Of a stretch of 64,000 nt of DNA, positions 1-64,000 are shown piece after piece. Where the stretch lies: NCBI GenBank assembly GCA_017552715.1, contig JAFZOW010000066.1, positions 1-64,000 of the forward strand. The letters run 5' to 3'. The translations under genes and the position numbers were made by a program. The DNA is from Lachnospiraceae bacterium. GTDB taxonomy: Bacteria; Bacillota; Clostridia; Lachnospirales; Lachnospiraceae. Each line of letters starts with the position of its first letter. Position 1 is the first letter of the stretch. The notes below the pieces were generated by a model, which had not been told where the DNA came from, made no database searches, and saw nothing but the letters and a program-made list of their open reading frames with translations.

Positions 1-119
1 ACACGGATCGCTCCGCTGCTTCGCAGCTCCCGCGATCCTACGCTCATTCGCCTCTCCTTCTCTGCGATACACGGATCGCACCGCTGCTTCGCAGCTCCCG
101 CGATCCTACGCTCATTCGC
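1..119. repeat. Two copies of a ~51-bp palindromic repeat
   Basis: Bases 1-51 and 69-119 are the same 51-base sequence with one difference (T at 12, A at 80). Each copy folds as outer stem GGATCGC/GCGATCC, a small internal loop, inner stem GCTGC/GCAGC and loop TTC, followed by a shared tail ending CGCTCATTCGC. The single difference lies in the unpaired internal loop. No gene is visible here. It resembles REP-type intergenic palindromes; the function is unknown. The block may continue beyond the left edge. Confidence 0.75.
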
Positions 120-165
120 AATCCGCGCTGTCGCGCTTCTTGCTCATGACCGTTCGCCTCTCAAG

Positions 166-207
166 GTCTCAGCGGCATCTGTGCAAGCACATGCCGCCGA
201 GACTTTT
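166..207 (+). terminator. Hairpin, possible + strand terminator
   Basis: Bases 166-178 and 191-203 pair over 13 positions with one G-U pair, with a further GTGC/GCAC pairing in the loop, and TTTT follows at 204-207. The U-run is on the + side, so it would stop transcription coming from the left. On the - side, downstream of the nucleoside kinase, there is no T-run. The T-run is short, so this is only a candidate. Confidence 0.45.
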
Positions 208-221
208 CGAGGCTTGTATCG

Positions 222-1883
222 CTACACGTTAAAACATGATCCTCCAACAAACTCCCTGATGATGGAATTGTTGGGAAGGTTTTCGCTGCTCACGCCCAGG
301 AAGTATTCCAGGAACTTCAGCATGCGCTTCGCTTCCTGGTACTCCGGTTCGTCGGGCTGTACCGAAAAGAGCAGCGGCTCTGCAAACTGCTTCAATACTG
401 CCAGCTCATAGATCAGCGCGGAATTAAAGGTCTCGTCGGCACTCTCCTGGAAGGGGAAGATGTTCTCCTCCTCGCCCCGCCGTACCGAAGGCCACATGGA
501 GATGGTGCGCTGGGCACTGGCTCCTCTGGTCCGCGCATCCCTTACCATACGCCGCAGCAGCCGTCCGTCGGTGGTGGGGATACGGTTGTGCTCGTCGATG
601 TTTAAGCTGGTAAGGGCCGAGATATAGATCTTGAACTTGCTCTCCACGGGCAGTGCATGGCTCATCTTGTCGTTCAGGCCATGAATACCCTCGATCACAA
701 GAATGTCGTCCTTCCCCAGTGTCTTGAAGTTCCCCTTATACTCCCGGGTACCGGTCTTAAAGTTAAAGCTGGGCAGCTCCACCGTCTGACCCTCCAGCAG
801 CTTGAGCATATCGCTGTTGAAAAGCTCTACATCGATGGCTTCCAGACATTCGAAATTATAATTCCCGTCTTCATCCTTCGGCGTATCGACACGGTTCTTG
901 AAATAATCGTCCACACCGATGGGATGGGGCTTCAGTCCGTAGGAAGCCAGCTGTACGGAAAGGCGGTGGGAAAAGGTGGTCTTTCCGGAGGAAGAAGGCC
1001 CGGCGATCATGACAAACTTCACTCCGCCCCTCTTCACAATGGCATTGGCGATCTCACCGATCCTGCGTTCCTGCAGGGCCTCCTGTAAGAGCACCAGGTC
1101 ACTGAGCTCCCCGGCACAGATCTTTTCGTTCAAATCTCCCACGGTGGCGATCCCCAGCTTGTAGCCCCATTCCTCCGCGGTACGCAGGGCTCCGAAAAGC
1201 TTCTCTCTGGGGCTCCACTCCGGAAGCACTTCCGGCGCACTTGCCTCCGGAAGGATCAGCATCATGCCGTCCGCATAGGTCTGCAGGCGGAAATGCTGTA
1301 CACAGGATGAGTTCGGCAGCATATAGCCGTAATAGTAATCCTGGTATCCGTCCAGGGTATATACATTAACACTGGAACTGCGGCGGAAACGGAAAAGCCG
1401 CTCTTTGTCGTCCATCCCCGCTTTTGCAAAAAGCTTTCTCGCCTCGTCCGTGGGTATGCTGCGCTTGGTGATGGGATATGCCGCATCCACGATCTCATGC
1501 ATACGCTCTTCCACCTTACGGGCAAAAGCCTCGTCGATGAACATCCCTTCCACGGGACTGACGTAATAACCGCAGCCCACGGCGAATTCCACCTTCACCT
1601 GCTTTTTCACATCATGCCCGCACACATCATCGATGGCCTTCACCATGATGAGTATGGCGGTACGCACATATGCCTTGTGCCCGCTGGAATCCTTTAAGGT
1701 GATAAAGCTCAGCTCAGCACCGTCCCGGACTTTCCTGGGCAGCTCCCGGAAGCGGGAATTCTCCATCACCAGCGCGATGGGTGCATCATAAGCATCCTTG
1801 AAATCCTCCGCCACCGTAAGGTAGCTGGTCCCCTCCGGATATTCCTTCTCTGTCCCATTCACACGGATCTTAACGTTAGCCAT
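222..1883 (-). CDS. TGS-domain nucleoside (uridine) kinase-like protein
   Basis: This is a 553-residue fusion typical of Clostridia. The N-terminus (about 1-65) looks like a TGS domain, followed by a region resembling the threonyl-tRNA synthetase second additional domain (about 70-230). A P-loop kinase domain follows, with Walker A GPSSSGKT at about 295-302 and phosphoribulokinase/uridine kinase-like sequence after it. The family is annotated as nucleoside kinase, presumably phosphorylating uridine/cytidine with NTP; the substrate is inferred from homology. I chose the ATG at 1883 because AAGGAGG lies just upstream; an in-frame start at 1919 would overlap the nif3-like gene and lacks that site. 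It is the last gene of the purL-dgt-dnaG-rpoD run, 22 bases after the nif3-like gene. Repeats and a hairpin follow its stop. Confidence 0.88.
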   Translation of the reverse strand: MANVKIRVNGTEKEYPEGTSYLTVAEDFKDAYDAPIALVMENSRFRELPRKVRDGAELSFITLKDSSGHKAYVRTAILIMVKAIDDVCGHDVKKQVKVEFAVGCGYYVSPVEGMFIDEAFARKVEERMHEIVDAAYPITKRSIPTDEARKLFAKAGMDDKERLFRFRRSSSVNVYTLDGYQDYYYGYMLPNSSCVQHFRLQTYADGMMLILPEASAPEVLPEWSPREKLFGALRTAEEWGYKLGIATVGDLNEKICAGELSDLVLLQEALQERRIGEIANAIVKRGGVKFVMIAGPSSSGKTTFSHRLSVQLASYGLKPHPIGVDDYFKNRVDTPKDEDGNYNFECLEAIDVELFNSDMLKLLEGQTVELPSFNFKTGTREYKGNFKTLGKDDILVIEGIHGLNDKMSHALPVESKFKIYISALTSLNIDEHNRIPTTDGRLLRRMVRDARTRGASAQRTISMWPSVRRGEEENIFPFQESADETFNSALIYELAVLKQFAEPLLFSVQPDEPEYQEAKRMLKFLEYFLGVSSENLPNNSIIREFVGGSCFNV

Positions 1884-1905
1884 GAACCCCCTCCTTAATG
1901 AGTAT

Positions 1906-2688
1906 TTACATTGTGACAAAAGGCTCCTTCTGGGAGGCTGCGCTCACATTGAGCTGTGGCAGCTTCCGCCGGAAGAAATCCTTCATGTACTCCACAAAGA
2001 TCTTTTCGAGGCCGTAATGCCCCGCATCGATGATGCTAAGCCCGGTCGCCACGGCATCGATGCCGTCATGATGACCGATATCCCCGGTGATCAGGACTTC
2101 CGCCCCGGCTTTTATCGCATCGCTTATCATATCCTTTCCCGAGCCCGGCGAAATGGCCGCCCGGGTGATCTTCTTCTCCGGATCCCCGAAGACCCGCACA
2201 TTCTCAAGAATGAACGATTCTTTGACCAGTCCGGCGCAATCCTTAAGCCGCATGGGAGCCTTGAGCCGGCCTACACGGCCTATGCCCTCTTTGGCTATGG
2301 CATCCTCACAGGTGACCTGCAGTACTTCCCGTTCCAGAAGTCCCAGCCGGTCCGCCGCCTCGTCCGCCATTCCGATCACATCAAAATTGGTATGCATCGC
2401 GTAGCAGGCCACTCCGCCGGAGATCAGCTTAAGCAGCCTCCGTCCCACGATATCCTGATCCGTGATGTGCCGTATCTGCGGAAAGATCAGGGGATGATGG
2501 GTGAGCAGGAGTTCCGCTCCGGAAAGCACCGCCTCCTCCACCACTTCATCCGTGGCATCCACGGAAAGCAGAACGGAAGATACTTCCGCCTGGCTGTTGC
2601 CGCACATCAGGCCGCTGTTATCCCATTCCTCCGCAAAGGCGGGGGGAGACAGCTGCTCCAGTTCCGCGATCACATCCTTTAACAGCAT
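1906..2688 (-). CDS. Nif3-like dinuclear metal centre protein (YqfO family)
   Basis: The 260 residues match the short form of the Nif3/YqfO family (GTP cyclohydrolase I type 2 homologue), toroidal hexamers with a two-metal site. The diagnostic segment with a His-His-Pro triplet (LLTHHPLIF, about 60-68) and a C-terminal ITGDIGHHDG segment supply metal-binding His/Asp/Glu residues. The exact biochemical role of the family is not settled. The gene follows trmK by only 2 bases, as in many Firmicutes, so the two are almost certainly cotranscribed. It lacks the middle insert seen in longer family members. Confidence 0.9.
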   Translation of the reverse strand: MLLKDVIAELEQLSPPAFAEEWDNSGLMCGNSQAEVSSVLLSVDATDEVVEEAVLSGAELLLTHHPLIFPQIRHITDQDIVGRRLLKLISGGVACYAMHTNFDVIGMADEAADRLGLLEREVLQVTCEDAIAKEGIGRVGRLKAPMRLKDCAGLVKESFILENVRVFGDPEKKITRAAISPGSGKDMISDAIKAGAEVLITGDIGHHDGIDAVATGLSIIDAGHYGLEKIFVEYMKDFFRRKLPQLNVSAASQKEPFVTM

Positions 2689-2690
2689 CT

Positions 2691-3398
2691 TTACTCCCTT
2701 CCGTAAAACGCAAGTGCCTCCAGCAGGCAGGCGCGTTCCTCCGATATCTCTTTCAGCCGGACTGCGGCCCGTTCGCCTTCTCCGGCTTCCCGAAGCTCAG
2801 CAATGAGACCCTCAACGATCCCGAGCCTGTGGGAAAGGAAGTTTTTAAGAACAGGGTGCCTGCCTTCCAGAGCCTGCCTGCCGTAACGCAGGAAGAGCTC
2901 CTGTTCCGTGCAAGCCTCTTCCGCAGGGCGTGCCCGGAACATGGGATAATACTTCCCGTCCTCAAAGATCATATCCTCGGCTTCGATAACAAAGCCGGAT
3001 CCGTACAGCCAGCTGCGAAGCGAACGGATCTCCGACTGGGGCTGCAGTATCAGTTTTTCAAAGCTGCGGGCTTTCTCCTCTTCCGTCGAGAGTATGCGCT
3101 CGATCAGCGCTCCCCCCATGCCGGCACAGATCAGGGTATCTGCCTCCCCGGCCGCTATGGCCGACAATCCATCCGACAGACGGCATTCTATACGATCGGA
3201 AAGCCCCCTCTCCTCCACGTGCTCCACGGCCGCCGCAAGAGGCCCTGGCCGCAGATCCGCAGCAATGGCCCGGCGGAAAGCACCGCCGCTCACCAGCGCG
3301 ATGCTCACATAGGCGTGGTCACAGCCTATGTCCGCCAGACACTCCCCGCTACCGCAGAGCTTTGCCACCGCCGCACAGCGCTGTGACAGAAGACTCAT
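2691..3398 (-). CDS. trmK: tRNA (adenine(22)-N1)-methyltransferase
   Basis: This 235-residue class I SAM-dependent methyltransferase makes m1A22 in tRNA. The SAM-binding motif I is visible as LADIGCDHAY at about 22-31, followed by GGAF and a motif around LICAGMGG (about 90-97) typical of TrmK/YqfN. The ATG at 3398 is preferred to a longer reading from 3488 because it sits one base after the rpoD stop (TGATATG), implying translational coupling, and the extra 30 residues are not family-like. The order rpoD-trmK-nif3 is the usual Firmicute arrangement and supports the call. Confidence 0.92.
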   Translation of the reverse strand: MSLLSQRCAAVAKLCGSGECLADIGCDHAYVSIALVSGGAFRRAIAADLRPGPLAAAVEHVEERGLSDRIECRLSDGLSAIAAGEADTLICAGMGGALIERILSTEEEKARSFEKLILQPQSEIRSLRSWLYGSGFVIEAEDMIFEDGKYYPMFRARPAEEACTEQELFLRYGRQALEGRHPVLKNFLSHRLGIVEGLIAELREAGEGERAAVRLKEISEERACLLEALAFYGRE

Positions 3399-3399
3399 A

Positions 3400-5658
3400 T
3401 CAATCCAGATAATCCTTGATCCGCTTGCTGCGGCTGGGATGCCGGAGCTTGCGCAGGGCCTTGGCTTCGATCTGGCGGATACGTTCACGGGTCACGGAAA
3501 ACTCCTTGCCCACTTCCTCCAGGGTCCTGGCCCGTCCGTCGATCAGACCGAAACGCAGGGTCAGTACTTTACGCTCACGATCCGTCAGGGTATCCAGGAT
3601 CTCGTCCAGCTGTTCCCGCAGCAGGGTAAAGGCTGCCGCATCCGCGGGTACCGGAACATTATCGTCCTGGATAAAGTCACCCAGATGGCTGTCTTCCTCC
3701 TCACCGATGGGGGTTTCCAGAGACACGGGCTCCTGACTGATCTTAAGGATCTCACGCACACGCTCCTCCGGCATATCCATGCGCTCGGCGATCTCGGAGG
3801 GAGCCGGCTCCCTGCCCAGTTCCTGCAGGAGCTGACGGTTGATGCGTATGATCTTGTTGATGGTCTCTACCATATGCACCGGGATACGGATGGTACGGGC
3901 CTGGTCCGCGATGGCACGGGTGATGGCCTGACGGATCCACCAGGTTGCATAGGTTGAGAACTTGTAACCCTTCCGGTAATCGAACTTCTCCACCGCCTTG
4001 ATCAGACCCAGGTTTCCCTCCTGGATCAGATCCAGGAAGAGCATGCCGCGGCCCACGTAACGCTTGGCGATGCTCACCACCAGACGGAGGTTCGCATTGG
4101 ACAGATCCTTTCCGGCTTCTTTTCCGATACGGATCTTTTCCTCGTTCTCGGCGATCTTCTTTTCCAGTTCCTTGCGTTTCTTTGTATAATCCTGAGGCTT
4201 TTTCGAAGCATTCTTATTCTTCTTCGCCTCTTTTTCCTGTACCTTGATGCGCTCCAGCTTCTGCTTCAGATCCGGGTTCTTCTCATCGGCTTCCATCCCG
4301 GCTTCCATGCGCTTGGCCAGCTCGATCTCCTCCTCTGCGGAAAGCAGGGGCACACGGCCGATCTCTTTTAGATACATACGTACGGGATCCTCGATATTGG
4401 CGCCGTCGGTAAGGCCTGCCTCCAGACTCTCCATATCCAGCTCCAGCTCGGCACTCTCCTCCAGTGCCAGCTCTTCCTCGGGGATATCGTCGTCATCCAT
4501 CTGCTCGATGCGAAGAACGATACGGTTCTTGTCCAGAGCTTCCCAGATCCGGTCAAACTGATCCTCATCCAGGTTCAGTTCGGAAAAGGCATCGATAACC
4601 TCCTGGTATTCCACAAAACCGCTCTTCTTGGCACCGTTCAGCAGATTCTTCAGTTTCTCGTCAAAGAGCGCCTGCACGGCCTCCGGGCTCAGGGGTGTAT
4701 CCCCGTCATCCAGCAGGCTGTCCATGGGCATTCCGGCCTCTTCGGCCAGTGCCGGATCCTGTTTCCTGCTTTCAGCCTTCGGATTCTCCTTGGCAGTCTT
4801 CTTTTTCTCGGCGGGCTTTTCAGCCCCCTTCCTGGTCTCTGCCTTCTTCGCGGTCTCCGTCTTTTTTACGCTCTCAGTCTTCTTAACGCTCTCTGCCTTC
4901 TTTGCGCTTTCCGCCTTCTTAGCGCTGTCTGTCTTCTTTGCGCTCTCTGCTTTCTTAGCGCTCTCTGCTTTCTTAGCGCTCTCTGTCTTCTTAGTGTTCT
5001 CTGCTTTCTTCGCAGTCTCTGTCTTCTTCACGTTTTCTGTCTTCTTCATATTCTCTGTCTTCTTCGAGCCATTCTGCTTTACTGCAGCCTGTTTTGCCGC
5101 TGCCTGTTTCGCAGCAGGCTTCTTTGCCGGCTCTTCCTTCTTTTTTTCAGGGGCCGTCTTCACCGCAGCCGCTTTGGCACTGTCCGTTTTCTTCAGGGGT
5201 ACCACCTTGGCTTTCGCCACGGGCTTCTTTTCCGCTTTCTTTTCCGGCTTCTTTACCGGCTCCTTAACAGCCGCTTTCTGCTTTGCAGCGTTTTTCTTTT
5301 CGTTGGGCACCGTCTTTACGGCAGCCTTCTTCGTCACTACCGTCGCCTTTGCCGGCGCTTTCTTAACATTCGCCGCCTTTGCCGCCTTGGCGGGAGCTTT
5401 GGCAGGAGCAGCCTTTACCGCTGCTTTTTTTGCCGGCTCCGCCTTCTTTAAAGGGACCACCTTTGCCTTGGGTACCGGCTTCTTTACGGTTTCCGCCTTT
5501 TTTGCCGGTGCCGCCTTTGCTGTACTCTTTTTCGGTGCTGCAGCCGCAGGCTTCTTCGCTGCTGCCGCCTTTGCCGCAGGCTTCTTCGCCGCAGCGGCCT
5601 GCCTGGCTGCCGGCTTTTTCACGTTCTTATCCGTTTTCTTAGAATCTTTAACTGCCAT
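3400..5658 (-). CDS. rpoD: Housekeeping sigma factor with long Lys/Ala-rich N-terminal tail
   Basis: This is primary sigma-70 (SigA/RpoD), which directs RNA polymerase to -35/-10 promoters. The C-terminal 450 or so residues carry region 1.1-like sequence, region 1.2 ([11 protein letters not shown]), region 2 ([17 protein letters not shown], then the WWIRQAI melting segment), region 3 and region 4 with the HTH ([18 protein letters not shown]). The first ~290 residues are very unusual: they are almost only Lys, Ala, Pro, Thr, Glu and Val in histone-H1-like motifs (PAKKA, KKAES), including 13 hexapeptide repeats. The protein is therefore 752 residues, about twice a common Clostridial SigA. An ATG and a good ribosome site sit 4 bases after dnaG, so the tail is in frame and probably translated. 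Similar basic tails exist on actinobacterial primary sigma factors. Confidence 0.95.
4831..5064 (-). repeat. 13 tandem 18-bp repeats in rpoD
   Basis: The rpoD tail contains 13 consecutive 18-base units encoding the hexapeptide pattern KK(A/T)(E/D)(S/T/N)x, such as KKAESA and KKTESV. Units are exactly in phase (234 bases) and several are nearly identical at the DNA level. Such tracts are prone to length change by slippage in multiples of six residues without shifting the frame. Confidence 0.9.
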
Positions 5659-5662
5659 CTTT

Positions 5663-7438
5663 TCACTCCTTTTTCAGGCTGCTTTTTCCTCTCAGCTCCT
5701 CCAGCAGTTTCTGCTGCCGGAGAACCTCCGAAAGTCCCGCATGACCGTCTGTCTTTACCCGGTCAAAGCGGGCCTGTTTGATGCTCAGGACGATATCCCT
5801 GAACGCCTTTTCCCTATCCTCCCCTTCCAGTTCGGCATCCAGGCGGGTATGGAAGAGCGCGCTGGCTTCCTGTTGCTCATCTGCGTCCGAAAACATGTCG
5901 ATGAGCGCCGCCGGCTCTGGCGGCCCTTTGTCCGGCTCCGCAAACATCCGCTCCGCCACGCGCCGGTATACGGGATCCGTAAAATCCTCCGCATCCACAT
6001 AATCCCGGACACAGGCATATCTTTCTGCCTCCTCGGAAAGCCAGGTAAGCAAAAGTCGCTGGGCATATCGCTCATGTTCCTCATGACCGGGTCTGGAGGA
6101 CTGCGCCGCAGCTAGCGGCTTCACGCTGCGTTCCTCCTTAAGCCCCTCTTTGGATGCCTCGGCGATCACTTGCTTTTTCAAAGCTTCCCGTGGGATGCCG
6201 TACTGTTCCGATACTGCTTCCAGATAGTTTTCCCGCTCCATTTCGTCGGGAAAAGCACATAAACGTTTTGCCACTTCCTGTCCGAAAGCGGTCTTATCTC
6301 CCGGATCCTCGGTATGATAGTCACGTCTGAGGATACGGATCTCGAAAAGAAAACCGTTTTCCGCCTCGTCTATGCGCTTCTGATACTCCTCCGCCCCCAG
6401 GGCTTTGATGAATTCATCCGGATCCTTATGGGGTTCCATATGGATGACCTTCCCCCGCATCCCGCAGCTGCGCAGGATCTTCAGGGCACGAAGGGCCGCG
6501 CTCACACCGGGACCGTCCGTATCGTAAGCCAGGAGCACCGGTCTGCCGAAGCGCTTCAGCATCATAGCCTGCTCCATGGTAAATGACGTCCCCAGGGAAG
6601 CCATAGCCTGATCAAAACCCGCCTGATGAAGGCTGATCACATCCATGTAGCCTTCGCACAGGATAAAGTTCGATGCCCTGGAGCTCCGGGCAAGATGCAG
6701 GCCGTAGAGGTTCTTGCGTTTTTCAAATATCTCCGTCTCCGGAGAGTTCAGATATTTCGGCTCACCCTCGCCCATAACACGGCCGCCGAAGCCGATCACC
6801 TTTCCGGTGGCATTCTGTATGGGAAACATGACACGGTTGATGAACTTGTCCCGCAGGCCGTACTTTTCGTTATACACGCAAAGTCCCGCATCCCGCAGTT
6901 CCTCGTCACTGTAGCCGAGTTTTTTCAGGCTCCTGGCCAGATCGTCGCTGTATTGCAGGGAGTAGCCCAGGCCAAAACGGCGCAGGGTCTCGTCGGATAG
7001 CTGACGTCCCCTGAAATACTTCATCCCCAGTTCTCCCTGGGGGGATCGCAATGCGCGGTAGTAATACTTTGCCGCCTCGGTATTTATAGCGTACAGCCGC
7101 TCCCTGCGGCTGCGGGCCATACGGCCTTCCTCTGTCTCGGAGATCTTCGGCAGTTCCACGCCGGCCTTCTGCGCCAGCTGCTCCACCGCCTCGGGAAAGC
7201 TTAAGCTGTCATGCTTCTGCAGGAAGGTAAACACATTACCTCCCGCATGGCAGCCGAAGCAGAAAAACATCTGCTTCGCCGGTGATACCGAAAAAGAAGG
7301 CGATTTCTCGTTATGAAAAGGGCAGAGGCCGAAATAATTCGCCCCTCTTCTTTCCAGCCTGACATAGCCGGAAATGAGATCCACGATGTCCGTACGCTGC
7401 CGGACCTCTTCAAGCAGTTCATCCGGATAGTATGGCAA
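5663..7438 (-). CDS. dnaG: DNA primase
   Basis: The 591-residue primase makes RNA primers for replication and binds the DnaB helicase. An N-terminal CHC2 zinc finger uses C39, H42, C60 and C63. The Toprim core follows, with catalytic Glu in the LCEGYMDV motif (about 260) and the DTDGPG acidic motif (about 307-312), then a C-terminal helicase-interaction region. The start is TTG at 7438, placed 5-6 bases after GGAGGG; no in-frame ATG fits the conserved N-terminus as well. It lies 11 bases after dgt and 4 before rpoD, the classical macromolecular-synthesis arrangement. Confidence 0.95.
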
Positions 7439-7449
7439 AACTCCCTCCT

Positions 7450-8454
7450 TCAGCCGTGCCAGGACTTGGGAATGTACAACTCCTCGTAAGTGGCTATGGC
7501 AAAATGATCCGTCATGGATGCGATAAAATCACAGGCCACCCGTTCCACGCTGTCGCCTTTATCCATAAGCTTTTTATACTCCTCGGGCAGACGGTCCGCA
7601 TCTTCCGAATAGTAGCTGTACAGGGTACGGATCAGAGCCTCCGCCTTGGATTCCTCTGCCTTCACCACGGGATTCTGATAAACCCGTTCAAACATGAAGT
7701 TCCGCATGCTGATCATGGCATGCTCCACCTCCGGCTCCATGAGGATATCGTCTGCATCCCTGCTGGTGGCCACGATATTATGGATCAGCGTATCCAGCCG
7801 CTCCTTCGTGGTATAACCCAGTATACGTCCGATCTCCTCCGGCACGTCCTTGTCCGTAAGGACCCGGGCCCGGATGGCATCATCCATATCATGATGGATA
7901 TAGGCCAGTTTGTCGGAAAGCCGCACGATGCGCCCCTCCAGTGTATAGGGCATGGATTTCATCTGATGGTTCAGGATGCCGTCCCGCACCTCTTCCGTAA
8001 GGTTTAAGCCTTCCCCGTCGCGTTCCAGAACATCTACAACGCGTACACTCTGCTCGTTGTGCTCAAAGCCCAGGGGACAGACCTCATCCAGTGCACGCTC
8101 TCCCGCATGGCCGAAAGGGGTATGGCCCAGATCGTGGCCCAGCGCGATGGCCTCCACCAGCTCCTCGTTCATCTTGAGGGCTTTGGCGATGGTACGGGCG
8201 ATCTGCGATACCTCCAGGGTATGGGTCAGACGGGTCCGGTAATGATCCCCCTCGGGGTTCAGAAAGACCTGAGTCTTATCCTTAAGCCTGCGGAAGGCCT
8301 TGGAATGAACAATGCGGTCCCTGTCCCTGGCAAAAACGGGACGGATGTCGCACATCTCCTCTTCCCGCTTCCTGCCTCTCGTGTTAACGCTGAGCGTCGC
8401 CCGGGGGCTTAAGCTTTCGCGTTCCAGTTTTTCCAGTTCTTCCCGTACAAGCAT
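7450..8454 (-). CDS. dgt: dGTP triphosphohydrolase-like HD protein
   Basis: This 334-residue HD-domain phosphohydrolase is of the deoxyguanosinetriphosphate triphosphohydrolase-like family, which splits dNTPs to deoxynucleoside and triphosphate. Metal-binding residues are seen in RTRLTHTLEV (His, about 75) and in the HD pair of ALGHDLGHTPFGH (about 102-114); a later Asp belongs to RLSDKLAY. It is of the short form compared with E. coli Dgt. It follows purL by 15 bases and precedes dnaG by 11. The ribosome site is weak, suggesting dependence on upstream translation. Placement between purine synthesis and primase fits dNTP pool control, but that link is inference. Confidence 0.9.
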   Translation of the reverse strand: MLVREELEKLERESLSPRATLSVNTRGRKREEEMCDIRPVFARDRDRIVHSKAFRRLKDKTQVFLNPEGDHYRTRLTHTLEVSQIARTIAKALKMNEELVEAIALGHDLGHTPFGHAGERALDEVCPLGFEHNEQSVRVVDVLERDGEGLNLTEEVRDGILNHQMKSMPYTLEGRIVRLSDKLAYIHHDMDDAIRARVLTDKDVPEEIGRILGYTTKERLDTLIHNIVATSRDADDILMEPEVEHAMISMRNFMFERVYQNPVVKAEESKAEALIRTLYSYYSEDADRLPEEYKKLMDKGDSVERVACDFIASMTDHFAIATYEELYIPKSWHG

Positions 8455-8469
8455 ATCAACCCGAATCTT

Positions 8470-11400
8470 TTACTTAAAGTAGTCAACCCCGGACTCAAAG
8501 ATCTGCATATCCTGCTCGCCGAAGATATTGATGGCTACGCCGTCATCCCGCCGCTCGGAATGACACATCTTTCCCAGCACCCTTCCGTCGGGAGAGGTGA
8601 TGCCTTCCACCGCATATACGGATCCGTTGATGTTCCAGACCTCGTCCATGCTCACATTTCCTTCGGTGTCGCAATAGCGGGTAGCGATCTGTCCGTTTTC
8701 GAAAAGCTTCTTGTAAACCGCCTCATCCGCCACAAAACGTCCTTCTCCGTGGGATGCGGGAGCACAGTATACGCCGCCGAGTTTCGCACGGCCAAGCCAG
8801 GGGCTCAGATCCGAGCAGACCCGCAGATAAGCCATCTTGGAGATATGGCGGTTGATGGTATTATAGGTCAGGGTAGGGCTGTCGGCCTTCTGTCCGACGA
8901 TACGGCCCTCCGGAACCAGTCCCAGCTTGATCAGGGCCTGGAAACCGTTACAGATCCCCAGTACCAGACCGTCCCGTTCATCCAGCAGCTTCTCCACTTC
9001 TTCCTTCATCCGTGCATTTCGGAATGCGGTAGCGAAAAACTTGGCGGAACCGTCAGGTTCGTCTCCCGCGGAAAAGCCTCCGGGGAACATGATGATCTGG
9101 GAGTGAGCGATCTCGGAAGCAAATTCCTCCGCCGCCTCCCGGATATCCTCTGCCGTACGGTTGCGGAAGATCCGCACCACAGGCTCCGCGCCGGCCCGTT
9201 CAAAGGCTCTGGCACTGTCATATTCACAGTTGCTGCCCGGGAAGACCGGGATGAACACCCGGGGCTTCGCCGTCTTATGCTTGCAGATATAAGTCTTTCC
9301 GCAGCTCTTATCCGTTTCCGTAACTTTCTCTCCGCCCTTGCAGGACTGCTCGGGGAAAACGGGATCCAGAGGCTTCCGCCAGGCTTCAAGGGCTTCTGCC
9401 TGAGCAAGGCGCATCTCTCCGTATACAAAGTCTCCGTCCGTCACGCGGCCGACCCGGAGGATATTATCGCTGATCTCTTCCGCTTCTTCGCTCTCCAAAA
9501 ATGCCTTGGCATCCTCCTCGGAAAGCTCCAGCAGTATATCGCCGATACGGTTCGCGTAAAGCTCCTCCGCATCCAGCTCGTTGTCGATCTCGGCTCCCAG
9601 GCCGTTACCGAAGCCCATGAGAGACACGGCTGCAGGGATGCCGAAAGCATCCAGCACATAAGCCGCCCGGGCTTTCTTTTCCCTTATCAGTCCCTGAACC
9701 GTATCAAATACCTGCATGCAGTCTTTATAAACGGGAATATCAAATTCATCCCTGGGTACGCCAAAGAGCAGCAGAACATCCCCGGCCTGTTTGAATTCCG
9801 GAGTCGGTACCTCCTTTATATCGGCCACATCCACCGCAAAGCTTACCAGTGTAGGCGGAACATCGATATGACCGAAGGTTCCGGACATGGAATCCTTGCC
9901 GCCGATGGAGGCCAGGCCGAAGCCCAGCTGCGCATCATAAGCACCGAGCAAAGCCGCAAAAGGCTGGCTCCAGCGGGAAGGATCCTCGCTCATACGCCGG
10001 AAGTATTCCTGGAAAGTGAAATGGATCTTTTTCTGATCGCCGCCGGCTGCCACCACCTTGGAGATGGAGGAAAGCACTGCGTAGATCGCACCGTGGTACG
10101 GGCTCCAGGAAGACAGATAAGGATCAAAGCCGTAGCTCATCATGGTAACGGTATCGCAGCTGTCGTTCCCGTTCATGGGCAGCTTCGCCACCATGGTCTG
10201 AATGGGGGTATACTGGTACTTACCGCCGTAAGGCATGAGCACCGTAGCCGCACCGATGGAGGAATCGAACATCTCCACCAGGCCCTTCTGGGAGCATACG
10301 TTCAGATCCGAAAGGATCTTGAGCCAGGCCTCCTTATGTTCTCCTTCCTCAATGAACTTTCCGGCCTCCTCGCAGGCACAGCGCTTGAGGGGATTCTCCG
10401 CCTCATCCGGTATCTCCACCCGGACGCTGCATTCCTGATGGGCTCCGTTGGTATTAAGGAATTCTCTGGAAAGGTTCACGATATCCTTGCCGCGCCAGCT
10501 CAGCACCAGTCTGGGAGCCTTCGTGACCTCCGCCACCTTTGTGGCTTCCAGGTTCTCCTCCCCGGCATATTTCATGAACTCATCCACATCCCTGGGATCC
10601 ACCACAACGGCCATACGCTCCTGGCTTTCCGAGATCGCCAGTTCCGTGCCGTCCAGTCCCGCATATTTCTTGGGCACCAGATCCAGATCCACCTTCAGGC
10701 CGTCGGCCAGTTCCCCGATGGCAACGGACACACCGCCCGCGCCGAAGTCATTACATTTTTTGATCAGACGGCTTACCTCGGGCCGCCGGAACAGACGCTG
10801 CAGCTTACGTTCCGTAGGTGCGTTACCCTTCTGCACCTCGGCGCCGCACTCTTCGATAGACTGCTCGGTCTGCACCTTGGAAGAACCGGTGGCACCGCCG
10901 CAGCCGTCACGCCCCGTTCTTCCGCCCAGCAGTATGATCACATCTCCCGGATCACTGGTAAGACGCTGTACGTTCTTTCTGGGTGCCGCTCCCATCACGG
11001 CACCGATCTCCATACGCTTGGCAACGTAATTGGGATGATAGATCTCCTTCACATAGCCGGTAGCCAGACCGATCTGGTTTCCGTAGGAGGAATAACCAGC
11101 AGCCGCACCGCGCACCAGCTTCTTCTGCGGAAGTTTCCCCTTAAGGGTATCCGATACGGGCACCGTGGGATCAGCTGCCCCGGTTACGCGCATGGCCTGA
11201 TATACATAGGAACGGCCCGACAGGGGATCGCGGATGGCACCGCCCAGGCAGGTGGCCGCGCCGCCGAAAGGCTCGATCTCGGTAGGGTGGTTATGGGTCT
11301 CGTTCTTGAAGCTGACCAGCCACTCTTCCGTATAAGGATCCGTCCCGTCCCCGGGGGTGATCTCTACCGGTACAACGATGGAGCAGGCATTGATCTCGTC

Positions 11401-12294
11401 CGACTCCTCCATATCCGTAAGGATGCCGTCTGCCCGGAGCTTTTTCATGGCGATCAGCGCCAGATCCATCAGGCAGACAAATTTATCCTCTCTGTCACCG
11501 TAGAGCTCCGAACGGGTGTCCAGATAGCTCATGTAACTGGTCTCAAGAGGGGTACGGTAGTAGCCGTCTTCGAATTCCACTTCCTTAAGCTCCGTGGCAA
11601 AGGTGGTGTGACGGCAGTGATCCGACCAGTAGGTATCCAGCACACGGATCTCCGTCATGGTAGGATCGCGATGCTCCTCTTCCGAGAAATACTTCTGTAT
11701 ATGCTGAAAGTCCCGGAAAGTCATAGCCAGTCCGAGGCTGTCGTAAAGATCTTTCAGATCCTTCTCTTCCAGGCTGCGGAAATCCGTAAGGATCTTCACA
11801 TCCTCCGGTTCATCGTAATCGGTGATCAGCGTCTCCGGCTTTTCAAAGCCGCACTCTCTGGAATCCACCGGATTGATGCAGTACTGCCTTATCCTCTCCA
11901 GTTCTTCTTCACTGAAGCTCCCGCTTATCACGTAAGCCGTGGCACAGCGTACACGGGGATCCTCGTCTTCCTTCAGGAAACGTATGCACTGTTCCGCGCT
12001 GTCCGCCCGCTGGTCATACTGTCCGGGCAGATACTCCACGGCAAAGCTTGCCGCCCCTTCGGGGATGGGGATCTCTTCCCGGTAAAGCTCGTCCACGGGA
12101 GGCTCCGAAAACACCGTATTGCAGGCTTTTTCAAAAACCTCTTCCGATACATTCTCCACATCGTAGCGGATATAGACCCGCACGCTGCTTACGCCTTTCA
12201 CTCCCAGGAAGCTGTCGATCTCGCGTTTCAGCTCCTTGTCTCTGGTCGCAAAGGCTTCTTTTTTCGCTACATAAATACGTTTAACGCCGCTCAT
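8470..12294 (-). CDS. purL: Phosphoribosylformylglycinamidine synthase, single-chain
   Basis: This enzyme converts FGAR, glutamine and ATP to FGAM in purine synthesis. At about 1274 residues it is the large single-chain type: an N-terminal PurS-like part (about 1-150), a linker with DTYWSDHCRHTTF (about 225-237), two AIRS-like ATP-binding halves containing ETHNHPTEIEPFGGA (about 336-350), and a C-terminal class I glutaminase (about 1000-1274) with the nucleophile in GICNGFQAL and the FPGGFSAGDE motif. ATG at 12294 is preferred to ATG at 12300: AAAGG is six bases upstream of the former and touches the latter. A promoter lies at 12341-12369 and the leader is only about 40 bases, too short for a riboswitch. 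No other pur genes are in the window. Confidence 0.95.
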   Translation of the reverse strand: MSGVKRIYVAKKEAFATRDKELKREIDSFLGVKGVSSVRVYIRYDVENVSEEVFEKACNTVFSEPPVDELYREEIPIPEGAASFAVEYLPGQYDQRADSAEQCIRFLKEDEDPRVRCATAYVISGSFSEEELERIRQYCINPVDSRECGFEKPETLITDYDEPEDVKILTDFRSLEEKDLKDLYDSLGLAMTFRDFQHIQKYFSEEEHRDPTMTEIRVLDTYWSDHCRHTTFATELKEVEFEDGYYRTPLETSYMSYLDTRSELYGDREDKFVCLMDLALIAMKKLRADGILTDMEESDEINACSIVVPVEITPGDGTDPYTEEWLVSFKNETHNHPTEIEPFGGAATCLGGAIRDPLSGRSYVYQAMRVTGAADPTVPVSDTLKGKLPQKKLVRGAAAGYSSYGNQIGLATGYVKEIYHPNYVAKRMEIGAVMGAAPRKNVQRLTSDPGDVIILLGGRTGRDGCGGATGSSKVQTEQSIEECGAEVQKGNAPTERKLQRLFRRPEVSRLIKKCNDFGAGGVSVAIGELADGLKVDLDLVPKKYAGLDGTELAISESQERMAVVVDPRDVDEFMKYAGEENLEATKVAEVTKAPRLVLSWRGKDIVNLSREFLNTNGAHQECSVRVEIPDEAENPLKRCACEEAGKFIEEGEHKEAWLKILSDLNVCSQKGLVEMFDSSIGAATVLMPYGGKYQYTPIQTMVAKLPMNGNDSCDTVTMMSYGFDPYLSSWSPYHGAIYAVLSSISKVVAAGGDQKKIHFTFQEYFRRMSEDPSRWSQPFAALLGAYDAQLGFGLASIGGKDSMSGTFGHIDVPPTLVSFAVDVADIKEVPTPEFKQAGDVLLLFGVPRDEFDIPVYKDCMQVFDTVQGLIREKKARAAYVLDAFGIPAAVSLMGFGNGLGAEIDNELDAEELYANRIGDILLELSEEDAKAFLESEEAEEISDNILRVGRVTDGDFVYGEMRLAQAEALEAWRKPLDPVFPEQSCKGGEKVTETDKSCGKTYICKHKTAKPRVFIPVFPGSNCEYDSARAFERAGAEPVVRIFRNRTAEDIREAAEEFASEIAHSQIIMFPGGFSAGDEPDGSAKFFATAFRNARMKEEVEKLLDERDGLVLGICNGFQALIKLGLVPEGRIVGQKADSPTLTYNTINRHISKMAYLRVCSDLSPWLGRAKLGGVYCAPASHGEGRFVADEAVYKKLFENGQIATRYCDTEGNVSMDEVWNINGSVYAVEGITSPDGRVLGKMCHSERRDDGVAINIFGEQDMQIFESGVDYFK

Positions 12295-12340
12295 GTTCAT
12301 CCTTTCCGTGGTTAATCACGTTAAATGGGCACACTGTTCT

Positions 12341-12369
12341 ATTATATACTCTTTCATGCGCACTGTCCA
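12341..12369 (-). promoter_or_regulatory. Promoter for purL operon
   Basis: Read on the - strand: TGGACA (12369-12364), 17-base spacer, TATAAT (12346-12341). Eleven of twelve bases match the sigma-70 consensus. Expected start is near 12334, giving a leader of about 40 bases. The -35 box sits four bases past the stop of the preceding gene. Confidence 0.8.
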
Positions 12370-12372
12370 GTA

Positions 12373-12828
12373 TCAGGCAGTCCAGAAATCGATGAGTTCC
12401 TTCATGCGTTTCACCGCATGATAATACACTCCGTTACGTACACCTTCGTTCCAGACCGGCCCCTTGGTACGCCCCCGCAGAACATAGCTGGAGAGTATGG
12501 ATCCGATGTTCTCGATCTCCATGATCTGGGTCTCATCGATACAGCGCAGCTCATCCTTCTCGCTCTGGATACGCAGCCGGCGATAGGCATACATATAGTT
12601 TCTGTCCATGAAGGCCGTATTCTGGGCTTTTTTGATGAAGCCCAGCAGCGTGGAATCGTAGACGGGGACCTGCATGGTATTGGCTTTCCCCTCTCCGGGA
12701 TCCACCTTTTTCGTCAGATCCTCTCCCTGCTTGCCTTCCAGCCAGGGCAGGAAGCGGGCCAGTTCCTCCACATCCTTCCGGTATTTCTCCACTTTTTTAC
12801 TGATGCTCTCCTTGTTCTCCTGCAGCAT
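12373..12828 (-). CDS. Conserved hypothetical protein
   Basis: I do not recognise the family with confidence. The 151-residue protein has a charged helical N-terminus (about 1-50), no signal peptide or membrane segment, a centre rich in aromatic and basic residues (FMDRNYMYAYRRLR, about 74-87), and a C-terminal YYHAVKRMKELIDFW segment. It looks cytoplasmic and mostly helical. AAGGGGG precedes the ATG. It lies 30 bases after the hybrid kinase gene, so it may share that transcript and could act with the kinase, though nothing in the sequence proves it. Confidence 0.75.
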   Translation of the reverse strand: MLQENKESISKKVEKYRKDVEELARFLPWLEGKQGEDLTKKVDPGEGKANTMQVPVYDSTLLGFIKKAQNTAFMDRNYMYAYRRLRIQSEKDELRCIDETQIMEIENIGSILSSYVLRGRTKGPVWNEGVRNGVYYHAVKRMKELIDFWTA

Positions 12829-12858
12829 GGCAATACCCCCTTTGGCTCTCCGCCGTCA

Positions 12859-15651
12859 TCAATACAGCTGTCTGATCAGTTCCAGTGCCTCGTCGTATTC
12901 AAAGTCCGCCACAGCCTTCTTTACCTCCAGAAGCTGACGGCGTATCCCCTCGTCCATGGAGTAGCTTAAGATATTATCGATCTTCCGGGATGCTTCGGAC
13001 TGTTCCAGAAGCTCCAGGCTTCCCTGCAGGGCATGGAGCATATTGGAGAAGTCTTCCCAGGAAAGCTCCTCGTCCCGGGTAGGCGCCACCTCTTCCCTGA
13101 GCATACCCACGGCCCCCAGGGCATCCCTTATCAGTTCCAGCATCTTTTCGTACTGTGTAGCCAGGAAGGTTCCCTCCCGGGCCACCACCTCCAGTTTCCC
13201 GTCCCGGGCGGCAAATTCCTGCAGCCTGGCCAGTTCGGCAAGATCGGCAGCACCGATCCCGGCCATCAGGCCCTTCAGCGCATGCACTTCATAGATATAC
13301 TGGCGGTAATTCCGTGAGCTTAGGCAGTCCAGGATACGGCGCACATGTCCGGGACCGTCATCATAGATATATTTGAGGATCTGCAGGTAACGGCCCATGT
13401 CTCCGCCGTAATTCGTAAGCCCCCGCTCCACGTTAACACCGGGGATGTTCAGGCGAAGATCGCTGTAATCCGCCAGTACTTCGTCCCTGTCAACGTAATG
13501 GATGATATCGGCCGGCAGGAATTTCTTCAGCACCGACTCCATGCTGGAAAGGGCGATGGGCTTGGAGATATACTCCTGAAAACCGTTCTGCAAAAACATC
13601 TCCCTGGTTCCGCTGATGGCATTGGCCGTAAGGGCGATAACAGGCAGGCTCCGCACATTCGGATCATGATGGGCTCGGATCATGGCCGTAGTCTCGATAC
13701 CGTCCATCTCCGGCATCATCTGATCCATGAGGACCATATGATAATTGTTCTTCTCCAGCTTATCCAGGCACTCCCTGCCGCTCATGGCAGTATCCACGCG
13801 TACCTGATACATGTTCAGTATCCCCTGGGCCACCTTGATGTTCGTGATATTGTCATCCACCACCAGGATCTTGGCCAGGGGTGCGATAAAGCTCTTGCGT
13901 TCATGCTCCGAAGCCATAGGCAGTTCCAGGTAATCGTAATTGCCCAGAGGAGCGATATCGGCGATCTTCTGGTAATAACAGAAAGAGAATACGCTGCCTA
14001 TGCCGTAGGTGCTCTCCACCCAGATCCCGCCGCCCATGCTCTCCACCAGGCGTTTGCATATGGCCAGCCCCAGGCCCGTGCCTTCAATGGTACGGTTCTT
14101 GATCATATCCGCCCGCTGGAAGCTGTCGAACAGGGTAGGCAGGCTTTCGGCCCTTATGCCGCTGCCCGTATCTTCGATGGAGCATTTGATCAGGGCCAGG
14201 CCGCTGTTCTCTTCCCAGTCCACGTTCACTCGGATATAGCCCCGCTTGGTGTACTTTGCCGCATTGGTCAGGATATTGGAATAGATCTGCCGTATCTGGG
14301 TCTCGTCCCCCAGGAAGGTCCGGGGAATGTCCTCCCTTACATGCACGATCAGCTCCACGTTCTTATCTGCCAGGCGCAGATTGATCATGTTACAGATATC
14401 CTTAAGCACCAGCCCCAGATTATACTCGGCTTCGGTGGTCTCCATCTTGCCGGTCTCGATCTTGGAAAAGTCCAGTATACCGTTGATGATGGAAAGCAGG
14501 GTATTGCTGGCAGAGCGGATGTTGTTGGCATTCTCCTCCACATGACTGTTGATATTGTCGTTCAGGATCAGCTCCGTCATACCGATGATGGCGTTCATGG
14601 GTGTACGGATCTCGTGGCTCATGTTGGCCAGGAATACGGATTTTGCCTGGTTGGCTTTTTCGGCTTCGTTCTTCAGTTCGATCAGGGTATTGGTGAACTC
14701 GTGCTCTTCGGTCTTGTCATTGATCCAGATGGTGGTACCCTTATGAGTCTCCTTATCGTAGAAGGGCACCAGGCTGATGAGGAACTGCCTCTCCGCCACC
14801 TCGATCTCCTGTTTGTCGCTCTTCTTAAGCCTGGCCACCACACCCTCTCTGGTGGCTTCATAATTCAGCTCGGGAAAGATCTCCCTGGCTTTTTCATTAA
14901 CGAAAAGGATGCGGTCCAGGGCATCGATCACCACAAAGGCCTCCTCTATGGTCTCGATGATATCATCCCGGGCCATGATCATGGAATCGAACATGCGGAA
15001 GCGATAGACCGAGTATATGACAAAGCCCCAGCAGCAGATGAGTATCAGCGGCATGAGGGAATAATCAAGAAAAGGCCCTATGAAGAACTGCAGCAGTATC
15101 CCCACCGGAACGAAAAGCTGCGAAAAAGCCAGCCATCTGGTGCCGGCGTTGGTCAGGCTCACATGCCTGGTATAATAACGATGCGTGATGATGGCTCCAA
15201 AGATACCCAAAAGAGCCGTGACAGCGGCATCCGAATAAAAAACGGGGGAATAATCATAATAAACGCTCCCGGCACGGCGGCCCGCTTCCAGGAATGAAAT
15301 GTTCAGCTCCGGCAGGGCCAGCACCATCGAAACATGAAGCACAAGATAAACGATCAGAGGGATGCGCAGCACCGTCGGGATGACTGTCCCCGCGGCGCGG
15401 ATGGAAACAAAGGCGAGGGATATGGTAAATGCCGTGACCGCGATCCATTCCATACGGGCAGCCGCGAACACCATGCCGTCTCCCTTATCCCACAGGCCGA
15501 AACACATTCCCAAAAGCCCCAGTGCAGCGGCCAGACCCGTGAACTGAAGCCCCTTCTGGATACGGGAGGGCTCTCCCTTATTGATGATCACCATGGTCAC
15601 AAGCCAGAAGATACAGCCGGCAACCCCGAGGATCTGAAACGCGATTTCCAT
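12859..15651 (-). CDS. 7TM hybrid histidine kinase with receiver and HPt
   Basis: This 930-residue membrane phosphorelay kinase starts with seven hydrophobic segments (about 1-220; 7TM histidine-kinase N-terminal type), then a PAS-like domain (about 225-330), HisKA with phospho-His346 in SHEIRTP, an HATPase domain with GTGLGLAI, a receiver with phospho-Asp643 in LMDQMMPEMDG, and a C-terminal HPt with His790 in VHALKGL. Phosphate can thus pass His-Asp-His inside one chain to an unknown output regulator; none is adjacent, though the gene at 20870-21631 encodes a receiver. The ATG at 15651 has no ribosome site: the -10 TATAAT ends only nine bases upstream, so translation may be leaderless or begin further in. 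No stimulus can be read from the sequence. Confidence 0.9.
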   Translation of the reverse strand: MEIAFQILGVAGCIFWLVTMVIINKGEPSRIQKGLQFTGLAAALGLLGMCFGLWDKGDGMVFAAARMEWIAVTAFTISLAFVSIRAAGTVIPTVLRIPLIVYLVLHVSMVLALPELNISFLEAGRRAGSVYYDYSPVFYSDAAVTALLGIFGAIITHRYYTRHVSLTNAGTRWLAFSQLFVPVGILLQFFIGPFLDYSLMPLILICCWGFVIYSVYRFRMFDSMIMARDDIIETIEEAFVVIDALDRILFVNEKAREIFPELNYEATREGVVARLKKSDKQEIEVAERQFLISLVPFYDKETHKGTTIWINDKTEEHEFTNTLIELKNEAEKANQAKSVFLANMSHEIRTPMNAIIGMTELILNDNINSHVEENANNIRSASNTLLSIINGILDFSKIETGKMETTEAEYNLGLVLKDICNMINLRLADKNVELIVHVREDIPRTFLGDETQIRQIYSNILTNAAKYTKRGYIRVNVDWEENSGLALIKCSIEDTGSGIRAESLPTLFDSFQRADMIKNRTIEGTGLGLAICKRLVESMGGGIWVESTYGIGSVFSFCYYQKIADIAPLGNYDYLELPMASEHERKSFIAPLAKILVVDDNITNIKVAQGILNMYQVRVDTAMSGRECLDKLEKNNYHMVLMDQMMPEMDGIETTAMIRAHHDPNVRSLPVIALTANAISGTREMFLQNGFQEYISKPIALSSMESVLKKFLPADIIHYVDRDEVLADYSDLRLNIPGVNVERGLTNYGGDMGRYLQILKYIYDDGPGHVRRILDCLSSRNYRQYIYEVHALKGLMAGIGAADLAELARLQEFAARDGKLEVVAREGTFLATQYEKMLELIRDALGAVGMLREEVAPTRDEELSWEDFSNMLHALQGSLELLEQSEASRKIDNILSYSMDEGIRRQLLEVKKAVADFEYDEALELIRQLY

Positions 15652-15659
15652 AATATTAT

Positions 15660-15688
15660 ATTATAGCGAAAAATACACGAAATGTACA
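15660..15688 (-). promoter_or_regulatory. Promoter for hybrid kinase gene (leaderless?)
   Basis: Read on the - strand: TGTACA (15688-15683), 17-base spacer, TATAAT (15665-15660). An overlapping second TATAAT lies at 15660-15655. The predicted start is at about 15653, so the mRNA would begin within two or three bases of the ATG at 15651. Confidence 0.6.
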
Positions 15689-15691
15689 GTA

Positions 15692-15720
15692 TTGTAATGA
15701 AATGCCTTATCCGATATAAT
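15692..15720 (+). promoter_or_regulatory. Divergent + strand promoter
   Basis: TTGTAA (15692-15697), 17-base spacer, TATAAT (15715-15720), pointing right into a region with no protein gene. Predicted start is near 15727. It is back to back with the kinase promoter. The -10 is perfect and the -35 matches four of six positions. Confidence 0.5.
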
Positions 15721-15875
15721 GAAATTGCTTCCGGATACCATCCAAAGGCTTCTGCGCGTTGAGCCTACAGTACTTTAAACGGGATTCCTATATCGTCATG
15801 CGGATGTCAGGCCTCAGCAGTTATCAGTGGAAGGCAGATGTATGATTGCGGTTACCCACCTGGCGTATGTCAGGA

Positions 15876-15963
15876 GTCAATTTGCAGACAGCCGGTATCC
15901 GGTTTTTTAGTGGAAGCACGGCGTGCTTCCACTAAAACGGATACCGCATGTCTGCAAATTGAC
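15876..15963. repeat. 88-base near-perfect palindrome
   Basis: Bases 15876-15890 and 15949-15963 pair perfectly over 15 bases. Inside, 15891-15920 and 15922-15948 pair almost completely, ending in a 15-base perfect arm around G15921. The stem totals about 40 base pairs. It is far longer than a terminator and resembles a miniature inverted-repeat element. It ends two bases before the structured element at 15966. Confidence 0.85.
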
Positions 15964-15965
15964 AT

Positions 15966-16054
15966 GCGATTTGCCCATGCAAAATCGGCTTCGCCGATGG
16001 GCAAATCGCCGTAAAACTCGGGCAGCGCTCGCTTTCGCTCGCTAACCCTCGCGG
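15966..16054 (+). repeat. Dispersed structured element, copy A
   Basis: Outer stem GCGATTTGCCC (15966-15976) pairs with GGGCAAATCGC (15999-16009); a 7-base one-sided bulge ATGCAAA (15977-15983) follows; inner stem ATCGGC/GCCGAT closes loop TTC. The tail CGCCGTAAAACTCGGGCA and then CGCTAACCCTCGCGG follows to 16054. The copy at 48062-48145 has the same layout, bulge and tail but different stem sequence that still pairs. Confidence 0.8.
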
Positions 16055-16218
16055 TACTCCGATAGGCTACGTTGTTCAGATAGTAATTGCAGTAAGCCGG
16101 TGTCTGGAGGCTGTTTTTCTCAAAGTATTTCTGACTATAACGCCCAAGTGCTTCTACTCCAACAGGCTACGTTGTTCAGATAGTAATTGCAGACAGCCGG
16201 TGTCCGGAGGCTGTTTTT
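16055..16218 (+). repeat. Two ~64-bp direct repeats spaced exactly 100 bp
   Basis: Bases 16055-16118 and 16155-16218 are near-identical (for example AGGCTACGTTGTTCAGATAG in both) and start exactly 100 bases apart. Each ends in a GCCGG-TGTC-rich hairpin followed by five to seven Ts on the + strand. Between them lies a spacer with a TATAAC sequence at 16135-16140. The few differences cluster at the unit start and in the hairpin. Confidence 0.8.
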
Positions 16219-16220
16219 TT
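16193..16220 (+). terminator. Intrinsic terminator-like hairpin (+)
   Basis: ACAGCC (16193-16198) pairs with GGCTGT (16209-16214), with an inner GG/CC, and T-run 16214-16220 follows on the + strand. It overlaps the last codons of the - strand gene ending at 16219, for which it has no T-run. Confidence 0.6.
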
Positions 16221-16566
16221 ATGCTTTGAAACGGAACAGGAGGAGGTCGGAGAGGTCATCGATGACCGTTTCCAGATCGTCCACGGCGTGGCCGCATTCA
16301 TCGGAAAGATCCGAAAGCGCTTCCCCGCTCCCGCTCTGCTGCACAAAGTCCAGATCATCGTAAAGATCCTGCAGAGCGTCCGCATCGGCCTGGAAGCTGT
16401 CCTTCATGCCGCTCAGCTCCTCTTTGATCTGCCGAAGCCGCTCAAGAGCTTCCTCTGCACGTCCACGTGCGGCGGCCGCAGTATCACGGATCTCTTCTTC
16501 ACCGTGCCGGAGAGCACCTTCATCCCCGTCTTCCGCAAACATCTCGTCGATCACCGTTTTATCCAT
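16219..16566 (-). CDS. Small acidic coiled-coil protein
   Basis: This 115-residue, strongly acidic protein has no recognised family. Residues about 20-75 are Ala/Glu/Arg-rich with heptad character, and a second amphipathic helix at about 85-105 is rich in Asp and Leu (DLETVIDDLSDLL). It has no membrane segment or signal peptide. I start at the ATG at 16566, nine bases after AAAGG; a GTG two codons upstream is too close to the ribosome site. It lies downstream of the tRNA-Trp terminator, so its expression depends on read-through or an unseen promoter. Function unknown. Confidence 0.7.
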   Translation of the reverse strand: MDKTVIDEMFAEDGDEGALRHGEEEIRDTAAAARGRAEEALERLRQIKEELSGMKDSFQADADALQDLYDDLDFVQQSGSGEALSDLSDECGHAVDDLETVIDDLSDLLLFRFKA

Positions 16567-16587
16567 ATCCACGATCCTTTCTTTTGG

Positions 16588-16625
16588 ATAAAAGAGCCCC
16601 GGAGTATTAATCCGGAGCTTTTTTC
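16588..16625. terminator. Bidirectional terminator after tRNA-Trp
   Basis: AGCCCCGGA (16595-16603) pairs with TCCGGAGCT (16611-16619) around a 7-base loop with one G-U pair. T-runs flank both sides: six Ts at 16619-16624 on the + strand and four (16593-16590) on the - strand. It ends the tRNA transcript. Confidence 0.75.
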
Positions 16626-16629
16626 TTCG

Positions 16630-16700
16630 CAGGGGATGAAGGAGTCGAACCCTCTTCGACGGTTTTGGAGACCGATGTTAAACCGTTTAACTAATCCCCT
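16630..16700 (-). tRNA. tRNA-Trp (CCA anticodon)
   Basis: Read on the - strand, a 71-base cloverleaf: acceptor stem AGGGGAT (16700-16694) with ATCCCCT (16637-16631), D-arm, anticodon loop CTCCAAA with anticodon CCA (reads UGG), and T-arm with GGTTCGA. The discriminator is G (16630). The 3' CCA is not encoded and must be added. The outermost anticodon-stem pair is a T-T mismatch. A consensus promoter lies 56 bases upstream and a terminator follows. Confidence 0.93.
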
Positions 16701-16755
16701 ATATCAGTGCTCTGTTCGTTCGAGCAAAGCCGTGATCAAAAACTGACCATGGGAC

Positions 16756-16784
16756 ATTATATCCCGCAAATGTCCGGCTGTCAA
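16756..16784 (-). promoter_or_regulatory. Perfect sigma-70 promoter for tRNA-Trp
   Basis: Read on the - strand: TTGACA (16784-16779), 17-base spacer, TATAAT (16761-16756); all twelve bases match consensus. The -35 box lies inside an 8-bp inverted repeat (CGGCTGTC at 16775-16782 with GACAGCCG at 16798-16805). Confidence 0.9.
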
Positions 16785-16821
16785 GAAGTGTTTTTCAGAC
16801 AGCCGCCTGCCGGTCCTTTTC

Positions 16822-17367
16822 TCAGTCCTCCCCCTTAAGCTGCACTACCCTGTAGCTATGTCCCATAGCCGGAAGGAACTTTTCGATCACGTCCCGGGTC
16901 TTCATCTTCAGGCTGGAAGTGTTCACACAGGGATGGCATCCCAGCTCTTCGCAAGCCAGCACATCTTCATCGATGAGCAGCTGCACCTTATGCTCCTTAT
17001 CATTCATCAGTCCCATGATGCTCACGGAACCGGGTTCGATATCCAGGTACTCCAGCATGGCTTCCGGCTCCGCAAAGGAAAGCCTTGCGGAACCGATCTG
17101 TGCCGAAAGCTCCTTTGTCTTGAACTTCTTATCCCCGGGCATCATGAGCAGATAAAATGCGGTCTTCTGCCGGTTGCAGAGGAAAAGGTTCTTACAGATC
17201 AGCACCCCCAGCACCGCATCGATCTCGTTGCAGGCTTCCATATTGTTCGCCGGCTCATGATCGGTCCGCCGGTATTCTATCCCCAGTTCGTCCAGGCAGT
17301 CATAAGTCCTTATCTCCCGGGGCAAACGCCCTTCCGTGTTCTCCGGTCTTCCCTTGAAAAGCTCCAT
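16822..17367 (-). CDS. YbaK/ProX-type aminoacyl-tRNA deacylase
   Basis: This 181-residue protein belongs to the YbaK/prolyl-tRNA synthetase-associated domain family, trans-acting editors that hydrolyse mischarged tRNA (Ala-tRNA-Pro or Cys-tRNA-Pro). The fold is seen from about 25 to 175, with the family's Lys in VLICKNLFL (about 59), the GDKKF segment (about 78) and a GSVSIMGLMND segment (about 114-124). Residue-level substrate choice cannot be read here; ProX (Ala-specific) is favoured by length and C-terminus. GGAGGA precedes the ATG at 17367. An 11-bp imperfect hairpin (17386-17425) lies in its leader. It sits next to tRNA-Trp but is not obviously related to it. Confidence 0.85.
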   Translation of the reverse strand: MELFKGRPENTEGRLPREIRTYDCLDELGIEYRRTDHEPANNMEACNEIDAVLGVLICKNLFLCNRQKTAFYLLMMPGDKKFKTKELSAQIGSARLSFAEPEAMLEYLDIEPGSVSIMGLMNDKEHKVQLLIDEDVLACEELGCHPCVNTSSLKMKTRDVIEKFLPAMGHSYRVVQLKGED

Positions 17368-17489
17368 TTAAATCTTCCTCCTGCAAACGCCCCTGTCCCG
17401 GCATTCCTGTCGAAACAGAGGCGTTCATCACTTCATTGATCCATCGGGTCCATCCCTAAGGGGACATGCCCTTTACTTCAGCGCTCCGC

Positions 17490-20400
17490 TCATCCTTTAC
17501 TCATGATCCGCAGCAGGGCAGGCTTCTTTTTGATCTTGAACTTCACGGTCTTATACCCGCCATAGTTGCCCTTGCCTCGCAGCAGCACCGTCGCCGTTCC
17601 CACTTCCGTATTGTTGGTGTAGGAGACGATGTCGTAATCTTCTGCCGTGACACTGTCTTTGGTAAAGACGATATCGTTCTTGGTCACGGTAACAGGCAGA
17701 CCGGTGTATTCACGGTCGGCGATCTTCACCTTCATCTTGGCAATGCTCTTCCTGGTGATCTTGAAGAGGGCATGGGCTGCATTGCAGTAATTTCCCTTTC
17801 CGTACAGACCTACCTGCAGGGTTATGCACTGTTTATCCTTCGGAATGGGAATGATATCTCCGGGCTGTACGGCCTCACCGACTTTCCGCTGTACGTTCCC
17901 CACTTTGTTATTGTATACCGTACAATCCTCATTGTAGCGATAGGTGGTCAGCTTGGGATCGTAATCGGTCCCCGACTTAAGCTTCTTTCCGCTCCAATCC
18001 GTAATGGAGAACTTGGTCTTGTAATTGCCCGGTTTGTCCGAATACTCACGATCCTCTGCCGTAACATTCAGATAGTACAAAGGAGTCGCCTGTACGGCAA
18101 AGGTATACCTGATGGTCTGTCCCTTGAAATTGCCTTTACCCTTTACCACAAAGGAGGCGTCATTCTTATACACGCGGGAATCCGACTCGTCCACATCATA
18201 GGAGCTGGTCTTCTTGTTATTCTTATAGCTTATGGTGTAATCCACACCTTCTGTGAGGTAATAGGTATCCATTCCCGATTTAAAGGAAATGATGGAAACC
18301 TTTGCTCCTCCCTTCCTGTAATAGATCTGGTCGTCATACTCGGGTACAAAGGTAGTGATCTCCACCTTCTGGATCTTGAAGCTCTTGGTCACGCTTCCGG
18401 TCCAGCCGGACTGCTCACAACCGCGGATGGTCACCTTTGCGGTTCCGACGTTCAGGTTCTTAGCATAGCTTAAGGTATAGTCCACTCCGGCCACCAGTTC
18501 CGTACTGCTGCCCTTCTCCGTGATACGGACCTCGGGAGTCTGCGGCATACCGTTATAGAAGAAAGGTCCGATAGGTGCGATGAGGGCATCCTTCTTGACG
18601 GATTTAAGCTTTGCCCCGCTGTCCGGAACGCAGCTGGTGGTCCCGCAATAGTTCCCCTGTCCTGTGATCACAGCCTTGCCGTCCGACATCGTGTAGCTGA
18701 AATCACGATTCTGCTTCAGCTTCACTCCGTTCACGACCAGCGTGATCTTCAGTCCGCTGCTCTTATTTACTGCCGAGCATACCACTCCCGTGATATCCGT
18801 AGGGGAGATGGGGAATTCCACCGTGATCTTATCCTTGTAATTCTTCTTGAACTTGAAAATGGCAAGGGCCTGGGTGGAAACGTTCTTATTGTTCTTGTAA
18901 CTGATGGTATAATCCTTCTTATAGGTAAGAAGCTTTGTACCGTCATATACCCGGAAGCAGGTAGGCTTATGTGCCTTTCCGGTATAAGTCAGGTCCTGAG
19001 GGATCGAAGCTTTGGCTACCCAGAGCCCGGTAGGGATCTCACTTCCCCAGTTCACCCGGTCTCCCGATACCACGTCGCCCCATTCATTCCCCTTATAGGT
19101 CAGCAGGCGCGTTGCGATCCCGGCACAGAGCTCGGTCCCGTCAGAGAAGGTCTTCCAGGCCGTATAATAGATATACACATTCTCCGAGATGGTAAATGGC
19201 TCCGTATACAGCTTTCCGATGGTCTTTAAGCTGTTTTCGCTGATGGTGGAATCAAAGCTTACCGAAGTATGGTAATAGATCCGCGCATCCGGGGTATCGC
19301 AGCTGAAGCTGAGAGCCTGTCCGCGGCCTACATTACCGGTATTCTCCACCTCTTCGGGCAGAAGCTTCGGGAAAGCCACGGATCTTTCCGCCACCACGTT
19401 CATGGAGACCTGCGCCTTCAGCGGATAGGTATTCGCATCCTTCCTCCGCAGATAGGTATCTTTCGGTTCCACCGTAAGTAAAGCCGTACCCACACCCACA
19501 CCGGTGACTTTGGGCTGATTTGTCCCGCTGATACGTATCACGTTTTCATTACTGCTCTTAAAGACGACAGCCGTATCATCCGCCCAGGCCGGTTCCACAT
19601 GAGCCTTAAGCACAAGACTTTCATCCAGGTTCAGTTTTGTACCGTCTGACGGCGTATCAAGAACTACCTTGCTGGGGTGTACCACCACGTGGAAGGTATA
19701 ATTAAATGTCGTCTCCTGACTGCCCATCAGTTTGGCCTTGGCCGTTCCGGCACTGTTGCCGCTGGCCACCTTGGCCTTGATGGTCTGCTTCTTATCGCTG
19801 TTATTGTTGGTGATGGTGGCAAAATCCGTTTTACTCAGGGTCCAGTTCACCGTAGGCGGATTCTCGATATTGAACATGTTGTTGGCGTTCGGTCTGTGCT
19901 CCTTTACCCGAAGCCGGGCCGTTATCTTCGGCAGATCGGTCTCCTCGTTATACTCCAGATTCACCTTGCTGCCGGAATCCGGAGTTGAATACAGGCCCCA
20001 CGCATTGATAACATTGGAGGTCACATCGATCTCCACGGTCTGGTAGTCATCGGGCTTGCCGGAATCCGTCTGTGTTCCGTAGGGATCTGCCGTGAGCAGT
20101 ATGGCCCAGAAATCCTCTCCGTCAAATCTAACATGGCCCACACCGATACGTTTGTAATCCGTATTCTTATAGATCAGCTCATTCGAAGACAGACTCTGGA
20201 ACAGATCGGAGGCTTTGTTCTGTCCGATATATTTGATCTCCCTCACATGTCCCTTCTGGACGGTGGGAGCCAGGATACCCTTGGAAGAATCGTCGTAATC
20301 ATAACCGTTGGGTCTTGTCTCGCTGTAGCACATTGCCAGCTCTGCGGCACGGAGCTTGGCAGCCTTTTCCAGACCGTAATCCAGAGCCAGGGCCGGGATC

Positions 20401-20831
20401 TTTTTATCCGCACGGATCAAATTGGCCGAAGCCACAAGGTTTCTGGCTTCCGTCTGTCCGTATTTGACCTTGATCTTGATCTTATAGTTTTCCGCGCCGT
20501 CGGCTTCCCCGGGCTCTTCCGTCTCTTCCGCAGGCACTTCCGCCTCATCCTCCGAAGCGCTTTCAGCCTCTTCCTCCGGAACGTTCTCCTCTTCTTCCGC
20601 AGGGAGCACTGCTTCATCCTCGCCGTTCTCTTCCGTAACGGCAGCTTCATCATCCGCGGCATCCTCGCTCACCAAAGCATCGGGTGCTTCCTCCGCATCC
20701 TCTGCAGTGATCTCCACCGCATCCTCATCTCCGGCAAGTACCGAAAGCGGCTGTACCGCCTCCGTAAGACACATTGCCAGGATCAGGATCCAGCTCAACA
20801 GACTGCGCAGACTCTTTTCCTTAAACTTCAT
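17490..20831 (-). CDS. Secreted CAP/Big2/MBG-repeat surface protein
   Basis: This is a 1113-residue exported protein. A signal peptide (about 1-33, ending SVLAGDE) is followed by a very acidic Glu/Ala tract (about 35-105), then a CAP/SCP-like domain (about 115-270; ANLIRADKKIP, RPNGYDY). Next come a Big2-like domain (about 395-480), a chitobiase C-terminal-like domain (about 500-580), and four or more MBG-type repeats to the C-terminus, recognisable by YKNNKNVST and GKGNYxG motifs. No LPXTG or transmembrane anchor is visible, so attachment is unclear. The ATG at 20831 is chosen for its ribosome site and signal peptide. It is the last gene of the GH5/HD-GYP/kinase run, 38 bases after the receiver gene, suggesting its synthesis is controlled with that signalling set. 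Confidence 0.88.
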   Translation of the reverse strand: MKFKEKSLRSLLSWILILAMCLTEAVQPLSVLAGDEDAVEITAEDAEEAPDALVSEDAADDEAAVTEENGEDEAVLPAEEEENVPEEEAESASEDEAEVPAEETEEPGEADGAENYKIKIKVKYGQTEARNLVASANLIRADKKIPALALDYGLEKAAKLRAAELAMCYSETRPNGYDYDDSSKGILAPTVQKGHVREIKYIGQNKASDLFQSLSSNELIYKNTDYKRIGVGHVRFDGEDFWAILLTADPYGTQTDSGKPDDYQTVEIDVTSNVINAWGLYSTPDSGSKVNLEYNEETDLPKITARLRVKEHRPNANNMFNIENPPTVNWTLSKTDFATITNNNSDKKQTIKAKVASGNSAGTAKAKLMGSQETTFNYTFHVVVHPSKVVLDTPSDGTKLNLDESLVLKAHVEPAWADDTAVVFKSSNENVIRISGTNQPKVTGVGVGTALLTVEPKDTYLRRKDANTYPLKAQVSMNVVAERSVAFPKLLPEEVENTGNVGRGQALSFSCDTPDARIYYHTSVSFDSTISENSLKTIGKLYTEPFTISENVYIYYTAWKTFSDGTELCAGIATRLLTYKGNEWGDVVSGDRVNWGSEIPTGLWVAKASIPQDLTYTGKAHKPTCFRVYDGTKLLTYKKDYTISYKNNKNVSTQALAIFKFKKNYKDKITVEFPISPTDITGVVCSAVNKSSGLKITLVVNGVKLKQNRDFSYTMSDGKAVITGQGNYCGTTSCVPDSGAKLKSVKKDALIAPIGPFFYNGMPQTPEVRITEKGSSTELVAGVDYTLSYAKNLNVGTAKVTIRGCEQSGWTGSVTKSFKIQKVEITTFVPEYDDQIYYRKGGAKVSIISFKSGMDTYYLTEGVDYTISYKNNKKTSSYDVDESDSRVYKNDASFVVKGKGNFKGQTIRYTFAVQATPLYYLNVTAEDREYSDKPGNYKTKFSITDWSGKKLKSGTDYDPKLTTYRYNEDCTVYNNKVGNVQRKVGEAVQPGDIIPIPKDKQCITLQVGLYGKGNYCNAAHALFKITRKSIAKMKVKIADREYTGLPVTVTKNDIVFTKDSVTAEDYDIVSYTNNTEVGTATVLLRGKGNYGGYKTVKFKIKKKPALLRIMSKG

Positions 20832-20869
20832 AGTTACCACCTTTCCTTTCTGTCCTGTCACTGTTGCTT

Positions 20870-21631
20870 TTAACCCTTTTTCTTCATAAAGAATTCCGAA
20901 AGCTTGTAGAGCAGTTCCTCCCGCTCGATATTCTTCAGGAGATAGCCTTCCGGTTTCAGGGCAACCACCTCCATCACGCTTTCCTTATCCCCCTTTCCCG
21001 TAAGGAAGATCACGGGGATCGTGGCCGTCTCCGGGTCGCTGCGGAGCATCTCCAGCACCTGGGGCCCGCTGGTAACAGGCATCTCATGATCCAGAAGGAT
21101 CAGATCCGCCTTATTCTTTCCCAGCCATTTGATGGCCTGAAGACCGGAACTCACAGGCGAGACCTTGTAGCGTCCCTTGAGCCAGCCCCGGACCAGGTTC
21201 AGGTAGTTGGCATCATCATCCACGAGCAGGATGCTCTTCTTGGCTGTGCCGTCATCCTGACCGGAAAAATAGCCTTCCACCATCTTGATATAGCTCTCAT
21301 TATCCAGCGGACGGGGGAACACCTTAAGGATAAGTTCCCCGGGAACATTGTCCGTCACACTCCTGCATTCGTTACTGTCCCCGATGAGGATCATCTGTGC
21401 ATCCTCATCCATCAGGAAATCCCGAAGGAAGCGCAGGAACTCCTGAGGCAGTTCTTCCCCGTTCTCCAAAAAGCAGGTAAGCAGCATGCCTTTCTGCCAG
21501 TGGGAATGGACCACATTGATATCCGCGGCAGCAAACTCAGCCTCAAACCCGGCCTCTGTCAGCTTTTTTTCAAGCACCCGGATCAGAAAACTCTCCTTTG
21601 TTCCGCACACCATAATACGCCTTGAGCTCAT
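20870..21631 (-). CDS. Tandem-receiver response regulator, first receiver degenerate
   Basis: The 253 residues have a C-terminal receiver (about 132-253) with the acidic pair LLVDDD, phospho-Asp in LLLDHEMP (about 182), Thr in LTGKG and Lys in the final helix. The N-terminal ~125 residues show receiver-like strand-helix rhythm (RIMVCGTKE..., MILIGDS...) but lack the acidic pocket, so I read it as a pseudo-receiver. There is no DNA-binding or enzymatic output. The ATG at 21631 is ten bases after AAGGAGG, which overlaps the end of the upstream kinase gene; a TTG at 21640 is too close to it. It is probably the terminal phosphate acceptor from the HPt of the preceding kinase. Confidence 0.85.
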   Translation of the reverse strand: MSSRRIMVCGTKESFLIRVLEKKLTEAGFEAEFAAADINVVHSHWQKGMLLTCFLENGEELPQEFLRFLRDFLMDEDAQMILIGDSNECRSVTDNVPGELILKVFPRPLDNESYIKMVEGYFSGQDDGTAKKSILLVDDDANYLNLVRGWLKGRYKVSPVSSGLQAIKWLGKNKADLILLDHEMPVTSGPQVLEMLRSDPETATIPVIFLTGKGDKESVMEVVALKPEGYLLKNIEREELLYKLSEFFMKKKG

Positions 21632-21636
21632 TTTCG

Positions 21637-24600
21637 TCAAACCTCCTTAATGAGTTCTTCCATAGCATCCCAGTCAAGCTGTTGCTGAAGTTTCTTAAAT
21701 TCCGCCATACGTTTGGCATCCTCAGGAGGAAGCCGCCGGCCGGCCAGTTCTCCCATGACCATCTCCACTCCGTCCAGATCCATCTGGGCCACCAGCTCCC
21801 GAAGAGCCGCATAAGCCTCCTTAAGCTCCTCGGCAGGGACCTCGTCCCCTTCCGCTTCTTCCTTATCCTCAAGGGGCGCCAGTTTCTCCCTGTAGGCGCG
21901 GTAGATCGCAAGCAGCTTCTCCGTATGCTTGTGGATATAATCCGTATCCCCGGACTTCCCTGCATCCTCCAGCTTTCTTGAAAGCTCCGAAAGCTCTCCG
22001 GCCCCGATGATGCGGGCCGAACTCTTCAGGGCATGTACCTTCACGGTATAAAGTCCCAGATCCCCCTTCTTCCAGGCGTTCTCGATCAGATGGGCCGCAT
22101 CCTCCAAAGTACCCACAAAGGTCTTCAGCGCTGCGATAAAGCTTTCCGGACCGCCGCTGTAACGTAAGCCGTCGGGAACGGATATCCCCTCCGCCTTTTC
22201 CAGCCAGCGGTATTCCTCCGGCAGGGCAGGCAGTGCAGGTGCTTTTTTCTCCGGCTCGCGCTCCTGCACGATCTCCTTCGGAAGGAACTTCATGATGGTA
22301 CGCTCCAGGGCCGCGCTGTCAACGGGCTTGGCCAGGTAACCGTCAAAGCCCTCGCTGCGGTAAAACGCCTCTCCGTCATTGGCCGCATTGGCCGTAAGGG
22401 CGATCACCGGAAGCTCCGTATATTTTTCCCTTATCTTTTTCAACGTTTCCAGACCGTCCATGCCGGGCATCATATGATCCAGCAGTACCAGGTTGAAGTT
22501 GCCGTAATGAAGCCTCTCCAGACACTCTTCACCGCTCTCGGCCGTGGTGATGAACACCCGGGTGGGCGCCAGCAGGCCCTTGATCACCGTAAGGTTCATG
22601 GGATTGTCGTCCACCACCAGGATCTCGGCCTCCGGTGCACAGAAGCGCGGCACATAAGGGCCCTCATCCTCGGCAGAGGCCTGCTCCGTGAACTCCCCTA
22701 TGGCCTCATCATCCACGATACGCTGCGAAAGCTTAAGGCAGAACTCCGAACCCTCCCCGTAAACGCTGTCCACCGTAAGCTCCGCTCCCATGAGTTCGGC
22801 GAACTGCCGGGAGATATCCAGTCCCAGACCGGTCCCCTGTATGTTCACGTTACGTCCCTCTTCCAATCGTTCGAAGGCCGTAAAGAGCTTGTCCAGATCC
22901 TCCGGCTTTACACCTATGCCCGTATCCTTAACGGAGTAAAGCAGAAGGACCTTATCCTCCTCACGTCCCAGCACATCCAGCTTTAAGGTAAAGCCACCTT
23001 CCTGAGTATACTTTACGGCATTGGTCATGAGGTTTAAGAGTATCTGTTTGATCTTCCCCATGTCGCCCAGCAGCCGTTTGGGCAGGGCCGGATCGATCTG
23101 AACCTTGAATTTCAGGTCCTTCTGTTCCGCCCTCACGCGTATCATGGTCACCATGGAACGCAGCAGGGCTTCCGTATCGTACTCGATCTCCACCAGGTTC
23201 ATCTTGCCGGACTCGATCTTGGACAGATCCAGTATGTCGTTGATCAGTCCCAGCAGGGATTCAGAAGCATCCCGTATATCCCTGGCGTAGCCGCTCACAG
23301 CAGCATGGTACGGCTTCGGAACATCGGTGGCATCTTCCCTGAGTATCATCTCATCCATACCCATGATGGTATTGATGGGGGTACGTATCTCATGGCTCAT
23401 ATTGGCCAGGAAGCGGGACTTGGCCCCGTTGGCCCGCTCCGCCTCTTCCTTGGCCAGACGGATCTGCTCATACTGCCTGCGGATGATGGTGCCGCTCATG
23501 ATGCGCCATACGATAATGCCTACCAGCAGGGCCCCCAGCGCCACGATCAGCACACGTACCGCCAGAAGCTCCAGGAGTTTGGGCTGCTTGCGGATACGTA
23601 CGCTCACATCCTGCAGCTCGTTCTTTCCGGCATTATCCAAAAGCGAGATGTGCAGGGTGTACTCCCCGCTGGGAAGATCCGTGAACTCCAGAGCCGAAAG
23701 ACTGCTCTGCAGCATGGTAATACCGTCATCCTTTGCCCCATCCAGCCGGATACGGATCAGGGGATCCGAAAGACGGTAATTCAGTACACTGGCGTAGATC
23801 TGTATACGTCCCGCATCCGAAGGGATGATATAGCTTCCGTCCTCCTCCGGCTTCAGCTCCCCGGAAGAGCAGTATATGCCTTTTACTCCCAGCCGTATGG
23901 CACCGGAGCTTTCAAAGAAATTGCGGATATTGACCCGGCTTACCCCGGCCCGGCCGGAGATATAAAGGTTCCCTTCCTCATCCAGGGCACTGAAGGAATT
24001 CGCCGTCGGCACACTGGCCAGACCGTTCGGCGTGTTGTAGAGCATGTATTCCTTTATCCGGTCCGCCACCATATCCGAAGCGTTGACACAATAGAGGCCA
24101 TAAGATGAAAGGACCCACAGTCTCTCGCTGTCCGCATAATAGATATCGTAATTGTTATTGTAGGGGAAGCTCTCCACCTGCCGTATCTGTCCGTCCCGCA
24201 GATACTCGATGGAATTGGAGGTGATGATCCATAAAAGATCCCTCTCCTCATCCTTCTTGATGCGCAGGATCACATCGCTGGTCAGGCCGTCGTCCCGTCC
24301 CAGATGCTGTATCCTGCTGCCGTTGATCACATAGATCCCGTCTCCGTCCGTACCGGCATAGATCACCCCGTTGATCTCGGCCAGGGTAAGAAAGACCGGA
24401 TTCGCGATCCCTGACTCCGCCCCCACAACACGTTCCACTTTTCCGTTCCGGAGGATGCTCATCCCTCCGTTGGAAGCTGCATACACGGTCCCGTCTTCAC
24501 CGATCAGGGTACAGCGGTTGCTGTTATCCGCCATGCCCTCCGCAGTGGTATAGCTTTTGATCTGCCCATCCGCCGAATAGCACACCAGGCCCAGATCCCC

Positions 24601-25845
24601 GGAATAGACCGAGATCCACAGGTTGCCCTGCCCGTCGGCATTGATGCAGCGTATACGGTTAGCTCCGATATACTCCGTCAGCTCGTTCTCCACCGGCCTT
24701 TGCTTTTCATCCAGGATCTGCAGGCCCTTATCCGTACCGATATAGAGCCTCCCCTTCAGCAGGCAGGTGCTGTTTACCACTTCGCTGCCCAGCTTTGCCT
24801 CTTCGGTAAGATCTTTGAAATTGCTGGCCACGATCTTCATGACCCCCTGCCTGGAAGAAGCAAACCAGAGATTTCCCTGATAATCCTCCGTCATGCACTC
24901 GATCCCGCTGTTTAAGGGGATGTTGTCCAGACTGTGATATTCTTCCTTCTCATCCAGCCAGCCGATCTGGCCGTCCGAGATGACCCATATGCGTCCGCAG
25001 GCATTATCAATCCAGGTGGTACCCGCGGCAGGGGAGATATCGATGTTCTGCAGGGTGGAAAAACCGTCGTCCAGGGTCCCGTACCAGAGTGCGCTGTCGG
25101 TACCGAGATACATCCGCCCCTCGTTACGAGGATCCGGATAGATCTGGGTGATGACGCCTATCCCCAGATCACCGCCGTGATAATATGCCTCCAGACGCCT
25201 GTCACGGATGCAGAACACATCCCCGTCCCAGGTATTTCCGAAGATCCCGCCTTTACCGTCCGTGGTAAGGCGTACGACATACTCATTGTTCAGCTGGGAA
25301 TCATCCACCATAGACAGGAGTCCGCCCTCATCCACGTAGCAGATCCCGTTGGTGGTACCGATATAGATGCCGCCCTCCGTATCCTCCACAAAGCTCCGTA
25401 TGGTGGAGGAAGGAAGACCTTCCTTATAGGTGTAGCGTATGCTCTCGTCTCCGTCCAGCAGCACCACTCCGTTATCGTTGGTACCGACCCACAGACGGCC
25501 CCTGCTGTCTTCATACAGAGCTTTTCCGCTGCTCAGGCCCCCGGAAGCATCCAGACGTTCAAAACTGTTACCGTCATAACGCAGGATCCCGCTGTAGCCG
25601 CCGATCCAGATATAACCGTCCCGGGCGGAAAGTATGGCATTGGCATCCGAGGTGGGCAGGCCGTTACTGGCATTATACAGCACGGCGGAATAGCCCATAC
25701 CTTCCATCTGTCCCGTCACCGCATAACCGCCGCCGCCTTCCTTTTCCGCCTCCTCATCCGCAGCAAGACAAAAGCCGTCGCTCTCCGCAAAGAGCAGGCG
25801 CAAAAGAAGCAGACTCAGTTCGAAGATCCGGATGCTCCTCTTCAC
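21637..25845 (-). CDS. Propeller-sensor hybrid histidine kinase with receiver and HPt
   Basis: This 1402-residue hybrid two-component sensor has the Bacteroidetes-like plan, less common in Firmicutes. A signal peptide (about 1-28) leads to an extracellular region of Reg_prop beta-propeller repeats (about 45-680; motifs such as LPSSTIRSFVED and GNLWISVYSGD) and a Y_Y_Y-like domain (about 690-760). One membrane helix (about 770-792) precedes HisKA with His818 (SHEIRTP), an HATPase domain with GTGLGLDI, a receiver with Asp1123 (LLDHMMPG), and an HPt with His1271 (VHALKSS). Unlike many propeller hybrids it has no AraC domain. Propellers of this kind often sense polysaccharide fragments; with a GH5 enzyme in the same operon that is a reasonable guess. 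Its ATG overlaps the HD-GYP stop by four bases. Confidence 0.92.
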   Translation of the reverse strand: MKRSIRIFELSLLLLRLLFAESDGFCLAADEEAEKEGGGGYAVTGQMEGMGYSAVLYNASNGLPTSDANAILSARDGYIWIGGYSGILRYDGNSFERLDASGGLSSGKALYEDSRGRLWVGTNDNGVVLLDGDESIRYTYKEGLPSSTIRSFVEDTEGGIYIGTTNGICYVDEGGLLSMVDDSQLNNEYVVRLTTDGKGGIFGNTWDGDVFCIRDRRLEAYYHGGDLGIGVITQIYPDPRNEGRMYLGTDSALWYGTLDDGFSTLQNIDISPAAGTTWIDNACGRIWVISDGQIGWLDEKEEYHSLDNIPLNSGIECMTEDYQGNLWFASSRQGVMKIVASNFKDLTEEAKLGSEVVNSTCLLKGRLYIGTDKGLQILDEKQRPVENELTEYIGANRIRCINADGQGNLWISVYSGDLGLVCYSADGQIKSYTTAEGMADNSNRCTLIGEDGTVYAASNGGMSILRNGKVERVVGAESGIANPVFLTLAEINGVIYAGTDGDGIYVINGSRIQHLGRDDGLTSDVILRIKKDEERDLLWIITSNSIEYLRDGQIRQVESFPYNNNYDIYYADSERLWVLSSYGLYCVNASDMVADRIKEYMLYNTPNGLASVPTANSFSALDEEGNLYISGRAGVSRVNIRNFFESSGAIRLGVKGIYCSSGELKPEEDGSYIIPSDAGRIQIYASVLNYRLSDPLIRIRLDGAKDDGITMLQSSLSALEFTDLPSGEYTLHISLLDNAGKNELQDVSVRIRKQPKLLELLAVRVLIVALGALLVGIIVWRIMSGTIIRRQYEQIRLAKEEAERANGAKSRFLANMSHEIRTPINTIMGMDEMILREDATDVPKPYHAAVSGYARDIRDASESLLGLINDILDLSKIESGKMNLVEIEYDTEALLRSMVTMIRVRAEQKDLKFKVQIDPALPKRLLGDMGKIKQILLNLMTNAVKYTQEGGFTLKLDVLGREEDKVLLLYSVKDTGIGVKPEDLDKLFTAFERLEEGRNVNIQGTGLGLDISRQFAELMGAELTVDSVYGEGSEFCLKLSQRIVDDEAIGEFTEQASAEDEGPYVPRFCAPEAEILVVDDNPMNLTVIKGLLAPTRVFITTAESGEECLERLHYGNFNLVLLDHMMPGMDGLETLKKIREKYTELPVIALTANAANDGEAFYRSEGFDGYLAKPVDSAALERTIMKFLPKEIVQEREPEKKAPALPALPEEYRWLEKAEGISVPDGLRYSGGPESFIAALKTFVGTLEDAAHLIENAWKKGDLGLYTVKVHALKSSARIIGAGELSELSRKLEDAGKSGDTDYIHKHTEKLLAIYRAYREKLAPLEDKEEAEGDEVPAEELKEAYAALRELVAQMDLDGVEMVMGELAGRRLPPEDAKRMAEFKKLQQQLDWDAMEELIKEV

Positions 25846-27983
25846 GTCACGTCCTCCCGGTATTTCTTCATCACCTGCTTTACCTCATCCAGAGACTCCA
25901 TGAAAACCTCGATGCATTTCGGATCAAAATGACTGCCCGCGCCCTCCTGAAGTATGCCCAAAGCCTTCTCCAGGGGCATGCCGGGCTTGTATACCCGCTT
26001 CGAGACCAGAGCATCAAATACATCCGCCACGGCCATGACCCGGGCGGAAAGAGGGATCACCTCTCCTTTGAGATGCTCGGGATAACCGCTGCCGTCCCAC
26101 TTTTCGTGATGATAGGCCGCCATATTCCGTGCTTCCTTCAGGTAATTTTCTCCCTGTACCGTGGCAATAGCACGCTCCATGATCTTACGTCCCGCGGTGG
26201 CATGGGTCTTCATGATCTCGTATTCCTCATCCGTAAGCTTCCCGGGTTTGTTCAGGATCGCATCAGGGATCGCCACCTTTCCCACATCATGAAGGGGAGC
26301 CGACATCTCCACATCGGAAATATATTTCGCCGTAAGCTTATCTGCATAGTAGCCTTTGCGCTTCAGGCCTTCCAGGATGATGCGCACATAGGCGGAAGTC
26401 TTCTGTACATGAGCCCCGGTATCGGAATCCCGGTTTTCCACCATATCCGCCATGGTGATGATGAGGCCGTTCTGCATCTGCGCCACTGCCTCGGCGTAAT
26501 GACGTATATCCTTCACCTGGGTGGCGGTATTGGAGCTCATGCGGCAAAGCACATGATAAAGGTTCTCCACCTCGTCTCCGGTATGGATCTCCAGGCTGCG
26601 GATCTTCTCCACATCCCTTTCCAGATCCTCCTGCTCGTTACTCTCTTTACCGAATTCTTCCGTAACGGCAGCCAAGCTGTTGATGGGATATACCAGATAC
26701 ACCCGGCTCATCCACAGGCCATAGCCCAGGATCAGCATCAGATAGCCGGAAAAGATCAGGGCCGTACGCAGGAGGTAATCCCAGGTAAAGCGGGTGATCC
26801 TTTCCATGGCCACATCGGCTCCCACATAACAGACACAGCGTCCGGCATCGTTCAGCACCGGCCGGTAGACCGTCAGCACCCAGCCCGAGATATCGTTTGA
26901 TTCGATGGGCTCGATCTGATGTCCGGCAAACATATCCTCCAGATAAGGTTCAAAGGCTTCCTCAAAGGGGATCACGGAACCGGGTTCCAGCCCTTCCTCC
27001 CCGTCCGTTCCCGGATCCACAAAGAAGTGGCAGCCGTCATCCCGCAGCACCAGTGCATAAAGATACTTTACCCCCGGGGTATTCTCCCGGATCAGGCGGA
27101 ATTTCTCGTACATCTCCTCATAGCCTTCCGCCTCCCAGCCATCCTTCAGATATTCGCCTATACGGCGGGTATCGATCTCGGCCGCAGCCAGCCGTACGGC
27201 TCTCCGGGCTGCTTCCGTACGTTCTTCTTTCATGTTCTCATAATAGATCCGCAGGCTTACAAAGCCCATGATCACCGTCAGGGAAAGGGTAGCCGCAAAG
27301 AGCATTCCGCTCATGGAGCTCTGCAGGGTACGGCCTTTTTTCCTTCTTCCGCCGGTCAGGAGCTTCAGTTCATCCCTGTCCACGGGACGCTGCCGCCAGC
27401 AGGAGGTGCGGAAAGCTTCTTTTCTCTTTTCGGGCAGATAGCGCCAGATCAGATATGCCGCCAGCACCGAGATCGTCTTATCCACCAGGTTCAGCAGGAA
27501 GTTCAGCGGCAGGAAATAAAGAAGGGTATTGCCTTTGGAATGAGATACCAGGCTCTCTACCGCAACGGCGATGGCCGTATACTGGGGTCTCCCCAGCAGC
27601 GCCCACTGGATCAGTCCTCCGGGTATGCCGCCGATCAGGGCCAGCAAAAGGATAAAAAGCGCCAGGCCCGACTTCTTTTTAAGCCAGCCCCTGTCGCGGA
27701 AATATACGGCCAGAATGCCCATAAGGACATTCAAAACGCTGTAATATATGGAATACTGATTGAAAAGAGATGCCAGTGAATTGCCCAGCACCGCCACGGC
27801 TATGGCGGGAAAGAGCCCTCCCAGCTGTGCCGTTACGATGGTCCCCACCGTGTCCAGAAAGAGGGGGAGACCGAATAAGGAGCAGGGAATGTTCGGCAGC
27901 ACATTAAGGACAACTCCCGCTGCGATCATCGTCAGCAGGAGCCGTCTTAACTGTCTGACCCTTTCCTCTCCCTTAGCTTCCAT
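25842..27983 (-). CDS. Membrane HD-GYP c-di-GMP phosphodiesterase with ECF-S-like N-terminus
   Basis: The 713-residue membrane protein probably breaks down cyclic di-GMP. Residues 1-200 form about six membrane segments with FLDTVGTI followed by a Gly-rich segment, resembling ECF transporter substrate-binding (S) components. A second membrane-anchored part has a helix at about 225-245, an extracytoplasmic dCache-like region (about 250-400) and a helix at about 405-425, then HAMP. The HD-GYP domain (about 500-705) has H565-D566 in APLHDVGK and HHEKWDGSGYP at about 625-635, so the catalytic motifs look intact. It follows the GH5 gene by 4 bases and overlaps the propeller kinase gene by 4. The ECF-S reading is from motif memory and is tentative; the HD-GYP call is firm. 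Confidence 0.9.
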   Translation of the reverse strand: MEAKGEERVRQLRRLLLTMIAAGVVLNVLPNIPCSLFGLPLFLDTVGTIVTAQLGGLFPAIAVAVLGNSLASLFNQYSIYYSVLNVLMGILAVYFRDRGWLKKKSGLALFILLLALIGGIPGGLIQWALLGRPQYTAIAVAVESLVSHSKGNTLLYFLPLNFLLNLVDKTISVLAAYLIWRYLPEKRKEAFRTSCWRQRPVDRDELKLLTGGRRKKGRTLQSSMSGMLFAATLSLTVIMGFVSLRIYYENMKEERTEAARRAVRLAAAEIDTRRIGEYLKDGWEAEGYEEMYEKFRLIRENTPGVKYLYALVLRDDGCHFFVDPGTDGEEGLEPGSVIPFEEAFEPYLEDMFAGHQIEPIESNDISGWVLTVYRPVLNDAGRCVCYVGADVAMERITRFTWDYLLRTALIFSGYLMLILGYGLWMSRVYLVYPINSLAAVTEEFGKESNEQEDLERDVEKIRSLEIHTGDEVENLYHVLCRMSSNTATQVKDIRHYAEAVAQMQNGLIITMADMVENRDSDTGAHVQKTSAYVRIILEGLKRKGYYADKLTAKYISDVEMSAPLHDVGKVAIPDAILNKPGKLTDEEYEIMKTHATAGRKIMERAIATVQGENYLKEARNMAAYHHEKWDGSGYPEHLKGEVIPLSARVMAVADVFDALVSKRVYKPGMPLEKALGILQEGAGSHFDPKCIEVFMESLDEVKQVMKKYREDVT

Positions 27984-27987
27984 AAGC

Positions 27988-29016
27988 TTAAAGTTCTTTT
28001 ACAAGCTCTCCTATCACCCCGGCCATATGGGCATCCACCAGCCCGAAGTCCATCTCACGATAGCTCCAGGCGGCACGGCCTATACCGAAACGGTCAAAGA
28101 CTCTCCGGATGATCCGGTACCAGTTCAAAGCATCCTCAGGCTCCGCACGGTTGATCACACCGTATTCGCCGCAGTAAAGGGCTACACCGCGCTCCTCTGC
28201 CACTGCAACGGCTTTGGAAAAGGTACGCTCAAAGTACTCTTCTCCGAGGCTCTTCTCCGGATCCAGTCCGTCCATGGGAATGGTGATCTGGTTCAGCTGT
28301 CCTTTGGAAGCCTCATCCAGCTGCCGGTAGGAAGCCTCCAGACGGATACGGAAATTCACGTCCATCTCGGGGATCCAGGGAGCCCCCTGATGGGTAAAGA
28401 TCAGGGGTTCGTAACAATGGAAATTGTAGATGATGTTCGCATCCGGCGGAAGCAGGATATCGGGCACCGACTCCACGGAATTGTTCCAGTAGCCGCCGAT
28501 CAGTATCTTGGTCTCCGGTGCGAGCTTGCGGATCCGGCGCACCGCTTCCGCGGCGATATCATTCCAGATCGGTCCGTAGGATTTATCGGTGATCTCGTTT
28601 AAGAGCTCAAAAGCCACATTCTCATGAAGGCCGCCGTAACGTCTTGCCAGTTCCTCCCAGAGCCGGTAGAAGCGCTCCTGCAGCTCTTTGTTTTCGAAGA
28701 AGCCTACCTCCTTCTCTCCCGCATCAAAGGAAAAACCGCAGGTCTTATGAAGATCCAGGATGAGGTTCAGCTTATATTTTGCACACCACTCCATAGTCCT
28801 GTCGATGTATCCGAAGCCGTCTTCCTTATAATTTCCCTCTTCGTCCTCCATCAGATTGTAATCCATGGGAAGACGGATGTGATCCAGTCCCCAGCTGGCG
28901 ATGCGGCGTATATCCTCTTCACGGATGAAGTTCTCGTACCGATCCCTGCTGTGGTCACACTGGGAGAGCCAGCCGCCCAGATTTACACCGTGTTCATAAC
29001 CCTTCCACTTTTTCAT
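27988..29016 (-). CDS. GH5 family glycoside hydrolase (cellulase-like), no signal peptide
   Basis: This 342-residue TIM-barrel hydrolase is of glycoside hydrolase family 5. The general acid Glu141 is in FELLNE and the nucleophile Glu284 in YCGEYGV; HIRLPMDYN (about 65) and NFHCYEP (about 210) are family motifs. Substrate could be beta-1,4-glucan, mannan or beta-1,3-glucan. I start at the ATG at 29016, preceded by AGAGG; no upstream start adds a signal peptide, so the enzyme appears cytoplasmic and would act on imported oligosaccharides. It is first in an operon with the HD-GYP protein, hybrid kinase, receiver and surface protein, and has its own promoter. Confidence 0.92.
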   Translation of the reverse strand: MKKWKGYEHGVNLGGWLSQCDHSRDRYENFIREEDIRRIASWGLDHIRLPMDYNLMEDEEGNYKEDGFGYIDRTMEWCAKYKLNLILDLHKTCGFSFDAGEKEVGFFENKELQERFYRLWEELARRYGGLHENVAFELLNEITDKSYGPIWNDIAAEAVRRIRKLAPETKILIGGYWNNSVESVPDILLPPDANIIYNFHCYEPLIFTHQGAPWIPEMDVNFRIRLEASYRQLDEASKGQLNQITIPMDGLDPEKSLGEEYFERTFSKAVAVAEERGVALYCGEYGVINRAEPEDALNWYRIIRRVFDRFGIGRAAWSYREMDFGLVDAHMAGVIGELVKEL

Positions 29017-29053
29017 AAGGAACCTCTCTTTCCTGTTTTTATCCTGTATCCTA

Positions 29054-29082
29054 TTTGTATCATGAAGTACTGCCTGCGTCAA
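29054..29082 (-). promoter_or_regulatory. Promoter for GH5 operon
   Basis: Read on the - strand: TTGACG (29082-29077), 17-base spacer, TACAAA (29059-29054). The -35 box overlaps the stop codon of the ABC-F gene (TTGACG contains TGA). The -10 is moderate (TAnAAt-like), so it may be weak or activator dependent. Confidence 0.5.
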
Positions 29083-31007
29083 TCGGAAGAAAGCACTCTG
29101 TCCAGCTCCTCCCATTCTTCCATATATTCATCCGCTTTGGCCGAAAGCTCATCCAGCTTTCCCTGCAGTTCCGTAAGCTTAACGTAATCGCTGGCATTCT
29201 GCGGATCGGAGATCTCCGCTTCCAGGGCCTCCCGCTGCGTATCGTTCTCCGCCAGCAGCTGCTCCAGACGGTCCCGCCTGCGTTCTGCCTTCGCCCTTTC
29301 TTTCCCGGGATTGCCCTTTTTCTCAGCCGGCACCTTTTTCTCTTCCTTTGCCCCGGCATCCCCGTCGATCTTCCAGAGCTGATCCGCCGCCTGCAGCTTC
29401 TCCTTCCCGTAATGCCGCTCGTATTCTTCATAGCCGAAGGGAAAATACTCCGCTCCCTCCGGTGTAAAGATCAGAAGCTCCTGTGCCAGCCGCCGGATCA
29501 GATAACGGTCATGGGAAACAAAGATCAGCGTTCCCTCATAATCCGCCAGCATCTCTTCCAGGGCTTCCTTGCCCACGATGTCCATGTGATTGGTGGGCTC
29601 ATCCAGAAGCAGCAGATTGGGCCCTGTCTGCAAAAGCTTCGCAAGGCTTAAACGTACCCTTTCGCCGCCGGATATCTCCGAGACCGTTTTGAAAACGTCA
29701 TCCCCGGAAAAAAGGAAACCTCCCAGGATATTACGCACTTCCGTTTCCGTAAGAGTAGGGTATTCGTCCCAGAATTCGTTCAGTACACTCTTCGTGCTCC
29801 CCACCGCAGCCATCTGCTGCTCGAAATAGCCTATATCCACGGCGTAGCCGAAGGTAAATTTCCCGCTCTTTTTCGGCAGCCTTCCGGCCACGGTCTTTAA
29901 AAAGGTGGATTTTCCCAGACCGTTACCGCCTATGATACCCAGCTTCCGCCCCCGCTGAAGGTTTAAGCTGACCCGGGCCAGGATATCGTTATAGCCCACC
30001 CCCAGGTTCTCGCAGATCAGCACATCCCGGCCGCTTTCTCTCTTCGGACGGCTCATGGCATGAAAAGCCTTAAGATCCGCCTCCTCCGGCTTTTCGATGA
30101 GCTCCATATGCTCCACGGCCTTCAGTTTGCTCTTTGCCATGGAGGCCTTGGTGGCCTTGTGGATGAAGCGCTCCGCCAGGGCTTCCAGCCGTTCTTTCTC
30201 TTTCTGCTGGGCGTTGTAGCGTATCAGCTGCTGCTCGTAATCTTCCTTCTTCCGGCGCATGTAATCGCTGTAATTGCCGATATAGCGCCTGATGCGCCCT
30301 CTTTCGATCTCGTAGACCGTCTCGGCCACCCGGTCAAGAAAAAGCCGGTCATGGCTCACCACCACCACGGCACGGGGGTATTCCGCGATATAACCCTCCA
30401 GCCAGGCAATGGTAGAGATATCCAGATGATTGGTAGGTTCGTCCAGCAGCAGGATATCCGGCCGGGACAGAAGAAGCTTGATGAATGCGATCTTGGTCCG
30501 CTGTCCCCCGGAAAAATCGGAAAGGGGACGGCTCTCCTCCTCGGGAGAAAAACCGAAGCGGCGATAGAGCTGTTCGTAATCTTTTTCGTAACGATAACCA
30601 CCCAGATAGGAAAAACGTTCCTCTGCTGCCGCATACTCTTCGGCCAGCTTTTCGTCCCCTCCGTTCTTCATCTGCTCCAGCAGCTGCTCCATGCGCGCCT
30701 TCAGCGCAAGTACCGGAGCGAACACGCTTTTCAGCTCATCTCCCAGAGCGGCGTTCTCGTCCGTAAAGCTCATCTGGGACAGACAGCCTATGGTAGGGTC
30801 GCCGGTACGGGCGATCATGGGCTGGTCGTCGGAATCCCGGGGCTGGGGAGAAAGCTCCCCCGTGATCAGTTTTAAAAGGGTGGTTTTTCCGCAGCCGTTC
30901 CTTCCGACCACGGCGATCTTTTCCCCGGGCCGGATGTCAAAGGAGACATCCGTAAGGATCAGTTCGCCGCCGTAGGACACATCTGCGTTGCGGATGGAAA
31001 GTAACAT
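29079..31007 (-). CDS. ABC-F family ATPase
   Basis: The 642-residue protein has two ABC ATPase domains and no membrane segment. Both have Walker A (GRNGCGKTT at about 37; GGNGLGKST at about 355), signature (FSGGQRTK; ISGGERVR) and Walker B with LLLDEPTNH. The interdomain P-site linker is charged (about 235-300), and the C-terminus ends in a coiled coil (about 560-642) as in Uup/YfmR/YdiF types. Family members act on the ribosome, relieving stalls or antibiotics. I choose the ATG at 31007, one base after the stop of the SecB-like gene; a longer reading from 31064 adds non-homologous residues. Confidence 0.93.
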   Translation of the reverse strand: MLLSIRNADVSYGGELILTDVSFDIRPGEKIAVVGRNGCGKTTLLKLITGELSPQPRDSDDQPMIARTGDPTIGCLSQMSFTDENAALGDELKSVFAPVLALKARMEQLLEQMKNGGDEKLAEEYAAAEERFSYLGGYRYEKDYEQLYRRFGFSPEEESRPLSDFSGGQRTKIAFIKLLLSRPDILLLDEPTNHLDISTIAWLEGYIAEYPRAVVVVSHDRLFLDRVAETVYEIERGRIRRYIGNYSDYMRRKKEDYEQQLIRYNAQQKEKERLEALAERFIHKATKASMAKSKLKAVEHMELIEKPEEADLKAFHAMSRPKRESGRDVLICENLGVGYNDILARVSLNLQRGRKLGIIGGNGLGKSTFLKTVAGRLPKKSGKFTFGYAVDIGYFEQQMAAVGSTKSVLNEFWDEYPTLTETEVRNILGGFLFSGDDVFKTVSEISGGERVRLSLAKLLQTGPNLLLLDEPTNHMDIVGKEALEEMLADYEGTLIFVSHDRYLIRRLAQELLIFTPEGAEYFPFGYEEYERHYGKEKLQAADQLWKIDGDAGAKEEKKVPAEKKGNPGKERAKAERRRDRLEQLLAENDTQREALEAEISDPQNASDYVKLTELQGKLDELSAKADEYMEEWEELDRVLSSD

Positions 31008-31008
31008 A

Positions 31009-31431
31009 TCAGTATTTGGAATAGATCTCCGTATCGATGGAGTCCTGCCCGTCACGATAGGCAAAACTGATGGGCGGAGTCTGGATGTTCAGCCCCACAA
31101 GAGAAGCAGTGGCACGGATCTTTTCATTGACCGCGAGCATCACGTCATTGATGTAATTCTTTTTGATCATATCGTCCAGATTGTCAACAAAAGTGCTGAC
31201 ATTCACCGGCGTGATGGTCTCCAGATCCATGGAAACCACTTTATTCTCTTCATCGGCAACTTCAAACTTCACAAGTACCACTGCCGTTGTGGGGGCAGCG
31301 GGATTCAGGCGCACCGCCAGCTGGGTCTTGACCCCCAGCTTCAGCTGTTCGCCGGGTTTTGCATTGAAGCTGTTTTCATACTTAAGGGCACGGATATTTG
31401 TTGCTCCGATGGTAACTTTTACGTCTTTCAT
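31009..31431 (-). CDS. SecB-like small beta protein (tentative)
   Basis: This 140-residue cytoplasmic protein has no signal peptide or membrane segment. It consists of alternating beta strands (about 1-80) and then two helices with a terminal segment reading LNIQTPPISF (about 113-122), which resembles the SecB fold, where a final helix is followed by a Gly/Pro-Pro-x-x-F segment. SecB-like chaperones bind unfolded proteins for export or for toxin-antitoxin control. The match is from pattern only, and it could be an unrelated small conserved protein. It is one base from the ABC-F gene and nine after the Mrp gene, so the three are cotranscribed. Confidence 0.6.
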   Translation of the reverse strand: MKDVKVTIGATNIRALKYENSFNAKPGEQLKLGVKTQLAVRLNPAAPTTAVVLVKFEVADEENKVVSMDLETITPVNVSTFVDNLDDMIKKNYINDVMLAVNEKIRATASLVGLNIQTPPISFAYRDGQDSIDTEIYSKY

Positions 31432-31440
31432 GATTTTCTC

Positions 31441-32265
31441 CTATAACAGTAAGTCTGTGATTTCTTTTAATGCCGCTCCGTCCAGTTCATCCGCCCGTCC
31501 CGCATCGCAGAGAGAGGCATTGCCCGGAAGTATGGGCAGCTTTGCTACATGTTCTATACCGAATTTTGCAGCCGTTTCCTCTATACGGCTTTCCCCGAAT
31601 ACGGCATGACGCTTTCCGCAGTCCGGGCAGTCGAAATAGGCCATATTCTCAACGATACCCAGGATCGGCAGTTCCATGGCCTGAGCCATATGAACAGCCT
31701 TGGCCACCACCATCTCCACCAGCTCCTGGGGAGAGGTCACTACCACCAGCCCGTCCACCGGAAGGGACTGGAACACCGTAAGAGGTACATCCCCGGTGCC
31801 GGGAGGCATATCAAGCAGGAGGCAGTCCAGCTCGCCCCAGGCCACTTCGGTCCAGAACTGCCGTACCGTACTGGAAAGTATGGGTCCGCGCCATACCACC
31901 GGATCCTCCTCATTCTCCAGCAGGAGATTGATACTCATAAGCTTAAGGCCGGCGCTGCTTTCGGAGGGCAGCACACTCGTGCCGTCGCTTTCGGCCTGTC
32001 CGTGTACACCGTACATACGTGCAACGGAAGGTCCCGTGATATCCGCATCCAGAATGCCCACGCGCTTTCCCTCGCTGCGAAGGGCATTGGCCAGAAGAGC
32101 CGTAACCTGGGATTTTCCCACACCGCCTTTGCCGCTGATGACGGCGATCAGGCGTTTTACCTGCGAACCCGCATTCGGCGCATCCTTAGGTAAAGGGCCG
32201 CGCCTGGCGGCACAGCCGCTCTCGGAGCAGCCGCTGCAATCACTTTTTCCGCATTCCTCACTCAT
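31441..32265 (-). CDS. Mrp/NBP35-type Fe-S carrier ATPase
   Basis: This 274-residue P-loop ATPase is of the Mrp/ApbC/NBP35 class, which binds and transfers Fe-S clusters. A Cys-rich start (C5, C10, C13, C18) is followed by deviant Walker A SGKGGVGKS (about 40-48), DADITGPSV (about 69-77), DMPPGTGD (about 140) and a C-terminal CPDC pair (about 215-218) that can bridge a cluster between subunits. The ATG overlaps the previous stop by one base (TAATG). It lacks the DUF59 domain of longer Mrp proteins. Its place between a CheC/FliY-like protein and a SecB-like protein is unusual. Confidence 0.92.
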   Translation of the reverse strand: MSEECGKSDCSGCSESGCAARRGPLPKDAPNAGSQVKRLIAVISGKGGVGKSQVTALLANALRSEGKRVGILDADITGPSVARMYGVHGQAESDGTSVLPSESSAGLKLMSINLLLENEEDPVVWRGPILSSTVRQFWTEVAWGELDCLLLDMPPGTGDVPLTVFQSLPVDGLVVVTSPQELVEMVVAKAVHMAQAMELPILGIVENMAYFDCPDCGKRHAVFGESRIEETAAKFGIEHVAKLPILPGNASLCDAGRADELDGAALKEITDLLL

Positions 32266-32927
32266 TAGTAAGAATTTGCTCCTTCAGACTGATTTTTCTT
32301 TACGATGAAAAGATCCGCGATGGCTTTTGCCAGCCGGAAAGGATAAAGCTGCAGCATCCTTGTATTGATCAGCGAGCCCATCTTGACTTCGAAGCTGATC
32401 TGTACGAAACGCTCATCCTGTGGGAAGGCATCGTTCAGATATTCACCGGGCTCCACCTGCATGGTGCTGGGAGTAGAGATATCCACCAGCTTGTTGATCA
32501 TCATACCCATGGCCGTAGCCGCACTGCCCATCATCTGGTTCATGGATTCCGAGACCGCACTTAAATGCAGTTCCGAAAGCTCCTGTTCAAAGAACATCCC
32601 GTGGCCGTCGCTGCCCATCATCAGGTCGGTCATGATACGGGCATCCTCTCCCTTCAGGAAGAGCACGCTGTAACCGTCCAGCCCCTTCACATAATCCACG
32701 CGGGTCACCACGGATCTGGTAGGCATCTCCTGAACCACTTCATCCTTGTGCTTGATCTCTACAAAAGGAGTGGAGATATCGATATCATTGTGCAGCAGCA
32801 CGCTCAATGCCGTCATAGCATTACCCAGGGTGATGTTGGCCACCTCCCCGATGGCCGATATCTCCATGGCATTAAAGCCTGCCTGTTCTGCTTTCTTTTT
32901 TGCCGCCTCGATCAATGCGTTGTCCAT
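32265..32927 (-). CDS. CheC/FliY-like phosphatase
   Basis: The 220 residues show the duplicated CheC-type CheY-P phosphatase signature: E28-x2-N31 in AIGEVANIT and a second copy in SESMNQMM (about 126-133), each followed by a helix and a Pro. The layout matches the N-terminal phosphatase part of FliY, but the FliN-like C-terminus is missing. Known proteins of the family dephosphorylate CheY. No flagellar or chemotaxis gene is nearby, so its partner may be another receiver protein. It is first in the operon with mrp, the SecB-like gene and the ABC-F gene. The ribosome site (GGGAGG) is 11 bases upstream. Confidence 0.85.
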   Translation of the reverse strand: MDNALIEAAKKKAEQAGFNAMEISAIGEVANITLGNAMTALSVLLHNDIDISTPFVEIKHKDEVVQEMPTRSVVTRVDYVKGLDGYSVLFLKGEDARIMTDLMMGSDGHGMFFEQELSELHLSAVSESMNQMMGSAATAMGMMINKLVDISTPSTMQVEPGEYLNDAFPQDERFVQISFEVKMGSLINTRMLQLYPFRLAKAIADLFIVKKNQSEGANSY

Positions 32928-33015
32928 CCGTAAACCGTCCTCCCGTCATGAGCGTTTTTCGTTCCGCTTTGCGCAGCCTTCACGGTGGTCATAATACTCA
33001 CCATAATTAGGTGAT

Positions 33016-33045
33016 ATTATAGCACAGTATCCCCCGTTTTCGCAA
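33016..33045 (-). promoter_or_regulatory. Promoter for CheC-like/mrp operon
   Basis: Read on the - strand: TTGCGA (33045-33040), 18-base spacer, TATAAT (33021-33016). Predicted start is near 33009, giving an ~80-base leader. It is back to back with the + promoter at 33056-33084. Confidence 0.7.
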
Positions 33046-33055
33046 TGAGTTTTTA

Positions 33056-33084
33056 TTGCCTTTCTTTAGAGACAATATTATAAT
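33056..33084 (+). promoter_or_regulatory. Promoter for DUF5050-like gene
   Basis: TTGCCT (33056-33061), 17-base spacer, TATAAT (33079-33084). A strong ribosome site AAGGAGG at 33097-33103 lies five bases before the ATG at 33108. The leader is therefore very short (about 17 bases). Confidence 0.8.
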
Positions 33085-33107
33085 TGATTCAGAAGTAAGG
33101 AGGCAGT

Positions 33108-34169
33108 ATGAACAAGACCGCAAAAAGGATCATCGGCATAGGGATCGCCCTGCTGATCATCGCCCTGCTCATCATCGGGCACAAGATCGGCGAGCTGGCG
33201 GACCGTATCCCGGATAACCCTCCGGAGACCGTGGGGAATACCGCCGGAAACCTGTATAACGGCGGCACCTTCTGCGAATCCGAAGGCGTCGTTTATTTTT
33301 CCAATCCCTATGACGGCGGGAGCATCTACGCCATGGATCCCGACCAGAGCAATATGCGCAAGGTGGTGACCGCAGGCGCTTCCTACATCAATGCCGGCGG
33401 CAACTATCTCTATTACTATTCCGCTTCCTCCGCGGGCCAGTCGGGCCTGGGCTATATAAGGAACGGCCGGGGGCTATACCGTGTGGACAAGGCCGGGAAG
33501 CGCAACATCCTCCTGAAGCAGACCCAGGTGGACGGCCTCTCCCTGCTTGGCAATACCATCTTCTACACCGCCTTTGCCGATAAGGAACCCAGGGATCCCA
33601 AAGCACTGACCACCATGAACACCATACGCACCAACGCCGAAAACGACCGCACCATACTCAACGGCCAGATCAAGATAGGTTCGGGGGAGTATGGGGAGCT
33701 TTACTACGCCGGCATCTCCGGGGATCATTATCTTTATGCGGCGGATTCCGCCAGCGGGGCCAGCCGCAGGATCTGTGAGCTGAACATGTACGAACCCACC
33801 CTGGTGGACGGCCGCGTATTTTTCCTGGACATGGATGACGAGATGAAGCTCAAGGTCTGGTCCACCTACGACAACAGCGTGATACAGCTTTCCGGTGAAC
33901 GTATCGAAAGCTTTAACCTGTATGGGGATACCATCTACTATCAGACCATAGACGAAAGCGGGAACAACGAATACGCCTTCAAGCGCATACACACCGACGG
34001 CAGCGGCGAAGAAGTACTCCTCTACGGCGTGGTACGGGATATTCAGGTCACTTCGACCTATGTGTATTTCCGGGATTTCAATGCCGATATGCCGATCTAC
34101 CAGATCCCCACGGGGGGCAGCAGCATCAGCAGCTTCGATGCCGCCATAAACGGTGTGGAAACACCTTAA
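33108..34169 (+). CDS. DUF5050-like membrane-anchored beta-propeller protein
   Basis: This 353-residue protein is the only + strand gene found. An N-terminal helix (about 7-24) is an uncleaved anchor; the rest is outside the membrane and made of repeated blades typical of DUF5050 domains (SEGVVYFSN, GNYLYYYSA, GNTIFYTA, DHYLYAADS, GDTIYYQT), with YF/YY pairs every ~45 residues. No catalytic residues are evident; such domains are common in Clostridial surface proteins and may bind ligands. It has its own promoter, divergent from the CheC-like operon, and a terminator hairpin that lies inside the convergent folK-end of the next gene. Confidence 0.85.
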   Translation: MNKTAKRIIGIGIALLIIALLIIGHKIGELADRIPDNPPETVGNTAGNLYNGGTFCESEGVVYFSNPYDGGSIYAMDPDQSNMRKVVTAGASYINAGGNYLYYYSASSAGQSGLGYIRNGRGLYRVDKAGKRNILLKQTQVDGLSLLGNTIFYTAFADKEPRDPKALTTMNTIRTNAENDRTILNGQIKIGSGEYGELYYAGISGDHYLYAADSASGASRRICELNMYEPTLVDGRVFFLDMDDEMKLKVWSTYDNSVIQLSGERIESFNLYGDTIYYQTIDESGNNEYAFKRIHTDGSGEEVLLYGVVRDIQVTSTYVYFRDFNADMPIYQIPTGGSSISSFDAAINGVETP

Positions 34170-34184
34170 AGACCGTCCGCAGAG

Positions 34185-35021
34185 TTACGGACAGATATGA
34201 TGCTCCGAAAGACCGTCGGCCAGTTCCGCCACGGTCTTTTTATATACGGGATGCAGAAGCTCCGGTGCCAGCTCCTTAAGGGGCAGCAGCACAAAATCCC
34301 GCCGGATGAGGTCGGGATGGGGGATCACCAGCTCCTTTTCCCTGAGTACCAGATCGTCATAAAACAGTATGTCCAGATCCATCTCCCGGGGACCCCAGTG
34401 TTCCTTTCGGGCGCGGTCCAGTCCGCAGGCTTCCTCGATACGATGCAGGGCCTGCAGGAGAGGAAGGGGCTCATAGATGGTGGTAAGCTCGATGACCCCG
34501 TTATAAAAATCCGGCTGCTCCACGCCGCCGTAGGGACTGCTTACGATGGGCTCGGTGTGCTTTTTCAGGCTGATCCGCGGATCTTCGCCAAGAAGCTTAA
34601 GAGCCTTGGCTATCTGCGTGGGCGGATCCCCCACATTGGCTCCGTAGCCCAGGAACACGGAATGACGTTTTCTGAATACCGTTACCGAAACATTCCGGAA
34701 TTCGGCCGCTATGGGTGCCGAAGGCTTGGCCACCGTAAGCTCCAGAGCACAGAGCTTCGGATAGGCCGAAAAAAGAGCACAGGACAGATCCTCGGCCACG
34801 GCCTCGATCAGCTGCCTGCGCTGCTTCGTAAATTCCTTTGTTATAAAGATACAGAGTTCCTCGTAGGAAATGCTCTTTTCCAGCTCGTCGCCCAGTCCCG
34901 ACTCCTGCAGGGACAGAAAGAATTTCCCGGAGACTTCAAACTCCTGGCCGTTCTTTTCCTCCGCCTCATATACCCCGTGATGGGCAAAGATCTTCAACTC
35001 TTCGATCTGAATAAAATCCAT
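34185..35021 (-). CDS. Dihydroneopterin aldolase / HPPK fusion
   Basis: This 278-residue bifunctional folate enzyme has an N-terminal FolB domain (about 1-118; FAHHGVYEAEE start, catalytic Lys in TVAKPSAP) and a C-terminal FolK pyrophosphokinase (about 120-278) with FLGYGANVGD, the WGPREMDLDILFYDD signature and IPHPDLIRRDFVL. Together they make 6-hydroxymethyl-dihydropterin and its diphosphate. The ATG at 35021 is one base after the folE stop (GGGAGATAGGATG). No folP (dihydropteroate synthase) is present in the window, leaving a gap in the pathway here. Its 3' end contains the terminator of the convergent gene. Confidence 0.93.
   Translation of the reverse strand: MDFIQIEELKIFAHHGVYEAEEKNGQEFEVSGKFFLSLQESGLGDELEKSISYEELCIFITKEFTKQRRQLIEAVAEDLSCALFSAYPKLCALELTVAKPSAPIAAEFRNVSVTVFRKRHSVFLGYGANVGDPPTQIAKALKLLGEDPRISLKKHTEPIVSSPYGGVEQPDFYNGVIELTTIYEPLPLLQALHRIEEACGLDRARKEHWGPREMDLDILFYDDLVLREKELVIPHPDLIRRDFVLLPLKELAPELLHPVYKKTVAELADGLSEHHICP
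34208..34241 (+). terminator. Intrinsic terminator of DUF5050-like gene, inside folBK
   Basis: AAAGACCGT (34208-34216) pairs perfectly with ACGGTCTTT (34231-34239), and the T-run extends to 34241. It lies 39 bases past the + strand stop but within the coding sequence of the convergent fusion gene (about its last 20 codons). Confidence 0.75.
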
Positions 35022-35022
35022 C

Positions 35023-35580
35023 CTATCTCCCGAGCATGTGATAGAACTGCTCACGCAGCGCCGCATCCTCCGCAAAAGCTCCCCGCTCTGCCACCGTAAC
35101 GGTACTGCTGCCGGGCTTCTTCACTCCCCGCATGGTCATGCAGGTATGCTCCGCTTCCACCAGTACCATAACTCCCCGGCAGGAGAGATGCTCCATAAGC
35201 GCATCGGCGATCTGCTCCGTCATGCGTTCCTGCATCTGCAGTCTTTTTGCAAAGACCTCCACGGTACGGGCCAGCTTGGAAAGCCCCACCACTCTGCCGT
35301 TGGGCAGATAAGCCACATGTACCTTCCCGAAAAAAGGCATCAGATGATGCTCGCAGGTGGAGAAGAAAGTGATATCCCTCTCCAGTACCATATCCCCGCT
35401 CCCGGCGGAAAAGGTCCTGCCCAGATGGGTTGCGGCATCCTCTTCCATTCCTGCCATGGTCTCGGCATACATGCGTGCAACACGGGCAGGGGTATCCTTC
35501 AGCCCCTCCCGCTCGGTATCTTCTCCCAGTCCTTCCAACAGCAGCCGTATCGCTTTCTCTATCTTTGCTTCGTCCGTCAT
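35023..35580 (-). CDS. folE: GTP cyclohydrolase I
   Basis: The 185-residue enzyme opens GTP to dihydroneopterin triphosphate, the first step of folate synthesis. The zinc and catalytic residues are in FFSTCEHHLMPF (about 73-84) and LSCRGVMV (about 143-150); the QERMTEQIA and EAEHTCMTMRGV segments are diagnostic. Length is normal for the homodecameric FolE I type. Its start overlaps the folC stop by four bases (ATGA) and its stop is one base from folBK. Confidence 0.96.
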   Translation of the reverse strand: MTDEAKIEKAIRLLLEGLGEDTEREGLKDTPARVARMYAETMAGMEEDAATHLGRTFSAGSGDMVLERDITFFSTCEHHLMPFFGKVHVAYLPNGRVVGLSKLARTVEVFAKRLQMQERMTEQIADALMEHLSCRGVMVLVEAEHTCMTMRGVKKPGSSTVTVAERGAFAEDAALREQFYHMLGR

Positions 35581-36860
35581 TTCTCTTTTTCCTTCTTAAA
35601 TGCTTTTTGCAGCCGGTCCATCCAGGAGAGGGATCCGCAGCATACGATGGGGAGCTTTCCTCCCGAAAGCAGCTCTGCCAGCTCCAGCCCTTCCTCCACG
35701 CTGTCCGCCGTGCTCACCGGCAGTGCCGGGCTGATCCGTCCGGCCGCCTCCGCCAGCTCCAGCCCGGGCAGGGCTCTCGGATTCTCCGGCGGCGTGATGC
35801 ATATCAGCTGCAGGGCTAAAGGCAGCAAAAGCGCCAGTTCCTTTTCATATTCCTTATCGGCCAGAACCCCCATCAGAAAGATGCAGCCCTTCCCGGGCAG
35901 CAGGACTTTCAACGACTCAGCCAGGGCCGCAGCCCCTGCCTCGTTATGGGCACCGTCGGCAATGACGGGAGGCCGGTATTTAAGGAGGGAGAAGCGTCCG
36001 AACCATTCCGTATCAGCAAGTCCCTTCCGTAAAGCTTTCTCGCTTACGGGAAAGCCCCTGTCCTTCAGCAGCTCCGCAGCCTTCACCGCCAGGGCCGCAT
36101 TCTGCGGCTGCCAGCTTCCCGCCAGAGCGATGGAAAGCTTTTTGTATCCGCCGCAGTCAAAGACTGCCCCTTTCAGGCCAAGCCGCACATGAGCCGCTTC
36201 CTCAGGATAGCACAGCCTGCCTTCCGCCGCGCTTTCCAGAACCCTTGCAGCCTCCTCCGGCTGCTTTGCGCTAAGCACGGCGCTCCCGGGCTTGATGATC
36301 CCGCTCTTTTCCTTTGCGATGGCCTTCAGGCTGTGGCCCAGAAAAGCCATATGATCCATGGATATGGGCGTAAATACCGCCAGCAGCGGCGGCGGTATGA
36401 TATTGGTGGCATCTCCTGCGCCGCCCATGCCGCATTCGGTGATGACAATGTCGCAGCCAGCCGCTTCAAAGGTGCGGAAAGCCAGCAGGGTCACGGCCTC
36501 AAAGACGGTGGGCAGGGCTTCTTTCTTCGCGGCAAGTCTTTCCTCCGCTTCCCGCAGGGCCTCCAGCCCTTCTCTCCAGGCCTTCTTCGTAAGGGGCTTT
36601 CCGCCTATCCGTATGGCATCCCTTTCCTCCGACAGGGAGGGAGAGAAATAGTGCCCCGTGCGGAAGCCCGCCGCTTTCAGGATCGAAGCGAGAAACGCCC
36701 CGACAGAGCCTTTGCCGTTAGTACCGGCGATATGTACGAACTTAAGCTTCTTTTCGGGATGCCCAAGCTCCTCCGCCAGCTTAAATACCCGGTCCAGGCC
36801 GGGATGACTCCCCCGGCTCTTCAGCAGCAGCAGATAATCTTCCGCTTCACGCTCCGTCAT
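35577..36860 (-). CDS. folC: Folylpolyglutamate/dihydrofolate synthase
   Basis: The 427-residue Mur-ligase-family enzyme adds glutamate to (dihydro)folate. The P-loop HIAGTNGKGSVGA is at about 43-55, and ITECGMGGAGDATN (about 130) and ISMDHMAFLGHS (about 150) are family motifs; the C-terminal domain has the GAHNEAGA segment (about 310). The ATG at 36860 shares its A with the preceding TGA (TGATG). It is followed by folE and folBK in a coupled cassette. Confidence 0.95.
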   Translation of the reverse strand: MTEREAEDYLLLLKSRGSHPGLDRVFKLAEELGHPEKKLKFVHIAGTNGKGSVGAFLASILKAAGFRTGHYFSPSLSEERDAIRIGGKPLTKKAWREGLEALREAEERLAAKKEALPTVFEAVTLLAFRTFEAAGCDIVITECGMGGAGDATNIIPPPLLAVFTPISMDHMAFLGHSLKAIAKEKSGIIKPGSAVLSAKQPEEAARVLESAAEGRLCYPEEAAHVRLGLKGAVFDCGGYKKLSIALAGSWQPQNAALAVKAAELLKDRGFPVSEKALRKGLADTEWFGRFSLLKYRPPVIADGAHNEAGAAALAESLKVLLPGKGCIFLMGVLADKEYEKELALLLPLALQLICITPPENPRALPGLELAEAAGRISPALPVSTADSVEEGLELAELLSGGKLPIVCCGSLSWMDRLQKAFKKEKEK

Positions 36861-37282
36861 CAAAGATCATCGGGCAGGCCGTCCCCGTCAATGTCCGGAT
36901 GTCCGGCAGCGGCATAGCCTATCCCCTGCATGTTTACGGTACGGCGCTTGATCCGCTCCTTATCGGAAACCTCCAGGATATAATCCTTTACAGCCCGCGC
37001 ATTACGGATATGTTTGAATTCCAGGGTCGCATCCGTGGCATCACCGGTAAAGCAGGTCACCGTTCCCAGCCCCACCAGTCTTTCCAGGAAGGTGGCATTT
37101 AAGCGCACATCCGTTACCTTGTACATGTAACAGTCATCTTCCTGCTTGTTGAGAAATCCCCGGTCAATGGTGATCATGTCCTCGCGCACATGATAGACCG
37201 TGAAGGTCCAGGGCAGGCCCAAAAAAAGCCAGCGCTTCCTTTCACGAAAAACGTCCACTCGTTTTGCCGAATTCTCTGCCAT
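36860..37282 (-). CDS. PH-like domain protein with EF-hand-like C-terminal motif
   Basis: This 140-residue cytoplasmic protein is predicted to be a bacterial PH-like (bPH2/DUF304) domain: a run of beta strands from about 10 to 100 with WTFTVYHVREDMITIDRG at the start and a closing helix (about 92-105). The family resembles membrane-associated YdbS-type domains, but this protein has no membrane helices. The last 11 residues, DIDGDGLPDDL, match a calcium-binding loop of EF-hand or type-3 repeat type (D-x-D-x-D-G), odd for this family. It is joined to folC by a one-base overlap and follows the PilZ gene by 15 bases. Function unknown. Confidence 0.75.
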   Translation of the reverse strand: MAENSAKRVDVFRERKRWLFLGLPWTFTVYHVREDMITIDRGFLNKQEDDCYMYKVTDVRLNATFLERLVGLGTVTCFTGDATDATLEFKHIRNARAVKDYILEVSDKERIKRRTVNMQGIGYAAAGHPDIDGDGLPDDL

Positions 37283-37297
37283 AACGCACCTCCTTCA

Positions 37298-37942
37298 TCA
37301 GGGCCCGGAATTCTCCGCGCCTTTTTTTCCGTTAATCTTATCGATATATGCGATCACTTCTTCGTTCTTTTCGCTGCAGCGGCAGCCGTAAAGAACATAC
37401 TGATCCATCTTTTCCCGGCGGATCACCTTGCCCCGCATATGCACTGCATTTCCGTCCTTTTCATTGATGGTACAGGAAACTGTCTTCCCGGTTGTGATGG
37501 CCAGACGTTTCCTTGCATCCAGAACAAAAGCGAAACCGCTGGGGCTCACATCCTTCAGGGTGGTAAAGATCTGATCCGTTATCCCCTCTATGGTAAAGAT
37601 CGCCGGCTGCCACACATAAGTCCGCCGTTCGCCGCGGCGGTTTTCGATAGCCTCACTCATGGGGGTGAGGATACGGTGATAGAGCAGGCCGTTCTTTTTT
37701 ACCGTGTCGATCTTGCAGTTCTTAAAGGTCCAGTTATTTCCTTCCCCGTCGGGTACCTCCATGTGGATCTGCACGCCTGTGCCGGCAAAATTCACACGCA
37801 CGCCCTTATGCATGAAGGGGATCACCAACAGACTCTTATCCCCCGTCTTCATGACACGGGAAATGAACTTGGCCTGTGTGTCGCCTCCGTTGGTCACGCA
37901 GATCTGCACTTTTACCCCCATGGGGATCTCGGAACTGTTCAT
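37298..37942 (-). CDS. PilZ-domain (YcgR-like) c-di-GMP binding protein
   Basis: The 214 residues consist of a YcgR-N-like beta domain (about 1-95) and a PilZ domain (about 98-205). The c-di-GMP binding motif RxxxR is present as RRGERR (about 102-107) and the second motif D-x-S-x-x-G as DVSPSG (about 131-136). In flagellated bacteria YcgR brakes motility, but here the gene is coupled to glgB by a four-base ATGA overlap and lies in a run with a cellulase and branching enzyme, so control of polysaccharide handling is equally possible. AGGAGA inside glgB serves as the ribosome site. A longer start at 37978 is rejected for that reason. Confidence 0.88.
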   Translation of the reverse strand: MNSSEIPMGVKVQICVTNGGDTQAKFISRVMKTGDKSLLVIPFMHKGVRVNFAGTGVQIHMEVPDGEGNNWTFKNCKIDTVKKNGLLYHRILTPMSEAIENRRGERRTYVWQPAIFTIEGITDQIFTTLKDVSPSGFAFVLDARKRLAITTGKTVSCTINEKDGNAVHMRGKVIRREKMDQYVLYGCRCSEKNEEVIAYIDKINGKKGAENSGP

Positions 37943-39810
37943 TTCTCCTGCGCTGTGACCTCCCAGATCATTCCGCAATACTTCGGTACACTAAGCTTCA
38001 TGATACGCTCTTTCGAGCTCATGCTCTCTTTCTTTTCCTTCAGACTGCCGCCGAAACGCTCCCATCCGGTATTGAAGATGCATTTCCAGCTCTCGTCCTT
38101 TTTCTTCTTTTTCTTTTTCCCGGCTGCTTCTTTCTTCTCTTCGCTTTCCGCTTCCTCCGGATCCAGGGCAAGCTCGAAATCTTCTATATCCTCCGGGCCG
38201 AAGTTCAGCACACAGACAAGGCTTTTCTCCTTCAGCATGCGCTTAAAGACATAGAGCAGCTTATCCCCTTCCTTGCAGTACAGCCAAACATAATTATCCC
38301 GCTCATAATCCTTTTTGTAAAGGCAGGGATTTTCGCGGTAAAGGCTCTGCAGCGCGCATACACAATCGTAGAGCTTTTTATGTACGGGAAGCTCCAGCAG
38401 GTCAAAGTCCACCTGGCGGCTCTCGTTCCATTCTTCCCGTTCCCCCAGCTCGTTGCCCATGAAGGAGAGCTTCTTGCCGGGATGCATGTACATATAAGTA
38501 TAGAAAGCCCGCAGCTGGGCGATCTTTTCCTCTTCGCTGCCGTGCATCTTTTCCAGTATGGTGCCGGCGCCTCCCACCACCTCGTCGTGAGAGAGGGAAA
38601 GGATGAAGCGCTCGTTATAAAAATACCACATGGAAAAAGTCAGCTTATGGTATTCCCGAAGACGCTGCTCTGCCGGCAGGGAAAGGAAATGAAGGCTGTC
38701 ATACATCCAGCCCATATCCCATTTATAATCGAAGCCCAGGCCACCTTCTTCCACGGCCCTGGTCACGCCCCCCTGCCAGGAGGAGGAATCCTCCGCAAAA
38801 AGGCTTACGGAAGGGTACTTCTTCTTGATGAGGCTCGTAAGCTTTCTGGCAAAAGCCATACCGCCGGCATTCTCACCTTTTTCCTGCCGGCCGCCCCAGT
38901 AGATCAGGCAGCTCACCGCATCCACCCGAAGGCCGTCAAAGTGGAACTCTTCCAGCCAGTAATCCGCCGATGAGAGCAGGAAGCTGGCAACCTCCGGCCG
39001 CTCGTGGTTGAACATGCAGGTTCCCCACTGGCTTTCCGCCACGCCCGGACGGTAGTATTCGTAGAGCCCGGTAGTATCGTACAGCTTGAGCCCCCAGTCG
39101 TCAATGGCAAAATGAACGGGTACAAAATCCATGATCACGCCGATGCCGGCCTTATGGCAGGCGTCCACCAGGTATTTCAGATCCGCCGGCTTGCCGTAAC
39201 GGGAGGTAGGTGCAAAATACCCCGTAAGCTGATAGCCCCAGGAACCGTCAAAGGGATATTCACAGAGGGGCATGAGCTCGATATGGGTATAGCCGCTCTT
39301 CTTTACGTATTCGATGAGCTTAGGCGCGATCTCCCTGTAGGAATACCAGCCGTGTTCTTCCTCCGGATTACGGATGAAAGCCCCCAGATGCACCTCGTAG
39401 ACGCTCATGGGCTTGTCTTTACAGTCGCTGCGGCTCTTCATCCAGGCTTCGTCCGTAAAGCTGTATTCCGTAAGATCCGTAATGCGGGAGGCACTGCCCG
39501 GACGCAGCTCCGCCCCGAAGGCATAAGGATCCGCATGCTCCGTGCGCCAGCCGTTATTGCCGTAGATCACATATTTATACAGGTCCCCGGGCTTTGCCCC
39601 CTTCACCGTCAGGCTCCAGCAGCCTCTCTCGTCCCGTTCCATGGGAGTTTCCGTCCATCCGTTGAAATCCCCGAAGAGGTTCACACCGCTGGCTGCCGGT
39701 GCATAGGTACGGAACACCGTTGTGTTCCCGCTCACATGGGCCCCGAAATATTTCCATGCCGTAAGGCAGTTTCCTTCAAAAAAATCCTTCATGTCCGTTT
39801 CTTTGCTCAT
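37939..39810 (-). CDS. glgB: 1,4-alpha-glucan branching enzyme
   Basis: This 623-residue GH13 enzyme makes alpha-1,6 branches in glycogen. A CBM48 domain (about 15-110; NLFGDFNGW) is followed by the TIM barrel with ELMPLCEYPFDGSWGYQ, nucleophile Asp297 (GLRVDAV), acid Glu340 (FAEDSS) and the LSHDEVVGG motif with the third Asp (about 408). The C-terminal beta domain carries an unusual charged insert with seven consecutive Lys (about 560-580). It lies 13 bases after the SurA-like gene and overlaps the PilZ gene. No other glg genes are in the window, so branching may be regulated here apart from the rest of glycogen synthesis. Confidence 0.94.
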   Translation of the reverse strand: MSKETDMKDFFEGNCLTAWKYFGAHVSGNTTVFRTYAPAASGVNLFGDFNGWTETPMERDERGCWSLTVKGAKPGDLYKYVIYGNNGWRTEHADPYAFGAELRPGSASRITDLTEYSFTDEAWMKSRSDCKDKPMSVYEVHLGAFIRNPEEEHGWYSYREIAPKLIEYVKKSGYTHIELMPLCEYPFDGSWGYQLTGYFAPTSRYGKPADLKYLVDACHKAGIGVIMDFVPVHFAIDDWGLKLYDTTGLYEYYRPGVAESQWGTCMFNHERPEVASFLLSSADYWLEEFHFDGLRVDAVSCLIYWGGRQEKGENAGGMAFARKLTSLIKKKYPSVSLFAEDSSSWQGGVTRAVEEGGLGFDYKWDMGWMYDSLHFLSLPAEQRLREYHKLTFSMWYFYNERFILSLSHDEVVGGAGTILEKMHGSEEEKIAQLRAFYTYMYMHPGKKLSFMGNELGEREEWNESRQVDFDLLELPVHKKLYDCVCALQSLYRENPCLYKKDYERDNYVWLYCKEGDKLLYVFKRMLKEKSLVCVLNFGPEDIEDFELALDPEEAESEEKKEAAGKKKKKKKDESWKCIFNTGWERFGGSLKEKKESMSSKERIMKLSVPKYCGMIWEVTAQEK

Positions 39811-39823
39811 CCCGCCTGCTCCT

Positions 39824-40609
39824 TCAGTTTATGCTTACATATCCTACACGCAGCTCCTCCGACGCCTGCTGTGAGCGTTCCGCCGTATAGCTGCCCAGTA
39901 GTCCGGTATAATATTCGCTCCCCACATCATTGTCGGGGATCCCCTCTGCGGAAAGCTGCTTCATCATCCGTTCGGAAAGCTTTTCCCTCTCCATTACGGC
40001 AGTAAGCGTTTCCACATCCAGGCCCGTGCTCTCCCGCTCTCTGTCGCTCATCTTGAGCCACATGCGTTCTGCCTCATTCTTACAGGCCTTTTTCTCCTCG
40101 TCGTCCAGGGACAGGCCTGCCCGTCCTGCCTCAAGAGAGTATAGCAGATCCCGTTCCGCATAGTCCAGTACGGTTTTTTTTGCCATCTGACTCACATAAC
40201 TGGCCTGTTCCTTTGTACTGAGTCGGAGCTTCCAGTAGGCAGAAGGGTCTTCGGGGTTATAGGCTCTGGCCTGCCGGTCTCCCTCCCGTTCGATCCGGAG
40301 GATATAATAGGCCAGCTCCCCCATAGAGATACAGGCCTTTGTCCCGTCCGCCGCCGTAAGGCTGAGAGCCGTCTCCTCCAGATGCTCTGCCAGCACATAA
40401 TCCCCGGGACCAGTCGAAAGCCGCTGGGATACACTGCTGCCCAGCACAAAGATGGCCAGAGCCAGGAACACACTGCGATAACGATGCAGCACGCCTCCCA
40501 CGGCACTGCGCCTTCTTCCCGCAGCCGCAACGGATACCGTCTGCGTACGGCTCAGGGTCCGCAGATTTCGTATCCTCTCTTTTCTTCTGATCTCCGCAGT
40601 ATCTGTCAA
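39824..40609 (-). CDS. Membrane-anchored SurA/PrsA-like protein without PPIase
   Basis: This 261-residue protein has a basic cytoplasmic start (about 1-44), one membrane helix (about 45-62) and an extracellular helical region (about 70-255) rich in Glu, Lys and Leu. The helices (MGELAYYILRIE, QMAKKTVLDYAERDLLY) resemble the N-terminal chaperone part of SurA/PrsA foldases, but no rotamase domain follows. The start is TTG at 40609, overlapping the GH9 stop by four bases, with GGAGAG five bases upstream. Being coupled to a secreted cellulase, it may help that enzyme fold outside the membrane; this is inference. Confidence 0.7.
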   Translation of the reverse strand: MTDTAEIRRKERIRNLRTLSRTQTVSVAAAGRRRSAVGGVLHRYRSVFLALAIFVLGSSVSQRLSTGPGDYVLAEHLEETALSLTAADGTKACISMGELAYYILRIEREGDRQARAYNPEDPSAYWKLRLSTKEQASYVSQMAKKTVLDYAERDLLYSLEAGRAGLSLDDEEKKACKNEAERMWLKMSDRERESTGLDVETLTAVMEREKLSERMMKQLSAEGIPDNDVGSEYYTGLLGSYTAERSQQASEELRVGYVSIN

Positions 40610-43230
40610 GGCTTCTCTCCAAAGATCGCCGTTCCGTTCCGGCTGATGACGATATGCTCCGCATCCTTCACCGACCAGTCATTGGAGGTGTTCATGGCGG
40701 ACCAGTCGCTTAAATGGATGCTGAAGTTCACCACCAGCGTATCTCCCGCTTCCAGGGAAAGGGCATCCCCGAAGCTCATGGTACAGAGGGTATCCGCATC
40801 CTGTCCGGAAGCAGCGCTGAAAGCGCCGTTCACACCCTTCAGGCCCTGATAGCTGCCACCGCTCCCCTGCAGGGCCGCATGGTAGCAGTCAAAGCTCAGT
40901 GCCGCCGTTCCCTCTTTCGTAAAGTAATAAAGGATATTCAGCTCCTTCAGGGAAAGGCTTTCGCTTCCCTGATTCTTTATCTCCATGTTTCCGGCCAGGG
41001 CCGTGGCGCTGCTTCCCATGCCATCGTAACGCACCGATACGCTTAAGCTTCCGTTATCCGCGCTCTGCGTTCCCGCTGCGGGCCCGGGGCTGCCCTGTCC
41101 CTCTGCGCCGTTTCCTCCAGCGGCGCCGGGCGCTTCCGTTACGGTCTTCCCCGCATCGGCTCCGCCTTCCGGCTCACTTCCCCAGATCAGCTCACCGCTC
41201 TCGTAAAGGCATATACCGTCCGCAGCCCGGGTCTGTCCGCTTCCTGCCAGGCAGGCAAAGGAAGGATCGTTGGAATCATCCCAGACTCCTCCGGGATTCC
41301 TAAGGCGCACCTGTATCTCTTTTTTATAATGCTCCTGCCCGCCGGGATACAGGCTTCCGTCATCAAAGACCACGGAGAGGTAATACAGATGCTTTGCCTC
41401 ATCCCAGGCCTTCAGGCCGTCCACACGCCCGCCGGACATGTAATTGTTGCTGATCTCGATATTTCCGGCAGTCTGTCCCGCCGTATACAGCTCGCTCAGA
41501 TCCAGATAGTAACGCAGCTCCAGATCCTCAGCCACACGGGCCGGCCAGGCCGATACGTTATAAACATAGGCCTTGATCTCGATAAAATCGTCACCGTCCA
41601 CGTTCACGCCGGCTTCCGTATAAAACTCCGCCTCCGGCGTTTCAACGGCACCGAAATCCTTAATGCTCTGCCCGTGATAGACCGAATACATGGCGGCGAG
41701 CAGCCCCGTAAAGCCCGCGTTATAATCGCAGGCCACCTCGTTGGTCTGGTAATTGCTCACCTCATCAGTATAGTTATCGGAAGCATCCGGCCCGCCCACA
41801 AGAGCTCCGTATAGGATGTGCCGGTGTTCGGCCGGTTCGTTCATATTGTTGCAGTACGAACCCTGGGCCGTTCGGTGATGGGGATGGACCGGAGGGTTCT
41901 CGCCGAAACCGCATACATAGGAACGACCGCTGCTGCCCAGCGCGTAATCCGCCTGGGAAAGTGCAAAATCCCAGTAGCTGTCCTTCTTTCCTTCCGGGCA
42001 CTTATCCCAGCGGCTGTATACCGCAGCCACAAATGCCGTAGTGGTGGCATAACGCAGAGGCCCCCAGCCGTCCAGCCAGGCCAGACCCTTGGGCGTGTAG
42101 GTGATGCGCTGCCCGTCGGAGGTACCCGTGGTCCAGAAGTCCAGATGCTTCTCCACATCCTCCGTATATTTCTTATCCCCGTCAAGCTGTGCCAGCAGCA
42201 CCGCGGCTCCGATGTGCACGTCGTCCCAGCAGAGGCTCCAGTTAAAATCCCATTCCTTTGCGGCGTAGTCCTTCTTTGCCTTATCCAGATAGCTCTGCTC
42301 GCCGGTGGCCTTGTACAGCCAGGCTCCTGCCCAGGCAAGCTCGTCGTTAAAACCGCTCCAGGAATCGTAAAAGCCGGCGGCTCTCGTATAGCCGGCATCG
42401 GAGCGCCATTCATCCGCCATGGCATAAAGGGCCTTCGCATGGCTTAAGCAGTCGGCGGCATAGGCCGCGTCACTGTCGGAAAAAACAAGGTAAGCCGCCG
42501 CCAGACTGGCCGCCGCTTCCGCCGCCACGGCACTGCCGGGCTCTTCCTTGGTAACCTTATAGGCCGGGCGCTCCATGGGCAGCACCTCCGCCGGCCCCCA
42601 CCAGGAATGATCGGCACCGCCGTCTCCCACCTGGTAGTAATATACCCCTTCCGAGGCATGGCATTTCATCAGATAGTCGTTGACCCAGCGCAGGTCACCC
42701 TGCATGAATTCCAGCTGCCCGCTGTCGATATAGGCCTGCTTATCCTCCAGAGCCGACCATGCCAGCATGGTTCCGGAATAGGCCATGGGAAGATTGAACT
42801 TCACATGGTCCCCGGCATCAAACCATCCGCCGCTTAAGTCCAGCCCCACATCGGCTCCGTCATTTACGGCACTGTCGCCGCGCCAGTTGCAGCGTACGGC
42901 TTCCGGCAGATCCCCGGAACGCTGCAGTTCGTAAAAGAGAAGTGATTTCTGCAGGGCCTCTCCGTAATTGTACTTCCCGCTGCCCTCGGTCCCTTCATAT
43001 CCGCTGCCTTCTGCCGTAAGACTGCCTGTATCGCTCTTTCCGTCGGCTGCTGCCCCCGGTGCTCCTTCCGCTGTCTCTCCCGCGGCAGTCCCCGCAGGTG
43101 CAGCGGCAGCATTACCCGAAGCCGCAGTGTTTCCGGACAGAGCCGGGTCTTTCGTCCCGCAGCCGCCAAGCACTGCTCCCAAAAGCAGGGATGTGCAAAG
43201 GATCCTGCCCTTCGATCCTAATAAAAACAT
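40606..43230 (-). CDS. GH9 endoglucanase lipoprotein with two CBM3 domains
   Basis: This 874-residue cell-attached cellulase has a lipoprotein signal peptide (about 1-24, lipobox LGGC with Cys24) and a Ser/Gly/Ala-rich linker, then the GH9 catalytic domain (about 78-515) with DAGDHVKFN (catalytic Asp pair), VCGFGENPPVHPHHR and the acid Glu498 in TNEVACDYNAG. A CBM3c-type module follows (about 520-675), typical of processive GH9 enzymes, then a linker rich in Gly/Ala (about 690-725) and a C-terminal CBM3 (about 728-874). Its start overlaps the Crp-like gene by 13 bases, with AGGAGG seven bases before the ATG, so the two are coupled. Confidence 0.95.
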   Translation of the reverse strand: MFLLGSKGRILCTSLLLGAVLGGCGTKDPALSGNTAASGNAAAAPAGTAAGETAEGAPGAAADGKSDTGSLTAEGSGYEGTEGSGKYNYGEALQKSLLFYELQRSGDLPEAVRCNWRGDSAVNDGADVGLDLSGGWFDAGDHVKFNLPMAYSGTMLAWSALEDKQAYIDSGQLEFMQGDLRWVNDYLMKCHASEGVYYYQVGDGGADHSWWGPAEVLPMERPAYKVTKEEPGSAVAAEAAASLAAAYLVFSDSDAAYAADCLSHAKALYAMADEWRSDAGYTRAAGFYDSWSGFNDELAWAGAWLYKATGEQSYLDKAKKDYAAKEWDFNWSLCWDDVHIGAAVLLAQLDGDKKYTEDVEKHLDFWTTGTSDGQRITYTPKGLAWLDGWGPLRYATTTAFVAAVYSRWDKCPEGKKDSYWDFALSQADYALGSSGRSYVCGFGENPPVHPHHRTAQGSYCNNMNEPAEHRHILYGALVGGPDASDNYTDEVSNYQTNEVACDYNAGFTGLLAAMYSVYHGQSIKDFGAVETPEAEFYTEAGVNVDGDDFIEIKAYVYNVSAWPARVAEDLELRYYLDLSELYTAGQTAGNIEISNNYMSGGRVDGLKAWDEAKHLYYLSVVFDDGSLYPGGQEHYKKEIQVRLRNPGGVWDDSNDPSFACLAGSGQTRAADGICLYESGELIWGSEPEGGADAGKTVTEAPGAAGGNGAEGQGSPGPAAGTQSADNGSLSVSVRYDGMGSSATALAGNMEIKNQGSESLSLKELNILYYFTKEGTAALSFDCYHAALQGSGGSYQGLKGVNGAFSAASGQDADTLCTMSFGDALSLEAGDTLVVNFSIHLSDWSAMNTSNDWSVKDAEHIVISRNGTAIFGEKP

Positions 43231-43868
43231 TCCAGTTCCTCCTGATCCAGGATCCGTATCGCATCCTTCTCCACGGCGATCAGTCCGTCCTTCTGCATGT
43301 TCATAAGCTCACGGGAAAGTGACGGCCTGGCCACACCCAGGAAATCCGCAAAATCCTCCCGCCGCATGTTCATCTCCACCCTGCCGTCCCTGCCGGCATT
43401 TTCCAGCAGATAGATCGCCAGCTTTTCCTTCAGGGAAGTTGATGTGAGCAGATGCAGCTTCTTGGTCATGGTAAAATTCCGTCCCGCCAGTATCTCCAGA
43501 AGATTCCGCGTGATCAGCTGGTGATGGCCGCAGGCATTCTCGCAGAAGCCGTAAAAGAAGCGCCAGGGTATCATGAGCACCCGTCCGGGATGCATAACGG
43601 CGGCATCATACCAGTAACGGCTCTGCCCCGAGAAAAGAAAAGCCTCTCCGAATACCTCTCCGGGCTTTACCGTGTAAAGGAGGTTACGGCGGCCGGAGGC
43701 AAAATCCTTAACCAGCCCCACTTCCCCTTCCTGTAATAAAAAAATCATCTGCGGCTTTTCTCCCTGACGGAAGATGTAATCCCCTGCAGACAATTCTTTT
43801 CTGACCGCTCTGGAACAGAGCAGCATCTTTTCGATCTCGGCCGGCTCAATATCCGAAAAAAGCCCCAT
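43218..43868 (-). CDS. Crp/Fnr-family transcription regulator
   Basis: The 216 residues have an N-terminal cyclic-nucleotide-type sensor domain (about 10-125; SAGDYIFRQGEKPQ, KPGEVFGEAFLFSG) and a C-terminal winged helix (about 150-208) with recognition helix near RREDFADFLGVARPSLSREL. It lacks the Fe-S Cys set of Fnr; the ligand is unknown. It is two bases after the phosphatase gene and overlaps the GH9 cellulase gene, so it is likely a local regulator of this run, though I cannot point to its operator. Confidence 0.88.
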   Translation of the reverse strand: MGLFSDIEPAEIEKMLLCSRAVRKELSAGDYIFRQGEKPQMIFLLQEGEVGLVKDFASGRRNLLYTVKPGEVFGEAFLFSGQSRYWYDAAVMHPGRVLMIPWRFFYGFCENACGHHQLITRNLLEILAGRNFTMTKKLHLLTSTSLKEKLAIYLLENAGRDGRVEMNMRREDFADFLGVARPSLSRELMNMQKDGLIAVEKDAIRILDQEELECFY

Positions 43869-43870
43869 GC

Positions 43871-44680
43871 TTAAGCCTGATCCTCATCAAACAGCGGCTG
43901 ATAGATCTCCTCCCCCGTTTCCAGCAGCAGGCAGCCCAAACGGCTGGAATGGGAATTGATAGCCATACCGCAGTCCATATCGATCACATGATAGCCGCGA
44001 TACTTCGTACTCTTGAAGATCATCCCCTGCCCTTCTTCATTCACATGATTCAGGCGCTGGGTAAAGATATGCCCTACGATATAGATATCGCTCTTATAGG
44101 CAAAAGGCCTCTCATCCGTCTCGGCATAAGGATCGCCGCTGCGGTCGAAGAGGGACTCCCACACGATACGTTCCGCTTCCCTTTCTCCCGCGTCTTTATA
44201 AAAGAGTTCGGTACCGAAACGGCGGGCCAGGGAATAGGAATGGGAAATATGATAACTCTTCTTACCGATCTTGATACGCTTGATCAGGCGCAGACGCCGG
44301 AGGTAATCCTCCATGGCATCCTGCTCCGCCTTGGGAAGATTATAGAAATCCTCCCAGGTCTCCTCTCCCCCGTTGGCAGGATGGGTCCACAGTTCATACG
44401 GCGTAAGGCGGTCGTCAAAAGGATCCGGCTCGATGAGACCCGAACGCCGCTGCCGTTCAAAATCAATGGCATTGAGCATCATGAGCTCGTGATTGCCCAT
44501 GAAAAGCTCCATATTCTTCTGTTTCATGAGGAAACGCAGGAGCTGTATCCCGTCGCGTCCGCGATCGATCACATCCCCCACCACATACATGAAGTCCTCC
44601 GGCGCAAAGTCGATACGTCGCAGCAGCCTCATGAACGTATCGAAATGACCGTGTATGTCGCTGACGACAAATGTCCTCAT
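43871..44680 (-). CDS. PPP-type serine/threonine phosphatase (metallophosphoesterase)
   Basis: The 269-residue calcineurin-like phosphoesterase has the three PPP motifs at the N-terminus: SDIHGH (about 7-12), GDVIDRG (about 36-42) and GNHE (about 64-67), then a His motif in HISHSYSL (about 150) and GHIFTQ (about 208). These bind two metals and resemble bacterial PrpA/B-type protein phosphatases rather than nucleotidases. It overlaps the Ser/Thr kinase stop by one base (TGATG), so kinase and phosphatase are made together, suggesting they act on the same targets. GTG at 44683 is a less likely start. Confidence 0.88.
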   Translation of the reverse strand: MRTFVVSDIHGHFDTFMRLLRRIDFAPEDFMYVVGDVIDRGRDGIQLLRFLMKQKNMELFMGNHELMMLNAIDFERQRRSGLIEPDPFDDRLTPYELWTHPANGGEETWEDFYNLPKAEQDAMEDYLRRLRLIKRIKIGKKSYHISHSYSLARRFGTELFYKDAGEREAERIVWESLFDRSGDPYAETDERPFAYKSDIYIVGHIFTQRLNHVNEEGQGMIFKSTKYRGYHVIDMDCGMAINSHSSRLGCLLLETGEEIYQPLFDEDQA

Positions 44681-46563
44681 CACTTCAAATCCTCAATGTC
44701 CGCCTCGTTCACGCAGATCACCGGACGTATCCCCATCTCCTCGTTCAGTTTCCACAGGATCAGGTGATCATCCTCCATGGCATGACCTTCAAAGTTTTCC
44801 GCGCACTTGTAGCTGTCTTTCCCGTCGATATGCCCGCGGCTGCGCAGTCCGAAGCTGGAGTGCGAGAGCAGACGGTCCGCCAGAGCCGCCACATACTGGG
44901 AACAGGGTGAAGGCTGCACCACCCTTTTCTCCCTGGGCATGCCGCGTACCAGCGTAAGGTCGATATCAAAGCCCTGCCGTATCTCTTCGATGGAAGGCAG
45001 GTAAACCTTATCGTAAGTGATATGCTCCGAAAAACCCGAAATGGGCGTGGAGATCTTGGTCACATTGAGCAGGCCTCTCTCCTCTTCGGTAAAGGCGATC
45101 TTCTTAAAGCGGGAATTGAGCCATTCGCGGATCTCGCTTCTCTCCCAGTAGATGCCGCTGCGTATCTTCATGATCTCGCGGTCGTTCATGTTCAGATATT
45201 CTTTTTTATCGAAGGGCCTGTATTCGATGATGTATTCGCTCTGCAGCGTCACACGGCCTCCCCGGTTCTGAACGATACGCCAGGAGAGCATATTGAACTT
45301 GAAATAGCGGTAACTGTCGGGTACCAGCTCTACCTTGGAATTGCGGCGCACATTGAAGATATCCTTGGGATCCGCTTCCTTGTTTTGCCGCACGATGATA
45401 CGCATATAACGCTCCCCGTCCAGGGTGGCGATATTGTCCTCGTCATATTCGGCATAGATGATGTCGCTGGTGAGCTGGGAACCGGTGATCTCGTTCATGG
45501 GATATTCGCCGAACCAGATCCTCTCGTTCCTGTCCTTCAGGATATGGGGACCTTCCTGGGCCGAAACGATGGGAACGCTCTTCTCGTCCGGATAGATGCC
45601 GTACAGATCCTTGTACAGTTCCCCTATGCTCTGCTGGCGGTCCTGGGGTTTCATGGAAAGCCCCTTCATAATGGCCCGGGCCAGCTTCTTGTCGATCTGT
45701 ATGGTATACTGGGCCAGATCCACCAGTTCGTCTTTTTCGTTACGCTCGTAGGAGGATTGGGGCACATCCCCGGTCATCATGCAGTAAAGCGTGGCGCAGA
45801 TCCCGTAGATATCCGTCCAGGGCCCCTGCTCGGAAAGCTTCGAGAGCATCTGCTCCAGCGGCGCAAAGCCCCATTTGCCCAGAAAGACCTGCTGGTTCGC
45901 AACGCCGATACGTCTCGAACCGCCGAAATCGATGAGCTTGATGCTGCCGTCATCGTCCATCATGATATTGTCGGGGCTGATATCGCGGTGAAGCAGGCCG
46001 GATTTGTGGAGCTTGCCGAGTATGCTGATCACGGGCTCCATAAGGCGCAGGCTCTCCTCCACGGACAGCCAGCCTCCCTGCTCATCGATGTATTTACGAA
46101 GGTTACCGCTCTGGAGATATTCCATGATCAGGTAACCCGTATTATTCTCGTAGAAAAGGTCCTTGATGGCAACGATACCGGGGAACTTGGAGAACTCCGC
46201 CAGGACCCGGGCCTCCCGCAGGTACGCCTTGGTCTCACGGTCGTATTCCTCGGCGTTCACCTCATCCAGTACCAGTACTGTCTTGCCGTCTTCCGCACGG
46301 TCAACCATCTCATCGGGGAAGAACTCCTTCACGGCCACAGGATACTCCAGCAGCATGTCATACCCGATGTAGGTTATGCCATAGCCGCCCTTACCCAGGA
46401 TATTTCCGATGAGGATCTTGCTGTTTAAGATCGTACCGGGTGCCAGTGCCTTTGACCAGGTCTGCTGCCCGCACTTCTCATGGCTGCAATAAGGGCAGAT
46501 GCCCTCCTGATCACTGACTTTCATGCATCGGAGACAGATCTTTCCGATCTCTGATAATTCCAT
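44680..46563 (-). CDS. Ser/Thr protein kinase with zinc ribbon and DUF6273-like tail
   Basis: This 627-residue cytoplasmic eukaryotic-like kinase starts with a small zinc ribbon (CLRC and CPYC pairs, about 10-31), then the kinase domain (about 48-325): glycine loop GNILGKGGYG, Lys79 (VAVKEFF), catalytic Asp194 (HRDISPDN) and IDFGGSR in place of the strict DFG. There are no PASTA repeats or membrane helix, unlike PrkC. The C-terminal half (about 340-600) carries a DUF6273-like domain, with paired WRI and SEIREWLNSRF motifs; its role is unknown and it may be a ligand sensor. It leads the 11-gene run down to folBK. I start at the ATG at 46563, after GGGGGAAGAA. Confidence 0.92.
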   Translation of the reverse strand: MELSEIGKICLRCMKVSDQEGICPYCSHEKCGQQTWSKALAPGTILNSKILIGNILGKGGYGITYIGYDMLLEYPVAVKEFFPDEMVDRAEDGKTVLVLDEVNAEEYDRETKAYLREARVLAEFSKFPGIVAIKDLFYENNTGYLIMEYLQSGNLRKYIDEQGGWLSVEESLRLMEPVISILGKLHKSGLLHRDISPDNIMMDDDGSIKLIDFGGSRRIGVANQQVFLGKWGFAPLEQMLSKLSEQGPWTDIYGICATLYCMMTGDVPQSSYERNEKDELVDLAQYTIQIDKKLARAIMKGLSMKPQDRQQSIGELYKDLYGIYPDEKSVPIVSAQEGPHILKDRNERIWFGEYPMNEITGSQLTSDIIYAEYDEDNIATLDGERYMRIIVRQNKEADPKDIFNVRRNSKVELVPDSYRYFKFNMLSWRIVQNRGGRVTLQSEYIIEYRPFDKKEYLNMNDREIMKIRSGIYWERSEIREWLNSRFKKIAFTEEERGLLNVTKISTPISGFSEHITYDKVYLPSIEEIRQGFDIDLTLVRGMPREKRVVQPSPCSQYVAALADRLLSHSSFGLRSRGHIDGKDSYKCAENFEGHAMEDDHLILWKLNEEMGIRPVICVNEADIEDLK

Positions 46564-46604
46564 TTCTTCCCCCGCCAACAAGAATAAATATTCTGCCGAA
46601 AAAC

Positions 46605-46633
46605 ATTATACACGAAGTACTCGGAAAATGCCA
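46605..46633 (-). promoter_or_regulatory. Promoter for kinase-led operon
   Basis: Read on the - strand: TATAAT (46610-46605), with a poor -35 TGGCAT (46633-46628) at 17 bases. The weak -35 suggests an activator may help. Predicted start is near 46598, about 35 bases before the ATG. Confidence 0.5.
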
Positions 46634-46661
46634 GTATAATCTGTAGCTTTTTCTGATTAGA

Positions 46662-48038
46662 TCATTCCGCCCGGATAGCTGCCAGAGGAGAAAGCTTCAT
46701 GGCCCGTACCGAAGGGAAGAAGCCCGCGATCATGGCGATCAGGATCGCAAACAGGATGGAAAGAGTCGCCAGCCACAGGGGTATGCGGGAAATATCCACT
46801 CCCGCCCCGAAGCCAAGCACATCGGCACCGCCGGCCAGTTTGTTCAGCACCATGGAGATCAGGTAGCTGAAGAGCACCCCGACCGTCCCTCCGATCAGGC
46901 CGATATAGCCCGCCTCGATGAGGAAGAGGGCCTGTATATCCCGGATCCGGCAGCCGATGACCTTCATGATGCCGATCTCCTTGGTCCGCTCATAGATGCT
47001 CATCATCATGGTGTTGGTGATGCCTATGGCCGCCACCAGCAGGGAGATACCGCCGATGCCTCCCAGAACCGCCTGGATGATGTTCATCATCTGCATGTCG
47101 GATTCGATCCATTCGGCACTGGAATAGGTCTGATAGCCCATATCATTGATGATCTGCTGCACTTCCTCCACGCTTTCCATGGTATCGCAGGAAACATTGA
47201 CCGTACTGTAGAAGAATTCCTTATAGGGCTTGCCGTTCTTGCGGGTGGGCTGCCCCGGTATGGTCCTGCCCTTGAACTCCCGCGTCAGCGTTGTTTTCAG
47301 TGCTTCCAGATTACAATATACATAATAGGAATGCTGGCTCCAGTCCTCCGGACCGCCGGCCATCACACCCGCCGTCTTCACCAGATGCTTCTTGGGCATG
47401 GGAATGACCTGACCGTTTTCGTCCGTACTGCCGCCGTTGTAGTAATTATCCATATCAAAAATGGCAAAAATGGAATCCTTGGTGAGGTCGATGGGAGGCA
47501 GTTCCCCGGTCTCCCAATAGCTTTCGTCGTTCCCGCCCCTTTCCTTGGAAAAGTTGACCAGTACCGTGTTTCCGTACAGAAAGCTCAGCTCCGTTTCCGA
47601 AGTGGGGAGCTCCCCGCTGGCCAGCTCGATCTTCTGGTTCTTAAGATACTCCGGCGTGACTCCTTTGATCTCGCCCCAGCCTATATACCCGTTGCACTTT
47701 AAAAAGGCGGAACAGCTCACCTCGGGATCCACCGATACCACATGATCCAACTGGGAGAGCGCCTCCACCAGGGCATCGTCCAGGTGCAGCTCCTCCTTCT
47801 TTTTATCATCGCCGCCGTCCCCGTCATAGTAACGGTTCTGTTCCGTCACCTCGATATTGGTGAGGCTGGCATAGCTCTGCATCTCATCCAGCAGCGCGGC
47901 TTTCATCCCGATACCCAGGCTGATCATCACCACGATGGAGGTGGTTCCGATCACCACGCCCAGCACGGTCAGTATGGTACGCACTTTCCGCTTAAACAAG
48001 CTGGAGAGGCTCATTTGCAGCAGATCCAGGATCTTCAT
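46662..48038 (-). CDS. MacB/FtsX-type ABC transporter permease
   Basis: The 458 residues have one N-terminal membrane helix (about 18-42; TILTVLGVVIGTTSI), a large extracytoplasmic domain (about 60-325) and three C-terminal helices with the FtsX signature (ERTKEIGIMKVIG, about 365-377). MacB-type systems move substrates mechanically across the envelope rather than through a pore. Its ATPase partner is at 49930-50724 and a surface protein gene lies between. The ATG at 48038 is within the 3' arm of a perfect hairpin; a reading from 48113 would translate repeat DNA and is rejected. Confidence 0.9.
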   Translation of the reverse strand: MKILDLLQMSLSSLFKRKVRTILTVLGVVIGTTSIVVMISLGIGMKAALLDEMQSYASLTNIEVTEQNRYYDGDGGDDKKKEELHLDDALVEALSQLDHVVSVDPEVSCSAFLKCNGYIGWGEIKGVTPEYLKNQKIELASGELPTSETELSFLYGNTVLVNFSKERGGNDESYWETGELPPIDLTKDSIFAIFDMDNYYNGGSTDENGQVIPMPKKHLVKTAGVMAGGPEDWSQHSYYVYCNLEALKTTLTREFKGRTIPGQPTRKNGKPYKEFFYSTVNVSCDTMESVEEVQQIINDMGYQTYSSAEWIESDMQMMNIIQAVLGGIGGISLLVAAIGITNTMMMSIYERTKEIGIMKVIGCRIRDIQALFLIEAGYIGLIGGTVGVLFSYLISMVLNKLAGGADVLGFGAGVDISRIPLWLATLSILFAILIAMIAGFFPSVRAMKLSPLAAIRAE

Positions 48039-48060
48039 CAGGCAGTCACCTGCCTGATGA
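48035..48060 (-). promoter_or_regulatory. Hairpin over permease start codon
   Basis: TCATCAGGCAG (48035-48045) and CTGCCTGATGA (48050-48060) form a perfect 11-bp stem with a 4-base loop. In the mRNA the ATG at 48038 lies inside the 3' arm and the only ribosome-site-like sequence (AGGTGA) is in the 5' arm and loop. The structure should hinder initiation unless upstream ribosomes or a factor open it. Confidence 0.65.
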
Positions 48061-48061
48061 A

Positions 48062-48145
48062 GGCGATCCCGCCATGCATAATCCCGCTGCGCGGGATGGC
48101 GTGATCGCCGCAAAACTCGGGCATCGCTTCGCTAACCCTCGCGGG
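48062..48145 (+). repeat. Dispersed structured element, copy B
   Basis: Outer stem GGCGATCCCGCC (48062-48073) pairs with GGCGTGATCGCC (48098-48109) with one mismatch; one-sided bulge ATGCATA (48074-48080); inner stem ATCCCGC/GCGGGAT with loop TGC (48088-48090). The tail CGCCGCAAAACTCGGGCA then CGCTAACCCTCGCGG follows. The layout equals copy A at 15966-16054 although the stem bases differ. It occupies the gap between the surface-protein and permease genes. Confidence 0.8.
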
Positions 48146-48191
48146 ATATTCGCCCTGTATATTCCCGGTATAATTCTTAGGATCGGTAGTC

Positions 48192-49949
48192 TTATACGTC
48201 ATCATATCCGCCATCTTCATCGTCATCGTCATCAAGATCCACGATATCGTCGTCCAGTGCATCCTGTTCCGCCTGGGCCTTCTTCTTCTTTTTACGCTTG
48301 CCCACGATGATCCCCGTGACCACGCCGGCGGCGATGATCAGCAGGATACCTCCGAAGAGCAGCCCCCAGGGGAACTTCTTCTCGTTCATATCCATATCAT
48401 CACCCCAGTCGCCATAGTCCGGCTCACCGTATTCCGGCTCGTAAACAAAGATGGTCAGTTCCTTTTCAATGGTGGTCACATTCCCGGCCTCATCCTCAAA
48501 GCTCACGATGGCCTTCACGATGCCGTCATCCATGGTGGGAGCCACTGCATTGAGCATGGCATCCACATTCCCGGTGGCTCCGGGATCCAGCTTACCCACG
48601 AAGGTCATGCCGCCTTCAATGGAATCCCCTTCGAAATCCGCCTGCACATTATAAAGGGTGGTCTTGCCCTTGTTATAGATCGAATACATGACATTGACGG
48701 TGCCGCCCACTTCCACCGCGGAAGGCAGGATCTCGGCATCCCCGGTATCCACTCTCGCCTCCTGGTGCACCGGGATGGATACGCTGGTGCTGGCGGTGTA
48801 GGGATTGTTCTTGTCATCCTCATAGGCAGCGTCCAGATCGATGACATAGGGCTTCTGTGTCAGATCGCTGCGGGCCGTCATCTCGATGTTCAGATCCGCG
48901 GACTGTCCGGCCCCGATACGGCTAACGAAGATGGTGGCACTGCCCGAAGTGGGAAGGAAAGCTTCATAGGTAGTATTTTCTCCGGTGCCCTCCTTGGCAG
49001 CTTTCAGGTCGAACTGGATATTGTTCACCGCCGTGGTAGCGGAAGTATTCTGCACATTGATGGTCAGATGGAAGGTGTCCCCTGCATAGACCTTGGCCGG
49101 ATCCGTGGAAAAGCCCGTCACGATGATACGTGGCGTGGAAGTCTTTCCGTCGGGGGCGCTCTCGCTCAAGCTGCCGTTGCCCGGTGCACCGGTGATGTTG
49201 GCATAGGTGACCAGATCCGTCTCCTCGATGGCACCGTCACGGTAATACTTTACATGGAAGGTGAGGGGATAAGTGCCGGTCTTGGCATCCCCCGAGACCA
49301 GGAAGTTCCAGTTCACGGTCTGGGACCATTTATCCGCCTCGTCGATCTTCTTTACAGGCTCCAGACGGTAGATCTTCCGGGTATCCTGGGCCGAGGTGAT
49401 CTTGAAGGGCCACTTGTCCGGATCCGTGCTCACCACCGGCGTGATGATCACATCCTGCAGCAGGGTCTTTCCGAAGTTCACCACCGAAAGGCTCACGGTG
49501 GTGTACTGGTCATAGATCCCCGAAGGTACTCTGGTATCGTTGGTCAGGAAGATGAACTGATTGGCGCCGGGAACGTTCATCCCCGCTGCTGCCGTCAGGT
49601 TCGCTTCCACCTCGTTCATATAAGCCACCAGCTGCCCCACGGTAAGCTGGGTCTCAGCGATAAAGCAGTTTGCCTCGTACCAGAGCTCGTTCATGCGCTT
49701 TGCCGCATCCGGAGACAGATCATACAGGGTGGACAGTGTATTCATATGATCCAGGATCCAGTAATAAGCCACATTACGGTCCTCATCGGTGATGAACTCG
49801 TCCTCACCTTTGGTGACCAGCAGCGTGGCATCGAAATAAGCCTGGGCCTCTTTGGCCGGAAGCCCCGGCAGCGGTGCCATAAACAGTGCACCGGCTGTAA
49901 ATGCTGCCGCGCAGACGCGGATGATGGTACTAAGAATCCTGTTCTTCAT
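48192..49949 (-). CDS. CARDB-like surface protein of MacB-type ABC cluster
   Basis: The 585-residue exported protein has a signal peptide (about 1-37), a helical N-terminal part (about 40-130), and three or four immunoglobulin-like CARDB/COG1361-type domains (about 130-505; KVYAGDTFHLTINVQNT and EVGGTVNVMYSIYNKG are typical). One membrane helix (about 528-550) is followed by a Lys-rich stop and a very acidic cytoplasmic tail ending in Asp-rich sequence. It lies between the ABC ATPase (20-base overlap) and the permease, an arrangement known in Firmicutes, so it is likely a subunit or substrate of that transporter. Function beyond that is unknown. Confidence 0.85.
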   Translation of the reverse strand: MKNRILSTIIRVCAAAFTAGALFMAPLPGLPAKEAQAYFDATLLVTKGEDEFITDEDRNVAYYWILDHMNTLSTLYDLSPDAAKRMNELWYEANCFIAETQLTVGQLVAYMNEVEANLTAAAGMNVPGANQFIFLTNDTRVPSGIYDQYTTVSLSVVNFGKTLLQDVIITPVVSTDPDKWPFKITSAQDTRKIYRLEPVKKIDEADKWSQTVNWNFLVSGDAKTGTYPLTFHVKYYRDGAIEETDLVTYANITGAPGNGSLSESAPDGKTSTPRIIVTGFSTDPAKVYAGDTFHLTINVQNTSATTAVNNIQFDLKAAKEGTGENTTYEAFLPTSGSATIFVSRIGAGQSADLNIEMTARSDLTQKPYVIDLDAAYEDDKNNPYTASTSVSIPVHQEARVDTGDAEILPSAVEVGGTVNVMYSIYNKGKTTLYNVQADFEGDSIEGGMTFVGKLDPGATGNVDAMLNAVAPTMDDGIVKAIVSFEDEAGNVTTIEKELTIFVYEPEYGEPDYGDWGDDMDMNEKKFPWGLLFGGILLIIAAGVVTGIIVGKRKKKKKAQAEQDALDDDIVDLDDDDDEDGGYDDV

Positions 49950-50724
49950 GTTTTTCCTCCGTATTTATCTCAGCTTCGTTAGCAGAAGCCGTCTCCCCCT
50001 CGCCGGCCTTCTCTGCCGCGAGCTGTCTTTCCAGCCTCTTATCCTCGATCTTTAATATCTTTCCGTCACGGATATGGATGATGCGGTCACCGTAGCTTGC
50101 CAGATTGTTATCGTGGGTGACCATGATCATGGTCTGCTTCTGTTCATGCACGATACGCTGGATCAGGTGCAGCATCTCCATGGTGGTATTGGAATCCAGG
50201 TTTCCCGTGGGTTCGTCCGCAAAAACGATCTCGGGATTCACCACCAGGGCTCTGGCTATACCCACGCGCTGCTGCTGGCCGCCGCTCATCTCCCCGGGAC
50301 GGTGGGTCATATATTTCGAAAGCCCCACCAGCTTCAGCATCTTTTTCGCCCGCTGCTCCCGCTCCGCCTTGCCTACTCCCTGAAAGGTCAGGGGCATGGC
50401 CACGTTCTCCACGGCGGTCAGGTTCTGCATAAGGTTGTAGGACTGGAAGATAAAACCCACATGTGCCTGGCGGAAATTCACCAGCTGTGATTCGTTCTTC
50501 TTCTCGATATGTTCCCCGGCGATGATGATCTCTCCCCGGGTGGGCGGCTCAAGGCCGGCCATCATGTTCAGAAGCGTGGATTTTCCGGAACCGGAAGTAC
50601 CGACGATACAGCAGAACTCCCCCTTGGAGATCGTGAAACTGACTCCGTTCAGGGCACGTACCTTGTTGGTACCGAGTATATAAATCTTGTAAAGATCCTT
50701 TACCTGGATCACAGGGCGTGCCAT
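49930..50724 (-). CDS. LolD/MacB-type ABC transporter ATPase
   Basis: This 264-residue nucleotide-binding subunit has Walker A GTSGSGKST (about 42-50), Q-loop (FIFQSYNLM), signature MSGGQQQR (about 146), Walker B VFADEPTGNLD and the switch His in MVTHD. Motifs are of the LolD/MacB family. The C-terminal ~35 residues are a Glu-rich tail beyond the usual domain. Its 3' end overlaps the surface-protein gene by 20 bases. It leads the three-gene ABC operon from a promoter at 50800-50827. Confidence 0.95.
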   Translation of the reverse strand: MARPVIQVKDLYKIYILGTNKVRALNGVSFTISKGEFCCIVGTSGSGKSTLLNMMAGLEPPTRGEIIIAGEHIEKKNESQLVNFRQAHVGFIFQSYNLMQNLTAVENVAMPLTFQGVGKAEREQRAKKMLKLVGLSKYMTHRPGEMSGGQQQRVGIARALVVNPEIVFADEPTGNLDSNTTMEMLHLIQRIVHEQKQTMIMVTHDNNLASYGDRIIHIRDGKILKIEDKRLERQLAAEKAGEGETASANEAEINTEEKHEEQDS

Positions 50725-50799
50725 GTCGCGATCTGTCTCCCGTCGATGCCTTTTTCCGCCAGGTTTACCGTAAGAAAATTAAATTAACCCAACGGCATC

Positions 50800-50827
50800 A
50801 TTATAACATGCCACGCTACAAAATCAA
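50800..50827 (-). promoter_or_regulatory. Promoter for ABC operon
   Basis: Read on the - strand: TTGATT (50827-50822), 16-base spacer, TATAAT (50805-50800). The surrounding 50806-50892 is AT-rich. Predicted start is near 50793, giving a leader of about 70 bases before the ATG at 50724. Confidence 0.65.
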
Positions 50828-50892
50828 GTTACAAATTTATGAAGAAACACAAAATACTGTATTAATATTTTATAAAACAGGAAACATAAAGA

Positions 50893-51735
50893 TCAGGCCG
50901 GCTCGGAAACCGACTCCTTTAAGATATCCAGATAGTCCTGCAGAGCTCTTTTTTCTCTTTCCCTGCCCAGCTCGGCCTTATAAACTGCCAGCCGCTCCTC
51001 CTTAAGCCGCGTCTGCCTGCGGAATATGAAAGGAAGCAGGATCAGCCTTATGACCGTCGGTATGGTGATCAGGCACGAAAGGGCGCCCAGAATATAATGC
51101 CCGCTGAAAAAAAGGAAAAAAGTGAGGGGCAGGGGGATCACGCAGACAATGATGCCCAGGATCTCCGTCACACTCATCCCGTCGGAAAGGTCACGCTCGA
51201 TCCCTTCCGTTTCTTTTTCCAGCCGCGCTATGGTTTCCTCCGAACGCAGCTCACAGCGCCCGTCGGCATACAAACGCTGCCGCACATCCGGCGGAGCCAG
51301 CTCCAGGGCATGCTTCCATGCCGGGTCATCTTCCGCTGCAGTCTCCTCCTTTAAGGGTCCTTCCCCTTCAAAGGGGTAATCCTCCGAGAAATCCTCCTCC
51401 GCTTTGGGCGCAGCCATTCCGGCCAGCCAAAGCCCCAGCCAGCCCCGGTGATCCTCCGGATAGGTCTTGGTCATCTTCTCAAAGGTCTCGGCGGCACTTC
51501 CGACTTCCTTCAGCTCCAGCTGCACGATGCCGCGCCGGATCAGCACCTCTCTGGCCGGATCCGGATCCGCAAAGGTGGCATTCTGTATATAATTGGTATT
51601 CTTCGTCACAAACTGCATGATGGCTTTTTCGACCACATAAGGCGTCTTGCAGAAAGGACAGATCGCAGCATCCCTGTCCTTATCTACCTGAAGTATACCG
51701 CCGCAGTTTGTGCAGGAAGCTTTTACCAGAGGCAT
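50893..51735 (-). CDS. Zinc-ribbon membrane protein
   Basis: The 280-residue protein starts with a CxxC-x16-CxxC zinc ribbon (CTNC and CPFC, about 8-30), followed by a helical, TPR-like region (about 60-115), an acidic linker, two membrane helices (about 200-250) and a basic/coiled tail. No enzyme motif is seen. Such proteins are common and uncharacterised in Lachnospiraceae. It is monocistronic: promoter upstream, own ribosome site (AAAGGG) next to the ATG. Confidence 0.75.
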   Translation of the reverse strand: MPLVKASCTNCGGILQVDKDRDAAICPFCKTPYVVEKAIMQFVTKNTNYIQNATFADPDPAREVLIRRGIVQLELKEVGSAAETFEKMTKTYPEDHRGWLGLWLAGMAAPKAEEDFSEDYPFEGEGPLKEETAAEDDPAWKHALELAPPDVRQRLYADGRCELRSEETIARLEKETEGIERDLSDGMSVTEILGIIVCVIPLPLTFFLFFSGHYILGALSCLITIPTVIRLILLPFIFRRQTRLKEERLAVYKAELGREREKRALQDYLDILKESVSEPA

Positions 51736-51779
51736 CCCTTTACCCTCAACTCTCCTTCATGTCAGGATCGGTCTTTAAG

Positions 51780-51788
51780 ATTATACCA
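51780..51788 (-). promoter_or_regulatory. Extended -10 promoter for zinc-ribbon gene
   Basis: Read on the - strand: TGGTATAAT (51788-51780), an extended -10 (TGnTATAAT). The -35 position (51808-51803, GTGGAA) is weak, as is usual with extended -10 promoters. Confidence 0.55.
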
Positions 51789-51840
51789 CAATCCGGGAGA
51801 ATTTCCACTTAAGTCCAAAAGGCCTCCGGCGGGACAGCTT

Positions 51841-52272
51841 TCAGCCCTCCAGGAACTTATACAGCAGGAGGTAGAGTTCCTTTGCCTCCTTTTCCGAAAG
51901 AGGCGAAGGACCGGCAGCAAGCTTCACGGGGATATCCTTGCACTTTTCCTTCAGGGCATTCCCCTTCTTCGTAATGCTCACCACCGTGACCCGCTCGTCC
52001 TCTTTCGAACGCTCCCGGGTGATATAGCCCTCTTTTTCCAGATGTTTTAAGAGGGGGGTAAGGGTTCCCGCATCCAGATGAAGGATGCTTCCAAGCTGCC
52101 CCACACTTACGCTTTCCTTCTCCCAGAGCACCATGAAGACCACGTACTGGGTGTAGGTTAGCCCCAGGGGTTTCAGGTAAGGTGTGTAGGCAGCCACGAT
52201 CTTTCTTCCGCAGGCATACAGGGGGAAGCATAATTGGTTTTTCAGTAAGAGCTGTTCATATTCCTGCGCCAT
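51841..52272 (-). CDS. ohrR: OhrR-like MarR-family regulator
   Basis: This 143-residue MarR-family winged-helix repressor fits OhrR, the organic-peroxide sensor. Cys15 in NQLCFPLYA lies at the position of the redox Cys of Bacillus OhrR, with Tyr nearby; the wing and helix are around LDAGTLTPLLKHLE and ERSKEDERVT (about 65-95). Oxidation of Cys15 releases DNA. It lies 11 bases after the glutathione peroxidase gene, so the pair is probably autoregulated through the operator at 52884-52910. The symbol is used on family grounds. Confidence 0.87.
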   Translation of the reverse strand: MAQEYEQLLLKNQLCFPLYACGRKIVAAYTPYLKPLGLTYTQYVVFMVLWEKESVSVGQLGSILHLDAGTLTPLLKHLEKEGYITRERSKEDERVTVVSITKKGNALKEKCKDIPVKLAAGPSPLSEKEAKELYLLLYKFLEG

Positions 52273-52283
52273 GGATCTTCTCC

Positions 52284-52826
52284 TTATATAAGAGCCTCAA
52301 CACACTTGTCCACATCCGACATCTTTGCGGTAGGCTCAAACCTGGCTACCACATTTCCGCTGCGGTCCACCACGAACTTCGTGAAGTTCCATTTGATCTC
52401 GGCATTATTCTTGTAATCCTTATCGATCTTGGACAGCATCACGCTCATGGCCATGGCCGCCGCTCCCTTTCCGAAGCCTTCAAAGCCCTTCTGCTCCTTC
52501 AGGTACTTAAACAGGGGAATGGCATTCTCCCCGTTCACATCCGCCTTCTTCATCTGGGGAAACTGCGTATTATACTTCAGCGCACAGAATTCGTGGATCT
52601 CTTCATCCGTTCCGGGAGTCTGTCCCGCGAACTGGTTGCAGGGCACATCCACCACTTCAAAGCCCCTGTCGTGATACTTCTCGTACATAGCCTCGATATC
52701 CTTGTAGTGCGGAGTAAAGCCGCAGCCCGTAGCGGTATTGACCACCAGCACCACCTTTCCTTCAAAATCCTTCATGGATATCTCTTCGCCCGTTGCAGCA
52801 GTAACGCTCTGATCATAAAATCCCAT
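52284..52826 (-). CDS. Glutathione peroxidase-family enzyme
   Basis: The 180-residue thiol peroxidase has catalytic Cys35 in NTATGCGFT, Gln in NQFAGQTPG (about 69-77) and Trp/Asn in KWNFTKF (about 133-139), the full catalytic set of Cys-type Gpx enzymes (BsaA-like). In bacteria these usually use thioredoxin rather than glutathione. ATG at 52826 is eight bases from AAGGAGG; a nearer ATG two codons upstream is too close. It is cotranscribed with ohrR from a consensus promoter and likely induced by peroxide. Confidence 0.92.
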   Translation of the reverse strand: MGFYDQSVTAATGEEISMKDFEGKVVLVVNTATGCGFTPHYKDIEAMYEKYHDRGFEVVDVPCNQFAGQTPGTDEEIHEFCALKYNTQFPQMKKADVNGENAIPLFKYLKEQKGFEGFGKGAAAMAMSVMLSKIDKDYKNNAEIKWNFTKFVVDRSGNVVARFEPTAKMSDVDKCVEALI

Positions 52827-52883
52827 TATCATTTCCTCCTTCGTATATATCTGAACTGTTGTTTTCCGGCATCCGCATCTTGT

Positions 52884-52910
52884 ATTTGACCACATTATAT
52901 TTTGTCAAAT
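52884..52910. promoter_or_regulatory. Candidate OhrR operator
   Basis: ATTTGAC (52884-52890) and GTCAAAT (52904-52910) form a perfect 7-base inverted repeat spaced by 13 bases, covering the -10 box of the peroxidase promoter. A bound dimer there would block transcription. The sequence is not the Bacillus OhrR box, so binding by this regulator is inference. Confidence 0.5.
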
Positions 52911-52922
52911 GTATTTTGTCAA
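52894..52922 (-). promoter_or_regulatory. Consensus promoter for peroxidase-ohrR
   Basis: Read on the - strand: TTGACA (52922-52917), 17-base spacer, TATAAT (52899-52894), a full match. TTGACAAAATA occurs twice, 15 bases apart, so a second, too-close -35 lies in the spacer. Confidence 0.9.
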
Positions 52923-52947
52923 GAGGATTTTTCATATTTTTCTCTGC

Positions 52948-54576
52948 TTACTTTGCCTGGAAGGTTTTGGGACCGATCCTGCTGACCAGCAGGTCCCCCA
53001 GAAGAATATACAGCCCCGTAAGCACCATGCAGGCCAGCGTCAGCTGCAGGGCCGAGAGTCTTGTAAAAGGCAGGATGAAGCAGACGATACAGAGCACGAA
53101 GTTTAAGAACTCCGTAAGCCTGGACCTGCCCGGGATATTGCCCGCAAAGGGCTGGATCAGGTAATAGATGATCAGGTAGCGGACGGAGATAAATACCTGC
53201 ATCAGCAGGACCGCCAGCACGGTAAAACCGTACTGGAAGAAGTACTCCTGCCCTCCGGTAAGGGCGATCACCGCAACGCTGTGACCCGCGATCAGAAGGG
53301 CGGGGATGAGATTGTAACGGATCACCGATACAAGACGCAGGCGGAACATCTTCCGGAGGGCCACCGGTGAACGGTAGAAGGAAAACTTGAGCAGCGAGGA
53401 ATCGCAGTTCGCATACATCACCCGGGTCATAAAGCCTCCCGCATTAAGAGTGAGCAGGAGGATCGGAAAGACTCCGGGATGCCGGCATACGATAAAGCGC
53501 AGGACCGAATCCTTAACATTCTCTGCTTCCTTCAGTTCTCCCCGCAGGAAAAGCGAAGTGAGCGCCAGCCCCGCCGCCGTAAAGAGGATCATCAGAAACA
53601 TCCTCCCCCACAGGATCTTTCTGTGGCGCTTCAGGAACAGCTCATTCAGGAAGCGGTATCCTCCCGCCCCGCTCCGTATCCCCTCCGTAGGGCTGATCTC
53701 CAGCTCTGGATTCTTCTTTTTCTTCTCCTTTTCCTTCGTGATCTGCATGCTCCTGTATTCCGCATTCATGGCCGTACGGTACAGACCGTAGGGAAAGCTG
53801 CGGATCAGCTTAAGCCCCGGGATCAGAAGAAGAGCCGAAAGCAAAAGCAGTATCACCGTAAAAGGATACAGGTCAAGATAGACCACAAAGGGACCGGCAA
53901 TGAAGCCTGCGACGGAAATGACGGTCACAAGAAAAAGGGTAAGGTAGCTGTTCCCCTCGATCAGGATCTCTTCCCCTTTTCCGCCTTTCCGCTTAAGCCC
54001 CGCCTGCTTTGCGGCATAAGCCTTCATCCGCAGGCCCAGGGCGGCGGCCCGGAAGCCCGCGCCGGAAAGGGGGATCAGCAGAGCCAGGTACCAGGGAACC
54101 CCCGCAAGCATGGCCGAAGGGATGCCGAAAAGGATGTATCCGGCCACCGCCGTAAAAGTCTTCAGGATAAACAGAGCCCGGATATACTGCTTTGCATCCA
54201 TCCCCAGCGAGAAAACCGTATCCCTGCCGGCCTGATCCGCCTGGAAGTAATACTGCAACAGCGTCCCCAGCAGGCATAGAAAAAGAAAGCCGTACAGATA
54301 TACCGTCCTCTGCGAATAGTCATTTAGGGAACTGATGGCCCCCGATGCCAGAAAGAGAAAAACGAACATACAGAAACGTCCGAAAAAGGCGGTGAAGATC
54401 CCCCGCAGGAGGGAGATCAAAAACGCCGCCAGCTTAAGGATCTGCATGCCGTAGATCCTGTCGCTTAAGTACTTTCCGATGATAGGAAGATGCCTTATGC
54501 CATAGAGGATCCCGTTCACGGAAACCGTAGTCCGTATATTCAGGATGATCCCGATGGTTTCAGCTGACTTCCGCAT
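52948..54576 (-). CDS. ABC exporter permease (ABC-2-like)
   Basis: The 542-residue integral membrane protein has roughly 12 hydrophobic segments in two halves, with a basic central loop (about 270-300; KEKEKKKK). No catalytic motif. It matches the plan of large permeases paired with a single ATPase in Firmicute export systems of lantibiotic/bacteriocin or lipid type. Its start overlaps the ATPase gene by 17 bases. The substrate cannot be told; the large adhesin just upstream in the same run is not a usual ABC-2 substrate. Confidence 0.85.
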   Translation of the reverse strand: MRKSAETIGIILNIRTTVSVNGILYGIRHLPIIGKYLSDRIYGMQILKLAAFLISLLRGIFTAFFGRFCMFVFLFLASGAISSLNDYSQRTVYLYGFLFLCLLGTLLQYYFQADQAGRDTVFSLGMDAKQYIRALFILKTFTAVAGYILFGIPSAMLAGVPWYLALLIPLSGAGFRAAALGLRMKAYAAKQAGLKRKGGKGEEILIEGNSYLTLFLVTVISVAGFIAGPFVVYLDLYPFTVILLLLSALLLIPGLKLIRSFPYGLYRTAMNAEYRSMQITKEKEKKKKNPELEISPTEGIRSGAGGYRFLNELFLKRHRKILWGRMFLMILFTAAGLALTSLFLRGELKEAENVKDSVLRFIVCRHPGVFPILLLTLNAGGFMTRVMYANCDSSLLKFSFYRSPVALRKMFRLRLVSVIRYNLIPALLIAGHSVAVIALTGGQEYFFQYGFTVLAVLLMQVFISVRYLIIYYLIQPFAGNIPGRSRLTEFLNFVLCIVCFILPFTRLSALQLTLACMVLTGLYILLGDLLVSRIGPKTFQAK

Positions 54577-55267
54577 CTTTCAACGCCTCTATGATCTTGG
54601 TCTTGAAATCATCATCGTTCAGGTCTGCCTTGTCCACCGCCTCCAGCCGGCCGTGGTTCAGCAGTACGATCTCGTCACAGACATCCACCGCGATATCCAG
54701 AAGATGGGTCGAAAAGATCAGCACCCTTCCGGCTTTCTGGCTTTTCAGGATATCCTTCATCTCCTCCGCCACCACCACATCCAGGGAAGTCAGCGGTTCA
54801 TCCAGCAGCATAAGACGCGGCCCCGCTATGATATTAACGAGCATCTGCATCTTGTTCCGCGTCCCGTGAGAATAGTCTTTCATGAGCCGGTCCCGTGTAT
54901 CCTGCGGGATCATCATAAAATCCATGTACTGATCGATGCTCTTCGGATCGCGTATCCTCTCTGCATGGATGTCCATAAAAAACTTCAGGAATTCCCGTCC
55001 GGTCATAAAATCCGGAACCGTGGGCGTGGAAAGGACGTAGCCTATATCCTCGGCATTCACCGGCTCCGTACGGTCCCCTTCCCGGAAATAAAAACTCCCC
55101 GCATCAACTTCCATATCACTGTTCAGACAGTTGAACAGGGTCGTCTTGCCGGCGCCGTTCCGCCCCAGCAGGCCGTAGATCTTTCCTTCCTCAAAAGCAT
55201 GATCCACATCCCTCAGCACCTGATGCTTTCCGTAGCTTTTGGACAGATGTGAGATGACAAATTCCAT
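54560..55267 (-). CDS. ABC exporter ATPase
   Basis: The 235-residue ATPase has Walker A GRNGAGKTT (about 35-43) and Walker B LMLLDEPLTSLD (about 145-156). The signature is atypical, YSHGTRNKM instead of LSGGQ, as in several ABC-2 export ATPases. The H-loop is IFSTH. It is preceded by AAAGGA and starts 29 bases after the adhesin stop with no terminator between, so the three genes may share a transcript. Confidence 0.93.
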   Translation of the reverse strand: MEFVISHLSKSYGKHQVLRDVDHAFEEGKIYGLLGRNGAGKTTLFNCLNSDMEVDAGSFYFREGDRTEPVNAEDIGYVLSTPTVPDFMTGREFLKFFMDIHAERIRDPKSIDQYMDFMMIPQDTRDRLMKDYSHGTRNKMQMLVNIIAGPRLMLLDEPLTSLDVVVAEEMKDILKSQKAGRVLIFSTHLLDIAVDVCDEIVLLNHGRLEAVDKADLNDDDFKTKIIEALKDAEVS

Positions 55268-55296
55268 TTCTTTTTTCCTTTCGCTTTATGGGATCC

Positions 55297-58200
55297 TTAT
55301 TGCACCACCAGCGTATACTCTGCCACAAGCTTACCGTCGGCGCTGCTCACATAGACGGTGGCCGTTTTCCCGGCTGCATTTTTATCCACCCGGATCTTTC
55401 CGCTGCTGCTTACCGTAAGCACCGCGGTGTCAGAGCTGCGGAAGAATACGGTGGTATCCGTATACTTCTTATACTTTTTGTACAGGCTCTTGCTGTCTCC
55501 GGTATTCTCCGTACCGTTGATGTCCACATATGCATTCAGCTTAAGACTGCCGCCGGCCTTCATGATACCTGTATATTTACCTTCTTCCACAAGGGTCACA
55601 TCATTTACACCCTTCTTTCCGGCCGAGGTCTTCAGGCGGATCCGGGTCTCACGGCCCCGTACGATGACAGAGCAGCCGGCCTTCTTCCCGGGATCGCCTG
55701 CGGCTGCTGCCGTGAGCTTCGTCACTCCGGGTTTCAGACCTTTCACTGCCAGCATACAGCCTTCTGCCGTGGTAACGCCCTTCCCGGCTTCGGCAAAGTC
55801 AGCCTCTGCCGCATCGCTACCAAGAGGGATCGCTGCCAGCTGTACATTTTCGTTATCCGCCGTCCACTCAAGGGCACAGCCTTCCGCTCCTTCCGGAAGG
55901 ATCGTAGCGATGCCGATGCTTCCGCAGCAGCTTTCCTCCCTTGTACCGATGACCAGCTTCTTCCTGTCAAGCTTTACGCCCTTATCGCTCTTCCGGCCGA
56001 GCTTAAGCTCCGAGCCTTCCTTCCCTACGCTTATGGAGATGACAGTCTTCTTTTTGCTCCCGTCGCTTGCACTGATCGTGAGCTTCGCTTTCCCGGCAGC
56101 CATTCCGATGACCGTTGCGCTCATGGTATCTTCCGCCACTTCGAGCTTCACATTTTCGTTGTTTACACTCCATTCCAGCTTCTGCTCCGCCGTGAAGGGA
56201 AGGAGCTGCGCCCGGACCGTAAAGCTCCCGCCGATGCCCAGGCTTGCCTTTTTCACATCCGTCCGCACCGCGGTGACCGCTTCCTTCACATTCACTACAC
56301 AGCAGGCGATCATTCCGGGTTCTTCTTCGCTCATCGCACAGATCCGCACACTTCCGGCACTCTGCGCCTTCACCATTCCTTTCCTGCTGACCGTGGCGAT
56401 ATCCGGATTTTCACTGTACCATATCACTCTCTTATTACGGATACTGCTGTCGGCAAATACCGGCACCAGGGTAAAACTCTTTCCCGGGAAAATGTCCTTT
56501 TCGCTGCAGGGAGTGAGCTTCTTCTTCAGCTTTTCCGATAAGCTGAGACTCTGCAGGCTGATGCTGACCCGGATCCTTACATCCTCATAATTCTGCATCT
56601 TCGCAGTGATCTCGATGCTGCCGCTCTTTTCCGCATTCTCTGCAGCGATCGTATAGGAAAGCACTCCTTCCGCAAGCGCGGGCTCTGTTTTGTAGACGAT
56701 CCCGCCGCTCCTTTCCGGCGTGCCGAAGCTTACGTCCCCGCAGTCCGAAGGAAGGATATTGCGCAGATCGATGCTGTCCGAAGACTCTTCCTTATAAGGA
56801 TAATACTTCTCGAGCTCCAGGATACCCTCCGTCGCCCCATCGGTCACGGCTTTTGCGATGGTGACCGTCCCCAGCTTCTCCGCTGCAAGAACGCCCTCCG
56901 TGCGGTACCATACATCATAGCTTCCCGCAGCCGTTGCTTCAGGGACCTCGATACTCCAGTTTCTCTCGTCAAGACTGTATTCCGGAGTACCGACCGTCAG
57001 CTCAGCGGCTGTCAGCAGCTGCTGACTCTTACCGTTATAGACAAGGCCCTCCTTCAGTACCGGGAGCTTTCCGTAGACTGCCGTGACCGTGGCATTCTTT
57101 GACGGCATACGGTAAGTCGTCCCGGCACTCTTCGCATCGGCAAAGCTGCCGCCGTCCGCGCTGATCCAGAGGATAAAGTCCAGTCCTTCAGGAGCAGGAT
57201 CCGCTGTGATGCTTACCTCTTTCCCTGCCGCATAGCTCCCGCTCCCGCTGCCATTCTCCACGGTAAGCCGGTGTTTTGCGGGCGAAGGAGGATTCGGAGA
57301 CGTATTTTCCTTCCACCGGGCGTAGAGGGTAAGATCCCCTGTCAGTGTAACTTCCGCTCCGTCCGAGTAAGAAAGGTCGCCGCTTCCGTCAGCTGCCGTA
57401 TTCCAGCCGTCGAAGCTGTAATTGCTACGGGTATAGGCATTGGCTGTCAGCGGGGCTGTCAGCGGGTCAGCGCCGGTAAGTAAAACGACCTGGGGCTCCA
57501 TGGTCCCGCTGCCGCCGTTCGGCATAAAGATGATGCGGTAGCCGCGACGGGCAAGAGCAGCCTCCGTGTCGGATTGCACTACGGAAAAAGCAGCATTATC
57601 GCTGGAGAAATTGGTGAGTGTCCCCTTTGGGGAAGAGCCAAGACTCAATCCGTTCGTAAACACCCGTGGATCATCAGCTTCTGTCGTCACACCGATCCTT
57701 GCAGAAGCACCCAATCCGCTGGTATCAAATTGGATCATTTTCCCGGATTTCAGAAAAACATTATCGGCCGCATCACCATAATCCTCTTTCCTTATGTTAT
57801 CGAAGATCTCAGCTGCTCCGGAAGGTTTGAAGACGGACCAGTCGTACGCAGCAATATATACTCCGCCACCATTCGCCGCTGTTTCACCCTCCCCCTGCAA
57901 TTTTGAATCACAGACATTCAGCCGGATGCTCCCTCCCTTCATTTCGAATTTACCATTACAATAAACACCACCACCCTGATATGCACGGTTCGCGCTGATG
58001 CTTCCGCCTTCCAATTTAAAACCGTCACCAACAGAAAGAGAATAAGTATACAGGCCCCCACCACAAACTGCCAGATTATTACAGATACTGCCACCGCTCA
58101 TAGAAAACGTATAATTCGAATACATACCGCCGCCTTGCGTCGCCTTATTATCGCAGATCACTCCACCGTACATTTTGAGAGTTCCATTATTATTCACGCC

Positions 58201-59742
58201 TCCGCCATTCGTCGCCTGATTACCGTAGATCATTCCGCCGTACATTGTGAAAGTTCCATTAGTATCATTTATCACACCTCCGCCGAACGCACCTGTGCCC
58301 TCAACAGTATTACCGCAGATCGCTCCGTCGTACATTTCGAAAGTTCCACTGTTACGCACACCTCCGCCAAAATCCGACTTATTACCGCAGATCGCTCCGC
58401 CGTACATTTTGAAAGTTCCATTAGGTTCATTTATCACACCACTTTGCCAGCCGCCGTTGATGATACCACCATATATAATAACGCTGGCTGATGTGATCGG
58501 ATCCGTATAAGTATTCTCTGCATCCGGCCGGCTGTCTGTCAGACTCAGTGTTGCGTCGGGCATGATATCAACAACATACCCGTAATGCGTAGACGTACTC
58601 CCCCGGTCGATCACGTGCCCGTTGAGATCAAGATATACCTCTCCGCGAATCAGAAGCGGAGAACTGAGCTCGATATCCGAAGTAAGCTGGTAATAGTGGG
58701 TTCCCCCAGCTGTTCCGAGAGAAGTGACGGGAGGATTTATATAGCTGTCGGTGGGGACAGACGGCAATGTTACGGGCGGGACGTCTGGGAAGTCCAGGTT
58801 GCCTGGGTCCCCTGAAATACCAAGACTGGCAGGATCAGTAATAGAGGTACTGTCACCATCCCCGGTTCTGATCGTCCCACTGTTCCATGTAAAGCTATTA
58901 CTAAAAAGCATATATACATTATCATTAAAAAGCTTAAACTCATTATTGATATAGGTCCCCTTATAATTTCCACTGATGATACCGCCGTTCATATTGAAAG
59001 CTTTTGCTGTATATACACCACCGCCGTGCGCATCTTCTTCCTCAACAGTATTCTCAACAGTATTCCCGCAGATCTCACCACCGTACATATTGAAAGTCCC
59101 TTGCGTAGTATATACACCGCCACCTCTTTTTGAAGTATTCCCACAGATCGCGCCGCCAAACATGTTGAAAGTTCCGTCATTCGACACTCCTCCGCCGTGG
59201 TCAGATGTAACATTATTGCAGATCGTACCCCCGTACATGTTGAAAACCCCATATGTACCAGGAGTAATCTCAGCAACAGTTATCCCTCCGCCATAGCTGC
59301 CGTTTCCGCCGGTGATGATGCCGCCGCATACATTGACATTATCCGATGTGATGGGATCTGTATATGTGATCGCCGGAGTATGCTTCGCATCCGGCCGGCT
59401 GTCTTTCAGGTTCAGTGTTGCACCGGGCTCGATCCAGATAACAGATGCTACAACCGCAGCCGAATCCAGCCCCCGGTCGATCACATGACCGTTCAGATCC
59501 AGCGTGACGGTCGTTCCCGTGGGGATCACAAGTGTCTCTGTCTTATGCGCTTCTCCATCCTCTCCTTCTCCATACTTTATATCCCCAGTCAGGATAATCT
59601 CCCCGCCCTCCTGCAGCGCATCGTAAAGCTCGCTCCAGCTATCAACCTCTGTTTCTCCGGCCGCCAGCGCCCTGCCCGGCAGCAGCACAAAGAATGCCAG
59701 CAGTAAGGGTAACAACAGTTTCCAAACACTTTTCTTTTTCAT
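55297..59742 (-). CDS. Giant secreted beta-helix adhesin with Big2 domains
   Basis: This 1481-residue exported protein has a signal peptide (about 1-28, KKSVWKLLLPLLLAFF core). Residues about 90-660 are two blocks of right-handed beta-helix repeats of the form G-G-x-I-C-x-N and NMYGG/KMYGG, with a sequence duplicated between blocks (LDLNGHVIDRG). Then come a Listeria-Bacteroides-type Flg_new repeat (about 745-815), a divergent InlB-like repeat (about 820-890), and Big2/Ig-like domains (about 1080-1481). No LPXTG anchor is seen. A start at 59817 (31 residues or so earlier) has an even better ribosome site, GGAGGGG; it would give an extended signal peptide, and I cannot choose firmly. Likely an adhesin. 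Confidence 0.87.
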   Translation of the reverse strand: MKKKSVWKLLLPLLLAFFVLLPGRALAAGETEVDSWSELYDALQEGGEIILTGDIKYGEGEDGEAHKTETLVIPTGTTVTLDLNGHVIDRGLDSAAVVASVIWIEPGATLNLKDSRPDAKHTPAITYTDPITSDNVNVCGGIITGGNGSYGGGITVAEITPGTYGVFNMYGGTICNNVTSDHGGGVSNDGTFNMFGGAICGNTSKRGGGVYTTQGTFNMYGGEICGNTVENTVEEEDAHGGGVYTAKAFNMNGGIISGNYKGTYINNEFKLFNDNVYMLFSNSFTWNSGTIRTGDGDSTSITDPASLGISGDPGNLDFPDVPPVTLPSVPTDSYINPPVTSLGTAGGTHYYQLTSDIELSSPLLIRGEVYLDLNGHVIDRGSTSTHYGYVVDIMPDATLSLTDSRPDAENTYTDPITSASVIIYGGIINGGWQSGVINEPNGTFKMYGGAICGNKSDFGGGVRNSGTFEMYDGAICGNTVEGTGAFGGGVINDTNGTFTMYGGMIYGNQATNGGGVNNNGTLKMYGGVICDNKATQGGGMYSNYTFSMSGGSICNNLAVCGGGLYTYSLSVGDGFKLEGGSISANRAYQGGGVYCNGKFEMKGGSIRLNVCDSKLQGEGETAANGGGVYIAAYDWSVFKPSGAAEIFDNIRKEDYGDAADNVFLKSGKMIQFDTSGLGASARIGVTTEADDPRVFTNGLSLGSSPKGTLTNFSSDNAAFSVVQSDTEAALARRGYRIIFMPNGGSGTMEPQVVLLTGADPLTAPLTANAYTRSNYSFDGWNTAADGSGDLSYSDGAEVTLTGDLTLYARWKENTSPNPPSPAKHRLTVENGSGSGSYAAGKEVSITADPAPEGLDFILWISADGGSFADAKSAGTTYRMPSKNATVTAVYGKLPVLKEGLVYNGKSQQLLTAAELTVGTPEYSLDERNWSIEVPEATAAGSYDVWYRTEGVLAAEKLGTVTIAKAVTDGATEGILELEKYYPYKEESSDSIDLRNILPSDCGDVSFGTPERSGGIVYKTEPALAEGVLSYTIAAENAEKSGSIEITAKMQNYEDVRIRVSISLQSLSLSEKLKKKLTPCSEKDIFPGKSFTLVPVFADSSIRNKRVIWYSENPDIATVSRKGMVKAQSAGSVRICAMSEEEPGMIACCVVNVKEAVTAVRTDVKKASLGIGGSFTVRAQLLPFTAEQKLEWSVNNENVKLEVAEDTMSATVIGMAAGKAKLTISASDGSKKKTVISISVGKEGSELKLGRKSDKGVKLDRKKLVIGTREESCCGSIGIATILPEGAEGCALEWTADNENVQLAAIPLGSDAAEADFAEAGKGVTTAEGCMLAVKGLKPGVTKLTAAAAGDPGKKAGCSVIVRGRETRIRLKTSAGKKGVNDVTLVEEGKYTGIMKAGGSLKLNAYVDINGTENTGDSKSLYKKYKKYTDTTVFFRSSDTAVLTVSSSGKIRVDKNAAGKTATVYVSSADGKLVAEYTLVVQ
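58090..59300 (-). repeat. Degenerate tandem repeats in adhesin gene
   Basis: Within the adhesin gene, units of about 60-80 bases containing a core like CGCAGATCGCTCCGCCGTAC followed by ATTTTGAAAGTTCC recur several times (for example near 58155, 58225, 58318, 58390, and 59075-59245). They encode the GGAICGN/MYGG beta-helix turns. Unit length varies and copies differ, so this is divergent protein repetition, not a CRISPR array. Confidence 0.8.
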
Positions 59743-59887
59743 CGCCTTCTCCCCTCTTTTTTTGTTTTTCCCGGAGCATTCACTCTCATATTCTTTCATC
59801 ACTTTCCATATTCTCATAACAAGCCCCTCCATTGTCAGTTTCAACGGCTTAAGGATCGATACAGCGGCAATTCCGCCATACTGTATC

Positions 59888-59893
59888 ATTATA
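59888..59893 (-). promoter_or_regulatory. -10 element before adhesin
   Basis: TATAAT on the - strand (59893-59888), preceded by TGA. No acceptable -35 is seen because that position falls in the T-run of the preceding terminator. Predicted start near 59881 would give an approximately 65-140-base leader, depending on the start codon. Confidence 0.4.
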
Positions 59894-59908
59894 TCACAAG
59901 TTTGCACC

Positions 59909-59942
59909 AAAAAAACGAGACTTGCATAATTGTAAGTCCCGT
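59909..59942 (-). terminator. Strong intrinsic terminator after Rpn-like gene
   Basis: Read on the - strand: ACGGGACTT (59942-59934) pairs with AAGTCTCGT (59923-59915) with one G-U pair and a 10-base loop, then a T-run to 59909. It ends the 60010-60621 transcript and shields the adhesin promoter. Confidence 0.8.
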
Positions 59943-60009
59943 TTCGCGTTTCGCCCCCCGTATCATATAACTCATTAATATCGTTTATACCGCGGTCAGC
60001 GGTCTGCTT

Positions 60010-60621
60010 TTATGCCAGGGCCTCCACTTTCTCTCTCTCCCTGTACATTTCTTTGAACAGATCATCCTGAAAAGCATCATCATATGTTGAACGCTTGAGG
60101 TCTTCCCATCGGTCCTGCCCGATCAGCCAACTGTTCAGGTCATTAATCTCTTTTCGCTTCTGTTCCATTCCTTCTTCCATTCCTTCTTCCCTGAACATTT
60201 CTGCAAATCCTTCCATTGTCTTTACCTCCTCTGCGATCTGTGGTCTGCTTTCTATATCCACATACTTTTTGACCACTTCTGTTTTTCCCTTGTTTACACC
60301 TTCGATATATTCAAAAACACTGTCTTCCGGGACTTCATTCCCCAGACGGATAAACACCACACTCAGCAGGTCATAGTTCTCAGCCTCATCCGGGGTCTCC
60401 CCGATCAGATCCCGCTTCTTTAACTCTATAAGACTTACACTGTTCTGCATCTCCTCCGGAACATTCCTGACCATCACCCAGATGCTGTAACACTTTTCCA
60501 ACGCACCATAGTCTGTCACATGGGTGCCGTAAGAAAGCTGTGAACACAATTCCCTTGCCACATAGTAAACTGCTCTCTTTTCTGTACGGCTGTAAAACTC
60601 GGTACCGCGATCCTCAGACAT
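60010..60621 (-). pseudogene. N-terminally truncated Rpn/PD-(D/E)XK nuclease-family gene
   Basis: The 203 residues match the middle and C-terminal part of Rpn-type PD-(D/E)XK nuclease/transposase-like proteins common in Lachnospiraceae: RTEKRAVYYVARELCSQL, YSIWVMVRNVP, then a Met/Glu-rich C-terminus (about 140-165). The N-terminal ~100 residues that would hold the nuclease core (the EIQ-type catalytic strand) are absent, and the 200 bases upstream do not encode them. The ATG at 60621 sits directly against its GGAGGG, an unfavourable spacing. I call it a remnant. It keeps a plausible promoter and a strong terminator, so it may still be transcribed, and a short functional derivative is possible. 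Confidence 0.6.
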
Positions 60622-60770
60622 CCCTCCTTTCGGACTACGGCAAGAGAGTATAATGGACGCTATCTTCTTCCTCTCCCGCCTTCGGTTTTAACGGTAACAA
60701 AGCACGGGAGATTTTGATTCACAGAACTTGCAGAAAGTTTGAATGTCTGATCTGTCCTTGCTTCAGAATG

Positions 60771-60799
60771 AGTATAGCATACAGCGGAAAATGCTGCAA
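60771..60799 (-). promoter_or_regulatory. Promoter before Rpn-like remnant
   Basis: Read on the - strand: TTGCAG (60799-60794), 17-base spacer, TATACT (60776-60771). It would yield a leader of about 140 bases before the ATG at 60621, without a visible gene. Confidence 0.5.
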
Positions 60800-60823
60800 G
60801 ATATGATTTTTTCCTTACTGTCC

Positions 60824-61747
60824 CTACCGAAACACAGCCATCAGCAGTGTAATGGTAAAGAGGGAGACCGCCGTGGTCAGGGCCACTCCGGAGGAGAGGA
60901 TCTTCGTATCCTCCCCGATCTTTTCGGCCCGGATCAGCGGGAGGGTGCCCACGGGCACCGCCCCCATAAGGCACAGAGCCAGGGTGGTACTTTCATCAAA
61001 AGAAACAGCCCGGAGGATCAGGGCGACCGCCGCGGGGAAGAGCAGCATACGGAGCAGGATATAAGCCCAGATCCGCAGATCCTTAAGCGCATCCCCCAGC
61101 CGGAAGCGGGCTACGGAAACGCCCAGGAGCGTCATTGACAGGAACACCGTGGCATTCCCTATATGGATCACGGTACCGGAAAGGATCAGCGGCAGCTTCA
61201 GATCAAACCAGAAAACCACAAGACTGAAGAGCGCCATGACCGTTCCGGGATTCAGCACGCGCAGCAGGGGATGCTTCTTCTCCCCTTCCCTGCCGCCGCC
61301 CAGGATCAGAAAGCCGTGGGTATAGAAGAGCAGGCTGTAAAACACATTGATCACGATCACATACAGGATCGCATTGGGCGGAAGTATCGCCTTTGCCAGC
61401 GGGATCCCCAGGAAACCGACATTGGAATACACCGTCATCAGATTGTAAAAGCGGCGGTTCTCCGGCTTCGACCGGAGGATATAGGGCATGATAAAACCAA
61501 GGATGACCAGCACAGTATAAAATACAGCCCCCAGCAGGATCGCATTCAGCAGATCCTTATGTGTGGCAGTGATGCCGCCCGAAAGGATGGAGGACAGGAT
61601 CAGCGCCGGATTACAGACATCCACCACAAGAGCCGACAATCTGGCGGAAGCCGCTTCATCAATGATCTTTTTCTTCTGAAGAGCAAAGCCGATACCGGCA
61701 AGGATAAAGATCACTCCCATTTGCTGCAAGAGAACAGGCAGACTCAT
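60824..61747 (-). CDS. AEC-family transporter
   Basis: This 307-residue membrane protein has about ten helices in two five-helix halves, as in the auxin efflux carrier family (bile/arsenite/riboflavin-fold). VYSNVGFLGIPLAKAI (about 103-118) and a glycine/proline-rich segment near LMGAVPVGTLPLI (about 268-280) match the crossing helices. Bacterial members move malate, malonate or other small acids; the substrate here is unknown. It starts three bases after the FtsX-type permease, so it is cotranscribed with it. Confidence 0.9.
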   Translation of the reverse strand: MSLPVLLQQMGVIFILAGIGFALQKKKIIDEAASARLSALVVDVCNPALILSSILSGGITATHKDLLNAILLGAVFYTVLVILGFIMPYILRSKPENRRFYNLMTVYSNVGFLGIPLAKAILPPNAILYVIVINVFYSLLFYTHGFLILGGGREGEKKHPLLRVLNPGTVMALFSLVVFWFDLKLPLILSGTVIHIGNATVFLSMTLLGVSVARFRLGDALKDLRIWAYILLRMLLFPAAVALILRAVSFDESTTLALCLMGAVPVGTLPLIRAEKIGEDTKILSSGVALTTAVSLFTITLLMAVFR

Positions 61748-61750
61748 TTC

Positions 61751-63997
61751 TCACACTCCGCATCTGATATTTAACGACGCCACTTCACGGCTTCCCGTTC
61801 TCACCGCAAGGAGCGCTACCGCAAAGGCGGTAAAGGGGACCAGAACAAAAGCCAGTCGCCAGTCAAGTATAAACCTGAATCCCGCGGCGCCCAGGGAAGC
61901 AAGCATCATCCCTGCGATCTGCTGCCCAAGAAAGACCCCCAGCAGGATCCCCAGGGCAAGCCCGCCCACGATATAGATAAAGCTCCGCTTAAGATACTCC
62001 CTGCGTATATGGGAACTGCTTATCCCCAGCGCCTTCTTTAAGGATATGTCACTTTTCTCCTGCCAGATCATAAGCCGCACAAAGAGGACGATAACGATAA
62101 AGATGATAAGGCAGGATACCGCAAACGACAGAATCGCCGCGTTCCGTATCCGTTTTATCGTCTGCCCGTAGGTCCCTTCCATATACCGCGCGATATCGCT
62201 GATCTTAACGGAATTTCCGTATTCGCTGCAGTATGTCCGGTATTCTTCCGTAAAAGCCTCTGTATCTCCCTCTTCCTTAAGAGAGACATATATGATGCTC
62301 CACATGAGGGGGATATCTTCCGCCGTCAGCGTCTCCGCATCTCCGAAAATCTTTGCCGTCTTCCCGCCGTTGGTTATATCCGAGTAAATGCCGCAGACCG
62401 TATAAGCTTCTTCTTTCCCCTTCCTTTGAAGAAGGATCCCGTCACCCACTGCGCAGCCCAGTTCCTCGGAATTAAGCTTTGACAGTGCGATCTCTCCGGC
62501 CTTCTTCGGGGATGCTCCCTCAATATACTGCAGCGGGAAAGCTTCGTGATCCCCCATTTCCGTAAGGAGATTCACATTACTCCCATCCTTAAGTACCGCC
62601 CGGAAGCTTCCTGTCTGCATGAGCGAATACTTATCTACACGTTTATCATTTTTTATCTTTTCGGTCAAGCCTTTCGAGATCCCTGCGATATCTTCGCACT
62701 GGCGTATGTCCATTCGGATCCGGCTCTGCCCCACTCCCATGTAGCTCACAAATTTCTCGGAAGATATGGTGCTGGACAGATTGACCGGAACAAGGATCAG
62801 AAAGATGGCGGCTGCGGTAACGGCGCCGATCCATATAAAGCTGTCCTTTTTCTTTCCGTGATGGTTCTCGCGCTCGCTGATCACCTGTACCGCCGACAGG
62901 TTGTCATTCTTTTTCAGGTTCCGCTTGATGGACATCAGTACGATCGCTTCCGTCAGCACTATGCCGGCCAGCGAGAAAACAAGGGTCCATGCATTGCCGC
63001 CGGCCGCCCCATAGAGCTCTCTCATCTGCATGCTTAAAGGCTTCGAGATGATAAGTGCAGCGATGGCACCGATCATGCCCCCCGCAAAGGACAGGAGCTC
63101 ATACTTGAGCAGACAGATCTTCCGCACATCCTTTCCGCCCAGGCCCAGGGCTTTGAGCATCCCGGCCTCTTTTCTGTCTTTCTCCATTCCGGTCAGCACG
63201 ATGTATCGTATACATATCAGGGATATGGCCAGTATCACTATGCCGGCCAGAAAGATCACCAGGATCATCATGCCGTCCGACAGAGCGTTCATCAAACGGA
63301 TAAGCGGTGCGGTGATGGTGGGCCCGTTGGAGGGAAGACCGGCATCCGTATAGGCCGTAGCAAAAGCATCAATATCATATCCGTCCTTTATAAGGAATTC
63401 GATCAGATATTCCGGGCTGCCCTGCCCTTCCAGCCGATCGTAGTCTTCCGGATTCACAAGAAAGCGCTTGGAGGAGGCCATCATGGAATTCATCTGCGAA
63501 TCCCTCAAAAAACCTTCAATGACCAGTGCAGTACTTCCGATCTCCATGGTCTGCCCCGCTTCCAGATCGTATTCACTCTTATAACATACGGGAACATAAA
63601 CTCTGCCCGGCCCGGGATGAAGGAGCTCATTATCCGTGCCGAGAAGATGATCGAAATTCTCGTTCTGTATGCAAAGGCCGTTATCCTGGGTACTGTCGGC
63701 GAGGGATCTTCCGTTTAAGGTGATCGTGCTGTTCTCGATGTTCAGAAAGCTGCCGATCAGCATGTCCTCCACATCCGGCCGGGAAGCCGCAAAAGCCCTG
63801 AGCGCCTCGGCATCAAGCTCTCCTGCATGCATCTGCAGGAAATCGCAGGTTTTCGCCTCCTTCATCAGCGCATCGATGGAACCCAGCAGGCTCCCGGCAA
63901 GCAGCACGGTAAGCGCGATGAAGGCAGCCGAGACTGCCATGAAGATACAGGCAGCCGCCGAAACCAGCTTATTCTTTTTCTGATCGTTTCTGATCAT
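61751..63997 (-). CDS. FtsX-type ABC permease (near window edge)
   Basis: This 748-residue membrane protein has an N-terminal helix (about 12-36), an extracytoplasmic domain (about 45-235), three helices (about 240-350), a short cytoplasmic loop and another helix (about 395-412), a second extracytoplasmic domain (about 415-620) and three C-terminal helices. The first FtsX signature reads KDRKEAGMLKALG (about 272-284) and the second EKSDISLKKALG (about 650-661). It is of the duplicated Mac/BceB-like kind. ATG at 63997 is preceded by AGG at the edge, so the real start could lie beyond the window. Its ATPase partner is presumably just upstream, outside view. Confidence 0.85.
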   Translation of the reverse strand: MIRNDQKKNKLVSAAACIFMAVSAAFIALTVLLAGSLLGSIDALMKEAKTCDFLQMHAGELDAEALRAFAASRPDVEDMLIGSFLNIENSTITLNGRSLADSTQDNGLCIQNENFDHLLGTDNELLHPGPGRVYVPVCYKSEYDLEAGQTMEIGSTALVIEGFLRDSQMNSMMASSKRFLVNPEDYDRLEGQGSPEYLIEFLIKDGYDIDAFATAYTDAGLPSNGPTITAPLIRLMNALSDGMMILVIFLAGIVILAISLICIRYIVLTGMEKDRKEAGMLKALGLGGKDVRKICLLKYELLSFAGGMIGAIAALIISKPLSMQMRELYGAAGGNAWTLVFSLAGIVLTEAIVLMSIKRNLKKNDNLSAVQVISERENHHGKKKDSFIWIGAVTAAAIFLILVPVNLSSTISSEKFVSYMGVGQSRIRMDIRQCEDIAGISKGLTEKIKNDKRVDKYSLMQTGSFRAVLKDGSNVNLLTEMGDHEAFPLQYIEGASPKKAGEIALSKLNSEELGCAVGDGILLQRKGKEEAYTVCGIYSDITNGGKTAKIFGDAETLTAEDIPLMWSIIYVSLKEEGDTEAFTEEYRTYCSEYGNSVKISDIARYMEGTYGQTIKRIRNAAILSFAVSCLIIFIVIVLFVRLMIWQEKSDISLKKALGISSSHIRREYLKRSFIYIVGGLALGILLGVFLGQQIAGMMLASLGAAGFRFILDWRLAFVLVPFTAFAVALLAVRTGSREVASLNIRCGV

Positions 63998-64000
63998 CCT

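Follow-up and report, generated by a model that had tools for sequence, protein, structure and literature searches.

Bulged hairpins of a Lachnospiraceae genome as probable remnants of an IS66-type MITE family

Two copies of a bulged hairpin and their surroundings

The window analysed here, a 64,000-nucleotide stretch of a Lachnospiraceae contig, contains two intergenic copies (W1 and W2) of a bulged hairpin, and raises the question of whether this fold is maintained as an RNA or belongs to a mobile DNA element. A preliminary description had reported that both places share a 7-base bulge, ATGCAWA, and a conserved tail, and that the stems still pair although their bases differ between the copies; direct reading of W1 against W2 found the layout at both places and the stem differences to be paired changes. 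In W1, the hairpin P2 (15966-16009, + strand; read from the sequence, positions checked by script) is GCGATTTGCCC-ATGCAAA-ATCGGC-TTC-GCCGAT-GGGCAAATCGC, with an 11-bp outer stem, the one-sided bulge ATGCAAA, the inner stem ATCGGC/GCCGAT and the loop TTC, and is followed by the conserved tail, P3 (16010-16054, +), reading ACTCGGG ... CCCTCGCGG. P2 of W2 (48063-48108, +) is GCGATCCCGCC-ATGCATA-ATCCCGC-TGC-GCGGGAT-GGCGTGATCGC, with one mismatch in the outer stem, the bulge ATGCATA, the inner stem ATCCCGC/GCGGGAT and the loop TGC, and its tail (48109-48144, +) again reads ACTCGGG ... CCCTCGCGG. An additional hairpin, P1, which was absent from the preliminary description, precedes both copies: in W1 it occupies 15876-15963 (+), with 15-bp outer arms GTCAATTTGCAGACA / TGTCTGCAAATTGAC, and in W2 it occupies 48033-48062 (+), reading CTTCATCAGGCAG-TCAC-CTGCCTGATGAAG.

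Within the window, a covariance model of the bulged hairpin had matches with E up to 1 at W1 and W2 alone, in both cases also on the other strand; the scores of model R1 (W1, E 2.9e-16; W2, E 3.1e-13) are those of two of its own 13 input sequences. When folding energies were compared with 200 shuffles per sequence, for the DNA and for the RNA of each strand, W1 folded clearly better than the shuffles, with z -3.67 for the DNA and, for the two RNA strands, -3.11 and -3.74. The fold of W2 was weaker: z was -2.29 for the DNA (four shuffles equally good) and, for the two RNA strands, -1.78 (nine equally good) and -3.00. On the + strand of W2 the described hairpin is present in the centroid and another structure has the lowest energy; on the - strand the hairpin is in the minimum-energy fold.

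W1 lies between a hybrid sensor kinase gene and a small ORF without a family above cut-off, and W2 between the gene for a MacB/FtsX-type permease and one whose product matches CARDB marginally. The listed start of the permease ORF is a TTG at 48113, within W2; we infer that translation starts instead at an ATG at 48038, and this likely start codon (- strand, 48036-48038) lies inside the W2 P1 hairpin (48033-48062), the loop of which holds a possible ribosome site, AGGTGA. P1 of W2 could thus influence translation of the permease. The left arm of the W1 P1 hairpin (15876-15963) is similar to repeats flanking W1 at about 16086 and 16186, and a direct repeat of at least 28 identical bases starts at 16065 and again at 16165, running into a terminator-like stem and a T run. 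Elsewhere in the window, a Clostridiales-1 RNA (RF01699, E 1.8e-28) was found at 65-221 on the - strand.

Copies, ends and target-site duplications

The preliminary description had taken many copies in related genomes, with significant covariation, as the mark of a new element, and further copies were indeed found, both in relatives of the same genus and across the family. Matches occurred in 5 of the 40 genomes searched, all of one genus: the own genome, G000, and 4 of its 23 same-genus relatives, G009, G012, G017 and G019. G000 gave 16 matches, of which 15 are to the element, counting W1, W2 and some partial copies, and one is to the local flanking repeat, and G009 gave at least 22 (22 scored of 86 candidates), with scores mostly equal. 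The P2-top pattern retrieved 45 stretches of a GTDB-based collection, which by their accession prefixes represent 11 genomes. Their titles all read Lachnospiraceae apart from that of Kineothrix sp. MSJ-39, itself a member of the family. Full-length elements, 273 in total, were present in 34 of 397 family genomes and 33 of 334 genera, with the highest count in G152 (43) and nine in G347, and the reversed-pattern control gave none. The end motif reached at least 20 hits in 14 of 298 family genomes and had few or none in most (reversed control, at most 5 hits in any of the 298), and a class-level scan of 391 genomes, 16 of them Lachnospiraceae, matched two, G069 (Lachnospiraceae) and G569 (another family). 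The P2 pattern had no match in viral contigs, and distant-mode searches of plasmids with the family A element and of phages with the family B element gave no match. No earlier description of the repeat family was found in the searches made, which covered titles, the starts of abstracts and passages of PMC3281130, PMC3189936 and PMC9769881.

A canonical copy consists, in order, of a left terminal repeat folded as P1, the bulged hairpin P2, P3 (CTCGGG ... CCTCGCGG in the subfamily of the window) and a right terminal repeat. Full-length elements measure 132-154 bp where listed, have the ends GTAACTRTTCAG / CTGAAYAGTTAC, with GTWACTRTTCAG repeats at both, and hold no gene. Those with duplications are 134-135 bp long in G000, 145-147 bp in G009 and 136-145 bp in G144; duplications also flank solo palindromes of 27-39 bp, deletion forms of 49-52 bp and forms of 200-254 bp that carry nested inserts. 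Hairpin inserts of about 55 and 90 nt within the loop, tail or bulge of the element (L058, L041 and L060 in G009; L208, L211 and L255 in G144) look like a second, REP-like element, those of G009 being located before TCGC with no visible target duplication. A second interior type, a long AT-rich hairpin with ends GTAACTRTTCAGAGC, has the same element ends and 8-bp duplications (L260, L262, L268, L273, L291 and L295, from several genera and two viral contigs). Several core copies (W1, L091, L094, L010 and L014) have long P1 hairpins of unrelated sequence, those of the own-genome L091 and L094 being recognised by eye and L010 and L014 belonging to G012.

Terminal inverted repeats are thus present in the family, and intact ones are missing in W1 and W2. 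Compared with canonical copies, P1 of W1 stands in place of the left terminal repeat and is unrelated to it in sequence; W1 has no intact terminal repeat and no target duplication was found at it, and by eye neither a right terminal repeat nor a target duplication was seen at W2. A possible decayed right repeat of W1 is CTCCGATAGGCTAC at 16057-16070 (+), which, compared by eye with the canonical TTCTGAATAGTTAC, is equal at 10 of 13 aligned positions, with one gap on each side.

Insertion is recorded most clearly in the flanks of 30 full-length elements selected by a pattern blind to flanking sequence. Their 8-bp flanks are exact repeats in 17 and identical at 7-8 of 8 positions in 24, exact matches at other lengths numbering three at 3 bp, one at 4 bp and none at 5-7 or 9-12 bp; flanks swapped between elements gave no exact match and 0.26% at 7 or more of 8. 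Among rows selected by their flanks, a duplication was present at 24 of the 59 candidate end pairs in one set, exact at 19, and at 13 rows in G144, exact at 10. Three full-length copies of the own genome have a target duplication (two exact, one at 7 of 8). The element is therefore short, without a gene, dispersed in many copies and associated with a duplication of fixed length, 8 bp.

REP/BIME palindromes of RAYT transposases are dispersed intergenic hairpins, and the element resembles them in being a short palindrome dispersed between genes; a palindrome of this type, moved by a Y1 (RAYT/IS200-like) transposase, would agree with the Y1 genes found in 4 of 5 genomes examined. The element differs, however, in its IS66-type ends and in the 8-bp duplications at 24 of 30 sites, which to our knowledge are not expected from Y1 transposition, and its own genome gave no Y1 match. 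Eight Y1 loci of relatives were scanned and had no element, terminal repeat or tail motif beside them, two showing a bare ten-base bulge-like match with no stem and no tail. We consider mobilisation by Y1 transposases very improbable.

An IS66-type element with the same ends

A candidate partner emerged from scans of viral contigs with three patterns of the MITE ends, which returned 52 stretches. One of them, L323, contains a 1,796-bp element (L323:645-2440) with MITE ends on both sides and an exact duplication, CTATGGCA; this insertion sequence agrees with the MITE in its ends and in the length of its duplication. It encodes an IS66 transposase (PF03050, 2.5e-39; NF033517, 254.8 bits against a cut-off of 180) that is split over two frames. 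A 423-aa piece of this transposase had matches in 5 of 28 genomes (G068, G347, G017, G080 and G318), most of the 28 having been picked for their richness in these ends. Close matches (64-65%) were confined to G068 and G347: all 15 short C-terminal matches in G068 adjoin a MITE end, each at a contig break, and the single one in G347 likewise lies next to a MITE end. In both genomes these matches lie within about 15 bases of GTAACTGTTCAG, with one element end only. The matches in the remaining three genomes are more distant, with related ends nearby in G017 (GTTACTATTCAC, L347) and G080 (GTTACTGTTCAC, L341). The other 23 of the 28 genomes, G000, G009 and G144 among them, had no match to the L323 transposase, and a PF03050 search of G000, G009 and G017 found nothing. 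This is a genuine gap in the case for the partner; where no match was found, the insertion sequence may have been lost or may be missing from the draft assemblies.

The IS66 family (PF03050 / NF033517) includes a single-gene, ISBst12-type branch, and IS66 transposase matches were present in 73 of 200 genomes of the family. Ordinary family IS66 elements were considered as the partner and rejected: none of 32 loci was shown to have the MITE ends. Six of the 32 have inverted GTAA ends, with an exact 8-bp duplication in two (L181 and L196) and no 8-bp duplication in L179, L182, L187 and L197; GTAA ends with exact 8-bp duplications were seen in IS66 elements at L181, L196, L218 and L220, and in G144 GTAAACGTCAAACCA ends have exact duplications in two copies. 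A single end-like match, with one mismatch and lacking a partner, occurs at five of the 32 loci (L187, L191, L195, L205 and L207), that of L187 lying outside the insertion sequence. No autonomous pair of exact ends 1-3 kb apart occurred among the matches listed for G009, G040-G043 and G144 (in one case 100 of 111), and 36 stretches taken from G144 around ends lacking a near partner contained none either.

The element thus resembles IS66 elements in its 8-bp target duplications and in ends starting with GTAA, and the MITE ends are found on both sides of the L323 element and beside the transposase tails of G068 and G347. It differs in having no transposase gene, and the other IS66 loci of the family (the six of 32 and two more) end in GTAAGCGTC-, GTAACCGTC- or GTAAACGTC-like sequences, not in GTAACTRTTCAG. 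Passages of PMC3281130 give ISPpa5a and ISPpa7 with 8-bp repeats. Bacterial MITEs such as MITEPsy1, according to passages of PMC3189936, are also about 100-150 bp long, without a gene, in several copies, with IS-like terminal repeats and a target duplication; MITEPsy1, however, has 4-nt duplications and ends like those of ISPsy2, and unlike it the present element has an interior of several hairpins, the stems of which covary across genera.

Because of the terminal repeats, the 8-bp duplications, the many copies and the IS66-type element with the same ends, we regard the family as a MITE family of the Lachnospiraceae, and W1 and W2 as very probably old, degenerate copies of it. Judged from sequence, an IS66-type insertion sequence is most likely its mobiliser: the transposase of such copies would bind the terminal repeats of the MITE in trans and move the element, leaving an 8-bp duplication.

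Pairing of the stems and the role of the fold

Covariation was assessed in two alignments, A2 (13 sequences, W1 and W2 included) and A3 (9 sequences), split by one extra G after the inner stem, a division chosen after viewing the joint alignment; the Kineothrix locus L162 and one G012-like set were left out of A2. Paired cells made up 89.7% (A2) and 96.0% (A3), against 28.7-48.1% in slid controls. Cells changed on both sides numbered 38 and 40, which none of 500 shuffles equalled (slid controls, 1-8), and the number of pairs changed on both sides was as high in 0 (A2) and 1 (A3) of 500 shuffles. The covariation anticipated by the preliminary description therefore exceeds the controls in both alignments; further pair types were not above the shuffles (354 and 152 of 500 as high in A2 and A3).

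The chemistry of the pairs bears on the possibility that the element is a structured non-coding RNA with a conserved fold, dispersed by chance. Such an RNA would account for the strong covariation and the conserved bulge, for two canonical copies that fold well as RNA (z about -8.2), and for P2-like hairpins without repeats in Kineothrix (L162) and MI.11_2 (L173) and beside tRNA-Arg genes (L152, L156 and L169). If an RNA acted from one strand, G-U pairs should be tolerated on that functional strand. Instead, in 40 distinct P2 hairpins 575 of 606 cells are Watson-Crick, with 3 G-T, 7 A-C and 21 others, the script's threshold (bulge pattern and at least 7 of 9 Watson-Crick outer pairs, so that a few hairpins may be chance) biasing the absolute rates and leaving the ratio of G-T to A-C unaffected. 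In 98 distinct P1 hairpins, where most letters are fixed by the search pattern, we counted 778 Watson-Crick, 2 G-T, 2 A-C and 2 other pairs. The near absence of G-T pairs argues for folding at the DNA level or on both strands, and against a one-strand RNA. Moreover, the canonical copies fold equally unusually as DNA (z -7.4 and -7.8), the target duplications indicate insertion as DNA, and Rfam gave no match at W1 or W2 when the window was searched at gathering cut-offs and, for four canonical copies at E up to 1, only two chance-level matches outside the elements. A non-coding RNA thus appears improbable. Where the preliminary description had left open a structured RNA or a REP/MITE-like palindrome, the mobile element has held up through its copies, repeats, 8-bp duplications and IS66-type relative; the RNA has not, with G-T pairs scarce and Rfam silent, nor has a REP origin, with no Y1 match in the own genome and neither terminal repeat nor tail at the Y1 loci scanned.

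P2 is not needed for movement, because 18 of the 30 full-length elements show no bulged hairpin by either model or script. In a search confined to the 30 elements, the A2-built model recovered P2 from 11 at E up to 1 and from 7 below 0.01; a larger search gave 10 and 5, respectively. The script added L276, giving 12. Elements without P2 have other folded interiors, e.g., P3 motifs in L259, and exact duplications flank such elements and solo palindromes of 37-39 bp. Conversely, P2-type hairpins without terminal repeats were recognised by eye at L152, L156 and L169, each adjoining a tRNA-Arg gene, and at L162 and L173; in the three distinct hairpins scored, the outer stem, of which the 5' arm lies outside the search pattern, pairs at 9 (L152), 10 (L162) and 10 (L173) of 11 positions.

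These hairpins in other genera, together with the unrelated P1 hairpins on cores of the own genome (W1, W2, L091 and L094) and of G012 (L010 and L014), could suggest that the P2-P3 core forms a module of its own, mobile or selected, which swaps P1 and ends, with IS66 ends as one vehicle, and that W1 and W2 arrived without IS66 transposition. We think this rather unlikely: other own-genome copies have an IS66-type P1, three full-length ones have a target duplication, W1 may keep a trace of the right repeat, and decay with local rearrangement could produce the remainder. Similarly, we see a minor chance that P2 is an independently selected DNA fold, its Watson-Crick pairing and fixed 7-base bulge kept across many genera and recognised as a cruciform or single-stranded DNA by a putative protein, with IS66-type ends as one of several vehicles. 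For the IS66-type MITE that we favour, the hairpins would be maintained as folded DNA, cruciform or single-stranded, or through a need to fold on both strands, and the most likely role of P2, tentatively, may be that of an orientation-independent folded spacer that makes intergenic insertion tolerable.

The repeat family is abundant, belongs to a major bacterial family of gut and rumen, and is tied here to a transposase family. It may account for contig breaks and for unusual hairpins between genes in such genomes, and the 273 full-length elements are a natural set for asking why the interior of a transposon keeps a covarying fold.
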